64,000 bases of DNA from Actinomycetota bacterium (GTDB lineage: Bacteria; Actinomycetota; Thermoleophilia; Miltoncostaeales; Miltoncostaeaceae). Position numbers and translations under genes: made by a program. Under the pieces are notes generated by a model. That model worked only from the letters and a program-made list of their open reading frames with translations. It did no database searches and was not told the origin of the DNA. The DNA is taken from NCBI GenBank assembly GCA_963169235.1, contig CAUJCX010000020.1, forward strand, positions 186,001 through 250,000, in the 5' to 3' direction. Positions 1 through 64,000 of this stretch are shown here, in pieces (position 1 is the stretch's first letter; each line of letters opens with the position of its first letter).

Positions 1-662
1 TGGTACGCCAGCACCTGCCACAGGCCGGACGGCGACAGCCAGAGAAACGGCGCCAGCACCGCCACCACGACGGCGGCGCCGGGCACCATCGTGCGCAGCG
101 CCCGCGCAGGTGGATGCCGCCGCAGCTGGATGGCCAGAAGGCACGGCCCGGCCAGCAGCGGCACCAGCTTGGCCACGATCGCCACCCCCATCAGCGTCCA
201 CACCAGGGTCCAGCGGTCGGTGGCGGCGGCGTACGCCAGCCACGCCACCAGCGCGGCGATCAGCACGTCGTAGCGGGTCTGCGTCAGCGTCCCCATCAAC
301 GCGGGAGCGAGCGCCACCAGGCCCACGGCCGTCGCGGTCACGCCGCGGGTGGCGCCCAGCGCGCACGCCGTCTTCCACGTGCCCACCATGGCCGCCACGA
401 GCCCCAGCAGCATCAGCATCGAGAACGCCAGGCCGTACGAACCCGGAAGCCAGCCCGCCAGCCAGAACACGGCGGCGGCAAGCGGGGGGTACTCCAGCCG
501 GAAGTCGCGGTACGGCATTAGGCCCAGGTCGATGAGCCGGTACGTGTGCTCGTAGGTGGGCAGGTCTCCGAGGCCCTGCCCCAGCCACGTCCGCAGCTGC
601 ACCAGCCACACGGCCACGGCCACGCCGCACGCGACGGCCAGGATGTCGGCGCGGTTCCTCAC
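1..662 (-). CDS. GT87-like polyprenol-phosphate-dependent mannosyltransferase (partial)
   Basis: Integral membrane protein; the 3' end runs off the window, leaving about 220 N-terminal residues. A GTG start at 662 overlaps the upstream lipoprotein stop as GTGA, so the two genes are probably translationally coupled. Translation shows an N-terminal hydrophobic helix, then an extracytoplasmic loop with RDFRLEYPPL, a Y/DF...YPP signature typical of GT87/DUF2029 glycosyltransferases, then several more membrane helices. Known family members transfer mannose or other sugars from a polyprenyl phosphate donor outside the membrane, for example PimE in mycobacteria. The acceptor here is unknown; the neighbouring lipoprotein is a possible target, which is speculation. 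Family call is fairly sure, substrate is not. Confidence 0.7.
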   Translation of the reverse strand, partial: MRNRADILAVACGVAVAVWLVQLRTWLGQGLGDLPTYEHTYRLIDLGLMPYRDFRLEYPPLAAAVFWLAGWLPGSYGLAFSMLMLLGLVAAMVGTWKTACALGATRGVTATAVGLVALAPALMGTLTQTRYDVLIAALVAWLAYAAATDRWTLVWTLMGVAIVAKLVPLLAGPCLLAIQLRRHPPARALRTMVPGAAVVVAVLAPFLWLSPSGLWQVLAY

Positions 663-1939
663 CCGCAGCCCCGCGCGACGCTGGCGGCGACCCCGCCCGT
701 GTTGGAGTTCTGCCACGCCACCAGCGTGCCGTCCCCGACCGGGGCTGCGCTGGGCGCGCTCGCCTCCACCCGCGGGGGTGACGCCACGGCGCAGCAGGTG
801 CTCGTACCGTCCCGCCCGACCGCCACCCGCAGGGCGGATCCCCGCAGCTCCTCGAACGCCACGACCCCGCCGTCGGCCATGGCGGGCCACCCGGACGACG
901 GCGCGTCGCCGACGGGACGGGGTGCGCTCCACGCGCCACCGGCGTGCCGGCTGACCATCGCGGTCTGCTGCCCGCCGCCCTGCCCCTGCGACCAGGCGGC
1001 CACGGCGGCGTCGCCGTCGGCGGCCAGCGACGGGCCGGTGGTGGGCGGTCCCGGCGGGCGGGGAAGTCCCAGGGCGCGGGGTGCGACGGGCGCCAGCGTC
1101 ACCGCGGACCCCCAGGCGTCGCCGCGGGTCGTGGCGGCGCGGACGATCTCGTGGTCCTCGTCGGGGCGCACGGTCCAGACCGCGGCGAAGCCCGCGCCCA
1201 CCGCGGCGATGCGCGGCGCGCTGACCACGTCGGCGCGGGCCGAGAGGTCCTCCGGGGCCGTCCACTCTCCGCCGGGCCGCCGCAGCGCCGTCAGCAGCGG
1301 CCGCCCGGACGCGACGGTCGCCGACCACGTCACGGCCACCAGGCCGCCCCGCCCCACGGCGACGTCCAGCTCGAACACGCTGTGCGCGCCGGGAACGGAG
1401 TCTTCGCTCCATGTGCCTCCCGGCGTCCGCACGGCGACGCCCAGCCCGCGCCGCGTGCGCCACGCGACGGCCACGGTGCCGTCGGCGCCCGCGGCGATGC
1501 GTGGTTTCAGCGGCGACGATCCCTCGGGCGTGCCCAGGGCGGTCGCCGGCGCCCACGTGCCGTTGCGCTCTCCCGCCACCTCAACCTGGGAGCGGCCACC
1601 CGGGCCGGGCGCGTCCCACACGGCCACCGCCCCCTGGGGGGACATCGCGACGCGCGGTGCGGCGGCGCCCCGCCCGGACAACGTGTGCGACGGGCTCCAG
1701 GCGCCGTCGGGCGCGCGCACCGCCGCCATCACCGGCCCCCCGACCGAGGACTCCCACGCCACGACGGCGCGACCGTCGCGGGACGCCGCCACCGGTGCCC
1801 GCGCGCCGGTGCCGGCCAGCGCGTGCACGGCCGCCGCGGGCCCGCAGCCGGTGCCGGCCGGCTGCTGGGAGCATCCCGCCGCCAGCACCGCGACGCAGGC
1901 GAGCGCGGGGGCGGCGCACAGGGGGCGCGACGCGGTCAG
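659..1939 (-). CDS. Lipoprotein with beta-propeller-like repeats
   Basis: About 426 residues. A short signal sequence ends in the lipobox LAAGC, so the protein should be lipidated and held on the outer face of the cytoplasmic membrane. The rest is built of repeating units of roughly 45-50 residues, each with an AVAVW/VAAW core and a GxW or GGxW turn (for example GTWAPATALG, GEWTAPEDLS, GAWSAPRPVG). This resembles BNR/sialidase-type or WD-like propeller blades. No catalytic motif is recognised. The likeliest start is a CTG at 1939 that overlaps the upstream stop (CTGA); no ATG, GTG or TTG is well placed before the lipobox, so the start is uncertain. Two relatives lie at 10288-13193. Confidence 0.65.
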   Translation of the reverse strand: MTASRPLCAAPALACVAVLAAGCSQQPAGTGCGPAAAVHALAGTGARAPVAASRDGRAVVAWESSVGGPVMAAVRAPDGAWSPSHTLSGRGAAAPRVAMSPQGAVAVWDAPGPGGRSQVEVAGERNGTWAPATALGTPEGSSPLKPRIAAGADGTVAVAWRTRRGLGVAVRTPGGTWSEDSVPGAHSVFELDVAVGRGGLVAVTWSATVASGRPLLTALRRPGGEWTAPEDLSARADVVSAPRIAAVGAGFAAVWTVRPDEDHEIVRAATTRGDAWGSAVTLAPVAPRALGLPRPPGPPTTGPSLAADGDAAVAAWSQGQGGGQQTAMVSRHAGGAWSAPRPVGDAPSSGWPAMADGGVVAFEELRGSALRVAVGRDGTSTCCAVASPPRVEASAPSAAPVGDGTLVAWQNSNTGGVAASVARGCG

Positions 1940-2229
1940 GCCCCGACGCGGGAGCTGATCGCCGCCCCCGACGTGTCGACGCCCAGGTCGCGCAGCGCGG
2001 CGTCGAACGCCGTGGTCGCCCGCCGCTGCGCGTCCTCGCGGGTGGGGGCCTCCACCACGGTGCGGGCGGTGACGTCGTGGCCGTCCAGGCCGACGTCGGG
2101 GAGCACGCCGCCGTCGGCCGACAACGCGTCCACCAGCTGACCGCGCAGGGCGTCCGGGGCCGGGTCGGCCAGCCGCACCGTGCAGGTGACGTGCCACGAG
2201 AACGTCGCGTCGGATGCGCTCATGCGCAC
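1936..2229 (-). CDS. Hypothetical protein, 97 aa
   Basis: Small soluble protein starting at GTG 2229, with an alternative ATG at 2223. No signal peptide or membrane segment is visible. The sequence contains a WHVTCTVRL strand and an AxxRATTAFDAALRDLG helix, giving an alpha/beta look, but I recognise no family. Its stop overlaps the presumed start of the propeller lipoprotein downstream, so it heads a three-gene operon with that lipoprotein and the GT87-like transferase. It is divergent from the radical SAM gene across a gap of about 110 bases that should hold both promoters. Confidence 0.55.
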   Translation of the reverse strand: MRMSASDATFSWHVTCTVRLADPAPDALRGQLVDALSADGGVLPDVGLDGHDVTARTVVEAPTREDAQRRATTAFDAALRDLGVDTSGAAISSRVGA

Positions 2230-2342
2230 ACCTTGCCACGTCCGGGCCCGCCGTGAGGAGCCCGCCGCGCGGAGGCGACCGGGCTTTCTACGGACGCGGC
2301 GGGTGGGCGAACGCGGATGGGGAGGGTGGTAGACGTGCCGTC

Positions 2343-3491
2343 ATGCCGATTCCCCCCGTCCCGCTCACCCCCGGTGCCAAGGCCATGCGCGGCGAGCGCG
2401 ACGCGTGGCTGGCGCAACTCGACTTCGACCGCGCGCCGTTCACCATCGCGTGGGAGGTGACGCGGGCCTGCGCCTACGCGTGCTTCCACTGCCGTGCGGA
2501 CGCCCAGCACCGGCGCGATCCGCGCGAGCTGACACTCGACGAGGGCCGGGCCCTCATCGACGACCTGGCCGGATTCGGCACGCGCCCCATCCTGGTGCTG
2601 ACGGGCGGCGACCCCCTGATGCGTCCCGACCTGTTCGACCTGGCCGCCCACGCGGACGCCGCCGGACTGCGCGTGTCGCTGACGCCGACGGCCACCGCGC
2701 TGGTGACGCGCGAGCGCATGGCCACGGCCCGCGCGTCGGGCATCCGCCGCGTGGCGTTCAGCCTCGACGCCCCCACGGCCGACGTGCACGACCGGTTCCG
2801 GGGCTTCTCAGGGTCGTTCGCGCGCACCATGACCGGCATGCGGGCGGCCGCCGCCGAGGGCCTGGCCCTGCAGGTGAACACCACCGTCTACGCCGACAAC
2901 GCCGCGTCGCTGCCCGACATGGTGCCCCTGTTGCAGGAGTGGGGCGTGGTGCAGTGGTCGGTGTTCTTCCTGGTGCCGACCGGGCGCGGGACGCAGCTGC
3001 CCATGCTGGACGCGGCCGGCCACGAACGGGTGCTCAGGTGGCTACACGACCTCACCGGCATCACCGGCTTCGACATCAAGGCGACCGCCGCACCCCACTA
3101 CCGGCGCATCGCGCTGCAGCAGGCGGCTCAGGCGGCGGCGGGTGACCGCCTGGACGGCCTGATGGGCGCGGGGTTCCAGTACGCCGACGGCCTCGATCGT
3201 CCCATGAAGGGCGTCAACGACGGGCGCGGCTTCATGTTCATCTCGCACACCGGCGACGTCACGCCGTCGGGGTTCCTGCCGCTGGTGGCGGGCAACGTGC
3301 GCGAGCGCAGCGCGGTGGAGATCTACCGCGACGCCCCGCTCTTCCGCCAGCTTCGCGATCCGGCCCTGCTCACGGGCAAGTGCGGCCGGTGCGGCTTCAA
3401 GGAGGTGTGCGGGGGCAGTCGCGCCCGCGCGTTCGGCGTGCACGGGGACTACCTGGCCGAGGATCCCAGCTGCGCGTACGTGCCCGCCTGA
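2343..3491 (+). CDS. Radical SAM/SPASM enzyme (TIGR04053-like)
   Basis: A 382-residue enzyme. The canonical CxxxCxxC motif (CAYACFHC) at residues 43-50 binds the 4Fe-4S cluster that cleaves S-adenosylmethionine, and LTGGDPLMRPD follows as the GGE-like SAM motif. A C-terminal SPASM-type set of cysteines (C347, C350, C356 and C377, in CGRCGFKEVCGG) should bind auxiliary Fe-S clusters. The N-terminal block FDRAPFTIAWEVTRAC matches a family of heme-d1/peptide-modifying-like radical SAM proteins common in Actinobacteria whose substrates are mostly unknown. The ATG at 2343 is chosen because the family pattern begins just after it; the frame stays open upstream but without family-like sequence. No precursor peptide gene is visible nearby. 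Confidence 0.8.
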   Translation: MPIPPVPLTPGAKAMRGERDAWLAQLDFDRAPFTIAWEVTRACAYACFHCRADAQHRRDPRELTLDEGRALIDDLAGFGTRPILVLTGGDPLMRPDLFDLAAHADAAGLRVSLTPTATALVTRERMATARASGIRRVAFSLDAPTADVHDRFRGFSGSFARTMTGMRAAAAEGLALQVNTTVYADNAASLPDMVPLLQEWGVVQWSVFFLVPTGRGTQLPMLDAAGHERVLRWLHDLTGITGFDIKATAAPHYRRIALQQAAQAAAGDRLDGLMGAGFQYADGLDRPMKGVNDGRGFMFISHTGDVTPSGFLPLVAGNVRERSAVEIYRDAPLFRQLRDPALLTGKCGRCGFKEVCGGSRARAFGVHGDYLAEDPSCAYVPA

Positions 3492-3507
3492 GCGGGCGGC
3501 GCCGGGC

Positions 3508-4398
3508 GTGGCGGACACCTCCGGCGGCGGCGATACTCGGCCGGTGAACACCGACGGATGGCCGCCGATCGACGATGCCGATCTGCTGGCGCGGCTGCGC
3601 GCACCCGACGCCGACCTGTACCGCCACTTCCCCGCGTTCGCGCGCCGGATGCCCGCCGGGGCGACCGACCCGGACGTGCGGCGGCGGCTGGCGTGGGGCC
3701 GGGGGTACCCGTTCGTGCGGGCGCCGCGCCAGGTGGTGCTGCGCGGCGGGCGCGTCACGCCCGGCAACGCGCTGCCGGACGACGCGCCGCGGTGGGCGCT
3801 TTTGGCCATCGGCTCCAACGCGGCCCCCGAGCGGCTGGCCGCGAAGCTGGCCGGGGTCGACGACGACGCGCTGCTTCTGACCCCCGCCGTGTTGCACGAC
3901 CACGACGTCGCGGCGTTGCCGTACCCGGTGACGTACGGGGCGTTCCCCGCGGGTCTCGTCCACAGCCCCGGCACGCGGGTGGACGTGGCCGTGCTGGACG
4001 TGACGCTCGCGCAGCTGTCGTGGCTGGCGTTCTCGGAGTTCGGCTACCACTTCGGGGCCCTCGAGGGGTGCCGCGTCGACGTGGCCGACGGGCGGCGACT
4101 CGAGCGCGCGTTCGTGTTCGTGCAACGGGTGGGGCTGTTCGCCGTGGACGGTGAGCCGGTGGCGTTGGTCGCCGTACCGGCGGCCGATCGCACGCTGCCC
4201 GCCATGAGCCAGGAGGCGCTCCTCGACCTGTGGGCGCGGCGGCGGTTCGGCGGTGCTGAGGACGTGCGGGAGCGCCTGGTGGAGGCGCTGGCCGATCCCG
4301 GCGCGTTCATCCGCCACCTGGCCCTGCCGTCGGCCGCGGACGCGGTGCACCCCCAGGTGCCGGGCTTCGCGCGCCACCCGGCGTCGCGCCCGGCCTGA
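3508..4398 (+). CDS. Conserved-looking hypothetical protein, weak GGCT-like signature
   Basis: 296 residues from GTG 3508; a second GTG at 3544 would remove 12 residues and fits as well. No signal peptide or membrane helix. Residues 97-110 read ALLAIGSNAAPERL, recalling the YGSN...P..L nucleotide-like loop of gamma-glutamylcyclotransferase folds, and a YGAFPAGL...SPGTRV segment follows in the right relative place. The catalytic glutamate of that family is not obvious, so this is only a hint. It lies 16 bases behind the radical SAM gene on the same strand and is probably co-transcribed with it, converging on the TetR gene. Function unknown. Confidence 0.55.
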   Translation: MADTSGGGDTRPVNTDGWPPIDDADLLARLRAPDADLYRHFPAFARRMPAGATDPDVRRRLAWGRGYPFVRAPRQVVLRGGRVTPGNALPDDAPRWALLAIGSNAAPERLAAKLAGVDDDALLLTPAVLHDHDVAALPYPVTYGAFPAGLVHSPGTRVDVAVLDVTLAQLSWLAFSEFGYHFGALEGCRVDVADGRRLERAFVFVQRVGLFAVDGEPVALVAVPAADRTLPAMSQEALLDLWARRRFGGAEDVRERLVEALADPGAFIRHLALPSAADAVHPQVPGFARHPASRPA

Positions 4399-4408
4399 GC
4401 GCGAGGGG

Positions 4409-5011
4409 CTACGGGCGCAGGCCCGCCAGCAGCGCGGCGAGGCCGTCCTCGAACAGCGCGTCCTCCTCGGCCGGGTCGGTGAGGTGCGCCAGGATGGGCG
4501 ACAGCGGGTCGTCGCGGCCCGCGTCGGCGGGTGCCAACGGGCGGGTGAGCGTGAAGCCGATGGCGAAGCGCACCACCACGCGCAGGGCGCGCGCCGCGCC
4601 GACCGGTGAGAAGCCGTCGCGCTCGAGCGAGGCGAGCACGCTTTCCACCAGCGGCCGGGCCGCCGTGTAGGCGCTGGCCGGCATGCCCGCCAGCAGGGCG
4701 TATGCGCCGGGGTGGCGACGCTCGAGCGCGCGGTGCCGGCGCGCCAGCTCGCCCAGCGCGGCCGTGCCGCCGGTCGCGCGGGGAAGGCCGTCGTCGAGCT
4801 CCGCGAGCACGGCGTGGATGACGCCGTCGAGCACCGCCTGCTTGCTGGGCAGGTGCTTGTAGATGGCCATCGCCTCGACGCCCAGCTCGGCCCCCAGAAG
4901 GCGCATGGTGAAGCCGTCCACGCCGGTGCGGTCGATCAGCGCGACGGCGGCGTGGACGATGCGCTCAGGGGTGAGGGGCACACGCGGGGGACGGGGGGAG
5001 ACGGGGAACAC
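4409..5011 (-). CDS. TetR/AcrR family transcriptional repressor
   Basis: About 200 residues. The N-terminal helix-turn-helix (TPERIVHAAVALID...GFTMRLLGAELGVEAMAIYKHLPSK) is classic TetR, and the C-terminal ligand domain (RHRALERRHPGAYALL) resembles the TetR_C_1 group. I place the start at GTG 5011, which gives a normal family length and leaves the palindrome at 5045-5059 upstream. An ATG at 5062 would put that palindrome inside the coding region and is less likely. Divergent from the nitroreductase-crotonase-ligase cassette, which it most probably represses along with itself. The likely inducer is an acyl-CoA or aromatic acid from that pathway (inference). Confidence 0.85.
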   Translation of the reverse strand: MFPVSPRPPRVPLTPERIVHAAVALIDRTGVDGFTMRLLGAELGVEAMAIYKHLPSKQAVLDGVIHAVLAELDDGLPRATGGTAALGELARRHRALERRHPGAYALLAGMPASAYTAARPLVESVLASLERDGFSPVGAARALRVVVRFAIGFTLTRPLAPADAGRDDPLSPILAHLTDPAEEDALFEDGLAALLAGLRP

Positions 5012-5044
5012 CTCGACGGGCTTGACGAACCGGTGGCGAGCGGA

Positions 5045-5059
5045 GTTTACTACGTAAAC
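5045..5059. promoter_or_regulatory. TetR operator palindrome
   Basis: GTTTAC-TAC-GTAAAC is a perfect 6-bp inverted repeat with a 3-bp centre. It sits in the 87-bp gap between the divergent TetR gene (start 5011) and the nitroreductase gene (start 5099). It is an AT-rich island in very GC-rich DNA. Size and symmetry fit a TetR dimer site covering both promoters. I could not place convincing -35/-10 boxes. Confidence 0.7.
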
Positions 5060-5098
5060 CATGCGACGCCGTCGCACCCGCCCGAAAGGTTCCGCGCC

Positions 5099-6130
5099 GT
5101 GAGCACCGACACCTGCCCCCCCGCCGACCAGGTCCCGGACGTCCCCGTGCTGCGCACGCTGGGCAATCGCCGCAGCATCCGGTACTTCGATCCCGACCGC
5201 GAGGTCGAGCGCTGGAAGATCGAGTCGATGCTGCAGGCCGCCCGCTTCGCGTCGTGCCAGGGCAACATCAACGCCACCGAGGCCGTCGTCATCCAGAAGG
5301 ACCACTGCGACATCTGGGACGACGTCGAGGACTGCGTGTCGGGCTTCAACGTGCAGATCATCAACCAGGCGTCGCACCTCGTGCTGTGGCTGACGAACCT
5401 GAACGCGTGGTACGGACGCGCGATCGACGGCATCTCCACCGTGTCGCTGGTGGGCGCGGCGGCGAAGTACCACGGCTGGAACTACGAGTTCTCGATGACG
5501 CAGACGCTGCCGCGCCTGATGAGCTTCCCCAAGGAGCGCACCGAGAACCTGCTGCGGTTCGAGACCGGACAGGCCGTCGCGAACGCCATCACGGCGGGCG
5601 TGGGCCTGGGCGTGGGCAACATCCTGATCGCGTTCGGCCGCAAGCCGGGCGGGGTCGAGAAGGCCCTGGGCCTGCCCGACCACTACCGCTTCACGTGGGG
5701 CCACGCGGTCGGGTATCCGCTGGAGGAGGCGCAGACCGGCGGCCAGCGCCCGCGCCTGAAGATGGAGGCGCTGTTCCACGAGAACGCGTTCGGCACGCCG
5801 TTCCGCAGCGACCCCGCCACGGTGGAGCTGCTGAAGGCCAAGGGCCTCATCCAGGAGCAGGCGCCCCGCCCCGGCCGCTTCGAGGAGATGGACGCCATCG
5901 CCGACCGCTTCGGCCGCGACAAGGGCGTGATCTCGTTCCCCGCCCGCGAGATCGAGCGGCTGATGGCGGACGAGGACTGGGACTTCGGGCCCCACATCCG
6001 CGAGCGGGCCCAGTGGCTGGTCGACAACGAGGACCTGCCGGACTACCCGGAGGAGATGCGCCAGACGTTCGCGCACCTGCTGGCCGAGCACGGCATCGAC
6101 ACCGCCAAGTACCTGCCGGCCGCCGAGTAG
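5099..6130 (+). CDS. Nitroreductase-family FMN oxidoreductase
   Basis: 343 residues from GTG 5099, with AAAGG at 5085-5089 as a well spaced ribosome binding site. The N-terminal NRRSIRYFDPD block and the following helix (IESMLQAARFASCQGN) are the FMN-phosphate-binding signature of the nitroreductase superfamily. The later GVGLGVGNILIAFG ... LGLPDHYRFTWGHAVGYP matches the family's second conserved region. The protein is longer than typical 200-residue nitroreductases: it carries an insertion with two cysteines (about residues 60-80) and a C-terminal extension of about 90 residues. With the crotonase and acyl-CoA ligase directly downstream, it may reduce or dehydrogenate a CoA-bound intermediate; that role is inference. 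Confidence 0.75.
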   Translation: MSTDTCPPADQVPDVPVLRTLGNRRSIRYFDPDREVERWKIESMLQAARFASCQGNINATEAVVIQKDHCDIWDDVEDCVSGFNVQIINQASHLVLWLTNLNAWYGRAIDGISTVSLVGAAAKYHGWNYEFSMTQTLPRLMSFPKERTENLLRFETGQAVANAITAGVGLGVGNILIAFGRKPGGVEKALGLPDHYRFTWGHAVGYPLEEAQTGGQRPRLKMEALFHENAFGTPFRSDPATVELLKAKGLIQEQAPRPGRFEEMDAIADRFGRDKGVISFPAREIERLMADEDWDFGPHIRERAQWLVDNEDLPDYPEEMRQTFAHLLAEHGIDTAKYLPAAE

Positions 6131-6132
6131 TC

Positions 6133-6951
6133 GTGGACTACGAGGACATCCTCTGGCAGCAGGACGGAGCCCGGGTCACCATCACGATGAACCGCCCCGA
6201 GCGGCTGAACGCCCTGCGCGGGCAGACGATCATCGAGATGGTCGACGCGTTCGAGCGCGCTGCCGACGATGAAACCGTGGGAGTGATCGTGCTCACCGGC
6301 GCGGGCGACCGTGCGTTCTGCGCCGGCGGTGACGTGCAGGACCCGTCGAACGGCATGGCGCAGAAGCGGCGCGGTCACCACCTGGTGGACCGCCTGGGCG
6401 CCGCCATGCGCAACAACGGCAAGCCGATCATCGCCAAGGTCAAGGGCTACTGCATCGGCGCGGGCAACGAGCTCAACATGATCTGTGACCTGACGATCGC
6501 GGCGGAGTCGTCGCGGTTCGGCCAGGCGGGGCCGAAGATCGGCACGGCCCCGCTGTGGTGGGGGTGCCAGTACATGCCCATGGTCATCGGCGAGAAGAAG
6601 GCCCGCGAGGTGTTGTTCCTGGTGCGCCAGTACTCGGCGCAGGAGGCCCTCGGAATGGGCCTCGTCAACAAGGTCGTGCCCGACGACCGCCTCGACGCCG
6701 AGGTGGACGAGTGGTGCAACGACATCCTGTCGCGCTCGCCGCAGGGGCTGCGCCTGGCCAAGATCGCCCTCAACGCGTCGTCCGACATGCTGTACCCGTC
6801 GATGCAGCACGGGTACGAGCTGATGGCCCTCAACCACGTGTACGGCGTCGAGCCCCGCGAGGGCATCGCGTCGTTCCAAGAGAAGCGGTCGGCCGACTGG
6901 CGCCCGTTCCGCGGCGGAGAGGGGCCCGAGCCGGCCCCGCGGGGGTCGTGA
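6133..6951 (+). CDS. Enoyl-CoA hydratase/isomerase (crotonase) family, BadI/MenB-like
   Basis: 272 residues, GTG start two bases after the nitroreductase stop. Crotonase oxyanion-hole segments are clear: AFCAGGDV at about 61-68 and GYCIGAGNEL at about 105-114. The block CDLTIAAESSRFGQAGPKIG ending in GLVNKVVP resembles ring-cleaving crotonases such as BadI (2-ketocyclohexanecarboxyl-CoA hydrolase) and DHNA-CoA synthase MenB more than beta-oxidation hydratases. No other menaquinone genes are near, so a ring-opening hydrolase for an alicyclic or aromatic acyl-CoA is the better guess. The last base of its stop is shared with the ligase start. Confidence 0.8.
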   Translation: MDYEDILWQQDGARVTITMNRPERLNALRGQTIIEMVDAFERAADDETVGVIVLTGAGDRAFCAGGDVQDPSNGMAQKRRGHHLVDRLGAAMRNNGKPIIAKVKGYCIGAGNELNMICDLTIAAESSRFGQAGPKIGTAPLWWGCQYMPMVIGEKKAREVLFLVRQYSAQEALGMGLVNKVVPDDRLDAEVDEWCNDILSRSPQGLRLAKIALNASSDMLYPSMQHGYELMALNHVYGVEPREGIASFQEKRSADWRPFRGGEGPEPAPRGS

Positions 6952-8618
6952 TGCACGCGACGGAGTGGACCGACTGGTACGCGCGGGAGGACCCCACCAC
7001 GTGGGTGCTCGCCGAGATCCTGCGGCGCCGGGCCGCCGAGCACCCGGACCGCCCGTACAGCCGGTTCGGCAGCGGCGACTGGGTGACGTACGGCGACACC
7101 CACGCCCAGGCCAACCGCGTGGCCAACGGCCTCGTCGCCCGCGGCGTGGGTCCCGGCGCGTCGGTCAGCGTGATGCTGCCGAACTGCGCCGAGTACCTGC
7201 CGGTGTGGTTCGGAATCCTCACCGCGGGTGCCGTGATGAGCCCCATCAACACCGCGTACAAGGGCGACTTCCTCAGCTGGACCATCCAGCTGGTGGAGGC
7301 GCGGGTGCTGATCGTCAGCGACCTCTACCTCGACCGCCTGGATCTGGTGGCGGCCGACCTGCCCCTGCTGGAGCGCGTGATCGTGGTGCCCTCCGGGGGC
7401 GAGGCCACCGGCCCGGACCCGCGCGTGGCGTGGGAGACGTACGACGCGCTGTGCGCCGGGCCCGACACCGACCCGGACGGCATCACGTACGCGTGGACGG
7501 ACGACGCTCGCATCATGTTCACGTCGGGCACCACGGGCCGCTCGAAGGGCGTCATCAAGCAGAATGCGGCCGACTACTTCTCGGCCCGCAGCGCCCTCGA
7601 GTCGGCCATGGTGCGCCGGGGCATCGGCCTGGACGGCCTGTCGGACGAGGTCTACTTCACGTGCCTGCCGCTGTTCCACTCCAACGCGCAGGTGCTGTGC
7701 GCGTACCCGGCCCTCATCGCCGGCGCCCGGGTGGCGGTCACCGAGCGGTTCTCGGGCACGCGCTTCTGGGACCAGGTGATCGACGCGGGCGCCACCACGT
7801 TCAACGGCATCGGGGCGATGCTGTACTTCCTGTGGAACCAGCCGCCGTCCGAGCGCGATCGCGCCCACCGCGTGCACACCGTGGCGGCGGCCCCCGCCCC
7901 GAAGGACATCTACCACCAGTTCGAGGAGCGGTTCGGCGTCACGCTGACCGAGGGCTACGGCCTCACCGAGACCGGCGTGTGCACCACCATGGACCCCACG
8001 CAGCCGGTGCGGCTGGGTTCGTGCGGGCGGGCCAACCCGGGCTATGAGGTCAGCATCGTGGAGCCCGGCACCGACCTGCCGCTGCCGGCCGGGACCCCCG
8101 GCGAGATCGTGGTCGACCAGAAGATGCCCAACATCATCATGCGGGCGTACTTCGGCATGCCCCAGAAGACCGCGGAGGACTTCCGCAACCTCAAGCTCCA
8201 CACCGGCGACCTGGGGCGCATGGATGAGGACGGGTACGTCTACTTCATGGACCGGGTGAAGGACTACATCCGCCGCCGTGGCGAGAACGTGTCGTCGATG
8301 GAGGTGGAGCGCCAGGTGGAGGACCACCCGGCGGTCAAGCGGGCGGCGGCGATCGGCGTGAAGGCGGGCGAGGGGGCCTCGTCGGAGGACGAGATCCTGA
8401 TCGTGTGCGTGGCCGAGGGCGCCGCGCCGGATCCGGTGGAGTTCACCCACTGGATGGCCGAGCGGATGCCGTACTTCATGGTGCCGCGCTACATCCGGTT
8501 CGTGGATGCGCTGCCGATGACGCCCACGGAGCGCATCCAGAAGACGAGGCTTCGCGACGAGGGCATCACCGCGGACACGTTCGACCGGGACGCCGCGGGA
8601 ATCACGATCCGGCGGTAG
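6951..8618 (+). CDS. AMP-forming acyl-CoA ligase
   Basis: 555 residues, with an ATG overlapping the crotonase stop by one base (TGATG). Adenylate-forming motifs are in order: the P-loop FTSGTTGRSKG at about 190-200, YGLTETG near 335, and DRVKDYIRRRGENV near 434-447 with the hinge. The C-terminal catalytic lysine region (PTERIQKTRLR) is present. It activates a carboxylic acid to its CoA thioester with ATP. Overall pattern is close to CaiC/FadD3-like ligases. As the last gene of the TetR-controlled cassette it probably makes the substrate for the crotonase and nitroreductase. The true acid is not deducible. Confidence 0.88.
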   Translation: MHATEWTDWYAREDPTTWVLAEILRRRAAEHPDRPYSRFGSGDWVTYGDTHAQANRVANGLVARGVGPGASVSVMLPNCAEYLPVWFGILTAGAVMSPINTAYKGDFLSWTIQLVEARVLIVSDLYLDRLDLVAADLPLLERVIVVPSGGEATGPDPRVAWETYDALCAGPDTDPDGITYAWTDDARIMFTSGTTGRSKGVIKQNAADYFSARSALESAMVRRGIGLDGLSDEVYFTCLPLFHSNAQVLCAYPALIAGARVAVTERFSGTRFWDQVIDAGATTFNGIGAMLYFLWNQPPSERDRAHRVHTVAAAPAPKDIYHQFEERFGVTLTEGYGLTETGVCTTMDPTQPVRLGSCGRANPGYEVSIVEPGTDLPLPAGTPGEIVVDQKMPNIIMRAYFGMPQKTAEDFRNLKLHTGDLGRMDEDGYVYFMDRVKDYIRRRGENVSSMEVERQVEDHPAVKRAAAIGVKAGEGASSEDEILIVCVAEGAAPDPVEFTHWMAERMPYFMVPRYIRFVDALPMTPTERIQKTRLRDEGITADTFDRDAAGITIRR

Positions 8619-8769
8619 GCGCGAGCGTGCGCAGGTGGTCGCGCAGCACGGCGACGGCATCCTCAGGCGCCAGCCCGTGCAGCAGGTGCAGGGCCAGCCC
8701 GTCGAGCAGCGCGTGCAGGTGGCGCTGACGGCGGGCGTCGTCGTCTGCGGCTGGCTCGTCTGCCCGATC
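8602..8769 (-). pseudogene. Remnant of a TetR regulator (C-terminal tail only)
   Basis: Reading the minus strand gives about 55 residues typical of the last two helices of a TetR regulator (ARRQRHLHALLDGLALHLL...AVLRDHLRTL), ending in a proper stop that overlaps the acyl-CoA ligase stop. No helix-turn-helix or ligand domain precedes it: similarity ends where the secreted-protein gene ends (8768). It looks like a regulator whose 5' portion was lost when that gene arrived. Expression is unlikely. Confidence 0.6.
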
Positions 8770-9502
8770 AGCGCGTGATGCGCAACGCCCGGGCACCCGC
8801 CCTGGTCGTCACGCCGTAGTACGCGTCCGGGCTTGCCCCCAGCGCGCCGGCGGGGTCACCGGTCACCGTGGCGAACGGGTTGGTGACGGGGTTGGTGGCG
8901 CTCGCGTCGGCCCACGTGCACCCCGTGTACGTACCTGGCGCGAGACCGCGCAACGGCACGGTCACGGTCACGTCGTAGAACCCCGGGGGCAGGTCGGCGT
9001 ACGGCCGCACGGGTTCCCAGGGGGTGCCGCTGGACTTCAGCAGCGGGATCCGCGTCGCTGACGGCGTGGGCGGAGATGTAGGGCAGGTGGTCCCCCTCAC
9101 CAGGTATGCGCTGACCCGAGCCCCCATGGTGCGGCCCAGCAGCAGCTGACCGGGAGCACAGTTCTCCGTGCAACTCGGCAGAAAGACCTGCCCCCACACC
9201 TGGATGCGCACCGCGCGGTTGCGGGCAGGCCCCGTCACGGCACGCAGCACGGCCGACGGCAGGTTGATGTAGAGGCCTGGGTACACCGGGGCCACGTACG
9301 CTGGCCACCCGGCGAACGACGACCACGCGCGGCGCGTGCCAAGGACGCGGGGTGCCACGAGCGGCTGAAGCGTGGGAGGCGGCATGGGCGTGGCTGGGGT
9401 GCCGGTGGGAGGAGGCGTCGCCGGCGGAGCCTGGCCGACGGCCGTCGCGGCCATCGCGAAAAGGGCCAGCACGCAACTCGAACCGACTCTCAGCCTGCGC
9501 AT
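8768..9502 (-). CDS. Secreted protein, paralogue of the protein at 14535-15272
   Basis: 244 residues. The ATG at 9502 aligns with the paralogue start; an ATG at 9517 would add five residues. A signal peptide (MRRLR...ALFAMAATAVGQA) is followed by a Pro/Thr-rich linker and a roughly 200-residue domain that shares conspicuous blocks with the paralogue: GQVFLPSC, LLGRTMGARVSA, RPYADL, PGTYT.CTWADA. Five cysteines (SC..NC, TTC, GC) suggest disulfides in an exported fold. No enzymatic motif is recognised. It lies between gene fragments on both sides, suggesting that it arrived by rearrangement. Confidence 0.65.
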   Translation of the reverse strand: MRRLRVGSSCVLALFAMAATAVGQAPPATPPPTGTPATPMPPPTLQPLVAPRVLGTRRAWSSFAGWPAYVAPVYPGLYINLPSAVLRAVTGPARNRAVRIQVWGQVFLPSCTENCAPGQLLLGRTMGARVSAYLVRGTTCPTSPPTPSATRIPLLKSSGTPWEPVRPYADLPPGFYDVTVTVPLRGLAPGTYTGCTWADASATNPVTNPFATVTGDPAGALGASPDAYYGVTTRAGARALRITR

Positions 9503-9615
9503 CACCACACCATCCATCGAGGGGACATGTTGTTGGCCCAGCTTACGCCGTCTGTGAGATACTAGATTCAAGAAACTGTAAGGCTGCGTCGGCGTCGTGA
9601 TCGCCGCCGACGGCG

Positions 9616-9732
9616 CTTGAGGCGACGTACCTCTGGTCGGCCTTCCTCGTGGGCATCGAGGTGCTGTGGGCGGCGAGCTACACCGTGTGGCCGCGCGCGG
9701 CGCGCCCGCCGCGCATGGCCGGCGGGCAGTAG
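9616..9732 (+). pseudogene. Possible 3' remnant of a membrane protein gene
   Basis: On the plus strand an open frame ending in TAG at 9730-9732 reads LEATYLWSAFLVGIEVLWAAS...PRAARPP, which looks like the last membrane helix and basic tail of an integral membrane protein. The frame is closed by a TGA near 9600 and has no start codon, so only the tail remains. The same 233-bp gap also holds an unusually AT-rich patch (about 9556-9585). Weak evidence, since a 38-codon fragment can arise by chance. Confidence 0.3.
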
Positions 9733-9735
9733 GCG

Positions 9736-10206
9736 TCAGGGCGCGAACCGCACCGGGTCGGTGATGCTGCGCGCCGGAACGTCGAAGACGGCGTAGTAGT
9801 AGACGGCCTGGGCGCACGCCACGGTGACCGTGGGGTCGTCGCGCACCAGGCTCGCCTGCAGCGTGCGCCCGCGGACGGTGAGCCGCGCGCCGTCGTCCAT
9901 GCAGCCGGCCAGGATGAAGCCGAAGCGCCGTGAGCCGGACGGGATGGGCTCGAGCGCCGGGTCCTTGTCGCGCAGGGCGTCGGGCTGCGGCACGAGCGTC
10001 CGCAGCGTGTCCCCCGCCTTCAGCTCGCGCGCGCGGGGCACGCCGCGGACCGACGCGGTGAGCATGCCGAAGCGGGAGGCCTCGTGCGTGGGCACCGTCC
10101 GCGCGGGAGGCGGGGCGCAGCAGTCCTCATCGTTGCGGGGGTACCAGTCGCACCCGGCGACGGGGAGCACGGCGGCGAGGCAGAGGGCGATACGAAGGGC
10201 ACGCAT
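9736..10206 (-). CDS. Small lipoprotein
   Basis: 156 residues. The signal peptide MRALRIALCLAAVLPVAGC ends in a good lipobox (PVAGC), so export and lipidation are likely. The mature part has a CC pair near its start (EDCCAPPP) and two more cysteines, and ends in a beta-rich stretch (VYYYAVFDVPARS). I recognise no family. It lies on the same strand as, and 81 bases downstream of, the propeller lipoprotein at 10288-11631, so it could belong to the ECF sigma operon. Confidence 0.6.
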   Translation of the reverse strand: MRALRIALCLAAVLPVAGCDWYPRNDEDCCAPPPARTVPTHEASRFGMLTASVRGVPRARELKAGDTLRTLVPQPDALRDKDPALEPIPSGSRRFGFILAGCMDDGARLTVRGRTLQASLVRDDPTVTVACAQAVYYYAVFDVPARSITDPVRFAP

Positions 10207-10287
10207 GCCCTTACTACCCCGCCGACCCGCGGCTCGTCACAGGAGTGTGCGCGTCGGGCTGCGACGTCTCCGCCACGCCCGTGGGGG

Positions 10288-11631
10288 TTAGCCCGGGCGC
10301 TCCGACACCTCCAGGGTCGAGGCCTGCCGGTTGCGATGGACCATCCAGCTGAGGATAAGGCGTCCCTTCGCGAGCGGTTGGAGCGTCAGCGCACCCACGC
10401 CCGTCACAGGGCCGGCGGGCGCGGCATCCCGCACGACGACGGGCGGCGTCAGCGTGCCGTCCGCGAGCAAGTCGCGGGTCATCACGTGCGCCGCGGTGGG
10501 GGACCGTCCGTCCGCGGAGTAGCGCTCGTCCACCCAAGCGATCGTGAGACGTCCACCGGGTCCCGGCGCGGTCGCGGCCGGCCACGGTAACGGTCCGACG
10601 CCACGCAGGCCCGGCGCCGCCGGTCGCCGGGCGACGACGGCCGGGGCCCCGACGCGACCCGCGGCGTCCACGCGGACGACCACCAGGTCGCTGGCGCCCG
10701 TCGCCGTGCCCTGGCGGACGGCGAGAGCCGTGACCGTGCCGTCGGAGGCGATGCCGACGGGGAGCGCGAACGGGAACGCAGACCCGCGCAGCGCGATGTC
10801 GCGCACCACGGTGGGCCCCTGCGGATCCATCCGCACGACGACGCGCCCGGCGCCGCCGCGCCGCGGCGCCGACACCGCCACGACGCCGTGGTCATCGACC
10901 GCCGCGCGGGTGCTGTCGTTCATTGCCGCGTCTCGCGCCATGCGGACGGGCAGGGTTCGCGATCGGCCCTCGGTGAACACGGCGATACGCGACCTCGTCA
11001 CCCAAGCGGCGGCGACGCGGCGACCGTCGGGGGACCGTGCAGGGGGCGCGATGCCGCCCGCGGGTGTGGGACGCAGCGGGATGGCGATCCAACGGCCGCT
11101 CCGCGGTGTCGCATACGCCCACGACGCTTGCATACCGGGGGCGTCACTCCCCCAGAACACCCCGGGAACGCCGTCGGCCCCGACGGTGGCGTGCAGCGAT
11201 CCCATGGCCGACTGCGTGGGCGGGATCGAGAACGGCGACCCCCACCGTCCGTCCGTCCTGCGCACCACCTGGGCGGCGGACGTGCCACGGTTGAGGAGCG
11301 TCCACCCCGCCACGGCGTCTCCGTCTGGCGCCACCCCTGCCGTCACCGACGTCGCGGGGAACGGCTGCTGCGCCACCGCGGCGGGAGGTGACCACTGTCC
11401 GGGACCGGTGCGGTTGCGCGCCACCACGCGGGTGCTGCCGTCGTCCGCGGGCTCGGCCACCACGGCGACGGCCTCGTCGCCGTACACCGCCACCGCGGCG
11501 CGGGCGCCGTCCCCCAGCGCCACGGGGTTACTGAAGACGTCGGCGTCGCCCGTGGGTGGCGGGTCGTCGGAGCATCCTGAGACGGCCAGCAGGGCCACGC
11601 AGACGACGATCGCTGTGCGTCGCACGCTCAT
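10288..11631 (-). CDS. Lipoprotein with beta-propeller-like repeats
   Basis: About 447 residues. The signal peptide (RRTAIVVCVALLAVSGC) ends in lipobox AVSGC. The body repeats units with AVAVVAEP/VAAAWVTR cores and GxW turns (PGQWSPPAAV, GRWGSPFSI), like the products at 659-1939 and 11628-13193. The ATG at 11631 overlaps the upstream stop as ATGA, but the purine-rich GGGAGG touches that ATG directly. The GTG two codons later (11625) has correct 6-base spacing and may be the true start. Third gene after the ECF sigma factor and therefore probably in its regulon. Function unknown; a ligand-binding surface propeller is the natural guess. Confidence 0.7.
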   Translation of the reverse strand: MSVRRTAIVVCVALLAVSGCSDDPPPTGDADVFSNPVALGDGARAAVAVYGDEAVAVVAEPADDGSTRVVARNRTGPGQWSPPAAVAQQPFPATSVTAGVAPDGDAVAGWTLLNRGTSAAQVVRRTDGRWGSPFSIPPTQSAMGSLHATVGADGVPGVFWGSDAPGMQASWAYATPRSGRWIAIPLRPTPAGGIAPPARSPDGRRVAAAWVTRSRIAVFTEGRSRTLPVRMARDAAMNDSTRAAVDDHGVVAVSAPRRGGAGRVVVRMDPQGPTVVRDIALRGSAFPFALPVGIASDGTVTALAVRQGTATGASDLVVVRVDAAGRVGAPAVVARRPAAPGLRGVGPLPWPAATAPGPGGRLTIAWVDERYSADGRSPTAAHVMTRDLLADGTLTPPVVVRDAAPAGPVTGVGALTLQPLAKGRLILSWMVHRNRQASTLEVSERPG

Positions 11632-13193
11632 CCTCCCGGGATCGGTTCGCGGACGGCAGCAACCACCGACTGGGACTCGGGAGACCCGCGGAAGCGCGTC
11701 ATCGCCACGACGGCGGTGCCGTCCGGTCCCGCCGCCAGCGTGCGGTCGAGAAAGCCGCCGCGGACGCTCGTGGTGGTCAGCCGAACGGGGGCGTCGGGCC
11801 CGGACCAGGTCAGCACGCCCACGCCGCGGGCAGCGAAAACAGCCTGGATGAGGCGTCCGGAGCCGTCTGCGGGCATGGCGCCGGCAGTCGCCACCGGCCA
11901 CCACCCTGCACCGTCTACGACGCGCGTGGAGATCCAGGCGCGCCCGTCGAACGTCGCCTGCCGCAACGCCACCCTGAACGCATTGCCGGGCGCAGGGGAC
12001 GGTCGGGGGGTGACCTCCCCCCACACGGCGACGACGTCGCCACCGGGCTGCGCACCGATCACGACGGTCGCCGCGACCCGTCCCTGGGGTGAGAGGCGCT
12101 CGGCGGGTGCCCACGCACCATCCGCCGACACGCTCCTCACCATGGCCGGGCCGGAGAGCGGCTGCTCGGGGGCGATCCACGCCACCCACGCGCGGCCGTC
12201 GTCGGCGATCGCCACGGACGGCGCGTCGTTCGTGGCCGCGTCGCTGACGGATGCGCTCGTCCACCCGCCCTGGGCGTCGCGCCGTGACGCCTGCAACCTG
12301 CCCTGGGCGGCACGCATCGTCGTCCAGGCCACCGCGGCGCGCCCGGACGGGCTGACGGCCAGCGACACCCGTCGGATGGGCGCCACGGTCTCCGCCGGAA
12401 CCAACTCGGCCGCAGACCACGTCTCGTTCGCGGCCATCCGTGCGGTCTCCACGCGTCCCTCGCGGTCCCACACCGCGGTGACGACGCCGGCCCCGTCCAC
12501 CGCGAGTCGCAACTGCTTCAGGTCGCCGCGCCGCGCGGTGGGTGACGTCAGGTCGTGGATGGGGGTCATCCGCCCGGTAGCGAGGTCGATGACGCGCGCA
12601 TGGAGCGCGTACCGGGTGTCGACGCGGCGGCTCAGTACCCCGAACGCACGGCCCTGGGGGTCGACCAGAGGCAGCCGCACCAGGCGCCCACCCTGCACGT
12701 CGCGCCACGCGACCACCACCCGCGTCGGCCCGACGGCTGCGAGGCGCACATGGCCGGGGAGCAGGCCGGAGACCGGCATGCGAACGGAGGGCGCCCAGGT
12801 GCCGCGGGGCGGCCGGACGCGGTACAGGAGGCGCGATCCACGGGTCCAGGCGACGACGGCATACCCGTCCCGCGTGACCGCCGCGGCCGGCTGCTGGAAC
12901 GCCCACGGCGCAAGCCCTCGGGCGAGCACGGTGGGTGCGCTCCAGCGGGTGGCTGGCTGGGGCGCGAGCGCCGGGGTCGGCGTCGCCCGGTACTGCACGA
13001 CCGCGGCGGTGACCGCCGACCCCCCGGCCATCGCGAGCGCGGCGACGACGAACAGCCGGGTGCGGCGCGACACGCGGCGGGCGTCGCCGGGAGCGTCCAG
13101 GTCGAGGCGCGCACGCAGCCGTGCCGCCATTGCGCTGGACGGCGTCAGATCGGGTCGCACGCCGCGCAGCCGCTGCTCGAGGTCAGCGCACAT
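11628..13193 (-). CDS. Single-pass membrane protein with external propeller domain; putative anti-sigma factor/sensor
   Basis: 521 residues. Residues 1-45 are cytoplasmic and charged (DLEQRLRGV...SSAMAARLRARLD), one membrane helix follows at about 46-66 (RLFVVAALAMAGG), and then about 450 extracytoplasmic residues of propeller-like repeats with GxW turns. The gene overlaps the ECF sigma gene by 11 bases, the usual position of a cognate anti-sigma factor, and topology fits. The HxxxCxxC zinc motif of ZAS anti-sigma factors is absent, so if it binds the sigma factor it does so with another short N-terminal domain, as seen for many Thermoleophilia ECF partners. The large sensor-like exterior is unusual. 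Anti-sigma role is inferred. Confidence 0.65.
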   Translation of the reverse strand: MCADLEQRLRGVRPDLTPSSAMAARLRARLDLDAPGDARRVSRRTRLFVVAALAMAGGSAVTAAVVQYRATPTPALAPQPATRWSAPTVLARGLAPWAFQQPAAAVTRDGYAVVAWTRGSRLLYRVRPPRGTWAPSVRMPVSGLLPGHVRLAAVGPTRVVVAWRDVQGGRLVRLPLVDPQGRAFGVLSRRVDTRYALHARVIDLATGRMTPIHDLTSPTARRGDLKQLRLAVDGAGVVTAVWDREGRVETARMAANETWSAAELVPAETVAPIRRVSLAVSPSGRAAVAWTTMRAAQGRLQASRRDAQGGWTSASVSDAATNDAPSVAIADDGRAWVAWIAPEQPLSGPAMVRSVSADGAWAPAERLSPQGRVAATVVIGAQPGGDVVAVWGEVTPRPSPAPGNAFRVALRQATFDGRAWISTRVVDGAGWWPVATAGAMPADGSGRLIQAVFAARGVGVLTWSGPDAPVRLTTTSVRGGFLDRTLAAGPDGTAVVAMTRFRGSPESQSVVAAVREPIPGG

Positions 13194-13719
13194 CGTTCAC
13201 CCCCAGGTGATGGCGAAGCTCGTCGAGGGCGCGGGCCAGGCGCGATTTCGCGGTGCCCACCGGAATGCCCAGCGCGTCGGCGGCTTCGTTCAACGTGAGG
13301 TCCCCCCAGTAGACCAGGGCGACCACGGCTCTGCGGTCGGGATCGAGGGCTCTCACGGTGCGTCGCAGTACGGCGTCGCCCACGGCGTCCTCGGGCCAGT
13401 CGGCGTCCGCGGCATACTCGTCGTCCAACGGGGCTTCGTGCGCCGTGCGGCGCAGCGCGTCGAGCGCCGTGTTGGTCACGATGCGTCCCAGCCACGTACC
13501 GAACGCCGCATCCCCCCGGAACGTGCCGAGACCACGGAACGCCTTCTCGAACGCGTCCTGTACCACGTCCTCGGCGCGGGCGTCATCGTCCATCAGCGTG
13601 CGGGCCCGGCGCCACGCGTCCCGCCAGTGGCGCTCGAACAGCTCGGCCCGCGCCGTCGTCGAGCCTCTGGCCGCCTTGGCCACCAGCCGAGCGTCGGAGA
13701 GATGGTGGGAGGACGTCAC
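13183..13719 (-). CDS. ECF-family RNA polymerase sigma factor
   Basis: 178 residues. Region 2 is clear (LFERHWRDAWRRARTLMDDDARAEDVVQDAFEKAFRGL, then FGTWLGRIVTN), and region 4 has the expected helix-turn-helix (LTLNEAADALGIPVGTAKSRLARAL). It directs RNA polymerase to a specific promoter set. Start at GTG 13719: there is no Shine-Dalgarno sequence, but a consensus ECF promoter at 13728-13753 places the predicted transcript start almost on this GTG, suggesting a leaderless mRNA. Coupled by an 11-base overlap to the membrane propeller protein that is its likely regulator, and followed by two lipoprotein genes. Confidence 0.92.
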   Translation of the reverse strand: MTSSHHLSDARLVAKAARGSTTARAELFERHWRDAWRRARTLMDDDARAEDVVQDAFEKAFRGLGTFRGDAAFGTWLGRIVTNTALDALRRTAHEAPLDDEYAADADWPEDAVGDAVLRRTVRALDPDRRAVVALVYWGDLTLNEAADALGIPVGTAKSRLARALDELRHHLGVNDVR

Positions 13720-13727
13720 ACGGGTTG

Positions 13728-13753
13728 GACGCGCACGGCCGTCGAACGGTTCC
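13728..13753 (-). promoter_or_regulatory. ECF-type promoter, likely autoregulatory
   Basis: On the minus strand GGAAC (13753-13749) is followed by a 17-base spacer and CGTC (13731-13728), matching the general ECF consensus GGAAC-N16/17-CGTC. The expected start site, 7-9 bases beyond the -10, is at about 13719-13721, on top of the sigma gene's GTG. An ECF factor transcribing its own gene is the usual arrangement. Confidence 0.65.
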
Positions 13754-13771
13754 CGCCCGTGCGGACGGCGG

Positions 13772-14149
13772 CTACTTTTCGGCGATACGGCCCGTGCGGG
13801 CCCATTCGGCGGCGCGTTCGCGGGGGCGGCCCACCATCACGCGCTCGCCGTCGTCCAGGATGGGGCGCTGCAGCAGCGACGGATGCGCCATCAGGGTGGC
13901 GACCACCGTGTCGACGTCGGCGCCGTCGAGGGCGAGCCCGAGGTCGCGGTACTTCTTGTCGCGCCGCACCAGGGCGTCGACGGGATCCCCCACCAGCCGG
14001 GCCGCGAGATCGCGCAGCTCCGCCTCGTCGGGCCGTTCGGCCACCAGCAGGTACTTGCGCACCGTGACGTCGTGGCCGGCCTCGACCAGCGCGTCGTACG
14101 CGTGCACCGACGTGGAGCAGTGCGGGTTGTGAAAGAGCGTCAGGGTCAT
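13772..14149 (-). CDS. ArsC-like (Spx/arsenate reductase family) protein
   Basis: 125 residues. Thioredoxin-fold ArsC signature: LFHNPHCSTS at residues 5-14 with the reactive cysteine (C11), then RKYL, LLQRPIL and VMVGRP, corresponding to the HNP.CSKS, Y..., RPI and GRP motifs of glutaredoxin-dependent arsenate reductases. In true ArsC the serine-lysine-serine after the cysteine and a distal arginine bind arsenate; here the lysine is threonine, so activity on arsenate is not certain and it may be a YfgD-like relative. No ars operon genes are nearby. The ECF promoter of the next gene lies just beyond its stop. Confidence 0.8.
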   Translation of the reverse strand: MTLTLFHNPHCSTSVHAYDALVEAGHDVTVRKYLLVAERPDEAELRDLAARLVGDPVDALVRRDKKYRDLGLALDGADVDTVVATLMAHPSLLQRPILDDGERVMVGRPRERAAEWARTGRIAEK

Positions 14150-14183
14150 GCGCCAAGCCTATCCCCGGCGGTACGCTTGCCGC

Positions 14184-14522
14184 GTGCCGCCGGCCATCCC
14201 CCAGCCCACTCCGGATGCCCGCGAGCTGTTCGCCGCCGTGGTGGAGCGGCTCTCCCAGATGCGCGACGTCGCCCCGGGGCACATGTTCGGCATGCCGTCC
14301 GCCAAGATCGGGGACGGGAAGATGTTCATGGGGATGTACGGCGACGATGCCGTGTTCAAGCTCGACCCGGGCAGCCGCGCCGAGGCGCTGGCCCTGGACG
14401 GCGCGCAGTTGTTCGACCCCGCGGGGGGACGTCCGATGAAGGAGTGGGTGCGCGTGCCCTTCGCGCAGTCGGCCGAGTGGGAGCGCCTATCCGAGGCCGC
14501 CGAGGCGTTCGTCCGCGGCTGA
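14184..14522 (+). CDS. TfoX N-terminal domain protein
   Basis: 112 residues from GTG 14184; the frame is open to 14148, but the family core begins after 14184. The block MFGMPSAKIGDGKMFMGMYGDDAVFKLDP at about residues 33-61 is the TfoX_N fold, which appears alone in many Actinobacteria. The C-terminal helix-hairpin domain of competence regulator TfoX is absent. Function of the stand-alone domain is not established. Divergent from the ArsC-like gene with under 40 bases between starts, and convergent with the secreted protein gene downstream. Confidence 0.8.
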   Translation: MPPAIPQPTPDARELFAAVVERLSQMRDVAPGHMFGMPSAKIGDGKMFMGMYGDDAVFKLDPGSRAEALALDGAQLFDPAGGRPMKEWVRVPFAQSAEWERLSEAAEAFVRG

Positions 14523-14534
14523 GCCTGGTCGGCG

Positions 14535-15272
14535 TCAGCGGGTGATGCGCACCAGCCTGCCGCCCGTGCCGGGGCCCATGAGGCCGAAGTACCGCTCGGG
14601 CCGGGCTCCCAGCGTGCCGTCAGCGTCGATGTTCAGGTCGGTGTAGGGGTTGCTGACGGGGCTGTCGGCGCGCGCGTCGGCCCACGTGCACGTCGTGTAG
14701 GTACCAGGCGCCATCCCGGCGACCGGCACGGTCACGATGGCCCGGTAGACGCCCGGCGTCAGATCAGCGTACGGGCGCTCGGGGTCGAGGATGACGCCGC
14801 GGGACTTCACCAGAGGAATCCGCTGGGACGAGGGCCGGGGCGGCGTCGCGGGGCAGGGCCCGCGCACGAGGAACGCGCTGACGCGCGCGCCCATGGTGCG
14901 GCCAAGGAGCATCTCTCCGGGCGTGCACTCCGAGGAACAGCTGGGCAGGAACACCTGCCCGAGGAAGGAGATGCGGATCACGCGGTTGCGTCCGCTGCCC
15001 ATCAGCGCCTTGGGCACGGCGACCGGCACCTGGGTCAGGAGGAGCGGGTCGGGCGGGGCGACGTACTGCGGCCACTGCGCCGACGTCTGCCACCGACGAT
15101 ACCCACCGGGGAGGCGGGCCGTGACGAGGGGAGGGAGCCTCGGGGGACGGGCAGCGGGCGGGGGCGCAGTGGCGGTGGGCGGGGGCGTCGGCGGCGGAAC
15201 CTGGCCCGAGGCCGACGCACCGACCCCGACGAGGGCCAGGGTGCACCCCACGACCACTCTCAACGCGCGCAT
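14535..15272 (-). CDS. Secreted protein, paralogue of the protein at 8768-9502
   Basis: 245 residues from ATG 15272, with GGGAG five bases upstream. A signal peptide (MRALRVVVGCTLALVG...ASGQ) and a Pro/Ala-rich linker lead to the same domain as its paralogue: GQVFLPSC, LLGRTMGARVSAFLVRG, RIPLVKS, RPYADLTPG, APGTYT.CTWADA, PVSNP. Conserved cysteines (SCSSEC, PC, TC) suggest disulfides. The pair brackets the ECF sigma locus about 5 kb apart on the same strand, implying local duplication. No known family or catalytic motif is recognised. Confidence 0.7.
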   Translation of the reverse strand: MRALRVVVGCTLALVGVGASASGQVPPPTPPPTATAPPPAARPPRLPPLVTARLPGGYRRWQTSAQWPQYVAPPDPLLLTQVPVAVPKALMGSGRNRVIRISFLGQVFLPSCSSECTPGEMLLGRTMGARVSAFLVRGPCPATPPRPSSQRIPLVKSRGVILDPERPYADLTPGVYRAIVTVPVAGMAPGTYTTCTWADARADSPVSNPYTDLNIDADGTLGARPERYFGLMGPGTGGRLVRITR

Positions 15273-15381
15273 CGCGACTCCCACCAAATGACATGCGTGC
15301 TCGGCGCGTTGGCGTCGATCGCCACGACCGTACATCGGACGCGCCACAGACGGCAACGGTCACCGGACCCGCGGCGCCCGC

Positions 15382-15762
15382 CTACCGGGACGCGTCCCCC
15401 GGCTCACCGGGCGGTGGCGCGTCGGCCCCCAGGTCCTGTGGATGCGTGTGCTCGTCCATCGGTGCGCCCGACATGTACGACGCGCGGCCCAGCACGTTGC
15501 TGGCCTCCGACGACACCACCAGGAGCGCGCCGACGGTGACGAGGTAGCGCACGACGTCGTACCACGAGAACCCCCACGAGGAGTACTGCTCCACGTATCC
15601 GGCGGTGACCAGCAGGGGGATGCCGACGCTGGCGATGGTACCGAGGTGGCCGATGCGGCAGTAGACGTCGCGCTCGCGCAGCATGCCGATGGCGCTCACC
15701 AGCACCACCAGTGCCCCCGCCGCCGCGATGGTGCCGACGATGACCGCGGTCACGGTGCCCAT
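15382..15762 (-). CDS. mrpG: Mrp Na+/H+ antiporter subunit G
   Basis: 126 residues with three membrane helices. The segment GMLRERDVYCRIGHLGTIASVGIPLL is the MnhG/PhaG signature. A cytoplasmic C-terminal tail of about 35 residues, rich in Asp, Pro and Glu, is longer than usual. Last gene of the mrp operon; its ATG overlaps the mrpF stop by one base (TGATG). Subunit G is small and required for assembly of the multi-subunit antiporter. Confidence 0.88.
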   Translation of the reverse strand: MGTVTAVIVGTIAAAGALVVLVSAIGMLRERDVYCRIGHLGTIASVGIPLLVTAGYVEQYSSWGFSWYDVVRYLVTVGALLVVSSEASNVLGRASYMSGAPMDEHTHPQDLGADAPPPGEPGDASR

Positions 15763-16019
15763 CAGCGCCTGCCCCGGGTGATGATGCGCGCGAGCGCGAT
15801 GGTGGCCAGGATGCCCAGTAGCGCCGCCAGCATCGCGGCGTCGAGGATCACCGCGGATGAGACCACGATCGCCATGGTCACGAGCAGGCCCACCACCGCG
15901 AAGAACACCAGATCGCCGGCGACGGCGCGGCTGGCACTGTCGGTGCCGCGCAGCGTCAGCACCAGGCCCACCAGCACGGCCGCTCCCTGCATCACCATCG
16001 CTGCCCAGACGCCGATCAC
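15762..16019 (-). CDS. mrpF: Mrp Na+/H+ antiporter subunit F
   Basis: 85 residues, three predicted helices. The core RGTDSASRAVAGDLV matches the MnhF/MrpF motif (R...R..A.D). The start overlaps the mrpE stop as ATGA. A small membrane subunit of the antiporter complex that is needed for cation transport in characterised Mrp systems. Confidence 0.85.
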   Translation of the reverse strand: MIGVWAAMVMQGAAVLVGLVLTLRGTDSASRAVAGDLVFFAVVGLLVTMAIVVSSAVILDAAMLAALLGILATIALARIITRGRR

Positions 16020-16372
16020 GCGTGGCCTCCTCGCCGGCTCCCCAGCACGGCCAGCACCCGCCGCTCGAGCGCGCGCAGGTGATCGAGGTCCGCGCCGCGG
16101 TCGTTGCCGCGCGCCAGGTGCACGAACATCACGGGAACCCCGTCACCGTCGGCGGCCGCGACCCCCAGTACCAGCGAGCCCGGCGTGACCGTCACCGCCG
16201 TCGCCATCGCGGTGATCTCCAGGTCGGTGCGGCAGCCGAGCGGCAGCGCCAGCACCGACGGGTGCCCACGGTCGAGGGGCGTGACGGCGGCCATCAGCAT
16301 GCGGCCCGTCGACACCAGCATCTCGCGCGCGAGCCACGCGATGAGGCACACCAGGGCCCAGGCGCGCCTCAC
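16016..16372 (-). CDS. mrpE: Mrp Na+/H+ antiporter subunit E (short)
   Basis: 118 residues from GTG 16372, which overlaps the mrpD stop (GTGA). One N-terminal membrane region (WALVCLIAWLAREML) precedes the conserved soluble part: ALPLGCRTDLEITAMATAVTVTPGSLVLGV is the MnhE signature. Typical MrpE has about 160 residues with extra N-terminal helices, so this is a shortened form. No upstream start in frame restores them, because mrpD occupies that space. Confidence 0.85.
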   Translation of the reverse strand: MRRAWALVCLIAWLAREMLVSTGRMLMAAVTPLDRGHPSVLALPLGCRTDLEITAMATAVTVTPGSLVLGVAAADGDGVPVMFVHLARGNDRGADLDHLRALERRVLAVLGSRRGGHA

Positions 16373-17892
16373 GGAAGCACCGCCGCCCGGTAGCCGTCGA
16401 CGTCGAGCAGGCGCGCTCCCGCCGTGTCGGCGATGTCCAGCAACGGGCCCGGCACGACGAACATGCCGAGGGAGATGGCGAGCATCACGGTGGACGTCAC
16501 CATCAGACGCCGCGGGATGCGCAGGTCGTCGGGGAGGTCCACCAGGCCCCCCCCGCCGGTGTGGGCGTCGTCGGGCCGGTACTTCTCCATGGGCGGTCCC
16601 CACATCACCTGGCTCCACAATCGCTGCATGGCCATCAGCGTCACCACCGCCGACAGCGCGATGGCCGCGAAGAGCACCCACTCCCACGCGCCCGCACCGT
16701 GGGCTACCGCCGTGACCAGGGCCACCTTGCCCCACAGGCCGGACAGTGGCGGCAGGCCGATGAGCGACGCGATGCCGAGCGCCATCACCGCCGCCGCCCA
16801 CGGCTCGCGCCGCATCAGACCGCTGAGCCGGTCGAACCGGCCCGTGCCGTAGGTCTGTTCGATGGCGCCGGACACCAGGATCAGCGCCCCCATGGTGAAC
16901 ACGTGGTGGGCGAGGTAGAACAGGCCGGCGCCGAGCGCTGCGGCCGTGAGCACCAGCGGTCCGATGAGGATGTGGCCCACGCCGCTGACCATCTGCCACG
17001 AGAGGGCGGTGCGCATGCGGCGCTCGCCGAACGTCGCGAAGGACCCCACCAGCACGGTCGCCACCACCGCCACGCCCAGCAGCGGCATCCAGGCCGCGTG
17101 CTCGCCGTCGAACGTGACGGCGTACACGCGGTACACGGCGTACAGCGCCACCTTGGTGTGGATGGCGGCGAACACCGACATGACGCCCGCGGATGCCGTG
17201 GGGTACGTGCGTCGCAGCCAGCCGTGCACGGGCACGACGGCGGCCTTCACGCACAGCGCCAGCAGCATCAGCGACACCGCGAACGCCGTGCGGGCGTCGC
17301 GGGCCGCCGCCCCGCCCAGCGCGGCGAGGTTGACGGTGCCGGTGACGCCGTAGACGAGCCCCACGCCCATCAGCAGGAGGGTGCTGGTGAGCACGTTCAC
17401 CAGCAGGAACGTGCGGCCCGCCTGCAGGCGGGACCACACCCCGGTCACGGCGATCAGCGCGTACGAGGGCAGGAGCATGACCTCGATCCACACGAACAGG
17501 TTGAACAGGTCGGCAGTGAGGAACGCCCCGGCGACACCGGCGCTGGCCATCAGCACGAGCGACGGCACGAAGTGGAGCCGGTCCTCCCCAGTGAACACCA
17601 GATGCACAGCGCTCACGGTGAGCGCGATGCCGGTGACGGTCAGCATCACGGCCGACGCCATGTCGGACACCAGCGAGATGGCGACGGTGCGGTCGAACCC
17701 CCCGACGGCGTGCGCCAGGTACGGAGTCGTGCGATGCACCGCGATGAGGTACGCACCGCCCGCCGCCGTCGCCGCGGGCACGCCGATCAGCAGGGTTCGG
17801 CTCACGAGAGGGCCGCGGAACACCACGCAGACGGCGGCGGCGCACAGGGGCACCACCATGAACAGCGGCAGCAGGGCGGGCGAGAACGTCAT
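16369..17892 (-). CDS. mrpD: Mrp Na+/H+ antiporter subunit D
   Basis: 507 residues with about 14 membrane helices, homologous to complex I NuoN/NuoM-type proton pumps. Family hallmarks are the ADLFNLFVWIEVMLL segment with the conserved glutamate in helix 5, the AAVVPVHGWLRRTYPTAS loop, and SVFAAIHTKVALYAVYR with a conserved lysine. It forms one of the two ion-translocating subunits of the antiporter. Overlaps mrpC and mrpE by four bases each. Confidence 0.92.
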   Translation of the reverse strand: MTFSPALLPLFMVVPLCAAAVCVVFRGPLVSRTLLIGVPAATAAGGAYLIAVHRTTPYLAHAVGGFDRTVAISLVSDMASAVMLTVTGIALTVSAVHLVFTGEDRLHFVPSLVLMASAGVAGAFLTADLFNLFVWIEVMLLPSYALIAVTGVWSRLQAGRTFLLVNVLTSTLLLMGVGLVYGVTGTVNLAALGGAAARDARTAFAVSLMLLALCVKAAVVPVHGWLRRTYPTASAGVMSVFAAIHTKVALYAVYRVYAVTFDGEHAAWMPLLGVAVVATVLVGSFATFGERRMRTALSWQMVSGVGHILIGPLVLTAAALGAGLFYLAHHVFTMGALILVSGAIEQTYGTGRFDRLSGLMRREPWAAAVMALGIASLIGLPPLSGLWGKVALVTAVAHGAGAWEWVLFAAIALSAVVTLMAMQRLWSQVMWGPPMEKYRPDDAHTGGGGLVDLPDDLRIPRRLMVTSTVMLAISLGMFVVPGPLLDIADTAGARLLDVDGYRAAVLP

Positions 17893-18221
17893 GCGTCGTG
17901 GTCCTCGCCCGTCTCCGGCGCGTGGTGCGTGTCGTCGTTGTGGCCGATCACCGCGAAGCCCAGCACCAGGATGGTGATGGCGAACGTGATCACGATGGCG
18001 GTGAGCACGAACGCCTGCGGCAGCGGGTCCGCGGTCGACGCCAGGTCCGTGCGGTCGCTGAGCGGCTCCTGGCGCCAGGCCAGCACGCCCGCGCTCAAAA
18101 GCAGCAGGTTCGCGGCGTGGCTCAGGAGGCTGACCCCGAACACGATGCGCACGAGGCTGCGCTGCATCATCAGGTAGACGCCGCCCGCCACGAGCACGCC
18201 TACGAGGATCGCGACGGTCAT
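17889..18221 (-). CDS. mrpC: Mrp Na+/H+ antiporter subunit C
   Basis: 110 residues, three helices, homologous to complex I subunit NuoK. The segment RIVFGVSLLSHAANLLLLSAG matches the family, as does DPLPQAFVLTAIVITFAITILVL with its conserved TAIVI. A histidine/acid-rich tail (GHNDDTHHAPETGEDHD) ends the protein. ATG at 18221 overlaps the fused mrpA-B stop. Confidence 0.9.
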   Translation of the reverse strand: MTVAILVGVLVAGGVYLMMQRSLVRIVFGVSLLSHAANLLLLSAGVLAWRQEPLSDRTDLASTADPLPQAFVLTAIVITFAITILVLGFAVIGHNDDTHHAPETGEDHDA

Positions 18222-21136
18222 CGCCGCGGCCCCCGGGGAGTGGTGCCGGACGCGATGTGACGGCTGGTGGGGCCCACGCGCCCGGTGGAGTGGTGCTCGT
18301 CGACCATGTCGTCGATGCGCTCGCGCGTCTCCTCGCCCTCCGGGTCGAGGAAGACGTCCTCCGACGTGCCCAGGATGTTGAACGCGATGAGGATCAACCC
18401 GAGCACGGCGGCGAAGATGCCGACGTCGAACAGCAGCGACGAGGCGACGGAGACGCCGAGCAACGAGACGTGCATCGGGCCGAGAAACGTGCCGGCGCCG
18501 ATGAGGCCGGCGATGCCGACGGCGTTCGCGAACAGGATGCCGCCGCCGATGAGCCACAGGGGCAGCGCCGGGGGGCCGATCTGACGGTCACGCGACGTCG
18601 ACAGATACGCGAGCCCCACGATGGTGGACGCCACCAGCGCGGCGACGAAGCCACCACCGGGCTCGTTGTGGCCGCGCACGAAGACCAGCAGTGAGAGCAG
18701 GGCCAGCACGGGCGTGAGGATGCGCATCAGGATCTGCAGGCGCACCGCGTTGGGCCACGCGACCGTGATGGCGCGATGCGCCGGTGCGCCCTCCGCGGGC
18801 AGGTCGGGCTTCGGCGGCTCCTCGTGCATGCGCGGGGGGTCCAGGCGGTCGGAGCGGACGGTGGACAGCACCGCGATCAGCGCGATGCCGGTCATGCCGA
18901 GCACCGCGACCTCGCCGAACGTGTCGAGGGCCCGGAACTCCACCAGGATCACGTTCACCACGTTGGTGCCGCCCGTCACGGGCTCCGACTGGGCGAACAG
19001 CTCGAGGCCCACCTGAGAACGCGCGCGGCGACCCGTCAGCACCAGCGTCACCACCGTGGCGGCCACGCCGGCCGCGATGGCCAGCAGCGGGGTGCCCACC
19101 CTCACCTTGCGCACCGGTGCCTGGTTCCAGAACGCGATCGGCAGGCGCTGGAGCACCAGCATGATCACGATGACCGCCAGCATCTCCACCAGCAACTGGG
19201 TCTGGCCCACGTCGGGCGCGCCCAGGCTGAACAGTTGCGCGGTCATCAGGACGCCGACGGCCGACAGCGACACCGTCGCGGCCAGGCGGGTACGGCTGCG
19301 GCACACCGCCACCACGGCGGCGGTGATGGTGACCAGCAGCACCACATCGATCAGCGTGTCGCGGCCGGGCCGGTAGTGCGGCAACGGGCCGTTGGCGAGC
19401 ACCGCCCACGTGCCGGCTGCCGACGCGGCGACGAACGCGGCGACGATGACGCCCAGATGCCGCGTGGGGTTGTCCGCGCGGGTCAGCCCCACGATGCCGA
19501 GGCCCAGACGCCGCAGCCCCGCCCGGAGGGCGGCGATGACGTCCGGTCCGCCGAACGGCAGCAGCGGGCGCTCGAGGGGGCGCCACAGGCGCCGGCGGTG
19601 CACGGTGAGGAACGCCCCGGTGGCGACCACTCCGGCGGTGACGATCAGCTCGGTCGTGACGCCGTGCCACACCGACAAGCCGGGGTCGTCGGGCCGGCCC
19701 CGCAGCGCGGCGTCCGCGGCGCGGATCACCGGCACGTCCAGCACCCACACGAAGATCCCCAGCGGCACGCTGAGCACCAGCGGGATGCCCGTGATCACCA
19801 GCAGGGGCCGCTCGGCGCGCTTCGCGGGCCGGTCGTCGCTGCCGTCGACGAAGCCCCCGAGCACGATCTTGGCGCAGTACAGGAACGTCATCACGCTCAC
19901 GAACGCGGCGAGGGACAGCGCGACGGGGCCCACCCATGCGGGCCCCGGCGCCTGCAGGAACGCCGTGAACATGGACTCCTTGGAGATGAAGCCCAGCATC
20001 GGTGGCAGCCCGGCCATCGACGCCACACCCAGCAGCGTCACCGCGAACGTGCCCGGCAGCGTCCGCCACAGCGGCGGCAGGCGCCGTATGTCGCGGGTGC
20101 CGGTGGCGTGGTCGACGATGCCCACCACCATGAACAGCCCCGACTTGAACATCGCATGCGCGATGGTGTGGATGATCGCGGCGTTCATCGCGAGGGGCGT
20201 GCCAACGCCGATGGTGGCCACGATCAGGCCCAGCTGGCTGACCGTGCTGTAGGCCATGAGCCCCTTGAGGTCGGTCTGGCCCAGCGCGAAGCGCGCCCCG
20301 ATGACGGCGGTCACGAACCCGGCGCTGAGGAGCATCAGGTGCCACGCGAACGTCTCGTTGAACGCGGGGCTGAAGCGCAGCAGCAGGAAGATGCCCACCT
20401 TCACGACGGCGGCGGCGTGGAGGTACGCGCTGACCGGGGTGGGGGCGGCCATGGCGTCGGGGAGCCACACGTGCAGCGGGAACTGGGCGGCCTTCGAGAA
20501 CCCGGCGATGGCCACCAGCGTCGCCACGGCCGTGGTGGTGCCGGCCTCGGTGTGCCACACCGGCGACGTGAGCGCCTCGCTGACCGACGTGGTGCCGACG
20601 CGGGCGATGATGAGCGCGATCGCCACCAGCAGCGCCAGCCCGCCCACGAACGTCACCAGCAGGGTGCGCATGCTGGCGAACTCGCCCGCGCGTCCGGAGC
20701 GGGCGATCAGCAGGAACGACGTCACCGACGTCAGCTCCCAGCAGATGAACAGCAGGATCAGGTCGTCCGCGAGAACCAGGCCCACCATGCAGGTGGTGAA
20801 CACCGCCATGACCAGCGCGAACGTGATGTGCCGGCCGGGGGCGAGATAGACGGCGCTGTACGCGAACACCAGCGCCCCCACCAGCAGCGCGAGCGCCGCG
20901 AACACGATGGAGAGGCCGTCGGCCCGCAGGGCGAGTTCCACTCCCAGTGTGGGGGCCCACTGCACCGACCACGTGGGGGCGCGGCCGTCCAGGACGTCGG
21001 CGGCCACCGGCCACAGGGCCGCGGCGGCGGCCAGGTACAGGGCGGCGATCACCCAGCAGGCACGGCGGCCCATGGTGCGCGTGAGCGGCACCGACACCAC
21101 CACCGTGGCGACCAGCACGGCCAGCGTCAGCAGCAG
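18218..21136 (-). CDS. mrpA: Mrp Na+/H+ antiporter subunit A fused to subunit B
   Basis: About 972 residues. The N-terminal two thirds is a NuoL-like channel (ICWELTSVTSFLLI, AGFSKAAQFPLHVWLPDAMAAPTPVSAYLHAA, HTIAHAMFKSGLFM). Then come the MrpA-specific C-terminal helices, and from about residue 800 an MrpB domain (FVRGHNEPGGGFVAALV, LFDVGIFAAVLG) with a charged tail. Separate mrpB is absent, so this fusion replaces it. Known Mrp complexes exchange Na+ for H+ and support pH and salt tolerance. The best start is a CTG at 21136: AAAGGA sits seven bases upstream and LLLTLAVLVATVVV completes the first helix. A GTG at 21118 would cut it and has no ribosome site. Confidence 0.88.
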   Translation of the reverse strand: MLLTLAVLVATVVVSVPLTRTMGRRACWVIAALYLAAAAALWPVAADVLDGRAPTWSVQWAPTLGVELALRADGLSIVFAALALLVGALVFAYSAVYLAPGRHITFALVMAVFTTCMVGLVLADDLILLFICWELTSVTSFLLIARSGRAGEFASMRTLLVTFVGGLALLVAIALIIARVGTTSVSEALTSPVWHTEAGTTTAVATLVAIAGFSKAAQFPLHVWLPDAMAAPTPVSAYLHAAAVVKVGIFLLLRFSPAFNETFAWHLMLLSAGFVTAVIGARFALGQTDLKGLMAYSTVSQLGLIVATIGVGTPLAMNAAIIHTIAHAMFKSGLFMVVGIVDHATGTRDIRRLPPLWRTLPGTFAVTLLGVASMAGLPPMLGFISKESMFTAFLQAPGPAWVGPVALSLAAFVSVMTFLYCAKIVLGGFVDGSDDRPAKRAERPLLVITGIPLVLSVPLGIFVWVLDVPVIRAADAALRGRPDDPGLSVWHGVTTELIVTAGVVATGAFLTVHRRRLWRPLERPLLPFGGPDVIAALRAGLRRLGLGIVGLTRADNPTRHLGVIVAAFVAASAAGTWAVLANGPLPHYRPGRDTLIDVVLLVTITAAVVAVCRSRTRLAATVSLSAVGVLMTAQLFSLGAPDVGQTQLLVEMLAVIVIMLVLQRLPIAFWNQAPVRKVRVGTPLLAIAAGVAATVVTLVLTGRRARSQVGLELFAQSEPVTGGTNVVNVILVEFRALDTFGEVAVLGMTGIALIAVLSTVRSDRLDPPRMHEEPPKPDLPAEGAPAHRAITVAWPNAVRLQILMRILTPVLALLSLLVFVRGHNEPGGGFVAALVASTIVGLAYLSTSRDRQIGPPALPLWLIGGGILFANAVGIAGLIGAGTFLGPMHVSLLGVSVASSLLFDVGIFAAVLGLILIAFNILGTSEDVFLDPEGEETRERIDDMVDEHHSTGRVGPTSRHIASGTTPRGPRR

Positions 21137-21402
21137 GGGGGCGTCCTTTCGGTGACTCGGCGGGCGGGCGTCCTGGGGGAGGGGCGTCCGGCGTCCGCGT
21201 CACGGACCGGCTACCCGTGGCGGAAGGTGAGGGCCGGTACGGCGGCGTCGCCGCGGACCCCCGGGTCGGAGCGATCCACCCCGCATCCGCCAGACGGGAT
21301 TCTGTCAGGTCGGGCGGCCTCGTACGCCCGGCGTCTCGGCCGCTGGGAATAAACGCGGGGCGAGGGTCGTCGGACCAGGTGACGACGCCACGGAGGCCCG
21401 CG

Positions 21403-21582
21403 ATGCTGACGCACGACTGGATCGACCACCTCGACGGGCTTCCCGCCTGGGACGACGACGCCGCCCTCACGCCGGCGCAGCGCGCCGTGCGCGACGCGCT
21501 GCTGCGGGCGGCGGACGCGATGAGCGCACCACCCGCCGTCCCCGACACCCCGCCCGGCGACGCCTCGCCGCCGCCGGGCTGA
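21403..21582 (+). CDS. Small acidic protein, 59 aa
   Basis: ATG at 21403 has a strong GGAGG six bases upstream (21392-21396), the main support for this gene. The product starts MLTHDWIDHLDGLPAWDDDAAL, has a helical ALTPAQRAVRDALLRAADA segment and ends in a Pro-rich tail. No family recognised. It is divergent from the mrp operon across a 266-bp gap that should contain promoters but shows no other recognisable feature; it converges on ilvD 17 bases away. Confidence 0.5.
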   Translation: MLTHDWIDHLDGLPAWDDDAALTPAQRAVRDALLRAADAMSAPPAVPDTPPGDASPPPG

Positions 21583-21599
21583 CGCGCTGCGCCCCGGGC

Positions 21600-23441
21600 T
21601 CAGTCGAACTTGCGCGCCGCGCCCTTGTCGGCCGACTGGGCGAAGCGGGCGAAGATCTTGAGGGCGGCCGACACCTCGCGGGTGCGGTCCGCGGGGTGCC
21701 AGCCCTTCGCGTCGCGCTCGGCGCGGCGCCGGGCCAGCTCGTCGTCGTCCACCTTCAGCGTGACGGTGCGGTCGGGGATGGAGAACGCGATCACGTCGCC
21801 GTCCTCCACCAAGCCGATGGCCCCGCCGGCCGCGGCCTCGGGCGACACGTGTCCCACCGACAGGCCCGAGCTGCCGCCCGAGAAGCGCCCGTCGGTGATG
21901 AGCGCGCACTGCGGCCCCAGGCCGACGCCCTTCAGGTAGCTGGTGGGGTACAGCATCTCCTGCATGCCGGGGCCGCCCTTGGGGCCCTCGTAGCGCACCA
22001 CCACCACGTCGCCCGGCTCGATGCGGCCGTTGAGGATCATCTCGACGGCGCGCTCCTGCGACTCGGCCACCTTGGCGGGCCCCGCGAACTCCCACTGCTC
22101 CTGCGGGACGCCCGCGGTCTTCACCACGCACCCGTCGGGCGCGAGGTTGCCGTGCAGGATCGCCAGGCCACCGTCGGCGGTGTACGCGTGCGCGACCGAC
22201 CGGATGCAGCCGTCCTCGTCGTCGGTGTCGAGCGTGTCCCAGCGGTTGCCGGTGCTGAACGCCTCGGTGGTGCGGACGCCGCCGGGGGCGGCGTGGAAGA
22301 GCTCCTCGGCCTTGTCGGTGGCCGTTCCGCCGCGGATGTCCCAGTCGGCCAGCCAGGCCTCCAGGCTGGGGCTGTGGACCGCGTGCACGCCGCGATCGAC
22401 CAGGCCGGCGCGGTCGAGCTCGCCCAGGATCGCGGGGATGCCCCCGGCTCGGTGCACGTCCTCCATGTAGAAGTCGATGCTGTTGGGCGCGACCTTGCAG
22501 ATGCACGGGGTGACGCGCGACAGGCGGTCGATGTCGTGCTGGTCGAACGGCACCTCGGCCTCCTGGGCGGCGGCCAGCAGGTGCAGCACGGTGTTGGTGG
22601 AGCCGCCCATGGCCACGTCGATGCGCATGGCGTTCTCGAACGCCGCCTTCGTGGCGATGGAGCGGGGCAGCACGGACGCGTCGTCGTCGTCGTACCAGCG
22701 GCGGCACAGATCCACCACGGTGCGCCCCGCGTCGAGGAACAACTCCCTGCGCGCGGCGTTGGTGGCCAGCGTGGAGCCGTTGCCCGGCAGCGCCAGTCCC
22801 AGCACCTCGGTGAGGCAGTTCATCGAGTTGGCGGTGAACATGCCGGAGCACGACCCGCACGTGGGGCAGGCGCTCTCCTCGATCACCGCGATGTCGCTGT
22901 CGGACACCGTGTCGTCGACGGCCATGGTCATGGCGTCGATGAGGTCCAGGCGCGAGCGGGCCACCCCGTGGGCGTCGATGACCGCGCGCCCCGCCTCCAT
23001 GGGCCCGCCCGACACGAACACCACCGGGATGTTGAGCCGCAGGGCCCCCAGCAGCATGCCGGGCGTGATCTTGTCGCAGTTGCTGATGCACACCAGCGCG
23101 TCGGCCATGTGCGCGTTGCACATGTACTCCACGGCGTCGGCGATGACCTCGCGGCTGGGCAGCGAGTAGAGCATGCCGTGGTGGCCCATCGCGATGCCGT
23201 CGTCGACGGCGATGGTGTTGAACTCGCGGCCCACGCCGCCCGCCTCCGCCACGGCCCCCGCCACCAGCTGCCCCATGTCCTTCAGGTGCACGTGGCCCGG
23301 CACGAACTGCGTGAACGAGTTGGCGATGGCCACGATGGGCTTGCCGAAGTCGTCGTTGGTCATGCCGGTGGCGCGCCACAGGGCGCGGGCCCCGGCCATG
23401 TTGCGGCCGTGCGTGGTGGTGCGGGAGCGGAGAACGGGCAT
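21600..23441 (-). CDS. ilvD: Dihydroxy-acid dehydratase
   Basis: 613 residues, the usual length of the E. coli-type enzyme. It dehydrates 2,3-dihydroxy-isovalerate and -methylvalerate to the 2-keto acids of valine and isoleucine synthesis. Fe-S ligand cysteines are in place: NCDKITPG (C122) and [14 protein letters not shown] (C195-C198). Other family blocks are [39 protein letters not shown] and [23 protein letters not shown] at 23441 follows a GAGG ribosome site. No other branched-chain genes are adjacent. Confidence 0.96.
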
Positions 23442-23573
23442 GGCGAACCTCGGGGTGGGCGTGCGCGGTTCTGCAGATGATGACGGGGCGGCGCCCCGCC
23501 ACCGCACTATGGCGCGAAAGGTGCCGGGTCGCCCGTCACGCGTCCCCGCGGCCGCCGGCCCTGGCGACGGCGC

Positions 23574-25247
<1,674 letters not shown>

Positions 25248-25345
25248 GGCAGCGGGCTCCTCGCGTCGCGGTGCGCCGCCGGGGGAAGCGGGCGGCCACG
25301 CCTCACGATAGCCAGCCTCGTGCGGTCGCGCGGGCAGGGCGCCGG

Positions 25346-25369
25346 CCCCGGTCACGATGCGGACCGGGG
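25346..25369 (-). terminator. Stem-loop behind the protease gene
   Basis: Perfect 8-bp inverted repeat, CCCCGGTC and GACCGGGG, with an 8-base loop, 28 bases past the protease stop and before pgi. It lacks a U-tract, so it may be a weak intrinsic terminator, a 3'-end stabiliser or both. Confidence 0.4.
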
Positions 25370-25396
25370 ACGTCGCCTGCGTTCGTCAGCGGCGGG

Positions 25397-26974
25397 TCAC
25401 TTCGTCCACGACGTGGACCACGACGACCAGCTCCAGCTGGACCACGACGGGTCCACGTCGCCCGAGCCCGTCCGCGAGCAGTTGCAGCTCCAGCTCGAGC
25501 GCGACCAGTCGGCGGTGAGGAACGGCGCGGCCGAGCTCCACGACGAGCGGCTCCAGCTGGACCACGCGGGGTCGATGGACCCGGTGGCCCGGTCGATCAT
25601 CGTGTGCGGCGTGAGGCCGTCGTTCGCCTGCGCCGTCACGTTGGTGTACACGGCCCCGTAGCCTGAGATCGCGGGCTCGCCGCCGGGCAGCGTCCGCGTG
25701 GTGCTCATCAGGATGCCCTTCACCTGGTTGGGCGTCAGCCACGGGCGCCGTTCCAGCATGAGGGCGACGGTGCCGGACACCATCGGGGCGGCCATCGACG
25801 TGCCCCCGGCCTGGATGTAGGCGTCGGACACCACGCACGACGGGCACTGCGACGCGAACTCGCTGCCGGGAGCCAGCGTCGAGACGATCTGCGAGCCGGG
25901 CGCGTACACCTCGGGCTTCGCGACGCCGTCCTGGGTCACGCCGCGGCTCGACCAGCTCGCGGCGGCGTCGTCGTCGCGGGTCGTGGTGCCCTGGTCGTCG
26001 AGGGCGCCCACCGTGATGACGTACGGGTCGTTGCCGGGCGCGTACTGCATGGCGGTGTCGGATGCGCCCCGGTTGCCGGCCGCCGCGACCACCACGATGC
26101 CGCGGTTCCACGCCTCCTCGACCGCCGCGTTCAGCGGGTCCTCGGACGGCGCGCCGGTGGTCGTCGACGTCAGCGACAGGTTGACGACGCGGATGTTGAG
26201 CTCGCTCTGCTTGTCGACCACGAACTGCAGGCCGTAGATGACGTCCAGCACGGTGGCCCGGCCCTGGTCGTCGCTGACCTTCACCGACACCAGGTCGGCG
26301 GCCGGTGCGATGCCCACGTAGTTGCCGTTCAGGGGGCCGCTGCGCAGGTTGCCGTTGCCCGCGATGATGCCCGCCACGTGCGTGCCGTGGCCGTACGTGT
26401 CGGCCGCGTTGGTGGCGTTGGGGTTGGTGACCACCGACGCGACCACCCGGGAGCCCGCGTCGCCGTACGAGCGGCGGAAGTCGGGGATGCCGCCGGCGAT
26501 GCCCGAGTCGATCACCGCCACCGCGACGCCACGGCCGGTCTCGGCCCGGTACGACGGCGAGTAGTTCCACACGTACGGCGCGCGCAGCGTGTAGGGGTAC
26601 GCCGTCTTCAGCGACCGCGTCGACACCATCTCGCCCTGCGCCCTGGCCGGACGGTTGGGCGTCACCGCGCGGACGCCAGCCTCGTGGCGCAGGCCCGCCA
26701 GGTCGCGCTGCGGCAGGCGCACGGCCAGGCCGTTGATGATGGTGAGCGTGCCGGTGACGCGCCCGTCGTGGCGGGCGACCGCCGCCCGCGCCGTCGCCGG
26801 GGCGACGCCGGGCTGCATCTGCACGATGGCGTCCACCATGCCCGGTGCGGGCGGGGTGGAGGGGCGCGCGTCGGGCGTCGCGGCGGCGGCCGTGGTGGCG
26901 CTCGCGATCACCGCCACGGCCGTGACGGCTGCGAGGCGTCCATGTCGGCGGAGGTGCGAGGACAGACTGGGCAA
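25397..26974 (-). CDS. Secreted subtilisin-like (S8) serine protease with Trp/Ser-rich tail
   Basis: 525 residues. The start is a TTG at 26974, chosen because AGGAG lies six bases upstream and a proper signal peptide follows (LRRHGRLAAVTAVAVI...AAAA). A propeptide (about 45-115, I9-like) precedes the catalytic domain: D156 in AVIDSG, H196 in GHGTHVAG, oxyanion N301 in AAAGN, and S393 in GGTSMAAP, all intact. The final 55 residues carry ten tryptophans in WSSW/SSW repeats plus a CNC pair. Its leader holds a class I cyclic di-GMP riboswitch, so secretion of this protease is probably tied to cyclic di-GMP level. Substrate unknown; a role in surface or biofilm remodelling is inference. Confidence 0.92.
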   Translation of the reverse strand: MPSLSSHLRRHGRLAAVTAVAVIASATTAAAATPDARPSTPPAPGMVDAIVQMQPGVAPATARAAVARHDGRVTGTLTIINGLAVRLPQRDLAGLRHEAGVRAVTPNRPARAQGEMVSTRSLKTAYPYTLRAPYVWNYSPSYRAETGRGVAVAVIDSGIAGGIPDFRRSYGDAGSRVVASVVTNPNATNAADTYGHGTHVAGIIAGNGNLRSGPLNGNYVGIAPAADLVSVKVSDDQGRATVLDVIYGLQFVVDKQSELNIRVVNLSLTSTTTGAPSEDPLNAAVEEAWNRGIVVVAAAGNRGASDTAMQYAPGNDPYVITVGALDDQGTTTRDDDAAASWSSRGVTQDGVAKPEVYAPGSQIVSTLAPGSEFASQCPSCVVSDAYIQAGGTSMAAPMVSGTVALMLERRPWLTPNQVKGILMSTTRTLPGGEPAISGYGAVYTNVTAQANDGLTPHTMIDRATGSIDPAWSSWSRSSWSSAAPFLTADWSRSSWSCNCSRTGSGDVDPSWSSWSWSSWSTSWTK

Positions 26975-27007
26975 GACCGGCTCCTGAATCGATTCATCGA
27001 CCGAGAA

Positions 27008-27086
27008 GCTGCGGCGGCCGGGCGGTCTGACGAGAGATCCCTGGCTTTGCGTCCCCGCCTCGCGGCGGGTTTGCCCCGTATGCAGC
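27008..27086 (-). promoter_or_regulatory. Class I cyclic di-GMP riboswitch (GEMM-I)
   Basis: On the minus strand the leader contains the two invariant GEMM-I blocks, GGGCAAACC (27076-27068) and GGGACGCAAAGCC (27055-27043). They are joined by a perfect 6-bp stem capped with a GCGA (GNRA) tetraloop (27069-27054), as in the known aptamer where that loop docks into the second stem. A closing P1 helix can form between GCTGC (27086-27082) and GCAGC (27012-27008). The protease start is 34 bases further on. A CCGGC in the 3' part of the aptamer could pair with GCCGG between the ribosome site and start, so control may be translational; the direction of the switch is not deducible by eye. Confidence 0.85.
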
Positions 27087-27136
27087 GATCCCCCCATCGG
27101 CCGAGGGTGCCGCGCCTTGAGGCTTCGGACCGACCT

Positions 27137-29704
27137 TTACAAACGCCGAACGACCGGGCGGCGGGCGAAGCGCTCGTGACCGACGGAATCCCACGCGGAC
27201 GCAGGCTCCGGCCGGCCGTAGAGGAAGCCCTGGCCCTGGGCGCAGCCCAGCCGCTGGAGCGTCTCGAGCTGCTCCGGCGTCTCGATGCCCTCGGCCACCA
27301 CCGTCAGGCCGAACGTGGCGGCCATCTCGATGATGAGCCGCACGAACGCGGCGTCCTCGGGGCGCTCGGCGATGCCGTCGATGAACTCCTTCGCGATCTT
27401 CAGGGTGTCGAGCGGTAGCGAGCGCAGGTAGCTGAGCGACGAATAGCCGGTACCGAAGTCGTCGAGGGCGAGGCGCACGCCCAGCGCGCGCAGGTCGTGC
27501 AGCGTCGCCGTGCTGCGTTCGGGATCGCGCGCCAGGAGCGACTCGGTGATCTCGAGCACCAGCCGCGCGGGGTCGAGCCCCGTGCGGGCCAGTACCTCGG
27601 TCACCACGGCCAGCAGGCCGTCGCTCTCGATCTCGCGGGCCGACAGGTTCACCTGGATGTCCACCGGCGACCCGGCGGCCGCCCACGCCTGGCCCTGCCG
27701 GCACGCCTCCTCCAGCACCAGGTGGCCCAGCGGCACGATCAGCCCGGTCTCCTCGGCCTGCGGGATGAACCCGGCGGGCGCCAGCCGTCCCCGCTCGGGG
27801 TGGTCCCAGCGCACCAGCGCCTCCATCGCGGTGGTGCGTCCCGACTCCATGTCGAAGATGGGCTGGAAGTCGAGGCTCATGTTGCGCCCGGCGATGGCCT
27901 TCTCGAGCTCCGACTTGAGGCCGATGCGGTCCAGCAGCGCCGCGCGCATCTCGGGGTCGAACACCGCGAACTGCGCCTTGCCGCTCTCCTTGGCCTCGTA
28001 CATCGCCACGTCGGCGTCGCGCAACAGCGAGTCGACGGCGTCGCCGCTGGTGTCGCTGCTGGCGATGCCGATGCTCAGGCGCACGGCCAGCACGTGGTTG
28101 GCGACCGTCAGCGGCACGTCGAACGCGTCCAGCACGCGGCGGGCGACGTTGACCGCCGCCTCGCGGGCGGCCCCCGGGTGCACGCACAGCACGGCGAACT
28201 CGTCGCCGCCCAGCCGGGCCACCAGGTCGCCGTCGCGCACGCACCCCGCCAGGCGCCGGGTGGCGGCGCGCAGAAGGCGGTCGCCCACGGCGTGCCCCAG
28301 CGTGTCGTTGACGGCCTTGAAGTCGTCGAGGTCGATGAACAGCACCGCGACGTCGTCGGCGTGGGGCGACGTCAGCGCGGCGGTGACGCGCTCGCGGAAG
28401 AGCGCGCGGTTCGCGAGGCCCGTGAGGGGGTCGTGGTACGCCTCGTGGTGCAGGCGTTCCTGCAGGTCACGCAGGTCGGACACGGCCTGCTCGAGCCGGT
28501 CGAACTGGAGGGCGGCGCTGGCGTTGACCGCCAGCGTGTCGAACAGCGCCAGGTCGTCCTCGCTGAAGCGGCGCGCGAAGCCGGTGCGGTTGGCCAGCAG
28601 CAACAGGCCCACCACCCGGGCCTCGCCGCGCAGCTCGGCGACCATGGCGTGACGGATGCCGCGCGTCTGCATGTAGTGCCGCACCACCCCGTCGGGTGGC
28701 TCGTCCAGCACGATGGGCTGGCCCGCCTCGGTCAGCATCCGGTGCAGGGCCGCGGCGGCGTGCGGGTCGGCGGGCGCCATGTGCTCGTGGGTGTCGCCGG
28801 GCCCCAGGCTGGTGCGCAGGGGGGCGGATTCGTCGCCCGTGAACAGGATGACCTCGGCCTGCTCGGAGCGGTACGCCTCGAGGGCGCGGCCCAGAAGGCC
28901 CACCAGCGCGTGGGCGACCTCGCGTGATTCGCTCAGGCCCCGGTTGGCCTCGTACAGGAACTCCAGTTTCTCGTGCCGCTGGCGCTCGGTGATGTACGAG
29001 CGGTACGCCAGGAACGCGATGGTGATGGGGATCAGCAGGATGGGCGCGGCCGTCGGCTCGGTGACCAGGATGACGGCCAGCACGAGCGCCAGGCTGACGT
29101 TGGTGGCCGTCACCACGCCGTCCATCGTCATCATCTGGCGCACGTCGGCACGGGTGAGCGACTCGCCCACCAGCGACATCACCGTGCCCATCAGCAGCAT
29201 GGTCAGCAGGCCGCCGATGTGGATGCCGACCAGCACGCCGATCCATGCGCGCGGCCCGAACGTGGGGTCGGGACCCGCGATCAGGTGCACCACCACGTAC
29301 GCCAGCGTGGTGGCGCACGCGAACTGGGCCACGTTGAACGCCACCTTCACGGGCGGCAGGCGCCGCAGCGTCAGGGCCACCAGGCCGCCGGTGACGATCG
29401 CCAGCACGCCCAGGTCCCCGGGGTTGAACAACAGCACCAGCGCCACCGGCACGTCGGTGAGCGAGAACGAGTGGGCGCTGCGCCGGAACTCGAGGTGCAC
29501 GGGGAAGCGCTCGGTGAACGCGATGGCCGCCGCCAGCACCCACCACGGCACCAGGTCGGGGTGAACCGCGGGGTAGTGCCGCACCAGCGGGACGAACAGG
29601 GCCGCGAACGCGGCCACGATGACGACGTTGAGCGCCCAGACCGCGCGCACGCCGGACAGGCGCGCGCGCCACGCGCCCGTCCCGGCGGCGGCGTCGGGCG
29701 CCAC
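27137..29704 (-). CDS. Membrane-bound GGDEF-EAL cyclic di-GMP enzyme with GAF domain
   Basis: 855 residues from GTG 29704. Order: about seven membrane helices (20-225), a GAF-like sensor (about 245-410), a GGDEF domain with intact RLGGDEF (499-503) and FIDLDDFKAVND, and an EAL domain with intact EAL (628-630), NLSAREI, LEITES, DDFGTGYSS and AEGIE. The usual LKID motif reads LKIA and the C-terminal QGYLF reads QGFLY, so hydrolysis may be altered. It could make and/or degrade cyclic di-GMP. Its stop is about 50 bases before the cyclic di-GMP riboswitch of the secreted protease, on the same strand, so the enzyme probably feeds the signal read by its neighbour. Confidence 0.93.
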   Translation of the reverse strand: MAPDAAAGTGAWRARLSGVRAVWALNVVIVAAFAALFVPLVRHYPAVHPDLVPWWVLAAAIAFTERFPVHLEFRRSAHSFSLTDVPVALVLLFNPGDLGVLAIVTGGLVALTLRRLPPVKVAFNVAQFACATTLAYVVVHLIAGPDPTFGPRAWIGVLVGIHIGGLLTMLLMGTVMSLVGESLTRADVRQMMTMDGVVTATNVSLALVLAVILVTEPTAAPILLIPITIAFLAYRSYITERQRHEKLEFLYEANRGLSESREVAHALVGLLGRALEAYRSEQAEVILFTGDESAPLRTSLGPGDTHEHMAPADPHAAAALHRMLTEAGQPIVLDEPPDGVVRHYMQTRGIRHAMVAELRGEARVVGLLLLANRTGFARRFSEDDLALFDTLAVNASAALQFDRLEQAVSDLRDLQERLHHEAYHDPLTGLANRALFRERVTAALTSPHADDVAVLFIDLDDFKAVNDTLGHAVGDRLLRAATRRLAGCVRDGDLVARLGGDEFAVLCVHPGAAREAAVNVARRVLDAFDVPLTVANHVLAVRLSIGIASSDTSGDAVDSLLRDADVAMYEAKESGKAQFAVFDPEMRAALLDRIGLKSELEKAIAGRNMSLDFQPIFDMESGRTTAMEALVRWDHPERGRLAPAGFIPQAEETGLIVPLGHLVLEEACRQGQAWAAAGSPVDIQVNLSAREIESDGLLAVVTEVLARTGLDPARLVLEITESLLARDPERSTATLHDLRALGVRLALDDFGTGYSSLSYLRSLPLDTLKIAKEFIDGIAERPEDAAFVRLIIEMAATFGLTVVAEGIETPEQLETLQRLGCAQGQGFLYGRPEPASAWDSVGHERFARRPVVRRL

Positions 29705-29982
29705 CGGCGCCGGGTCTTGAGGGTGGGTGCTCAGGGAGTGCGGTTCCTGGTGGTCGGCTCGTCGCTCACGAAAGTACAGTGACGGGCGTTCGGGAATGCG
29801 TCATCCACGCCGTATGGCGCGTCCGTCGTGTCGGCGTCGCCGCCGCCGCGGTTGAGCGGCGGACGCGCAGGTGCGTGCGCCGCGCCTGCGGACGGGTGTG
29901 ATCGATGAGACGACAGCTGCCGATCACGTCCGGTTGCCACCGAGCCGCCCCTGTGCGATGAGGCCCGCCGGGCCATGAGAAG

Positions 29983-30056
29983 TAGCGGAGGAGGGACTCG
30001 AACCCCCGACACGCGGATTATGATTCCGCTGCTCTAACCGACTGAGCTACTCCGCC
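29983..30056 (-). tRNA. tRNA-Met (anticodon CAT)
   Basis: 74 nt. The acceptor GGCGGAG pairs with CTCCGCT (one G-U), with discriminator A and no encoded CCA. D arm AGCTCAGTCGGTTAGAGC, anticodon stem GCGGA/TCCGC with loop ATCATAA (CAT), and T loop GTTCGAGTC. Elongator Met is assumed from the first pair and overall form; an Ile2-type tRNA with modified CAT cannot be excluded by eye. Confidence 0.9.
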
Positions 30057-30068
30057 GTGCGAACCGCA

Positions 30069-30141
30069 AGCCCAGTAGCGGACTCGAACCGCTGACCCCC
30101 TCCTTACCATGGAGGTGCTCTACCAACTGAGCTAACTGGGC
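30069..30141 (-). tRNA. tRNA-Thr (anticodon GGT)
   Basis: 73 nt. Acceptor GCCCAGT pairs fully with ACTGGGC, discriminator T, no encoded CCA. The anticodon stem CCTCC/GGAGG closes loop ATGGTAA (GGT). Standard D arm and GTTCGAGTC T loop. Lies between tRNA-Tyr and tRNA-Met and is probably processed from one transcript. Confidence 0.95.
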
Positions 30142-30162
30142 ACTTCGTGTCGACTCAAGACA

Positions 30163-30244
30163 TGGGGGGAGGAGGATTCGAACCTCCGTAGGCTGAGCCG
30201 GCGATTTTACAGACCGCTCCCTTTGGCCACTCGGGCATCCCCCC
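30163..30244 (-). tRNA. tRNA-Tyr (anticodon GTA)
   Basis: 82 nt class II tRNA with a long variable arm. Acceptor GGGGGGA pairs with TCCCCCC, discriminator A, no encoded CCA. Anticodon stem GCGGT/ATCGC (one G-U pair) with loop CTGTAAA (GTA). First of the Tyr-Thr-Met cluster. Confidence 0.94.
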
Positions 30245-30392
30245 GACTTGAGCCAGGGAAGGGTACCGGAACGCCGGGCACGGCTACAACCTGTCTCGGC
30301 CCTCGCGTCGGCGGCTTGAGCCGCGCGGCACGTCGCGCCGTCGTCGGCATAGGCTGACGGGGCCGCACCCATCCGCCCCGGGGGAGACGCAC

Positions 30393-31334
30393 GTGGCCAT
30401 CGCCGACCTCGTTCTCGGCACCATGTATTTCGGCACCGCCGTCGACGAATCCACGTCGCACGCGATCCTCGACGCATTCGCCGAGGCGGGCGGCACCACG
30501 CTCGACACGGCCAACTGCTACAGCTTCTGGCGCAGCGACACGGGCCGGGGCGGCCAGAGCGAGGCGGTCATCGGCCGCTGGCTGGCCCGCAACCCCGGCG
30601 TGCGCGAGCGGCTGGTGATCGCCACGAAGGTGGGCGTCGAGCCCGTGCCCGGCGGGCCCGAGGGCGCCGTGGAGGGCCTGGCGCCGTACGTCATCCGGCG
30701 CGAGGTCGAGCGCAGCCGCGAGCGCCTGGGCATCGACACCATCGACGTCTACTGGGCCCACGCCGACGACCGCGATACGCCGCTGGAGGACACGGTGTCG
30801 GCGCTGGGGGAGCTGGTGCGCAACGGCGCGGTGAGGCGCCTGGGGGCATCCAACTACGCCACGTGGCGGGTGGACCGCGCCCGCGCGCTGGCGAAGGCGC
30901 GTGCGGTCGAGCCGTTCACGGCCCTGCAGCTGACCGACTCGTACGTGCGCCCCCGCCCGGGCATGCCCGCCGCCACCGACCATCGTTTCGGCGCGGTCAG
31001 CGACGAGACCCGCGACTACCTGGACGCGCACCCCGACATGGAGGTGTGGGTCTACAGCCCGCTCCTGCGGGGCGCGTACGACCGCGCCGACCGTGACCTG
31101 CCCGACGGTTACGACCACCCGGGCACCACGCGGCGCCTGGATGCGCTGGCGGCGACGGCCCGGGCCGTCGGGGCGAGCGCCGGCCAGGTGGTGCTGGCGT
31201 GGCTGATGCACCCGGAGCGCCCCGTGCGGCCCATCGTGGGGGTCAGCGACGTGCGCCAGCTGCGGGACGCCCTGGAGGCCGCCGAGCTGGTGCTGGATCC
31301 CGCCGACCGCGCGCGCCTGGACGCCGCCGGCTGA
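30393..31334 (+). CDS. Aldo/keto reductase
   Basis: 313 residues from GTG 30393 with GGGGGAG just upstream. A TIM-barrel NADPH-dependent oxidoreductase: LDTANCYSFW carries the catalytic Asp and Tyr, LVIATKVG the catalytic Lys, and DVYWAHADD the His. LGASNYATWRV and the later PIVGVSDVRQL are cofactor-binding segments. Similar to oxidoreductases of the AKR11/YdhF-like group; substrate not known. The last 12 codons (31299-31336) are duplicated at 33175-33212 around a foreign-looking gene, so this 3' end looks like an integration target that was preserved intact. Confidence 0.9.
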   Translation: MAIADLVLGTMYFGTAVDESTSHAILDAFAEAGGTTLDTANCYSFWRSDTGRGGQSEAVIGRWLARNPGVRERLVIATKVGVEPVPGGPEGAVEGLAPYVIRREVERSRERLGIDTIDVYWAHADDRDTPLEDTVSALGELVRNGAVRRLGASNYATWRVDRARALAKARAVEPFTALQLTDSYVRPRPGMPAATDHRFGAVSDETRDYLDAHPDMEVWVYSPLLRGAYDRADRDLPDGYDHPGTTRRLDALAATARAVGASAGQVVLAWLMHPERPVRPIVGVSDVRQLRDALEAAELVLDPADRARLDAAG

Positions 31335-31336
31335 CG
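31299..31336 (+). repeat. Direct repeat, left copy (3' end of aldo/keto reductase gene)
   Basis: 38 bp identical to 33175-33212 except for C31310 versus T33186, a synonymous change in the reductase reading frame (CGC/CGT, both Arg). The repeat ends two bases after the reductase stop codon. Arrangement resembles an att site at a gene's 3' end. Confidence 0.85.
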
Positions 31337-31339
31337 CGA

Positions 31340-31366
31340 GCGGACGCCCGGACGAATCCCGTCCGC
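31340..31366 (+). terminator. Stem-loop after the aldo/keto reductase
   Basis: GCGGACG (31340-31346) and CGTCCGC (31360-31366) form a perfect 7-bp stem around a 13-base loop, with an alternative inner GGACG/CGTCC hairpin. It lies immediately after the left direct repeat. No U-tract; a possible terminator or recombination-related hairpin. Confidence 0.35.
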
Positions 31367-31406
31367 CCCGTGCAGAACGGCCCAGTCCTGCGCCGAGTAC
31401 GCGAAA

Positions 31407-31444
31407 GTTTATACGGTCGTGCGTCTGACCGGTCGTGTATAAAC
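31407..31444. promoter_or_regulatory. Palindromic operator/promoter of the AlbA_2-type regulator gene
   Basis: GTTTATAC (31407-31414) and GTATAAAC (31437-31444) are perfect 8-bp inverted repeats 22 bases apart. Between them GGTC/GACC are also inverted, and GGTCGTG occurs twice directly (31415, 31431). TATAAA at 31438-31443 can serve as a -10 box, which would put the start site at about 31450, exactly the ATG of the gene. A DNA-binding product could bind here and repress itself. Confidence 0.6.
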
Positions 31445-31449
31445 CACTC

Positions 31450-33159
31450 ATGCAACTCGACGAACTGCGGGGCGCGCTCAGTGCCCTTGAGCAGGGTGGA
31501 CGAGCGGGATCCCTCGAATCGGAGACGCTCGACTTCAAGCGTGATCCGCAGACGGTCGTCGACGCGCCTGGCGGTGGCAACCCTCGCTCGAAGCTCGTCG
31601 AAGAGATCGTCTCCGCGGTGGTGTGCTTCGCGAACGCGAAGGGTGGGGTGGTCGCTCTGGGCATCGACGACAAGGCCGATGGGCGCCTCGCGTTCGTCGG
31701 CACCTCGACCGACGTCGATGATCTCCGCCGCAGGATCTTCGGCAACACCCGACCGGGACTGACGGTCTCGATCGTCGAGCTGCACCATGCTGACGTTCGT
31801 CTGCTCGCGATCCTCGTTCCCGAAGGCACAGATCTGGTGACCGATTCACGAGGTCGCGCCACTCGGAGGACGGGCACCGAATGCCATCCGTTGACGGAGC
31901 CCGCGCGCCAGACGATCGTCCATGAACGCCGCAACCCGGACGTCACGGCGCGTCGCTCGGCAATGTCCCCAGACGCTGTCGAGGGTCGGGCGCTGAACGC
32001 GGCAAGGGACCTTCTTCGTCGGCGGACCGATCTTTCGTCCGAACTTGCCGCCCTCAGCGATCGAGAGCTGCTTCGCGCCCTGAACGTCATGGACCGCGAC
32101 GGGCACTTGCTCATCGCCGGCGAGATTCTCTTTTGCACGCCGCGGCACGACGTGGTGGACATCCTCGTGCGGAGCGCATCCGGTGAGGAGCCCGGCGTTG
32201 TCCGGCTGCGGGAACCGCTGGTGTCGCTGTTGCCCTCCGTGGTCGAGCGGGTGTCACGGAGTCTCTACCCCGAAACAGGACGGGCGCTGCTTGCGTCGGG
32301 TCAGGAGATCGCCCTCCCAGACTTCTCCCGCCAAGCCGTTGACGAGGCCGTGGCGAACGCGCTGATCCACCGCGAGTACGCCATTCCAGAACGCACTGTC
32401 ATCGACCACTCTCCGACGGCGTTCAGGGTGTGGTCACCTGGGGGGTTGCCGTACGGGGTCACCACGGATCGGCTGCTCAGCACCATTTCCACCCCACGCA
32501 ATCCGACCTTGATGGGTGCGATGCAGCACCTCGGCCTTGCCGAACGGGCATCGCGGGGGATCGACCGGATGTTCAAGGAGCAGCTGAGAGCGGGCCAGGC
32601 CCCGCCGGTCTTCACCGCAGGCGACTTCAGCTTCGAGGTGGCGCTGACAAGCGGCGCCCCCAATCGGGCGTTCGCGGGATACGTGGCCTCACTGCCGGCG
32701 ACCCTCCGGGACAACACCGACGCGGTGCTGGTCCTCGCCTATCTGTGCGCGCATCCGACGTTGACGCAGACCTCGGCCGGGAGCCTTCTGCAGGTCGACC
32801 CGGGCGAGGCGGCGCACAGGTTGGAAGCGTTGTGCACGGGCATCGATCCCATCGTTCAGCGCGACGGCACGCCCCGGGCGGGTTGTCGCTGGCGGCTGAC
32901 GTCGGTGACGGCCGCGGGCCTGGGCACGGCGGTCACCCACCGTGCACGATCCAGTAGCGCGCGACCACGCATTGAGGCCCACCTCAAGGAATACGGGTGG
33001 ATCACCAACCGCACCGTTCGCAACATGTTCGACGTCGACACGCAGCAGGCGCGTCAGATCCTTGGCGACCTTCGGGCGGAGGGCGTGCTCGAGAAGGACC
33101 CGACCGGCCCCCAGCGTGGCCCCGGGATCAAGTGGTTCCCCGCTCGCGTGAAGAGGTGA
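31450..33159 (+). CDS. Schlafen/AlbA_2 domain - GHKL ATPase-like transcriptional regulator
   Basis: 569 residues from ATG 31450; no ribosome site, so probably leaderless. Order: an AlbA_2 (Schlafen-type) domain at about 22-140 (ESETLDFKRD, CFANAKGGVVALGIDD), a linker, then a HATPase_c_4-like region at about 285-390 (FSRQAVDEAVANALIHREY, VWSPGGLPYGVT, STPRNPTLMGAMQHLGLAERASRGIDRM). Two winged-helix-like segments follow (LTQTSAGSLLQVD; WITNRTVRNMFDVDTQQARQIL). Such proteins are annotated as ATP-binding regulators and are frequent in mobile and defence islands. Codon use differs from neighbours, and the gene is the sole cargo between 38-bp direct repeats. Exact role unknown. Confidence 0.85.
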   Translation: MQLDELRGALSALEQGGRAGSLESETLDFKRDPQTVVDAPGGGNPRSKLVEEIVSAVVCFANAKGGVVALGIDDKADGRLAFVGTSTDVDDLRRRIFGNTRPGLTVSIVELHHADVRLLAILVPEGTDLVTDSRGRATRRTGTECHPLTEPARQTIVHERRNPDVTARRSAMSPDAVEGRALNAARDLLRRRTDLSSELAALSDRELLRALNVMDRDGHLLIAGEILFCTPRHDVVDILVRSASGEEPGVVRLREPLVSLLPSVVERVSRSLYPETGRALLASGQEIALPDFSRQAVDEAVANALIHREYAIPERTVIDHSPTAFRVWSPGGLPYGVTTDRLLSTISTPRNPTLMGAMQHLGLAERASRGIDRMFKEQLRAGQAPPVFTAGDFSFEVALTSGAPNRAFAGYVASLPATLRDNTDAVLVLAYLCAHPTLTQTSAGSLLQVDPGEAAHRLEALCTGIDPIVQRDGTPRAGCRWRLTSVTAAGLGTAVTHRARSSSARPRIEAHLKEYGWITNRTVRNMFDVDTQQARQILGDLRAEGVLEKDPTGPQRGPGIKWFPARVKR

Positions 33160-33174
33160 CCGGCTGCACGGAGC

Positions 33175-33212
33175 CCCGCCGACCGTGCGCGCCTGGACGC
33201 CGCCGGCTGACG
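33175..33212 (+). repeat. Direct repeat, right copy
   Basis: Second copy of the 38-bp repeat (37/38 identical to 31299-31336). Here it is not part of any gene; the reductase-like codons have no gene body before them. The single difference would be synonymous in the reductase frame, which suggests this copy derives from the end of a related reductase gene carried in with the insert. Confidence 0.85.
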
Positions 33213-33282
33213 GCGCCATGATCGCCTCATGCCTCCGAACTGAATCCCCTCCGCGCTGACTCGCACGCTTGAGCGCCGGGCG

Positions 33283-34419
33283 ATGGTGTGGGCTGCCCTC
33301 GTGGACGGCATCCCGCTGTACCCGTTGTACGCCCTGCTGTTCGCCGACCACGGCATGTCGGACGCCGACATCTCGGGCCTGTTCGCGCTGTGGGCCGTGG
33401 TGTCGCTGGCGGCCGAGATCCCCACCGGGGCGCTGGCCGACCACGTGTCCCGCCGCGCGCTGCTGGCGTGGTGCGGCGTGCTGCAGGCGGCGGGCTTCGC
33501 GGCATGGACCGCGTGGCCGGCGCCGGCGGGCTTCGCCCTGGGGTTCGTGTTGTGGGGGGTGGGCGGGGCGTTCTTCTCGGGCACGACGGAGGCCCTGCTG
33601 TACGACACGCTCGCGGTGGCGGGCGACACCGACGCGTACGCGCGGGTGCGGGGGCGCGTCGCGGCGGCGGGCCTGGTGGGCCAGGTGCCCGCGGGGCTGG
33701 CGGCGGCCCCGCTGTACGCGCTGGGCGGGTACGCGCTGGTGGGGTGGATGAGCGTGGCGGTGTCGCTGGGCGCCGCCGCGATGGCGTGGGGCCTGCCCGA
33801 TCTACGTCCGCGCGGCGACGACGGCGGCGACGACGAGCCGGGTTACCTCCAGGCGCTGCGCGAGGGCGTTCGCGAGGCGGTGGGCAGCGCGGCCGTGCGG
33901 GGCGCGCTGGTGGCGTCGGCGGCGCTCCTCAGCCTGGAGGCGCTGGAGGAGTACGACGTGTTGCTGGCGCGCGAGTGGGGCGTGCCGACGGGCTGGGTGC
34001 CGCTGGCCGTGGTGTGGTTGCCCCTGGCGGGCGCGCTGGGGGCCGTGGTGGCGGGGCGCCTCACGTCGGTGTCGATGACGGTGCTGGCCGGTGCCCTGGG
34101 GGCCGGTGTCGCGCTGGTGGCGGTGGCGGCCGTCGTGCGCGTGCCGTACGGGGTGCTTGCCATCGCCGCGTTCTACGGGGTGTTCCGCGCGGTGCGCGTG
34201 GTGGTCGACATGCGGCTGCAGCACCGCATTCGGGGGGCGGCCCGCGCCACGGTAACGTCGGCGGCGGAGTTCGTGGGCGGCGTCCGCGGCATCGCCGCGT
34301 TCGGGTTATGGGCCGTGTGGGGCGTGTGGGGCATCCTGGCGCTGGCGGTGGTGATCGTCGTGGCCCTTCCGGCGCTCATCCGGGTGCGGGGGGACGGCAT
34401 GCGGGGGACGTCGGGGTAG
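33283..34419 (+). CDS. Major facilitator superfamily transporter
   Basis: 378 residues with about 12 hydrophobic helices. The loop after the second helix reads EIPTGALADHVSRRALL, the MFS motif A (GxLaDrxgRR). A hydrophilic loop around residues 170-195 (PRGDDGGDDEPG) separates the two halves. The ATG at 33283 starts close to the first helix; the frame is blocked upstream by a TGA at 33241, so the N-terminus is short. Resembles drug/sugar-efflux type MFS proteins, but substrate cannot be told. Confidence 0.85.
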   Translation: MVWAALVDGIPLYPLYALLFADHGMSDADISGLFALWAVVSLAAEIPTGALADHVSRRALLAWCGVLQAAGFAAWTAWPAPAGFALGFVLWGVGGAFFSGTTEALLYDTLAVAGDTDAYARVRGRVAAAGLVGQVPAGLAAAPLYALGGYALVGWMSVAVSLGAAAMAWGLPDLRPRGDDGGDDEPGYLQALREGVREAVGSAAVRGALVASAALLSLEALEEYDVLLAREWGVPTGWVPLAVVWLPLAGALGAVVAGRLTSVSMTVLAGALGAGVALVAVAAVVRVPYGVLAIAAFYGVFRAVRVVVDMRLQHRIRGAARATVTSAAEFVGGVRGIAAFGLWAVWGVWGILALAVVIVVALPALIRVRGDGMRGTSG

Positions 34420-34522
34420 CGACCCGAACCTCGGTGATGCCGTGCTGATCCCGCGTCCGGGCTCGCGGTAGCCGCCGCCACCCCGTGCGGCCGGAATCCC
34501 TCCGCGGATGCCCGGGGAACCG

Positions 34523-35863
34523 CTACCGCACGGCCTGCGCCAGCTTGCCCGCGGCGATCAGCAGCACGTCCCACACCCCCGAGAACGGGGGCGCGTACGC
34601 CAGGTCCATGTCGGCCAGCGCGTCCGCGCTGCTGCCGTCGTGCAGCAGCGCCGCGATCACGTCGATGCGCAGGGCGCTTGAGTGGTTGCGGGCCACGATC
34701 TGCGCCCCCAGCAGGCGGCCCGAGCCGCGCTCGCCCGTCAGCCGCACGCGGATGGGGCGCGCGTCGGGGTAGTAGCCCGCGTGGTCGCGCCCGTCGATGT
34801 CGACGCTTTTCGCGTCGAGGCCCGCGTCCTCGGCCTGCGCCTGCGTCAGCCCCGTGCGGGCGACGCCCAGCGAGAACGCCTTCAGGATGCCGGTGCCGAC
34901 GATGCCGGGGAACGCGGCGTCGCCGCCCGCCATGTTCGTCCCCGCCACGCGGCCCATGCGGTTGGCGGTGAGGCCCAGCGGCACGTACACCCGCCCTCCC
35001 GTCACCCGCTGGACCGTCTCGCAGCAGTCGCCGGCCGCCCACACGCCGCCCACCGACGTGCGCTGGCGGTCGTCCACCGCCACGGCCCCCGCCGCGCCCA
35101 GCGTCGCGCCGGCCCGCTGGGCCAGCTCGCTGCGCGGTCGCACCCCCACCGCGATCACCACCGCGTCGGCCCGCACGTCGCCGGCGTCGGTCTGCACGCC
35201 CGTGGCGCGACCGTCGCGGTGGGTGAGACCCGTGACCTCGACGCCCGTGCGCACGTCGACGCCCTGCCGCTCCAGCTCGGCCTGCACCAGATCGCACTGG
35301 GCGTGGTCGAGGATGCGCCCGGCGACCCGCCCGGCCTGCACCATCACCACGTCAAGGCCACGCGCGCGGAACGCCTCGGCCAGCTCGAGCCCGACGTACC
35401 CGGCGCCCACGATGGCGACCCGCCGCGCGTCGCGCAGGCCGGCGTCGATGGCGCGCCCGTCGGGGATGTCGGTGAGCGTGTACACGCCCGCGACGCCCTG
35501 GGGCACCCAGTCGGGCACGACGGGGGCGGCGCCGGTGGCGATCAGCAGGTGGTCGAACGGCTCGCGCGTGGTGGTGCCGTCGGCCGCGCGCACGGTCACG
35601 TGCCCCGCGGCCGCGTCGACGTCGGTGACGTCGTGGCCCGTGCGCACGTCCACGCCCTCGGCGGCGAGCTCGGCGGGGGTGCGGGCGATGAGGTCGTCCC
35701 AGTCGCCGACGTCGCCGCTGAGCACGTACGGCAGCCCGCACGCGCCGTAGCTGACGATGTCGCCGCGCTCGAACACCACCACGTCGGCGTCGGGCGCGTG
35801 GCGCACGGCGCGCAGGGCGGCGCTCATGCCGGCGGCGACACCGCCCACGACCAGGATGCGCAT
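34523..35863 (-). CDS. CoA-disulfide reductase-like flavoprotein (NAD(P)H-dependent)
   Basis: 446 residues. The N-terminal FAD-binding motif VVGGVAAGMSAA is followed by the single redox cysteine in SYGACGLPYVLSG, the hallmark of CoA-disulfide reductase / NADH oxidase / persulfide reductases. Then LLIATGAAPVVP, NAD(P) fold AIVGAGYVGLELAEAF, the FAD ribose motif VWAAGDCCE and a dimerisation domain (TGILKAFSLGVARTGLT, GYYPDA). It likely reduces a CoA disulfide or CoA persulfide, or oxygen. Nine bases downstream of sbcC on the same strand, so probably in that operon's transcript, though the functional link is unclear. Confidence 0.9.
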   Translation of the reverse strand: MRILVVGGVAAGMSAALRAVRHAPDADVVVFERGDIVSYGACGLPYVLSGDVGDWDDLIARTPAELAAEGVDVRTGHDVTDVDAAAGHVTVRAADGTTTREPFDHLLIATGAAPVVPDWVPQGVAGVYTLTDIPDGRAIDAGLRDARRVAIVGAGYVGLELAEAFRARGLDVVMVQAGRVAGRILDHAQCDLVQAELERQGVDVRTGVEVTGLTHRDGRATGVQTDAGDVRADAVVIAVGVRPRSELAQRAGATLGAAGAVAVDDRQRTSVGGVWAAGDCCETVQRVTGGRVYVPLGLTANRMGRVAGTNMAGGDAAFPGIVGTGILKAFSLGVARTGLTQAQAEDAGLDAKSVDIDGRDHAGYYPDARPIRVRLTGERGSGRLLGAQIVARNHSSALRIDVIAALLHDGSSADALADMDLAYAPPFSGVWDVLLIAAGKLAQAVR

Positions 35864-35872
35864 GCCGCCACG

Positions 35873-38638
35873 CTACTCGCCGATGGCCGCCGCGTGGTCG
35901 ACGATGTGGCTGGCGCCACCGGGATCCTTCGCCACGCGCAGGCTGGCGCCCAGGCGCTCGGCGACACCCGGCAGGTGGGTGATCACGCCGATCAGGCGGC
36001 CGTCGCCGCTGAGGCGCTCCACCCCCGCCAGGGCCTGCTCGAGCGACTCGGCGTCGAGGGTGGAGAAGCCCTCGTCGAGGAACAGGCACTCCAGGCGGCC
36101 ACCCGACTCGGCGGCGATGTCCGAGAGCCCCAGGGCCAGGGCCAGGCTGGCGAGGAAGCGCTCGCCGCCCGACAGCGTCGACGCCGGCCGCCGCTTCTCG
36201 CCCCGGCGCAGGTCGACGACGGCCAGGGCGTCCGGCTCGCGGCCCGCGAACCGGTACGCGCCGTTGGTGAGCTCCTGCAGACGCACCGACGCGCCGGTCG
36301 CCAGGCGCTCCAGGTAGCGGGCAAGCAGGAACCGGGGGAACTGGTTGGCCCGCAGGTCGAGGGCGACCTGGTGGAACAGGGCCGCCTCGCGGCGCGCGGC
36401 CGTCGCCTCCCGGCCGTAGTCGGCCGCCTGGCGGCCCGCCGCCGAAAACGCGGCCACCGCCGCGCGGGCGTCGTCGCGGTCGCGCGCCGCGGTCCTCAGC
36501 GCCGCCGCCAGGCCCGAGGGGTCGGCGACCCCCAGCTCCGCGGCGGCGTCGGCGAACGCCGCGCCCGCCTGGTGCGCCGCGGCGGCGGCCGCCTGCGCCC
36601 GTACCCGCGCGTCGCCGACAGCCTCGTCGACCCGTGCCCGCAGGGTGGCCACCGCGGCCGCGACATCGTCCGTGGCGGCCTCGGCGACGGGGTCGTCCAC
36701 CCCGGCCGCGCCGGCGGCGCCGGCGGCCGCGCGGCGCAGGGCGGGCAGCTCGCGGTCGGTGATCTCCTGCATCTCGTCCCGCGCCCGCGAGGACGCGGCC
36801 ATGGCCCTGGTGACCTCCGCACCGGCGGCCTCGACCGCGGCGTCAGCGGCCAGCGTCTCGTCGCGGGCGGCGGCGAGGGCCGCCACCGGGTCGGGCGCGT
36901 CGGACCAGGAGCCCAGCGCCCGCCGGTCGGCCTGCAGCGTGGCGGCCCGCTCGTCCAGCTGCGCGCGGAGCGCCGCCAGACGCCCCTCGCCGGACGACAC
37001 CGCGGCGCGCTGCTCATCGAACCGCCGCCGCGCCGTGGCCAGGAGCGCGTCGACGTCGGCGATCAGCGCGTGGGTCGCGTCGCGGTCGAGGGCCAGGTCG
37101 GCATCGGCGCCTGCGGGCACGGGCGACGCCAGCGCGTCCGCCGCGTCCCGGGCGTCGGCCTCGCAGCGCGCCAGCGCGTCGCGGGCGTGCTGCAGCTGCG
37201 TCGCGGCCGTGGCGCGGGTGACGGTGGCGCGCCGCTCGGCACCGCGCGCGTCGTCCAGCGCAGCCGTCGCGTCGGCCACGTCGGTGCCCGCGTGCGGCAG
37301 CGGATGGTCGCCCACCGTGCCGCCGCACACCGGGCACGCATCGCCGTCGGCCAGCTCGCCGCGCAACGCCACGGCCGCGTGCAGGCGCCGGGCGTCGTCG
37401 GCGGCGCGCTGGGCGGCACCGCGGGCGGCCACGGCGGCCTCCATCTGCGCGTCCGCGTCGGCCAGCGCCCGCTGGGCGCGGTCGACGTCGCCGGCGGCCT
37501 CGTCGCGCCGCGCCGCCGTGACGGCGGCCGCGTCCAGCCCGTCGCGGCGCCGCACCAGGGCGGCGGCCTTCGCGGCCAGGGCCTCGCCCGCGGCCCGCGC
37601 CGCGTCGAGGGCCGCCTTCTCGTCGCCCCACCGGGCCTCGTCGCGGGCCAGCGTGTCCCGCGCCACGGGCAGCGCGGCCGACTCCGACGCGACCCGCTGC
37701 GCCTGCGACGCGAGCACCCCCAGGGCGGCGCCGCCGGCCCCGTGCCGGGCGCGCAGCGCGTCACGGGTCGCCCGCGCGTCGTCCAGGGCGTGCGTGGCGT
37801 CGTCCGCGGCGGTGCGGGCGGCGGCCGCGCGCCGGGACGCGTCGTCGAGGCGCGCGCGCAGCTGTTCCACGGCGGCCTCCTGCGGCAGCGCGTCCCGAGC
37901 GGCGGCCACGGCGCGGGCCCGCGCGTCGGCCTCGTCCGCGCGGGCGGCGGCCGCGTCGGCCGCGGCGGCGTCGGGCCGCAGGCGGGCGACGGCGCCGTGT
38001 CGCGCGGCTGCGGCGCGGGCGTGCGCGGAGGCGCGCCGCCACGTCGCCGGCTCGTGGCCGGGCAGGGCCGCGGCGGCGGCGTCGAGGCCCGCCGCGCGGC
38101 CGGTGTGGTGCGCCTCGGCGTCCTGGGCCGCCACGCGCACGTCCTCCAGGGGGGTGACGGCGAACAGCTCGCGCAGGATGTCGTCGCGCACCCGCGGCTG
38201 GGCGCTGAGGAACTCGGCGAACCGCCCCTGGGCCAGCAGCACGGCGCTGGTGAACGCCTTGAAGCTGAGGCCCACCAGCTCGCCCACCCGCTCGTCGACG
38301 CGGTCGTCGAACGCCTTCCACCCGTCGCCCTGCTGCTGCTCGAGCAGGCGCGCGGGCGCCGGCGCGTCGTCGCCGTAGCGCCGCGTCACGCGCCACACCT
38401 CGTCGCCCAGCCGGAACGTCAGGCGCACCTCGCCGTGCGTGTGGCCCAGCGTCAGGAGCTCCCTCGGCCCGCTCGCCTCCGGCGTCTTGCCGTACAGCGC
38501 GAAGCTGATGGCATCGAGCAGCGACGTCTTGCCCGCGCCCGTGTCGCCGCTGATGACCACCAGGTCGAACGCGGTCCAGTCGACGTCGGCGCGGTCGTAC
38601 GACTTGAACGCCACCAGCTCCAGGCGCAGCGGCCTCAC
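35873..38638 (-). CDS. sbcC: SbcC/Rad50-like nuclease ATPase subunit
   Basis: 921 residues. Walker A GDTGAGKTS at 31-39, long alanine/arginine-rich coiled-coil arms with a central zinc hook CPVC at about 435-438, the ABC signature LSGGERF near 822, and Walker B LFLDEG near 852. This is the SMC-like ATPase that works with SbcD to open and trim DNA ends and hairpins. GTG 38638 overlaps the sbcD stop by four bases. Last of the nurA-herA-sbcD-sbcC set. Confidence 0.95.
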   Translation of the reverse strand: MRPLRLELVAFKSYDRADVDWTAFDLVVISGDTGAGKTSLLDAISFALYGKTPEASGPRELLTLGHTHGEVRLTFRLGDEVWRVTRRYGDDAPAPARLLEQQQGDGWKAFDDRVDERVGELVGLSFKAFTSAVLLAQGRFAEFLSAQPRVRDDILRELFAVTPLEDVRVAAQDAEAHHTGRAAGLDAAAAALPGHEPATWRRASAHARAAAARHGAVARLRPDAAAADAAAARADEADARARAVAAARDALPQEAAVEQLRARLDDASRRAAAARTAADDATHALDDARATRDALRARHGAGGAALGVLASQAQRVASESAALPVARDTLARDEARWGDEKAALDAARAAGEALAAKAAALVRRRDGLDAAAVTAARRDEAAGDVDRAQRALADADAQMEAAVAARGAAQRAADDARRLHAAVALRGELADGDACPVCGGTVGDHPLPHAGTDVADATAALDDARGAERRATVTRATAATQLQHARDALARCEADARDAADALASPVPAGADADLALDRDATHALIADVDALLATARRRFDEQRAAVSSGEGRLAALRAQLDERAATLQADRRALGSWSDAPDPVAALAAARDETLAADAAVEAAGAEVTRAMAASSRARDEMQEITDRELPALRRAAAGAAGAAGVDDPVAEAATDDVAAAVATLRARVDEAVGDARVRAQAAAAAAHQAGAAFADAAAELGVADPSGLAAALRTAARDRDDARAAVAAFSAAGRQAADYGREATAARREAALFHQVALDLRANQFPRFLLARYLERLATGASVRLQELTNGAYRFAGREPDALAVVDLRRGEKRRPASTLSGGERFLASLALALGLSDIAAESGGRLECLFLDEGFSTLDAESLEQALAGVERLSGDGRLIGVITHLPGVAERLGASLRVAKDPGGASHIVDHAAAIGE

Positions 38639-39807
38639 GCGGTGTCGCTCCCCGCGGCCGCGGCCATCGCCTCGGCCAGCGCCCGGCGCAGCGCGTCACC
38701 CAGCGGGCGCCCGCGCACCGCGTACCAGTCGGCGTACTGCTCGGCCACCGACACCGCCGGCGCGTCCCCCGGGGCGGCCGTCGGCGCGGCGGAACCGGCC
38801 TCGACGCCGGCGTGCACCGGCTCCACCCGCAGCACGCCCGGCACCCGGTCGCGCACCTGCCGGCTGAGGTCGAGCACGGGCTCGTCCAGCAGCACCTCGC
38901 ACAGGAACCACGCGTCGGGATGCTCGGCGGCCAGCCCCGGCAGCGCGTCCAGCGGCCCGCGCAGGCGCACCAGCGGGCGCGACGCCTCCAGCGCCACCTC
39001 CCGCACCGTCGTGCGGGCACGCTCGATGTGCACCAGGCACGCCGTCTTGCCGTGGTTGTCCTCGGAGAAGTCGATGGCCATGGGGCTGCCGCTGTAGCGG
39101 GCCGGCACGGCCACGCCGGGCACCGCCTGCGGCTTGTGCACGTGCCCCAGCGCCACGTAGTCGAGGCCCGTGGGGACGGCGTGCGGAGACACGGCGTACG
39201 TGATGCCCATGGTCAGCTCGCGCTCGCCGCCGCCGCCCACGGCGCCGTCCACCATCAGGTGGGCCACCAGCACGCCCGCCCCGCCCTCCGCGGCCTGGCG
39301 GCGGGTCACCTCCTCGGCGTACAGCGCCAGCACGCGGGCCACCTGGTCGGCGTACGAGCGCTTGGTCTCGGCGACGGCCTCGCCCAGGTCGGCGACGAAC
39401 CGGCCGGGATCGGGCCACGGCAACAGCGCGGCGTGCAGGGGCCCGGACGCGGTCTCGACCGTGCGCACCGCCTCCGCCGGCGGGCGCGCACGCCCCGCCA
39501 CATGGATGCGTCGGCGCTCGAGGTACGGCGCCAGCGCCGTCCACAGCCCGGGGTCGTCGTGGTTTCCCACCACCACCAGCACGGGCGCGGTGTCGGCCAG
39601 CGCCTCGAGGGCCCGCAGCGTGTCGCCCAGCGGCTCGGCGTCCATCACCCGCCGGTCGAGCAGGTCGCCCGCCATCAGCACCGCGTCCACCCGCTCGTCG
39701 GCCGCCAGCGCGGCCAGCTCGGCCAGGGCGGCGACGGCCTCGTCGCGCCGGTCGACGCCGTACAGGCGCTTTCCCAGGTGCCAGTCGGCGGTGTGCAGCA
39801 GCTTCAC
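38635..39807 (-). CDS. sbcD: SbcD/Mre11-like nuclease
   Basis: 390 residues. Metallophosphoesterase motifs in order: HTADWHLGK, GDLLDR, VVVGNHDDPG, HLMVDG and ALGHVHKPQ, giving a two-metal nuclease active site. It cuts DNA ends in complex with SbcC. 27 bases behind herA and overlapping sbcC, so the pair is made stoichiometrically. Start ATG at 39807. Confidence 0.96.
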   Translation of the reverse strand: MKLLHTADWHLGKRLYGVDRRDEAVAALAELAALAADERVDAVLMAGDLLDRRVMDAEPLGDTLRALEALADTAPVLVVVGNHDDPGLWTALAPYLERRRIHVAGRARPPAEAVRTVETASGPLHAALLPWPDPGRFVADLGEAVAETKRSYADQVARVLALYAEEVTRRQAAEGGAGVLVAHLMVDGAVGGGGERELTMGITYAVSPHAVPTGLDYVALGHVHKPQAVPGVAVPARYSGSPMAIDFSEDNHGKTACLVHIERARTTVREVALEASRPLVRLRGPLDALPGLAAEHPDAWFLCEVLLDEPVLDLSRQVRDRVPGVLRVEPVHAGVEAGSAAPTAAPGDAPAVSVAEQYADWYAVRGRPLGDALRRALAEAMAAAAGSDTA

Positions 39808-39834
39808 GCGGGTCCCCCGTCGCCCGGCCGCGGG

Positions 39835-41591
<1,757 letters not shown>

Positions 41592-41595
<4 letters not shown>

Positions 41596-42551
41596 GCCGC
41601 CGCGATGCGCAGGTCGGGACGCGCCGACGGCACCGCGTCCAGAGTCGCCTGCGCGCAGGCCACGCGGGCGGCCCGGAACGCCAGGCGCCGGTCGCCCAGG
41701 CGGTGCCGCAGCCGCTGCTCGAGCGCCATGATGGGCTGCATGTTCTGCGGTGCCCGCGGGTCGCGGTGGGGGCGGCCGGCATAGCGGGGCAGCGCGGCGG
41801 CGGCGACGTCGGCCAGGCGCCGGGCGACGGCCAGCCCGAACCCCTGCGACACCTCGCCGCGCAGCACGCCCGCCCAGCCCGCGTCGCCCACGTTGGGAAG
41901 CCGCTGGTACCAGCCGAACCGGTCGTCGCCGATGGCGAACAGCGGCGTGCGCTGCCCGGCGCGCAGCGCGGTGACGACGCCGGCGTGCTCGCCCTGCAGG
42001 TACATCGCGTGGTGGCTCTTGACGGCGCCGATGACCGGGTGGCGCGTCTCGCGCAGGAACGACAGGCGGCCGTCGAGCACCACCAGGCGGTCGGGCGCGG
42101 CCATGCCCTCGGCGATGGTCTGCTCGAGGTCGCGCCGGAAGCCCGCGACGCGGCCGGCCATGGCCCCGGGATCGATGCCGCCGCCGGCGCGCGTGTCCCA
42201 CGCGAAGCCGCCGCTGGGGGGCAGGTGCAGGCAGCGTCCGCCCTCGGTCATCACCACGCGCTGCAGCCGGATCTCGTCGACGCGGGCGCGGTCGGCGCCG
42301 CCCACCACCGCGCCCGCGGCGACGGCGAACGCCACCCCGAACACGGGCGCGGGGTCGTCGTGGGGCGTGATGTTGAGCCACGCCTCCACCTGCTGCACGC
42401 CGTCCACGAACACCAGCTCCGGCACGTCCACGGGGCCGGGATCGAGCGGCTGCCAGCGCACGGGCTCCACGTCGGTGCGGACGGTGGCGACGTCGCCCTC
42501 GCGCGGGTCGAGCATCGGCCCGTACGTGGGGTCGGAGACCTGGATGGCCAT
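41592..42551 (-). CDS. nurA: NurA-domain 5'-3' nuclease
   Basis: 319 residues from ATG 42551; a GTG at 42569 would add six. NurA family pattern: VFVDGVQQVEAW with the metal-binding aspartate near residue 50, VVLDGRLSFLRE with the second acidic site in mid-protein, GAVKSHHAMYL, and a C-terminal LADVAAAALPRYAG...PIMALE helix. NurA digests the 5' strand with HerA. First gene of the operon; a run of G and TACATTTGTTT just upstream may be its promoter. Converges with nothing; the HD-GYP gene starts a separate unit upstream on the same strand. Confidence 0.82.
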
Positions 42552-42616
42552 GGGTGCGCGGGTGGACACCAAACAAATGTACCCCCCCCGACGGACGCGG
42601 GAGGACGGCACCCGCC

Positions 42617-43987
42617 TCAGCGCCGCGGTTCGCGCCTCACGACCTCCAGCAGGGCCGAGACCACCGCGGGATCCAGCTGCGACCCCGCGCACCGCTCCAG
42701 CTCGGCGACGGCGGCCTCCACGGTGAGGGCCTGCCGGTACGGGCGCGTGGTGGTCATGGCGCTGAACGTGTCGCACGTGGCGATGATGCGCGCCTCCAGG
42801 GGTATGTCGCCGGCCGCGAGCCCGTCGGGGTAGCCGCGGCCGTCCCACCGTTCGTGCGACGAGCGCACGACGCGGCCGATGTCGCGCATCACCCCGCCCA
42901 TGCGGTCGAGCAGCTGCTGACCCTCGATGGTGTGGGTCTTGACGATGGCCCACTCGGCGTCGTCGAGGGGCCCCGGCTTGCGGATGATCGACTTGGGGAT
43001 CGCCACCTTGCCCACGTCGTGCAGCAGGGCGCCGAACTCCACGTTGCGGCGCGCCGTGCGGGGCAGGCCCAGCGCGTCGGCGACCGCCAGCGACAGGTCC
43101 ACGACGTCGCGGGAGTGCTGGCCGGTGTACGCGTCGTCGGCCTCCACCATGTCGCCCAGCACCTGCGCGGTGCCCCGGTACGCGGTGTTCAGCTCGGTCA
43201 TCTGCTCCAGCCGGCGCCGGCGCTCGGCGGCGAACAGGTGCATCACCAGCACCAGCGGCAGCAGCAACAGCGGCAGCCACGGCCGCTGCGGCACGCCGAA
43301 CGCGGTCACCAGGCCCGCGGCCGACAGCGCCACGTCGATGCCGCCCACCCAGCCCATCTCGGCGGCCTGCTCCGCCAACGGTGCGCCCCCCGTGAGGCCC
43401 TCGCGCACCGACGAGGCCAGGAAGTCGACGGCGATCTGCGCGGCGAGCGCGGCCACCAGCGCCCACCACGGGGTCGCGGCCACCGTCAGCGCGCCCCACA
43501 GCGCCAGCACCACCACCGGCCCCAGGGAGAAGTACGCGTTGGACACCGCGAAGACCAGCCGCGACGGCGCCATGCGCCCGCTCACCACGGCGGGCAGCAC
43601 CCCCAGCACGAACGCGGCGGCCGTGAGCGCCGGCACCAGCGGCAGCGGGACGATGAACAGCACGGGCACGAACACCAGCGCGATGGGCGCGGTGTAGCCG
43701 CTGGGCACGGTGAACCGCACCTGGCCGGCGACGGCCATCACCACGACGGCGACCGCCACCGCGTCCCACTCCAGCGGGCGGTCCCACGGCAGCAGCGCCA
43801 TGCACGCCGCCGCTGCGGCGACGAACGCCAGGGCGACCGCCGTCTCCACCTGCCGCTCGCGCCGGGTGAGTCCCTCGCGCGAGCGGTCGTCGGGGGAGGC
43901 CACCTCGTGGCGCGGCAGATCCCGGTTGCGGGCGGCGGGCGGATCGCCGCGACGTGCGGGGTCGTTGTGGACGAGCGGCCTGGCCAT
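42617..43987 (-). CDS. Membrane HD-GYP cyclic di-GMP phosphodiesterase
   Basis: 456 residues from ATG 43987. A basic cytoplasmic N-terminus, then about seven membrane helices (about 48-255), then an HD-GYP domain: HSRDVVDLS, LLHDVGKVAIP with HD at 323-324, the KTHTIEG segment, SSHERWDGRGYPDGL with GYP at 385-387, and CDTFSAMTTTRPYR. All metal ligands look present. Known HD-GYP enzymes hydrolyse cyclic di-GMP to pGpG or GMP. It is the second cyclic di-GMP gene here, 13 kb from the GGDEF-EAL enzyme and riboswitch. Confidence 0.92.
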   Translation of the reverse strand: MARPLVHNDPARRGDPPAARNRDLPRHEVASPDDRSREGLTRRERQVETAVALAFVAAAAACMALLPWDRPLEWDAVAVAVVVMAVAGQVRFTVPSGYTAPIALVFVPVLFIVPLPLVPALTAAAFVLGVLPAVVSGRMAPSRLVFAVSNAYFSLGPVVVLALWGALTVAATPWWALVAALAAQIAVDFLASSVREGLTGGAPLAEQAAEMGWVGGIDVALSAAGLVTAFGVPQRPWLPLLLLPLVLVMHLFAAERRRRLEQMTELNTAYRGTAQVLGDMVEADDAYTGQHSRDVVDLSLAVADALGLPRTARRNVEFGALLHDVGKVAIPKSIIRKPGPLDDAEWAIVKTHTIEGQQLLDRMGGVMRDIGRVVRSSHERWDGRGYPDGLAAGDIPLEARIIATCDTFSAMTTTRPYRQALTVEAAVAELERCAGSQLDPAVVSALLEVVRREPRR

Positions 43988-44216
43988 CGGGAGCGCGATC
44001 GTAGCGCGGCTGCCCGCTGGCGCCCCCTCCAGACCCGCCCGCGATGGGCCGCGCCGTCCCCATCGGCATGTTTCGTCGTTGCCGACGCCCTCGGGGGCGC
44101 CACATCGCGGGACGAATGTCACGCGGGGGACGCGTCCGCTCAGGTCTCCTCCAGGAGTGTCGATCCGCTCGGCGAAGGCGTGCCCTGCCCGAACGAGATG
44201 TGAGGCGACGACCCCG

Positions 44217-44786
44217 ATGACGCGTACCCCCCGCACGATCATGATGTGCCTGGCCGCGACCGCCCTGACCGCGGCGTCGGCCCACGCGGTGTGCAGCCCC
44301 CCCACGGCGACGGTGTTCGCGGGATACCGCGACGCCAACCTGTACGCGGCGGTTCCGGGCGCCGACTTCGAGACCCAGGCCGCGGGATGGGACCTCACCC
44401 GGGCCGAGGCGGTCGCCGACCAGGCCGACGGCCTCGGCCTCGCCGCGGACGCGTTCGCCCTGCAGATCGAGCCCGGCGGAAGCGCCGTCTCGCCCCCGTT
44501 CTGCGTTACCCGCGACTTCCAGGGCGTGCGCCTGTTCAGCCGCACCCCGGGCACGTCGAAGGGCGCGGGGCTGCAGGTGGAGCTGGTGGTGAAGGGCAAG
44601 GGCACGTCCGCGTCCGTGGTGAAGCCCTCGACCGACTGGACGCTGTCGCCCTCGCTGTCGCTTGCGAACCGCACGGCCGGGATGGCGCCAGGCGCCGAGA
44701 TGGACGTGCAACTGCGTGTACGCAACCTGGGCAAGACCAGCGCGCAGGTGGACGACGTCTACGTGGACCCGCGCCTCAAGCGGTGA
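44217..44786 (+). CDS. Secreted hypothetical protein
   Basis: 189 residues from ATG 44217. The signal peptide (RTIMMCLAATALTAASAHA) has a typical AHA cleavage site. The mature part begins CSPPTATVFAGYRDANLYA, contains a second cysteine in PFCVTRDFQG, and is beta-rich with VQLRVRNLGKTSAQVDDVYVDP at the end, resembling a carbohydrate-binding or jelly-roll beta-sandwich. No family confidently recognised. Divergent from the HD-GYP gene across a 229-bp gap in which I see no other feature. Confidence 0.6.
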   Translation: MTRTPRTIMMCLAATALTAASAHAVCSPPTATVFAGYRDANLYAAVPGADFETQAAGWDLTRAEAVADQADGLGLAADAFALQIEPGGSAVSPPFCVTRDFQGVRLFSRTPGTSKGAGLQVELVVKGKGTSASVVKPSTDWTLSPSLSLANRTAGMAPGAEMDVQLRVRNLGKTSAQVDDVYVDPRLKR

Positions 44787-44882
44787 TGTTCCCGCCCCGC
44801 GTGCGCGCGCGCCCGCGGCCTGGCATCCTCCTGTGACGTTGTCGCCCCGCGCCGTCCGGGGCCCGTGCCCTCAGGAGGACGT

Positions 44883-45572
44883 GTGTCGAGGAACATGATC
44901 GCGGGCATCATCGCCGCCGTGGTGGTGCTGGTGGGGGTGCTCGTCGGCATCCGGATGCTGAACAAGGACGACGCGACCCAGATGAAGGGCGCGGAGGAAG
45001 TCACGGCGCTGCTGGACGGCATCCCCCAGAAGGACAACGTGCTGGGCCGCCCCAGCGCACAGGTGACCGTCACCGAGTTCATCGACTTCAAGTGCCCGGT
45101 GTGCGCCGCCGCGTCCCAGGGCGTGGTGCCCACCGTGATCGAGAAGTACGTCCGCACCGGCAAGGTGAAGATCGAGCTGAGGCCCATCGCGTTCATCGGC
45201 CCCGACTCGCAGATCGGCGCCGTCGGCAGCTTCGCCGCGGCCCGCCAGAACAAGATGTGGCAGTACACCGAGCTGATGCTGCGCAACCAGGGCGACGAGA
45301 ACCAGCAGTGGATCACCGACGACGTCGTGAAGTCGGCCGCGAAGGCGGCGGGCGCCGACGAGGCCGCGTTCACCACCGCCTACGCCGACACCGACGCGCT
45401 GGCCAAGGAGCTCACCGACAACTCCGACGCGTTCCAGCAGGCGTCCGTGCTGGACGACCAGCCGGGCACGCCGTTCTGGGTCGTGGTGGGACCCAGCGGC
45501 AAGAAGAAGGCGTTCTCGGGCTCCGCCCCCGACACCCTCATCAACGCCATCGACGAGGCGCTGGGCAAGTAG
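44883..45572 (+). CDS. Membrane-anchored DsbA-like thioredoxin-fold protein
   Basis: 229 residues. GTG 44883 is set by a strong AGGAGG five bases upstream (44872-44877). One N-terminal helix (MIAGIIAAVVVLVGVLVGI) anchors an extracytoplasmic thioredoxin-like domain with FKCPVCAAAS (CxxC) following the VTEFIDF strand, and a cis-proline region GTPFWVVVGP. Thiol-disulfide exchange on exported proteins is the expected role. A paralogue follows 69 bases downstream. No DsbB or VKOR partner is in the window. Confidence 0.85.
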   Translation: MSRNMIAGIIAAVVVLVGVLVGIRMLNKDDATQMKGAEEVTALLDGIPQKDNVLGRPSAQVTVTEFIDFKCPVCAAASQGVVPTVIEKYVRTGKVKIELRPIAFIGPDSQIGAVGSFAAARQNKMWQYTELMLRNQGDENQQWITDDVVKSAAKAAGADEAAFTTAYADTDALAKELTDNSDAFQQASVLDDQPGTPFWVVVGPSGKKKAFSGSAPDTLINAIDEALGK

Positions 45573-45641
45573 CCTCAACGGCATGACCGCACCCGCCGCG
45601 ACCGGCACGCTGACGTCGGGACGGGTGCGCCGGGGCCCGCG

Positions 45642-46337
45642 ATGAGGTCGCAGCGGGCCGTGATGATCGCGTGCTGCGCCGTGGTGGTGGCCATGGTGGC
45701 GGGCCTGGTGGTGTTCCGCACGCTCACGCGGCCGGAGGCACCGCGCACCGAGCACGAGTTCGAGGGCCGGGCGGAGGTCACCGCGACGTTCGCTCAGGCC
45801 GAGCAGCACGGGCTCACGCTGGGCGATCCCCGGGCTCCCGTCAGCGTGGTGGAGTACGTCGACGTCAAGTGCCCCAAGTGCGGCGACGCGGCCCGCGACG
45901 TGATCCCGTCGCTGGTGAGCGGCTACGTGCGTCCGCGGCGCGTGTCGCTGACCCTGCGGCCCCTGGCGTTCCTGGGGCCCGACTCGCGCCAGGGGGCGCT
46001 GGCGATGGTCGCCGCCGGCCGCCAGGGCCACGCGTGGCAGCTGGCCGAGCTGATGCTGCGCAACCAGGGTCCCGAGGACATCCAGTGGGTCACGCCCCGG
46101 TTCCTCACCCTGGCCGCGCGGGCGGCGGAGATCGACCCCGCCGTCCTGCGGCGCGACATGGAGCGTCCCGACGTGGCCGCCGCGCTGCTGGAGGCCCAGC
46201 GCCACGCCGAGATCGACGAGGCCCGCAGCACGCCGTTCTGGGTGGTCCGCGGTCCGCGGGGCACCCGCACGCTGGCGGGCGCCGACCTCGACCTGCTGAT
46301 CACCGCGATCACCGAGGTGGGGCCGCCCCCCGCCTAG
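45642..46337 (+). CDS. Membrane-anchored DsbA-like protein, second copy
   Basis: 231 residues. N-terminal anchor (MIACCAVVVAMVAGLVVF), thioredoxin fold with VEYVDVKCPKCGDAA (CxxC) and STPFWVVRGP. Shares LRP.AF.GPDS and LMLRNQG blocks with the preceding gene, so the two arose by tandem duplication. Its stop and that of the response regulator coming from the other side share a CTAG at 46334-46337. Confidence 0.83.
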   Translation: MRSQRAVMIACCAVVVAMVAGLVVFRTLTRPEAPRTEHEFEGRAEVTATFAQAEQHGLTLGDPRAPVSVVEYVDVKCPKCGDAARDVIPSLVSGYVRPRRVSLTLRPLAFLGPDSRQGALAMVAAGRQGHAWQLAELMLRNQGPEDIQWVTPRFLTLAARAAEIDPAVLRRDMERPDVAAALLEAQRHAEIDEARSTPFWVVRGPRGTRTLAGADLDLLITAITEVGPPPA

Positions 46338-46972
46338 CGCTGATCCAGGAGGCCCGCGTCGAGGGCGTGGCGCACCATCGCCGCCCGCGAGTCGGCGCGC
46401 AGCTTGGTCATCACGTGCGCCCGGTGGCTCTCGACGGTGCGCACGCTCACCACCAGCTCGCGCGCGATCTCCTGGTTGGTGTATCCCAGCGCCAGCAGGC
46501 GCAGCACCTCGCGCTCGCGCGGCGACAGCTCGTCCACCGGCCCGGACGGTGCGGTGGGCTGGGCCAGCTTGGCGCCCAGGCTGGGGTGCAGGTACCGCTC
46601 GCCGGCCGCGACGGCGCGCAGCGCCCGGGTGAGCTCCTCGTCGGCGGCGGTCTTGATGAGGTACCCGTCGGCGCCGGCCGCGAACGCCCGGCGGATGTCG
46701 TCGGCCTCGTCGTGCATCGACAACACCAGGATCTTCACGTCGGGGCGGCGCTCCTTGATGAGCGGGGCCCCCTCCAGCCCACCGATGCCGGGCATCTGCA
46801 GGTCGAGCATCACGACGTCCGGGTGGGTGCGCTCGAGCCCGCGGATGGCCTCCTCGGCCGTCGAGGCCTCGCCGGCGAACTCCAGCCCCGGCTCCTGCTC
46901 CAGCAGCAGGCGCAGGCCGGTGCGCAGCACGCTGTGGTCGTCCACCACCAGCACCCGGATGGTGTCGCTCAT
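46334..46972 (-). CDS. NarL/LuxR-family response regulator
   Basis: 212 residues. Receiver domain with acidic pocket (VLVVDDH), phospho-acceptor in VVMLDLQMPGIGG, and switch lysine in LIKTA. The C-terminal LuxR helix-turn-helix is LSPREREVLRLLALGYTNQEIARELVVSVRTVESHRAHVMTKL. ATG overlaps the kinase stop, so it is the cognate partner and transcription output of the kinase. Confidence 0.94.
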   Translation of the reverse strand: MSDTIRVLVVDDHSVLRTGLRLLLEQEPGLEFAGEASTAEEAIRGLERTHPDVVMLDLQMPGIGGLEGAPLIKERRPDVKILVLSMHDEADDIRRAFAAGADGYLIKTAADEELTRALRAVAAGERYLHPSLGAKLAQPTAPSGPVDELSPREREVLRLLALGYTNQEIARELVVSVRTVESHRAHVMTKLRADSRAAMVRHALDAGLLDQR

Positions 46973-48942
46973 GCCCGTACGCCTTCGACGTCGATGATCA
47001 CGGCAGTGCCCTCCCCGGGTGAGCTCTCGATGCGGAGTTCCCCGCCCAGCAGTCCCACGCGTTCACGGATCCCGGCCAGTCCCAGGCGATCTGTCGGGGC
47101 CGCCGGGTCGAAGCCTTGCCCGTCATCTTCTACCACCGCGCGCAGGTGTTCGTGCCGGCGGCTCACGAGCACGCTGGCGCGACGGGCCCGCGAATGGCGC
47201 ACCACGTTGGTGATGGCCTCCTGCACCATGCGCAGCAACGCCACCTGCACGGGGTCCGGGAGATCGCCGAATTCGCCGGACACCACGGTATCGATCTCGA
47301 TGCCCGACGCCTCGGTGGCGCGGGCCGCCTGCCGCTCGATGGCGCTGGCCAGGCCGTGCTCGCGCAGGCCGGAGGGGCGCAGCTCGGTGGCCAGCGTCCG
47401 CAGGCTGCCCGAGATGCCGTTGACCATGTGACGCAGCTCGGCCAGCCGCTCGCGGCCCGTGTCGTCGACGTGGCCGTCGAGCATGCGCAACGCCAGGGCC
47501 AGCGCGGTGAGCGACTGCCCGGCCTCGTCGTGCAGCTCGCGCGCGATGCGGGCGCGCTCGGCCTCCTGGGCGTCGATCGCCCGCTGCATCGCCTCGGCCG
47601 TGAACGCTGCGCGGGCCTCGGCCGCCTGCAGCCGTGCCGACTCGCCCAGGCGCCGGCGCTCGGCCTCGTACGCCTCGGCGTTGGCCAGCGCGACGGTCGC
47701 CTGGCGGGCGAACAGCGACAGCGTGTACCGGGCCGCGTCGTCGATGGGGGCGCGGCTGACGGCGGCCAGTACGCCGCGGCGTCCACCCTCCACCCCCAGC
47801 GGGTGCACGTCCACGTCGGTGCCGGGCAGCAGGCGGCGCAGCTCGGCCGCGCACGCGTCCGGGGCGGTGGGCGTGGACAGGCCTCCCAGGTGCACCGACT
47901 CGTCGCCCACCGCCACGGGGAACGACAGGGCGTGGTCGCCCAGCCCGACCGCCACCGTGGCCCCGCACAGGCTCTGGGCGCGGCGCACGATCAGCGGCAG
48001 CAGCTCGCCCAGCTCCACCGTCGCCAGCAGCGCGCCGGCCACCTCGTGCACGCTCTCCAGCTGGCCGCGCGCGCGGCTCTCCGCCGTCAGGCGCCGCTGG
48101 TTGGTGATGGCCACGGCCGCCTGCGCCGCCAGGGTCAGGGCGATGCGCTCGTCGGTCTCGGAGAACCCCCCGGGACCCTGCTTGTCGGTGAGGTAGAGGT
48201 TGCCGAACACCTCGCCACCGTGCTGCACCGGCACGCCCAGGAACGTGGTCATCGGGGGATGGCGGGGCGGCATCCCGCACGCGCGCGGGTCGGCCGCCAG
48301 GTCGTCGATGCGCACCGGCCGCGGATCGCTGATGAGCAGCCCCAGGATGCCGCGTCCCGTGGGCTCCGGGCCGATGTCGCGGCGCTCGTCGGCCGTGACG
48401 CCGCTGGTGATGAAGCGCTCCAGCGAGCGGCCGTCCTTCGCCAGCACGCCCAGCGCGGCGTAGCGGGCGCGCAGCACGTGCCGGGCCGACTCCACCAGCC
48501 CGGTGAGGATCTCGTCCAGCGAGCCGCTGGATGCCAGTCGCAGGCCCACCTCCACCAGGTGGTCGGCGGTCTCCTGGCTGTCGGCGCGGCGCGCCGCGGT
48601 CTCGACGGCCCGCGCGAGGCGCGCGGCCGTCTCGAGCTCCGGGCCCGGCAGCGGCGCGCCCGCCGGCATCCGTCCCACCACGGCGCTCGCGTGCAGGCCG
48701 ATGACGACCCACCGGTGCCCGTCCGCGTCCACCACGCCCTGGCGGGTCTCCGCCGCCAGGGCAGCGGCGGCGCGCTGCGCCGGGGTGCCGTCCGCGCGCG
48801 GTTCGTCCACCACCTCCGGGTCGCACAGGTCGAGGCGCATCGCCAGGGCCTCCAGCACCCGCCGGCGCACGGCCCCGCGCTCGTCACCCGCCTGCGCGGC
48901 CTCCAGGGCACCCACCAGCTCGGATGCGCCGCGCTCGATCAC
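46969..48942 (-). CDS. Cytoplasmic GAF-domain sensor histidine kinase (HisKA_3)
   Basis: 657 residues from GTG 48942, overlapping the protease stop (GTGA). No membrane helix is seen, so it should be soluble. Two GAF-type domains (about 170-320, with LGVLAKDGRSLERFITSGV and FLGVPVQHGGEVFGNLYL; and about 335-480) precede a HisKA_3 dimerisation helix with the phospho-acceptor histidine in ARIARELHDEAGQSL. The ATPase domain follows (VQEAITNVVRHSRA, VVEDDGQGFDP, GLAGIRERVGLLGG). DosS/NreB-like architecture. It shares an operon with a membrane-anchored protease, which may supply or relay its signal. Confidence 0.93.
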   Translation of the reverse strand: MIERGASELVGALEAAQAGDERGAVRRRVLEALAMRLDLCDPEVVDEPRADGTPAQRAAAALAAETRQGVVDADGHRWVVIGLHASAVVGRMPAGAPLPGPELETAARLARAVETAARRADSQETADHLVEVGLRLASSGSLDEILTGLVESARHVLRARYAALGVLAKDGRSLERFITSGVTADERRDIGPEPTGRGILGLLISDPRPVRIDDLAADPRACGMPPRHPPMTTFLGVPVQHGGEVFGNLYLTDKQGPGGFSETDERIALTLAAQAAVAITNQRRLTAESRARGQLESVHEVAGALLATVELGELLPLIVRRAQSLCGATVAVGLGDHALSFPVAVGDESVHLGGLSTPTAPDACAAELRRLLPGTDVDVHPLGVEGGRRGVLAAVSRAPIDDAARYTLSLFARQATVALANAEAYEAERRRLGESARLQAAEARAAFTAEAMQRAIDAQEAERARIARELHDEAGQSLTALALALRMLDGHVDDTGRERLAELRHMVNGISGSLRTLATELRPSGLREHGLASAIERQAARATEASGIEIDTVVSGEFGDLPDPVQVALLRMVQEAITNVVRHSRARRASVLVSRRHEHLRAVVEDDGQGFDPAAPTDRLGLAGIRERVGLLGGELRIESSPGEGTAVIIDVEGVRA

Positions 48943-50123
48943 GGCTGCCGGCTGCGCGGGGCCGACGTCCGTGCCGGTGCCGCGTTCCCCGCACCCACGC
49001 GACCCAGCTGGTGGGCGCGCGTGGCCAGCACCCCCGCCGACGTGAAGAACAGCGCCGACAGGGCCGCCAGCAGCCACCGCGTGCGGCCGTCGCCGCCCGC
49101 CGCGCGCCCGCCGACGGCCGCCTCGATGGCGGCGGCGCTCGTGATGGGGTCGTGCAGCGCGCGCGCGTCGGCCAGCGCCGAGGCGGTGGCGGCCTCGTCA
49201 CCCCGCGCGGCGGCGTCGACGGCGCGGCGCAGCGCCTGCCCGGTGGCGCCCTCCTGGTTGCGCACGCCGGTGCGCTCCATCAGGGCGCGCACGGCCGAGC
49301 CGGGCGTCGTGCGGCCCAAGCGGGTGCCGTCGGGCTGCTGGATGCGCGACGTCACCATCGCCCTCACGGTGCCGTCGGGCCCCAGCACGGGGCCACCGGA
49401 GTCCCCCGTCACCACGACGGCGTCGACCACCGGGTCCACGGGCAAGGCCCCACGGTCGACGCCGCCGACGAAGACACCCGCGCGCACCCAGGGCTCTGCG
49501 GGCCCGCCGCCGGCCGTCGATCCGAAGCCGATGACGGTCACCGCGGTACCGGCCGACGCGTCGCCGCGCACCATCAGGGCCGGGAGGTCGTGAGCGGCCG
49601 CGACGCGCACCAGCGCCACGTCCTCCGTGTGGTCGACGCCGCCGCGCACCACCCGCGCCGGCAGGGCCTGTACCGCCTCGGGGGACGTCCCGGCGGGGTA
49701 CGCGGGCCACACCCGGACGCCCAGCACGCGGACCCCCACCGGAGCGGCGCCGTCACGCACGCGGCGGCGCGCGCCGCCCGGCGCCAGCAGCGCCCCGTCC
49801 GGCGCGGCGCGCTGCGCCACCGCCTCCACCAGCTGGGCGTCGCCGGGGTCGACGAGATGGGCCGACGTGGCCAGCACGCCGGTGGGCGACACCGCGAACG
49901 CGGTTCCCACCAGCGTCACCACCCGATCGGTGGCCGGCAGCGTCAGCATGCGCCCGGGGTGCGGCATGCGCACTCCCCGCACCTCCACGCGCACCTCCAC
50001 CCGGTACACCGACGGCAGCGCGACCAGCTCGGACGGCGCCGGAGCGGCCGTCGCCGCGGCGGGAGCCGCCATCGCCACGCACATCGCGCACGCCGCCGTC
50101 CACCGGGGCTTCCCGTGCCTCAT
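48939..50123 (-). CDS. Exported trypsin-like serine protease with C-terminal membrane anchor
   Basis: 394 residues from ATG 50123. Signal peptide (CAMCVAMAAPAAATAA), then an S1 protease core with the complete triad: His in LATSAHLVDP, Asp in HTEDVALVRV, Ser in VTGDSGGPVLGP. Near the C-terminus a hydrophobic segment (WLLAALSALFFTSAGVLA) should anchor it in the membrane with a short basic tail inside. Resembles Tsr/HtrA-like proteases without PDZ. First gene of a protease - kinase - regulator operon with four-base overlaps. Starts 52 bases after purH on the same strand. Confidence 0.85.
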   Translation of the reverse strand: MRHGKPRWTAACAMCVAMAAPAAATAAPAPSELVALPSVYRVEVRVEVRGVRMPHPGRMLTLPATDRVVTLVGTAFAVSPTGVLATSAHLVDPGDAQLVEAVAQRAAPDGALLAPGGARRRVRDGAAPVGVRVLGVRVWPAYPAGTSPEAVQALPARVVRGGVDHTEDVALVRVAAAHDLPALMVRGDASAGTAVTVIGFGSTAGGGPAEPWVRAGVFVGGVDRGALPVDPVVDAVVVTGDSGGPVLGPDGTVRAMVTSRIQQPDGTRLGRTTPGSAVRALMERTGVRNQEGATGQALRRAVDAAARGDEAATASALADARALHDPITSAAAIEAAVGGRAAGGDGRTRWLLAALSALFFTSAGVLATRAHQLGRVGAGNAAPARTSAPRSRQP

Positions 50124-50175
50124 GCGGGCAAGGTTAGGACGCCCCCGGACGCGCGGCAACACGGCCCGCCGCGCG

Positions 50176-51714
50176 TCAGTGCCGGAAGTGCCGCCGGTCG
50201 GTGAACACCATCGCCAGGCCCGCCTCGTCGCACGCCGCCACCACCTCGCTGTCGCGGATGGACCCGCCGGGCTGGACGATGGCGGTGACGCCCGCCTTCA
50301 CCGCGGCCTCGGGGCCGTCGGCGAACGGGAAGAACGCGTCGCTCGCCAGCACCGAGCCCTCCACCGGGAACTGCGCCTTGTCGATGGACAGGCGCACCGA
50401 GTCGACGCGGCTCATCTGGCCGGCGCCGATGCCCACGGTGGCGAGGTCCTTGGCCAGGATGATCGCGTTGCTCTTGACGTGCTTGCACACGCGCCACGCG
50501 AACAGCAGGTCGCCCCACTCCTGCTCGGTGGGGTTGCGTGCGGTGACCACGCTCATCACCGCCCGCTCCTCGGTCTCGGCGTCGCGGTCCTGCACCAAGA
50601 GGCCCCCCACCACCCGGCGCACGTCGCGCTCGCCGGGGTTGTTCAGCCGCCGCTCGTGGTTGATGAGGATGCGCGTGTTCGGCTTGCGGGTGAGGGCCTC
50701 CAGCGCGGACGCCTCGTATCCCGGGGCCAGCAGCACCTCCACGAACGTGGACGCCAGCAGCTCGCCCAGCGCGGCGTCGACGGCGCGGTTCAGCACGATC
50801 ACGCCGCCGTACGCCGAGATGGGATCGGCGTCGCGGGCGCGCACGTACGCGCTGCGCACGTCCTGGCCGCACGCCACCCCGCACGGGTTGTTGTGCTTCA
50901 CGATGACGCAGGCGGGCACCTCGAACTCGCTCAGCAGCCGGCGGGCGCCGTCGAGGTCGAGCAGGTTGTTGAACGACAGGTCCTTGCCGTGCAGCTTGTC
51001 GACCCGCGACAGCAGGTGGGTACGCGCGCCGCGCTCGGTGTAGTACGCACCGCGCTGATGCGGGTTCTCGCCGTAGCTGACGTCGAGCGCCTTGTCGTAG
51101 CCGAACAAGAGCTGGTCGGGGAACTCGCCCTCCGCCTCGGCCATCCAGTTGGCGATGGACGCGTCGTAGCGCGCGGTCAGCTGGAACGCCCGCGCGGCCA
51201 GCGCGAAGCGGGTCTCGTCACCCAGCTCACCACTGCGCTGCAGCTCGTCGCACACCGCGGCGTACTGGGACGGGCTGGTGACCACGGCCACCCGCGCGTG
51301 GTTCTTGGCGGCGGCGCGCACCATGGTGGGGCCGCCGATGTCGATCTTCTCGATGAGATCCTGGTGGGTCACGCCCCGCCGCTGCACCCACTGCTCGAAC
51401 GGGTACAGGTTCACCACCACCAGGTCGATCGGGCCGATCTCGGACGCCTCCATGTCGGCCATGTCGGACGGGACGTCCTCGCGGGCCAGGATGCCGCCGT
51501 GGATCTTCGGGTGCAGCGTCTTCACCCGGCCGCCGAGGATCTCGGGGTGGCCGGTGACGCTGTCCACCGACGTGACGGGCAGGCCCATGCCCTCGAGCGC
51601 CACGGCCGTGCCGCCCGTGGACAGGATCTCGATGCCGAGGTCGACCAGCACCTTCGCCAGCTCGGCCAGCCCCGCCTTGTCCGACACCGATATCAGCGCG
51701 CGCCGTACCTTCAT
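50176..51714 (-). CDS. purH: Bifunctional AICAR transformylase / IMP cyclohydrolase
   Basis: 512 residues. The N-terminal cyclohydrolase domain (ALISVSDKAGLAELA, STGGTA, VKTLHPKIHGGIL, VVNLYPFE, IDIGGPTMVRAAAKNH) is followed by the transformylase domain with catalytic KHNNPCG and SDAFFPFADG. It carries out the last two steps to IMP. Last gene of the purine operon; ATG overlaps the purN stop. Confidence 0.98.
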   Translation of the reverse strand: MKVRRALISVSDKAGLAELAKVLVDLGIEILSTGGTAVALEGMGLPVTSVDSVTGHPEILGGRVKTLHPKIHGGILAREDVPSDMADMEASEIGPIDLVVVNLYPFEQWVQRRGVTHQDLIEKIDIGGPTMVRAAAKNHARVAVVTSPSQYAAVCDELQRSGELGDETRFALAARAFQLTARYDASIANWMAEAEGEFPDQLLFGYDKALDVSYGENPHQRGAYYTERGARTHLLSRVDKLHGKDLSFNNLLDLDGARRLLSEFEVPACVIVKHNNPCGVACGQDVRSAYVRARDADPISAYGGVIVLNRAVDAALGELLASTFVEVLLAPGYEASALEALTRKPNTRILINHERRLNNPGERDVRRVVGGLLVQDRDAETEERAVMSVVTARNPTEQEWGDLLFAWRVCKHVKSNAIILAKDLATVGIGAGQMSRVDSVRLSIDKAQFPVEGSVLASDAFFPFADGPEAAVKAGVTAIVQPGGSIRDSEVVAACDEAGLAMVFTDRRHFRH

Positions 51715-52370
51715 GACCCCTCAACCCCTGTGTCCGTGAACGTGACCATGCGTCGTTGTTCGGGATGCCTCGCCACCCGGCCCTGGGCGAACAGTCGCAC
51801 AGCGGCGGGCACGAGGCGGTGCTCCACCTCCCGGATGCGCTCGCGCAACGCCTCGACGTCCTCGCCGGGACGGATGGCGACGGCCTCCTGCAGCACGGGC
51901 GGGCCGGAGTCCACCTGCTCCTCCACGAAGTGCACCGTGACGCCGGTGACGCGGCAGCCCCACGCGTGGGCCTCCTCGATGGCACGCATGCCGGGGAACG
52001 CGGGCAGAAGCGACGGGTGCAGGTTGATGACGCGGTCGGGGAAGCGCGACAGGAACGCGTCGGTGAGGATGCTCATCCAGCCCGCCAGCACCACCAGGTG
52101 GGGGCGGGCGCCCTCCACGGCGTCGGCCAGCGCCCGGTCGCGGGCGGCACGGTCGGGGTAGGCGTCCTGCGCCACGACCAGCGTCGGGATGCCCGCGCGC
52201 TCGGCGCGCTCCAGCGCGAGCGCCCCGGGCTTCGACGCGACCACCTGCACGATGCGCACCGCGTCGTCGCCCGCGTGCGGCCCGTCGATGAGGGTCTGCA
52301 GGTTGGTGCCCGACCCCGACACCAGCACCGAGACGCGCAGTGGGTCGTCCGCCGTGTGCGGGCTAGCCAA
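51711..52370 (-). CDS. purN: Phosphoribosylglycinamide formyltransferase
   Basis: 219 residues. Transfers a formyl group from 10-formyl-tetrahydrofolate to GAR. Motifs: VLVSGSGTNLQTLI (phosphate loop), VINLHPSLLPAFPG with catalytic Asn and His, and VEEQVDSGP with catalytic Asp. The start is a TTG at 52370 that overlaps the purM end by eight bases; no ATG or GTG lies between it and the first motif. Confidence 0.95.
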   Translation of the reverse strand: MASPHTADDPLRVSVLVSGSGTNLQTLIDGPHAGDDAVRIVQVVASKPGALALERAERAGIPTLVVAQDAYPDRAARDRALADAVEGARPHLVVLAGWMSILTDAFLSRFPDRVINLHPSLLPAFPGMRAIEEAHAWGCRVTGVTVHFVEEQVDSGPPVLQEAVAIRPGEDVEALRERIREVEHRLVPAAVRLFAQGRVARHPEQRRMVTFTDTGVEGS

Positions 52371-53334
52371 AACGCACCCCGGGCTCGCCCGGCTCGACGT
52401 AGCCCACCAGGCGCGCGTCCGGCACCGCGGCCAGCGCCGCGTCCAGCGCCTGCGGCGCCACCACCACGCACATGCCGAGGCCCATGTTGAACGTGCTCCA
52501 GGCGGTGGCCGCGTCCACCATGCCCGTGTTGGTGATGGCCGCGAACACGGCCTGCGGCTGCCACGCGCGCGGGTCGAGTACGGGGCGCAGGCCCTCCGGG
52601 AAGACGCGCGGCAGGTTCTCGGGCAGCCCCCCGCCGGTGATGTGGGCGGCGGCGCGCACGTCCACGCGGGCGGCCTGCAGGCGGGCCACGTCGCCGGCGT
52701 ACAGGCGCGTGGGGGTGAGCAGCACGGGGTCGGGATGCAGGGCGCCTCGCTCGATCAGCGCCCGCACCAGCGAGAAGCCGTTGGAGTGCAGGCCGCTGGA
52801 CGGGATGCCGACCACCAGGTCGCCCGCCACGACGCGGTGCGGACCCCACATCTCGGCGCGCTCCACCACGCCGGTGGCGAACCCCGCCAGGTCGAAGTGA
52901 CCCGGCTGGTACAGGCCCGGCATCTCGGCGGTCTCACCCCCCACCAGCACGCATCCCGAGGCCTCGCACGCGGCCGCCACCGACGCGACGATGGTGCGCG
53001 CCTCGTCGGGATCGAGCGTGCCCACGGCGAGGTAGTCGAGGAAGCCCAGCGGCCGGGCGCCGCAGCACACCAGGTCGTTCACCGACATCGCGACCAGGTC
53101 CTGGCCCAGTCCGTCGATGCGTCCCAGCTCGCGGGCCAGCAGCACCTTGGTGCCGACGCCGTCGGTGCACGACACCAGCATGGGCTCGGTCATGCCGGCG
53201 GGCAGGGGCAGCGCGCCCGCGAAGCCGTCGACGCCGCCGTGCACCAGCGCGGCGATGCCGCGGGTGTGGGCGGCGGCGGCGTCCAGGTCGACGCCGGCGT
53301 CGCGGTACGAGATCGGGCGGGGCTGCTCGGTCAT
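52363..53334 (-). CDS. purM: Phosphoribosylformylglycinamidine cyclo-ligase (AIR synthase)
   Basis: 323 residues, slightly shorter than the usual 340. ATP-dependent closure of FGAM to AIR. Motifs: ISYRDAGVD, SCTDGVGTKV, AMSVNDLVCCGA, LVGGETAEMPGLY, GIPSSGLHSNGFSLVR, AHITGGGLPENLPR. Starts three bases after the purF stop. Confidence 0.97.
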   Translation of the reverse strand: MTEQPRPISYRDAGVDLDAAAAHTRGIAALVHGGVDGFAGALPLPAGMTEPMLVSCTDGVGTKVLLARELGRIDGLGQDLVAMSVNDLVCCGARPLGFLDYLAVGTLDPDEARTIVASVAAACEASGCVLVGGETAEMPGLYQPGHFDLAGFATGVVERAEMWGPHRVVAGDLVVGIPSSGLHSNGFSLVRALIERGALHPDPVLLTPTRLYAGDVARLQAARVDVRAAAHITGGGLPENLPRVFPEGLRPVLDPRAWQPQAVFAAITNTGMVDAATAWSTFNMGLGMCVVVAPQALDAALAAVPDARLVGYVEPGEPGVRFG

Positions 53335-53337
53335 GGG

Positions 53338-54759
53338 CTACACCCGGGCGGGGTCGATGGCGTCCTCGAGGCGCAGCTTGAGCGCCTGCTCCGGGACCGG
53401 GATGGGGTACTCGCCGGTGAAGCACGCGTGGCAGAAGCCCTCGAGCGGCATGCCCAGCGCGCGCGCCAGGCCGGGCAGCGACAGGTACGCCAGCGTCGTG
53501 CAGCCCGTCAGCGCGGCGATCTCGTCGACGGTGTGCTCCGAGGCCACCAGCTCGCTGCGGTCGGGCATGTCGATGCCGTAGAAACACGGCCACTGCACGG
53601 GCGGGCTCGAGATGCGCATGTGCACCTCGCGCGCCCCGGCGTCGCGCAGCATCTGCACCACCTGGCGGGTGGTGGTGCCGCGCACGATGGAGTCGTCGAC
53701 CACCACCAGGCTCTTGCCGTCGATCACCTCGCGCAGGGGGTTGAACTTCAGGCGCACGCCCTGGCGCCGCAGGTCCTGGTCGGGCTGGATGAAGCTGCGG
53801 CCCACGTAGCGGTTGCGCACGACGGCCTCGCCGTACGGGATGCCCGACTGGTGGGCGAAGCCGATGGCCGCCGGGGTGCCGCTGTCGGGCAGGCCCACCA
53901 CCAGGTCGGCGTCGGCGGGCGCCTCGCGGGCCAGCTCCACGCCCATGTCGTGCCGCTGCTGCCACAGGCTGGCGCCGTCGAGGCGGCTGTCGGGACGCGC
54001 GAAGTAGATGTTCTCGAACACGCACAGGCGCGGGGGCCGGGGCGGGAGCGCCTGCCGCGACTCGATGCCGTCGGCCGTCACGCGCAGCGCCTCGCCAGGG
54101 GCGACGTCGCGCACGAACTCCGCACCGATCTGGTCGAGCGCGCACGTCTCGGACGCCACGCACCAGCCGCCGTCGAGGCGTCCCACCACCAGGGGCCGCA
54201 CGCCGTGCGCGTCGCGGAACGCGACCAGCTCGGACTCGGTGAGGCACACCACGGAGTAGGCCCCGGACAGGTGCGGCATCACGGCGCAGGCGGCGTCCAG
54301 CAGCGACCCTTCCTGCGCGGCCAGCACGGCGGCCATCAGCTCGGAGTCGGTGGTGGCCATCAGCGGCTCACCGTCGCCGTCGTCCACCAGCGCGCGCAGG
54401 TCGTCGGTGTTGGTGAGGTTGCCGTTGTGCCCCAGGGCGACCACCGCCCGCCCCCGGTTGCGCACCACGGGCTGGGCGTTCTCCCAGCGGTTGCTGCCGG
54501 TGGTGGAGTACCGCACGTGGCCGATGGCCGCGTCGCCGCGCAGGCTGCGCAGCGCGGATTCGTCGAAGACGTTCGCCACCAGCCCCAGGTCGCGCTGCAC
54601 CATCACGTGGCCCGCGTCGGACACGGCGATGCCCGCGCTCTCCTGGCCCCGGTGCTGCAGGGCGTGCAGGGCGAAGTACGCCAGGCGCGCCACCTCCCGT
54701 CCCGGGGCGACGATGCCGACGACGCCGCACTCCTCGCGCGGTGAGTCGTCGAGGCTCAC
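53338..54759 (-). CDS. purF: Amidophosphoribosyltransferase
   Basis: 473 residues from GTG 54759 overlapping the purL stop. First committed step: PRPP + glutamine to phosphoribosylamine. An 11-residue propeptide (MSLDDSPREE) precedes the nucleophile Cys (C11, ECGVVGI), which would be exposed by self-cleavage as in B. subtilis. ALQHRGQESAG, the PRPP loop VVVDDSIVRGTT and FYGIDMPDRSELVA are intact. C238-type cluster cysteines seem present (CVFENIYFARPDS, CHACFTGEYP), suggesting the Fe-S form. Confidence 0.97.
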   Translation of the reverse strand: MSLDDSPREECGVVGIVAPGREVARLAYFALHALQHRGQESAGIAVSDAGHVMVQRDLGLVANVFDESALRSLRGDAAIGHVRYSTTGSNRWENAQPVVRNRGRAVVALGHNGNLTNTDDLRALVDDGDGEPLMATTDSELMAAVLAAQEGSLLDAACAVMPHLSGAYSVVCLTESELVAFRDAHGVRPLVVGRLDGGWCVASETCALDQIGAEFVRDVAPGEALRVTADGIESRQALPPRPPRLCVFENIYFARPDSRLDGASLWQQRHDMGVELAREAPADADLVVGLPDSGTPAAIGFAHQSGIPYGEAVVRNRYVGRSFIQPDQDLRRQGVRLKFNPLREVIDGKSLVVVDDSIVRGTTTRQVVQMLRDAGAREVHMRISSPPVQWPCFYGIDMPDRSELVASEHTVDEIAALTGCTTLAYLSLPGLARALGMPLEGFCHACFTGEYPIPVPEQALKLRLEDAIDPARV

Positions 54760-56930
54760 GCCAGGGCCCGCGGGATGGCCGACTCGTGGGCGTCGCGGGC
54801 GTCGTCCAGCGACAGCGTCACCGTGTGGGCGCCCGCGGTGATCCCGACCTCTGCGCCGCCGACGGTGCCCAGCGGCGTCACCGGCACCAGCCCGGCCAGC
54901 TCCATCAGCGCCGGCAGGGCCGACGGCCGGCACGTGACCACGATGCGGCCACCGCCCTCGCCGAACATGTCCTCGTCGGCCCGCCGTCCGGGGGGCAGCG
55001 TCACGCGGCAGCCGCGGCCGCCGGCCAGCGCCGACTCGGTGAGCGCCGTCGCGATGCCGCCGGTGGAGACGTCGTGCGCCGAGGCCAGGAGGCCCGCCTC
55101 GGCGGCGCGGATGACCACGTCGATCACGGCCACCTCGGCGTCCAGGTCGGGTGGGGGAGGGCAGCCCTCCGCCCGGCCCAGGAACTCGGAGGCGTCGAGG
55201 CGGGCGGGGCCGTCACCCACCAGCACCACCAGGTCCGCGTCGTTCTGGAAGGAGATGCCGACCGCCCTTTCCGCATGGTCCAGCAACCCGACCATGCCCA
55301 CGACGGGCGTGGGGTAGATCGCGCGCGCCGGGCTTTCATTGTAGAGCGACACGTTGCCGCTGACGACCGGCACGGTGAGCGCCTCCAACGCCTCCGCCAA
55401 ACCCTCCACCGCCTCGGTCAGCCGCCAGCCCGTGGGGCCCTTCTCGGGGTTCGCGAAGTTGAGGCAGTCGGAGGCGGCGATGGGGCGGGCCCCGGTGCAC
55501 GCGATGTTGCGGGCCGCCTCCAGCACCGTGGCGCGTCCGCCGTTGCGGGGGTCCAGCTCGCAGTGCCGCGGCTGGCAGTCGGTGGTGATGGCGATGGCGG
55601 TGTCGCGCCCCGGCAGGCGCACGACGGCCGCGTCCCCCCCGGGGCGGACGATGGTGTTGGCGCCCACCAGGTGGTCGTACTGCTCGTACACCCAGCGGGC
55701 GCTGCCCACGTTGGGGTTGGCCAGCAACCCGCGCCAGGCGGCGGCCAGGTCGGCGGGCGGGGCGACGGACGCCAGGTCGAGCGGGGCGGGGATGGGCTGG
55801 GGCTCGCTGGCCACGCCGTACACCGGCGCGTCGTCGGTGAGCGCCGACGCCGGGATGTCGACCACCACGTCGCCGTGGTGGCGGGCGACGAAGTGACCCG
55901 TGTCGGTGATGGTGCCGATGACGGTCGCGTCCAGCTGCCAGCGGGTGCAGATCTCGACGACGCGGGCGACGTCGGCCGGAAGCACCTCGGCCAGCATGCG
56001 CTCCTGGCTCTCGGACACCAGGATCTCGGCGGCCGGCATGCCCTCCTCCCGCAGCGGCACGGCGTCGAGGTCGATGTCGAGCCCGCGGCCGCCCTTCGCG
56101 GCCATCTCGCTGGCGGCGCTCGTGAGCCCGGCGGCGCCGAGGTCCTGGAACGCCACGAACAGGTCGGCCGCGGCCAGCTCGAGGCAGCAGTCGAGGAGCT
56201 TGCGCTCGGTGAACGGGTCGCCCACCTGCACGGACGGGCGCTTGTCGGCGTCGCCGTCGCCCAGCTCGGCCGACGCGAGGATGCTGGCGCCGCCGATGCC
56301 GTCGCGGCCGGTGCGGTTGCCGATGAGCATCAGGGCGTTGCCCGGGGTCTGCGCCGACGCCGACAGCATGCCGTCGTGCGACACCACGCCCACGCACATG
56401 GCGTTCACCAGGCACGAGTCCTCGTAGCGGTCGTCGAACATCAGCTCGCCGCCCACGGTGGGGACGCCGATGCAGTTGCCGTACGTGCCGATGCCCTTCA
56501 CAGCGCGCGCGAACAGGTGGCGGCTGCGGGCGCTGGTGAGCGCGCCGAACCGCAGCGAGTCGAGCAGCGCGATGGGGCGGGCCCCCACCGCAAGGATGTC
56601 GCGGACGATGCCGCCGACGCCCGTCGCGGCGCCCTCGAACGGCTCGACGGCGGACGGATGGTTGTGGCTCTCCACCTTCAGCGCCACCGCCATGCCGTCG
56701 CCCACGTCCACCGCGCCGGCGTTCTCGCCCGGCCCCTGCAGCACCCGCGCGCCGGTGGTGGTGAAGCGCTTCAGCACGGGCTTGGAGTGCTTGTACGAGC
56801 AGTGCTCGCTCCACATCAGGCTGAACATCATCAGCTCGGCATCGGTGGGGGCGCGCCCGATCAGCCCGGGGATGAGGTCGTTCTCGTGGTCGGTGAGGCC
56901 GAGCCGGCGATGCAGCGGCACCTCGGTCAT
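54756..56930 (-). CDS. purL: FGAM synthase subunit II
   Basis: 724 residues, the small-type PurL that needs PurS and PurQ. Motifs: MWSEHCSYKHSK, VESHNHPSAVEPFEGAATGVGGI, GTYGNCIGVPTVGGE, FQDLGAAGLTSAASEM, AHDVSTGGIATALTESAL and DMFGEGGGRIVV. Converts FGAR to FGAM with ATP, using ammonia from PurQ. Overlaps purQ and purF by four bases each. Confidence 0.98.
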   Translation of the reverse strand: MTEVPLHRRLGLTDHENDLIPGLIGRAPTDAELMMFSLMWSEHCSYKHSKPVLKRFTTTGARVLQGPGENAGAVDVGDGMAVALKVESHNHPSAVEPFEGAATGVGGIVRDILAVGARPIALLDSLRFGALTSARSRHLFARAVKGIGTYGNCIGVPTVGGELMFDDRYEDSCLVNAMCVGVVSHDGMLSASAQTPGNALMLIGNRTGRDGIGGASILASAELGDGDADKRPSVQVGDPFTERKLLDCCLELAAADLFVAFQDLGAAGLTSAASEMAAKGGRGLDIDLDAVPLREEGMPAAEILVSESQERMLAEVLPADVARVVEICTRWQLDATVIGTITDTGHFVARHHGDVVVDIPASALTDDAPVYGVASEPQPIPAPLDLASVAPPADLAAAWRGLLANPNVGSARWVYEQYDHLVGANTIVRPGGDAAVVRLPGRDTAIAITTDCQPRHCELDPRNGGRATVLEAARNIACTGARPIAASDCLNFANPEKGPTGWRLTEAVEGLAEALEALTVPVVSGNVSLYNESPARAIYPTPVVGMVGLLDHAERAVGISFQNDADLVVLVGDGPARLDASEFLGRAEGCPPPPDLDAEVAVIDVVIRAAEAGLLASAHDVSTGGIATALTESALAGGRGCRVTLPPGRRADEDMFGEGGGRIVVTCRPSALPALMELAGLVPVTPLGTVGGAEVGITAGAHTVTLSLDDARDAHESAIPRALA

Positions 56931-57556
56931 GCGGCCACCAGCGCGCGGAACAGCGGCAGCCCGTCGGTGGAGCCCAGCAGGGCGTCGACGGCCTCCTCGG
57001 GGTGCGGCATCAGCCCGACGACGTTGCCACGAGCGTTCGCCACCCCCGCCACGGCGTCGGTGGAGCCCAGCGGGTTCTCCCCGTGGTAGCGGAACACGAC
57101 GCGGGTGGTGGCGGGGTCGCCCAGCCAGTTGCCGTCCTGGTTCTTCACCGGCACGCTGATGGTGGGCGCCAGGCCGCGCGTCAGGGCGGTGTCGCCGTCG
57201 GCCACGTCGAGGTGCACCTGGCGGCACACGAACGACAGCGTCGTGTTGGTGCGCAGCACGCCGGGCAGGAGGCCCGCCTCGCACAGCACCTGGAAGCCGT
57301 TGCAGATGCCCAGCACGCGCCCGCCGGCCTCGGCGAAGCGGCGCACGGCGCCCATGATGGGCGCGCGGCTGGCGATGGCGCCGGGCCGCAGGTGGTCGCC
57401 GTAGCTGAACCCCCCGGGCAGGATGACGCCGGTGGTGCCGGCGGGCAGCTCCGCGTCGTCCTGCCACGCGAACGTCGCGGTCCCCCCGGCGGCGTGCACC
57501 GCCTTGGCGGCCGAGTCGTGGTCGAGCGACCCGGGGAAGCGCACCACCGCGATCAC
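56927..57556 (-). CDS. purQ: FGAM synthase glutaminase subunit
   Basis: 209 residues from GTG 57556. Class I glutamine amidotransferase: ILPGGFSYGDHLR, the nucleophile elbow LGICNGFQVL, and the His-Glu pair in GLMPHPEEAVD. Delivers ammonia to PurL. Start overlaps the purS stop. Confidence 0.97.
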   Translation of the reverse strand: MIAVVRFPGSLDHDSAAKAVHAAGGTATFAWQDDAELPAGTTGVILPGGFSYGDHLRPGAIASRAPIMGAVRRFAEAGGRVLGICNGFQVLCEAGLLPGVLRTNTTLSFVCRQVHLDVADGDTALTRGLAPTISVPVKNQDGNWLGDPATTRVVFRYHGENPLGSTDAVAGVANARGNVVGLMPHPEEAVDALLGSTDGLPLFRALVAA

Positions 57557-57789
57557 GACGCCACCTCGATGGAGTAGTCCTCGATGAGGGGGTTGGCCAA
57601 CAGCGCCTCGCACATGCGGCGGGCCTGGCCCTCGGGGTCGTCGCCGGGCACGTCCAGCTCGATGCGCTTGCCGATGCGCAGGTTGTCGACGTGGCCGAAG
57701 CCCAGCCGGTCGAGCGAGATGGCGACGGCCTGGCCCTGGGGGTCGAGGACGCCCGCGCGGGGCATCACCGTGACGATCACTCGGGTCAT
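57553..57789 (-). CDS. purS: FGAM synthase subunit PurS
   Basis: 78 residues. Small structural subunit joining PurL and PurQ. Family pattern: VTVMPRAGVLDPQGQAV, LGFGHVDNLRIGKRIEL, MCEALLANPLIEDYSIEV. ATG 57789 overlaps the purC stop. Confidence 0.95.
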   Translation of the reverse strand: MTRVIVTVMPRAGVLDPQGQAVAISLDRLGFGHVDNLRIGKRIELDVPGDDPEGQARRMCEALLANPLIEDYSIEVAS

Positions 57790-58676
57790 TGTGCGGCCTC
57801 CTGGGCGCCGGCGTGCTGAAGGTACGTGTCGAAGCTCTGGGACGTGAGGCGCTCGTACGCCTCGACGTAGCGGCGGCGCGTGCCGTCGACCACGTCGCCC
57901 GGCAGCGTGGGGGCCGGGGGCGTGCGGTTCCAGCGGATGCCGTCCAGCCAGTCGCGCACGTACTGCTTGTCGAAGCTGGGCACCGGGCCGCCGGGCTTCC
58001 AGTGCAGCCCCGGCCACAGGCGCGAGCTGTCGGGGGTCAGCACCTCGTCCCCCAGCGTGATGGTCCCGTCGTCGTCGCGGCCGAACTCGAACTTGGTGTC
58101 GGCCAGGATGAGGCCCGCGCGGGCGCAGTCGCGCTCGGCGCGCCGGTAGAGCTCCAGCGTCAGGGCCTCGAGGTCGCGGGCCGCGTCGGCGCCGACGATC
58201 TCGGCGGCGCGGGCGCGCGTGATGTTCTCGTCGTGGCCGTCCGACGACTTGGTGGCGGGCGTGAAGATGGGCTCCGGCAGCCGCGCCGACTCGGTGAGTC
58301 CCGCGGGCAGCGCGTGGTCGGCCACCGTGCCCGTCTCGCGGTACTCGCGCCACGCCGATCCCGACAGGTACCCGCGGGCGACGCACTCCACCGGGAACAT
58401 CCGCAGCCGCTTCGCCACCATCAGGCGGCCGGCGTTCTGCGGCGTGCGCAGCGCGTCCGGCGCGGGCGCGTCCACCAGATGGCCCGGCACCACGTCGGCC
58501 AGCCGCGCGAACCAGTGCAGCGACAGCCCGGTGAGCACCCGGCCCTTGTCGGGCACCAGCGTCGGCATCACCACGTCGTACGCGCTGATGCGGTCGCTGG
58601 CCACCAGCGCCACCAGGCCCGGCCCGGCGTCGTAGATGTCGCGCACCTTCCCCTGGGCGATGGGCGCGAGCGTCAC
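57786..58676 (-). CDS. purC: SAICAR synthetase
   Basis: 296 residues from GTG 58676. Joins CAIR and aspartate with ATP. Motifs: GKVRDIYDAG (ATP loop), SDRISAYDVVMPTLVPDKG, ECVARGYLSGSAWREY, LADTKFEFG, DEVLTPDSSRLWP. Resembles the longer yeast/actinobacterial form. Overlaps purB and purS by four bases. Confidence 0.97.
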   Translation of the reverse strand: MTLAPIAQGKVRDIYDAGPGLVALVASDRISAYDVVMPTLVPDKGRVLTGLSLHWFARLADVVPGHLVDAPAPDALRTPQNAGRLMVAKRLRMFPVECVARGYLSGSAWREYRETGTVADHALPAGLTESARLPEPIFTPATKSSDGHDENITRARAAEIVGADAARDLEALTLELYRRAERDCARAGLILADTKFEFGRDDDGTITLGDEVLTPDSSRLWPGLHWKPGGPVPSFDKQYVRDWLDGIRWNRTPPAPTLPGDVVDGTRRRYVEAYERLTSQSFDTYLQHAGAQEAAQ

Positions 58677-59968
58677 AGCGCCCGCACCCGGTCCATCAGC
58701 GTGTCGATGTGGCGCAGGTACCACGACGGGTCGAACAGCGCGTCCAGCGCGGCCGCGTCGAGGTGGGCGGTCACCTCGGCGTCGGCGCCCAAGAGCTCGC
58801 GCAGCGGCGTGCCGGTCTCCCACGTGCGCATGGCGTTGCGCTGCACCAGCACGTACGCGTCCTCGCGGGTGAGCCCCGCCTCCACCAGGCCCAGCAGCAC
58901 CCGCTGCGAGAACACCAGGCCGCCCGACGACGCCAGCACGTCGGCCAGGCGCTCGTCGTTGACCACCAGCCCCGTCACCAGGCGCGTGGCGGTGGCCTGC
59001 ATGTAGTCGAGCGCCAGGAACGCGTCGGGCAGGATCACGCGCTCCACCGACGAGTGGGAGATGTCGCGCTCGTGCCACAGCGCCACGTCCTCGAGCGCCG
59101 GGATGGCGTAGCCGCGCACCAGGCGGGCCATGCCGGTGAGGCGTTCCCCGGTGATGGGGTTGCGCTTGTGGGGCATCGCCGAGCTGCCCTTCTGGCCCTT
59201 GGTGAACGCCTCCTCGGCCTCCCGCACCTCGGTGCGCTGCAGGTGCCGCAGCTCGGTGGCCAGGCGCTCGATGCCGGCGGCCGCGACGGCCATGGTGGCG
59301 ACCAGGTCGGCGTGGCGGTCGCGGGCCACCACCTGGGTGGAGATGGGCTCCACGCGCAGGCCCAGCTCGTCGAGCACCTCGGCCTCGAGGTCGGGGTCGA
59401 GGGTGGCGTACGTGCCGACGGCGCCGGACAGGCAGCCCACGGACGCCTGCTCCACCGCGCGACGCAGCCGCTCCTCGTTGCGATGCGATTCCTGGGCGAA
59501 CCCGCCCATGCGCAGGCCGAAGCTGGTGGGCTCGGCGTGGACCCCGTGCGTGCGCCCCACCGACACGGTGTGGGCGTGGCGCAGCGCCAGGTCCTTGAGG
59601 GCCGCGGTGAGCGCGTGCTGGCCCTCCAGCAGCAGCCGGCCCGCCCGGGCGATGGCCAGGCCGAGGCCGGTGTCGAGCACGTCCGACGAGGTCATGCCGT
59701 AGTGCACCCACCGCGACGCGGGGCCGATGTGCTCGGCGACGTCGGTGAGGAACGCCACCACGTCGTGGTTGGTGGTCTTCTCGATCTCCAGCGTGCGCTC
59801 GAGCGTGAAGCCCGCCCGCTCCTCGATCTGGGCCAGGTCGGCGTCGGGCACCACGCCGCGGCGGTTCCACGCGCGGCAGACGGCCAACTCGACCTCGAGC
59901 CAGCGGCCGAGCTTGGCCTCCTCCGACCACAGGGCGTCCATCTGGGGACGCGAGTACCGGGCGATCAC
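58673..59968 (-). CDS. purB: Adenylosuccinate lyase
   Basis: 431 residues from GTG 59968. Cleaves SAICAR and adenylosuccinate to release fumarate. Motifs: IEKTTNHDVVAF, YGMTSSDVLDTG, VGRTHGVHAEPTSFG with a catalytic His, and the flexible loop KGQKGSSAMPHKRNPI with the catalytic Ser. Overlaps purD by four bases. Confidence 0.97.
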   Translation of the reverse strand: MIARYSRPQMDALWSEEAKLGRWLEVELAVCRAWNRRGVVPDADLAQIEERAGFTLERTLEIEKTTNHDVVAFLTDVAEHIGPASRWVHYGMTSSDVLDTGLGLAIARAGRLLLEGQHALTAALKDLALRHAHTVSVGRTHGVHAEPTSFGLRMGGFAQESHRNEERLRRAVEQASVGCLSGAVGTYATLDPDLEAEVLDELGLRVEPISTQVVARDRHADLVATMAVAAAGIERLATELRHLQRTEVREAEEAFTKGQKGSSAMPHKRNPITGERLTGMARLVRGYAIPALEDVALWHERDISHSSVERVILPDAFLALDYMQATATRLVTGLVVNDERLADVLASSGGLVFSQRVLLGLVEAGLTREDAYVLVQRNAMRTWETGTPLRELLGADAEVTAHLDAAALDALFDPSWYLRHIDTLMDRVRAL

Positions 59969-61236
59969 GTGTCGAGCCCCTCCGCGATGTCGTTGCGCTG
60001 GTGTCGTCCGTCGAACCGGATGTGGGCCGCCGCGGCGTACGCCCGCGCGCGAGCGTCCGCGATGGACGTGCCGAGCGCCGAGACGGCCAGCACGCGTCCC
60101 CCGGACGTCACGATGCGATCGCCGTCGGCGGCCGTGCCCGCGTGGTACACGTCGGCGCCGTCGGCGGCGGCCTCGTCGAGCCCCGTGATCTCGTCGCCGG
60201 AGCGCGGCGAGGCCGGGTAGCCGTGGGCCGCCAGCACCACGGCGACGGCGGCCCCGTCGTTCACGTCCACCGGGCCGTCCGCCAGCGTGCCGTCGGCGGC
60301 GGCCCCCAGCAGGGCCACGGCGTCGCCGGTGAGGCGGGGCAGGAGCACCTGGGTCTCGGGATCGCCGAACCGCACGTTGAACTCGATGACGCGGGCGCCG
60401 GCGGGCGTCATCATCAGCCCGGCGTACAGCGCCCCCCGGAAGTCGATGCCGCGGCGCGCCAGCTCGGCCAGCATGGGCCGGTGGATCGCGTCGACGAGGT
60501 CGTCGGCGACGTCGTCGGGGATGTCGGGTACGGGCGACACCGAGCCCATGCCGCCGGTGTTGGGGCCCGTGTTGCCGTCGCCGATGGGCTTGTAGTCGCG
60601 CGCGGCGGGCAGCCGGGCGACGGTCTGGCCGCTGCAGATGGCGATCAGCGACACCTCGCGGCCCGTGAGGCCCTCCTCCACCACCACCACGGCGCCGGCG
60701 TCGCCGAACGCGCGGTCGTCGAGGCACGCGGCCAGCGCGTCCCGGGCCTCGTCGCGCGTCTGCGCCACCACGACGCCCTTGCCGGCCGCGAGGCCGTCGG
60801 CCTTCACCGCGACGGGCAGGCCGAAGTGGTCGACGGCGGCCAGGCCCTCGGCGACGGTGGTCACCACGCGGGATGCGGCGGTGGGCACGCCCGCGGCCGC
60901 CATCACCTCCTTGGCGAACGCCTTGCTGCCCTCCAGGCGGGCGCCGGCCGCACCGGGGCCGAACACGCGGAAGCCCTCGTCGCGCAGCGCGTCCGCCACG
61001 CCCGCGACCAGCGGGGCTTCGGGCCCCACCACCACCAGGTCGGCCGCGACGTCGCGGGCCAGGGCGACGACGGCGGCGGGGTCACCGGCGTCGATCGCCA
61101 CGGTGCGGGCGTCGCGCGCGATGCCGGCGTTGCCCGGCGCGACCACGATGTGCGGGTGGGATGCCGAGCGGGCGAGGGCACGCACGAGCGCGTGCTCTCG
61201 TCCGCCGCCTCCGAGCACGAGAACGGTGTCAGCCAC
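59965..61236 (-). CDS. purD: Phosphoribosylamine-glycine ligase
   Basis: 423 residues from GTG 61236, preferred over an ATG at 61254 because the family begins right before LVLGGGGREHAL. ATP-grasp enzyme joining phosphoribosylamine and glycine. Motifs: VVAPGNAGIA, VVVGPEAPLVAG, SKAFAKEVM, PVAVKADGLAAGKGV, DYKPIGDGNTGPNTGGMGS, EFNVRFGDPETQ. First gene of the ten-gene purine operon; an 86-bp gap separates it from a divergent small membrane protein gene. Confidence 0.96.
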   Translation of the reverse strand: MADTVLVLGGGGREHALVRALARSASHPHIVVAPGNAGIARDARTVAIDAGDPAAVVALARDVAADLVVVGPEAPLVAGVADALRDEGFRVFGPGAAGARLEGSKAFAKEVMAAAGVPTAASRVVTTVAEGLAAVDHFGLPVAVKADGLAAGKGVVVAQTRDEARDALAACLDDRAFGDAGAVVVVEEGLTGREVSLIAICSGQTVARLPAARDYKPIGDGNTGPNTGGMGSVSPVPDIPDDVADDLVDAIHRPMLAELARRGIDFRGALYAGLMMTPAGARVIEFNVRFGDPETQVLLPRLTGDAVALLGAAADGTLADGPVDVNDGAAVAVVLAAHGYPASPRSGDEITGLDEAAADGADVYHAGTAADGDRIVTSGGRVLAVSALGTSIADARARAYAAAAHIRFDGRHQRNDIAEGLDT

Positions 61237-61322
61237 GGCCTGACTCTGCCACATGCGGGGGGCCCAGGGCCGGGCCCGTTCGGCCCATTGTCGCGCGGGT
61301 CGCGGGGCCTTACCATCGGGGC

Positions 61323-61667
61323 ATGCGCCGCCCGCCCCCGCAGTCACCCGCCGATCGCGAGGCGCTGCGTGCGCTGATCGTCGACGCGCTCGACGACCTG
61401 GCCGCCGGACCCGACTCGCGTCGCAGCGCCGAGGACCTCATGCGGGCGCTCGACGCGTACATCGAGTCGGCCCCCGTGCCGGCGCCCGTCGTGGTGGCGC
61501 CCGAACTCGCCGGCGACGTGCGCCCGGCCATGGTGCTGTGGGGCGTGCTGGCGTGCGGCATCGTCGCGACGCTGGTGGCGGCCGTGCTGCTGCCCGGTGG
61601 CGCGTGGGCGGGCATCGCGGTGCTGGCCATCTGGGTCGCGGTCATCGTGGTGCTGGCCAGCACGTAG
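61323..61667 (+). CDS. Small membrane protein with two C-terminal helices
   Basis: 114 residues from ATG 61323. A charged helical N-terminal half (ADREALRALIVDALDDLAAG...AEDLMRALDAYI) is followed by two hydrophobic helices (PAMVLWGVLACGIVATLVAAVLL and AGIAVLAIWVAVIVVLAST) with a short turn between them. No family recognised. Divergent from purD. The 277-bp gap that follows, up to purA, holds short unconvincing frames and no feature I can support. Confidence 0.55.
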   Translation: MRRPPPQSPADREALRALIVDALDDLAAGPDSRRSAEDLMRALDAYIESAPVPAPVVVAPELAGDVRPAMVLWGVLACGIVATLVAAVLLPGGAWAGIAVLAIWVAVIVVLAST

Positions 61668-61944
61668 CCCGGTCGGGGTGTCCACCTTCCGGGGGTGACG
61701 GCGCGGCCGACCTCCCGGCGCCAGGCTGCCTTCAGACCCGGCCGCCCCTGGGCGGCATCGCGTGCCACCAGCCGCATGACGGAGCGCGGCGGCGGCCCAT
61801 CGAGACGCGCCCGCGGACGCGGCCTCGGCCGCCGAAGTGAATCTGCGAAAGGCTCACGTGCGCCACAGTAGCGCCAACCGGCCGCGCGCGTACCCCTCGT
61901 GCCCGTGACACGGCGACACACATGGCGGCCCGGCGGGTGGGGCG

Positions 61945-63231
<1,287 letters not shown>

Positions 63232-63237
63232 GTGTCC

Positions 63238-64000
63238 CTACTGCTCTCTCTGGATGTTGTTTCCGAACTTGGCGTACTTGCTCATGAACGTCAGGCGCGC
63301 GCGACCCGTCGGACCGTTGCGGTTCTTGGCCAGGTTGACCTCGGCGATGCCCTTCTCGTCGGGCGCGCAGTCCGGGTTGTAGTACTCCTCGCGGTAAATC
63401 ATCATCACCATGTCCGCGTCCTGCTCGATGGCGCCCGACTCACGCAGGTCGGACAGCATCGGCCGCTTGTCCGGCCGCGCGTCCGGTGACCGGTTCAGCT
63501 GCGACAGCACGATGACCGGCACCTCGAGGTCGCGCCCCAGCATCTTGAGGCCACGGGAGATGCTCGACAGCTCCTGCACGCGGTTCTCGTCGCGCCGGCC
63601 GGTGCGCGACTCCATCAGCTGGATGTAGTCCACCACGATCAGCCCCAGGCCCTCGCGGCTCTTGAGGCGGCGCGCCTTGGTGCGCATCTCACCGATGGTC
63701 ATGCCCTCCGAGTCGTCCACGTACAGCTTGCACTTCGACAGGCTGTCCGCGGTCCGGGTGACCCGGGGCCAGTCCTCCGGGGCCAGGTTGCCGCTGCGCA
63801 GGCGCGACACGTCCATCATGGCCGCCGACGCCAGCACGCGCTGCAGCACCTCGTCGTTGCTCATCTCGAGGCTGAACACGGCCACCGTGTCGTGCTCGTT
63901 CAGCGCGACGTGCTCGGCGATGCCCAGCGCGAGCGCGGTCTTGCCCATGCTCGGGCGGGCCGCGATGACCACCAGGTTGCCGGGGCGCAGTCCTCCCGTG
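63238..64000 (-). CDS. dnaB: Replicative DNA helicase DnaB (C-terminal part)
   Basis: The 5' end lies beyond the window; about 254 C-terminal residues remain. RecA-like helicase core: GGLRPGNLVVIAARPSMGKTALALG (Walker A), VFSLEMSNDEVLQR, GLIVVDYIQLM (Walker B), PVIVLSQLNRSPDAR, LRESGAIEQDADMVMMIYREEYYNP, and VNLAKNRNGPTGRARLTF near the end. It unwinds DNA at the replication fork. No intein is visible in the part shown. Confidence 0.96.
   Translation of the reverse strand, partial: TGGLRPGNLVVIAARPSMGKTALALGIAEHVALNEHDTVAVFSLEMSNDEVLQRVLASAAMMDVSRLRSGNLAPEDWPRVTRTADSLSKCKLYVDDSEGMTIGEMRTKARRLKSREGLGLIVVDYIQLMESRTGRRDENRVQELSSISRGLKMLGRDLEVPVIVLSQLNRSPDARPDKRPMLSDLRESGAIEQDADMVMMIYREEYYNPDCAPDEKGIAEVNLAKNRNGPTGRARLTFMSKYAKFGNNIQREQ

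Follow-up and report, generated by a model that had tools for sequence, protein, structure and literature searches.

The window analysed here, a stretch of 64,000 nucleotides from one actinobacterial contig, contains a single gene enclosed by two direct repeats at the 3' end of an intact aldo/keto reductase gene (Table 1). The left repeat consists of the last 36 bp of the reductase gene together with 2 bp beyond its stop codon (31334). Sequence comparison showed that the two repeats differ at a sole position, C/T at base 12, which falls on the third position of a reductase codon and is synonymous, and that similarity between the two flanks drops off sharply on either side of the 38 bp. When at most three mismatches were allowed, the 38-mer matched twice in the window, with no match expected by chance. 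Exactly two copies were present in the entire 2.94-Mb genome, and none was found among 298 other genomes of the class or in viral contigs.

The 1,838 bp between the repeats are made up of 113 bp of upstream sequence, one 569-aa gene, here called the cargo gene, and 15 bp. An alternative in-frame GTG lies upstream of the cargo start, at 31435. Reading-frame and Pfam analyses of the insert revealed neither a recombinase nor a transposase gene, and no fragments of any further gene were found in it. The sole gene matched SLFN_AlbA_2 and HATPase_c_4 only in Pfam, leaving the insert without the integrase of its own that an IME, ICE or prophage would have; lacking a transposase and bordered by a 38-bp direct repeat, it does not fit an insertion sequence or transposon either. 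GC3 was 0.80 in the cargo gene, compared with 0.955 in the reductase gene and 0.963 in the downstream MFS transporter gene, and in this respect the cargo gene is compositionally foreign.

These results agree with the original prediction for this locus, which had described 38-bp direct repeats with one synonymous difference, a single AlbA_2/GHKL-type gene between them, A/T-richer third codon positions in that gene and no recombinase. The prediction had also stated that the repeat runs through the stop codon. The repeat does end at the gene end, but it reaches 2 bp further than the stop codon itself.

Table 1. Features of the insert and its surroundings (positions in the window)
Feature	Position	Strand	Basis
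Target gene, aldo/keto reductase, 313 aa, intact	30393..31334	+	ORF; PF00248 E=5e-54; GC3 0.955
Left direct repeat, attL-like	31299..31336	+	37/38 identity to 33175-33212
Hairpin-forming inverted repeat GCGGACG-13-CGTCCGC, just inside the left end, 27 bp	31340..31366	+	Read from sequence
Long-gap palindrome GTTTATAC-22-GTATAAAC, directly 5' of the cargo gene, 38 bp	31407..31444	+	Probable autoregulatory operator
Cargo gene, SLFN_AlbA_2 + HATPase_c_4 (GHKL) + C-terminal helical/winged-helix region, 569 aa	31450..33159	+	
Right direct repeat, attR-like; begins 15 bp past the cargo stop codon	33175..33212	+	
Downstream host gene, MFS transporter	33283..34419	+	ORF, Pfam; directly follows the reductase in the same-genus genome

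An empty site in the same-genus genome

In G001, the only other genome of the genus that we compared, the reductase gene (68% identical) is joined directly to the MFS transporter gene, and the cargo gene is absent from the whole genome. The 60-bp host-side flanks outside the repeats matched G001 better than shuffles did (left, p 0.002; right, p 0.004), whereas the 60-bp cassette-side flanks inside the repeats gave no match to G001 above shuffles (p 0.34 and 0.82). Because the outer flanks align and the inner sequence does not, the empty site is confirmed: the locus is an insertion, and its single-copy site exists in the sister genome. The check for an empty site that had been proposed along with the prediction was thus answered in its favour, as was the target-preserving geometry, the reductase being intact and its gene end regenerated by the repeat. 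Since the reductase of this closest relative is only 68% identical, the insertion cannot be closely dated.

The cargo protein and the upstream palindrome

Pfam placed SLFN_AlbA_2 at residues 23-148 of the cargo protein (PF04326, E=2.2e-12) and HATPase_c_4 at residues 326-399 (PF13749, E=4.3e-13), both above the curated cut-offs. Across an alignment of 10 sequences, the AlbA_2 residues E23 and D74 were invariant and D28 nearly so; we take these three residues as counterparts of the acidic trio known from Schlafen RNases. The N-box residues E299 and N303 and the glycines G331 and G370 of the GHKL ATP site were invariant in the alignment as well. Judged by PF04326 and the conserved acidic motif, the cargo is a Schlafen AlbA_2 protein, and at most a predicted nuclease; by its N-box and glycine motifs, it is classified as a GHKL ATPase of the HATPase_c_4 type.

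The AlphaFold model of the cargo had a mean pLDDT of 85. Its closest solved structure was 3LMM, which is DIP2311 of Corynebacterium diphtheriae (phmmer E=2.6e-34; Foldseek E=2e-33), and weaker fold matches in Foldseek were human Schlafen N-domains and GHKL kinases. The domain order of the cargo is the same as in DIP2311 and other SLFN_AlbA_2/HATPase_c_4 proteins, but the cargo and DIP2311 are only 22-24% identical in the fold alignment; in the literature searched, we found no function for DIP2311. PADLOC gave no full-length model match to the cargo, only weak partial matches to Argonaute-associated models. Phage matches were distant (about 24-35% identical), and viral contigs contained no relatives of the cargo. 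An Rfam search over 31000-33500 returned nothing.

Taken alone, the palindrome directly 5' of the cargo gene was borderline (p about 0.04-0.06). A palindrome of the same build was found directly 5' of the gene in several relatives: its arms are 7-13 bp long with a gap of 17-25 bp, its end lies 65-97 bp ahead of the conserved ESETLDFK motif, and the arm sequences differ. It was individually significant in five relatives (L019, L023, L025, L027 and L028), weak in two (L021 and L032) and absent in others. A geometry that is kept while the arm sequence changes is expected of an autoregulatory operator, and the palindrome at 31407-31444 is probably such an operator. The cargo would most likely control its own promoter through the gapped palindrome and act as an ATP-responsive nucleic-acid-binding protein of the Schlafen AlbA_2 type.

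A second insert of the same design

A direct-repeat scan of the contig, C20, showed that another insert built in the same way lies 73 kb from the first (contig positions 143790-144355). Its repeats, 143790-143840 and 144305-144355, are identical at 48 of 51 positions. The latter copy forms the 3'-terminal 51 bp of a minus-strand glutamine synthetase gene (144303-145688), and the former lies 515 bp from the glutamine synthetase end, with one short codirectional reading frame of GC3 0.78 in between. The translation of this frame corresponds to the C-terminal region of an ATP-binding AAA/winged-helix protein of 390 aa; many plasmids carry the gene for this protein by itself. An upstream piece of the second cargo is readable in another frame, indicating that this cargo is a decayed copy.

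Each insert has a repeat that runs 1-2 bp past the target stop codon and a cargo codirectional with the target, while the distal repeat starts 15 bp (first insert) or about 35 bp (second insert) after the cargo stop codon. The two cargoes have GC3 of 0.78-0.80 compared with 0.93-0.98 in their neighbours. Downstream of the glutamine synthetase gene, G001 carries different DNA from the genome with the second insert. The recurrence of the same anatomy with a different target and a different cargo makes a one-off accident unlikely.

We then scanned 2.32 of the 2.94 Mb (79%) of this 65-contig draft genome for single-gene inserts in which one repeat includes the stop codon of a neighbour and paralogy extends no further. 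The scan covered 1,724 called genes; the two inserts alone had all of these properties, and no third clean insert was found in the scanned 79%. One candidate on the same contig, C20 141474/142550, was rejected; there a decayed paralogue has left a second copy of a membrane-protein gene end 1,076 bp upstream of it (141474-142580), which shows that look-alikes of the insert geometry exist. The other high-scoring repeat pairs inspected, including those on contigs C13 and C21, were tandem paralogues and were likewise rejected. As a separate observation, positions 17369-19773 of contig C21 hold tandem diverged paralogues of low GC3 with near-identical 160-bp blocks, suggesting recent conversion between the copies.

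Recombinases elsewhere in the genome

The recombinases found in the genome comprise two adjacent Xer-like enzymes, a large serine recombinase and a short tyrosine-recombinase domain that stands alone. An integron gene cassette would call for an attC site and an integron integrase; every PF00589 match in the genome was either Xer-like in look or a short solitary domain. None of those found lies near the insert or has the 38-mer beside its gene, and no integrase with the reductase gene end as its target was found. The solitary domain (C20 174820-175446, 42 kb from the insert) is a 208-aa catalytic domain with native codon use and no N-terminal arm domain. The serine recombinase, of about 600 aa, lies at positions 1075-2925 of contig C29, near the end of this 18.9-kb contig, and is possibly part of a separate mobile element.

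Routes by which the insert may have arrived

Integration at a gene end is usually taken as evidence that the element carries an integrase. Like the elements that target the ends of protein-coding genes, the present insert has a repeat that spans the gene end, stop codon included, and leaves its target intact. It differs from them in lacking a tyrosine recombinase of its own.

On balance, we favour a minimal integrative element that entered the reductase 3' end in an att-type reaction, with a recombinase that acted in trans or has since been lost. The element would comprise the 1,838 bp plus one repeat copy and would carry a single orphan regulator-like ATPase gene. It would have entered through a site-specific exchange of the att type inside the 38-bp repeat, bringing its own copy of the last codons of the reductase, so that the reductase would be regenerated up to its stop codon and its original end displaced 1.9 kb downstream. 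The recombinase would have come from outside the element, supplied in trans by a phage, plasmid or island that is absent from the present assembly, or would have been lost later. It is the att-type recombination, the supply in trans or loss of the recombinase and the autoregulation of the cargo that we infer here.

The ends of the repeats underlie this choice. In an element that has to carry the end of its target, selection would keep the two copies identical between the crossover and the stop codon but would not act further on. The repeats stop just after the stop codon in both inserts, which favours att-type recombination with target regeneration, while a duplication from a random staggered break would not be expected to stop there, which argues against target-site duplication. 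Given that the recombinase is missing, it was either supplied in trans or part of a larger element that has been lost, unless host recombination did the work; the compact layout, with a gene and its promoter only, tends to favour movement of the small form itself. Set against this reading are the two different targets, which would require two specificities, the failure to find an integrase for the reductase target or a genomic recombinase near the insert, and the relatives of the cargo gene, of which only 2 of 11 have a flanking repeat, both imperfect. The original prediction of site-specific integration therefore stands in part. It is supported by the insertion, the preserved target, the foreign cargo, the lack of a recombinase inside and the second example; the proposed search for the same 38-mer around different cargo genes gave no such case in 299 genomes.

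A rather unlikely route is that a larger ICE, IME or prophage at the reductase gene shrank to attL, one gene and attR. Such a loss of integration and transfer genes with retention of attL and attR is a described route and gives rise to cis-mobilizable elements, or CIMEs (PMC5704250). The insert resembles CIMEs in its att-like repeats at a gene 3' end and in the lack of integrase and transfer genes; the flanking attL and attR at a gene end have their putative counterparts in the 38-bp repeats, together with the empty site in the sister genome. The visible decay of the second cargo also fits a relic. However, the present insert is one gene only and shows no trace of a larger parent element: no other gene fragment was found, and the cargo and its promoter fill the space (113 bp before, 15 bp after). 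At the insert site we found neither a helper ICE or IME nor a parent element. Two independent relics would, moreover, each have to shrink to exactly one orphan ATPase gene.

We regard as quite unlikely a capture without any site-specific recombinase, through a long staggered break or through Campbell-type or illegitimate short-homology recombination, that duplicated 38-54 bp of the target. It would account for the absence of a recombinase inside and for two unrelated targets, and the microcin H47 genomic island of Escherichia coli is on record as excising and integrating through its repeats in the absence of each of 16 known recombinases. This island has imperfect direct repeats and no recombinase of its own and uses host-supplied, RecA-independent short-repeat recombination (PMC5426353). 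The likeness to our insert lies in the flanking direct repeats and the missing recombinase; the difference is that the island is 13 kb long and its mobility was demonstrated by experiment, whereas the insert is known from sequence alone. A random duplication would not be expected to end 1-2 bp past the stop codon in both cases. To our knowledge, no transposase makes duplications of 38-54 bp, which also counts against this route.

Chance, tandem paralogy or an assembly artefact is very improbable as an explanation, in spite of the look-alike at 141474/142550 on the same contig and the draft state of the 65-contig genome, given that there is no homology past the 38 bp, that the empty site matches on both flanks and that no chance matches are expected.

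On the best available reading, the new aspect of this locus is an integrase-less, one-gene form of gene-end integrative elements, with site-specific, gene-preserving insertion. If true, lone regulator- or defence-type genes can use gene-end integration without an integrase of their own. This significance is based on two integrase-less one-gene inserts in one genome, with the empty site confirmed for one of them. Further cases could be sought by a simple signature, in which one AT-richer gene stands between two copies of a gene 3' end and the duplication stops at the stop codon. That the two inserts belong to a whole class of recombinase-less one-gene integrative elements in this actinobacterial lineage, moved by a shared mechanism in trans, appears unlikely; such elements would place orphan ATPase/winged-helix cargo of the Schlafen-GHKL or AAA type at the 3' ends of different protein-coding genes, and each would bring the last 40-55 bases of its target, so that the target would be regenerated exactly to its stop codon.

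Relatives of the two cargoes

Repeats straddle 6 of 472 control genes, compared with the 2 of 11 relatives of the first cargo gene (p about 0.01). In one of these relatives (L027; genome G313, 6791-9033; 34% identical to the cargo), the gene is flanked by copies of the 5' end of an ABC-exporter ATPase gene, one full and the other shortened and diverged (108 bp, 2,135 bp apart). The other relative, L031, has a 29-bp repeat near an IS-like gene. Resting on two unlike cases and tiny numbers, the excess of flanking repeats in this family is suggestive only and serves as a lead. We rejected the idea that the first-cargo family is generally a self-mobile cassette; the positives are heterogeneous, and most relatives are without a flanking repeat, which indicates that the gene family is not generally carried between repeats.

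Among plasmid homologues of the second-cargo AAA-ATPase, 1 of 21 had a flanking repeat, which was not significant, and the family was rejected as a repeat-flanked cassette on plasmids. In this single case (L152; plasmid NZ_CP047900.1, 3809-5344), a full-length AAA/winged-helix gene is bracketed by two 80-bp repeats that belong to a helicase-associated-domain gene, and the second repeat overlaps the cargo stop codon; the 80-bp repeat may be an older domain repeat. On plasmids NC_018532.1 and NZ_CP014572.1, the same ATP-binding AAA gene runs into the start of an uncharacterised gene that follows it, and the two may form a two-gene unit.
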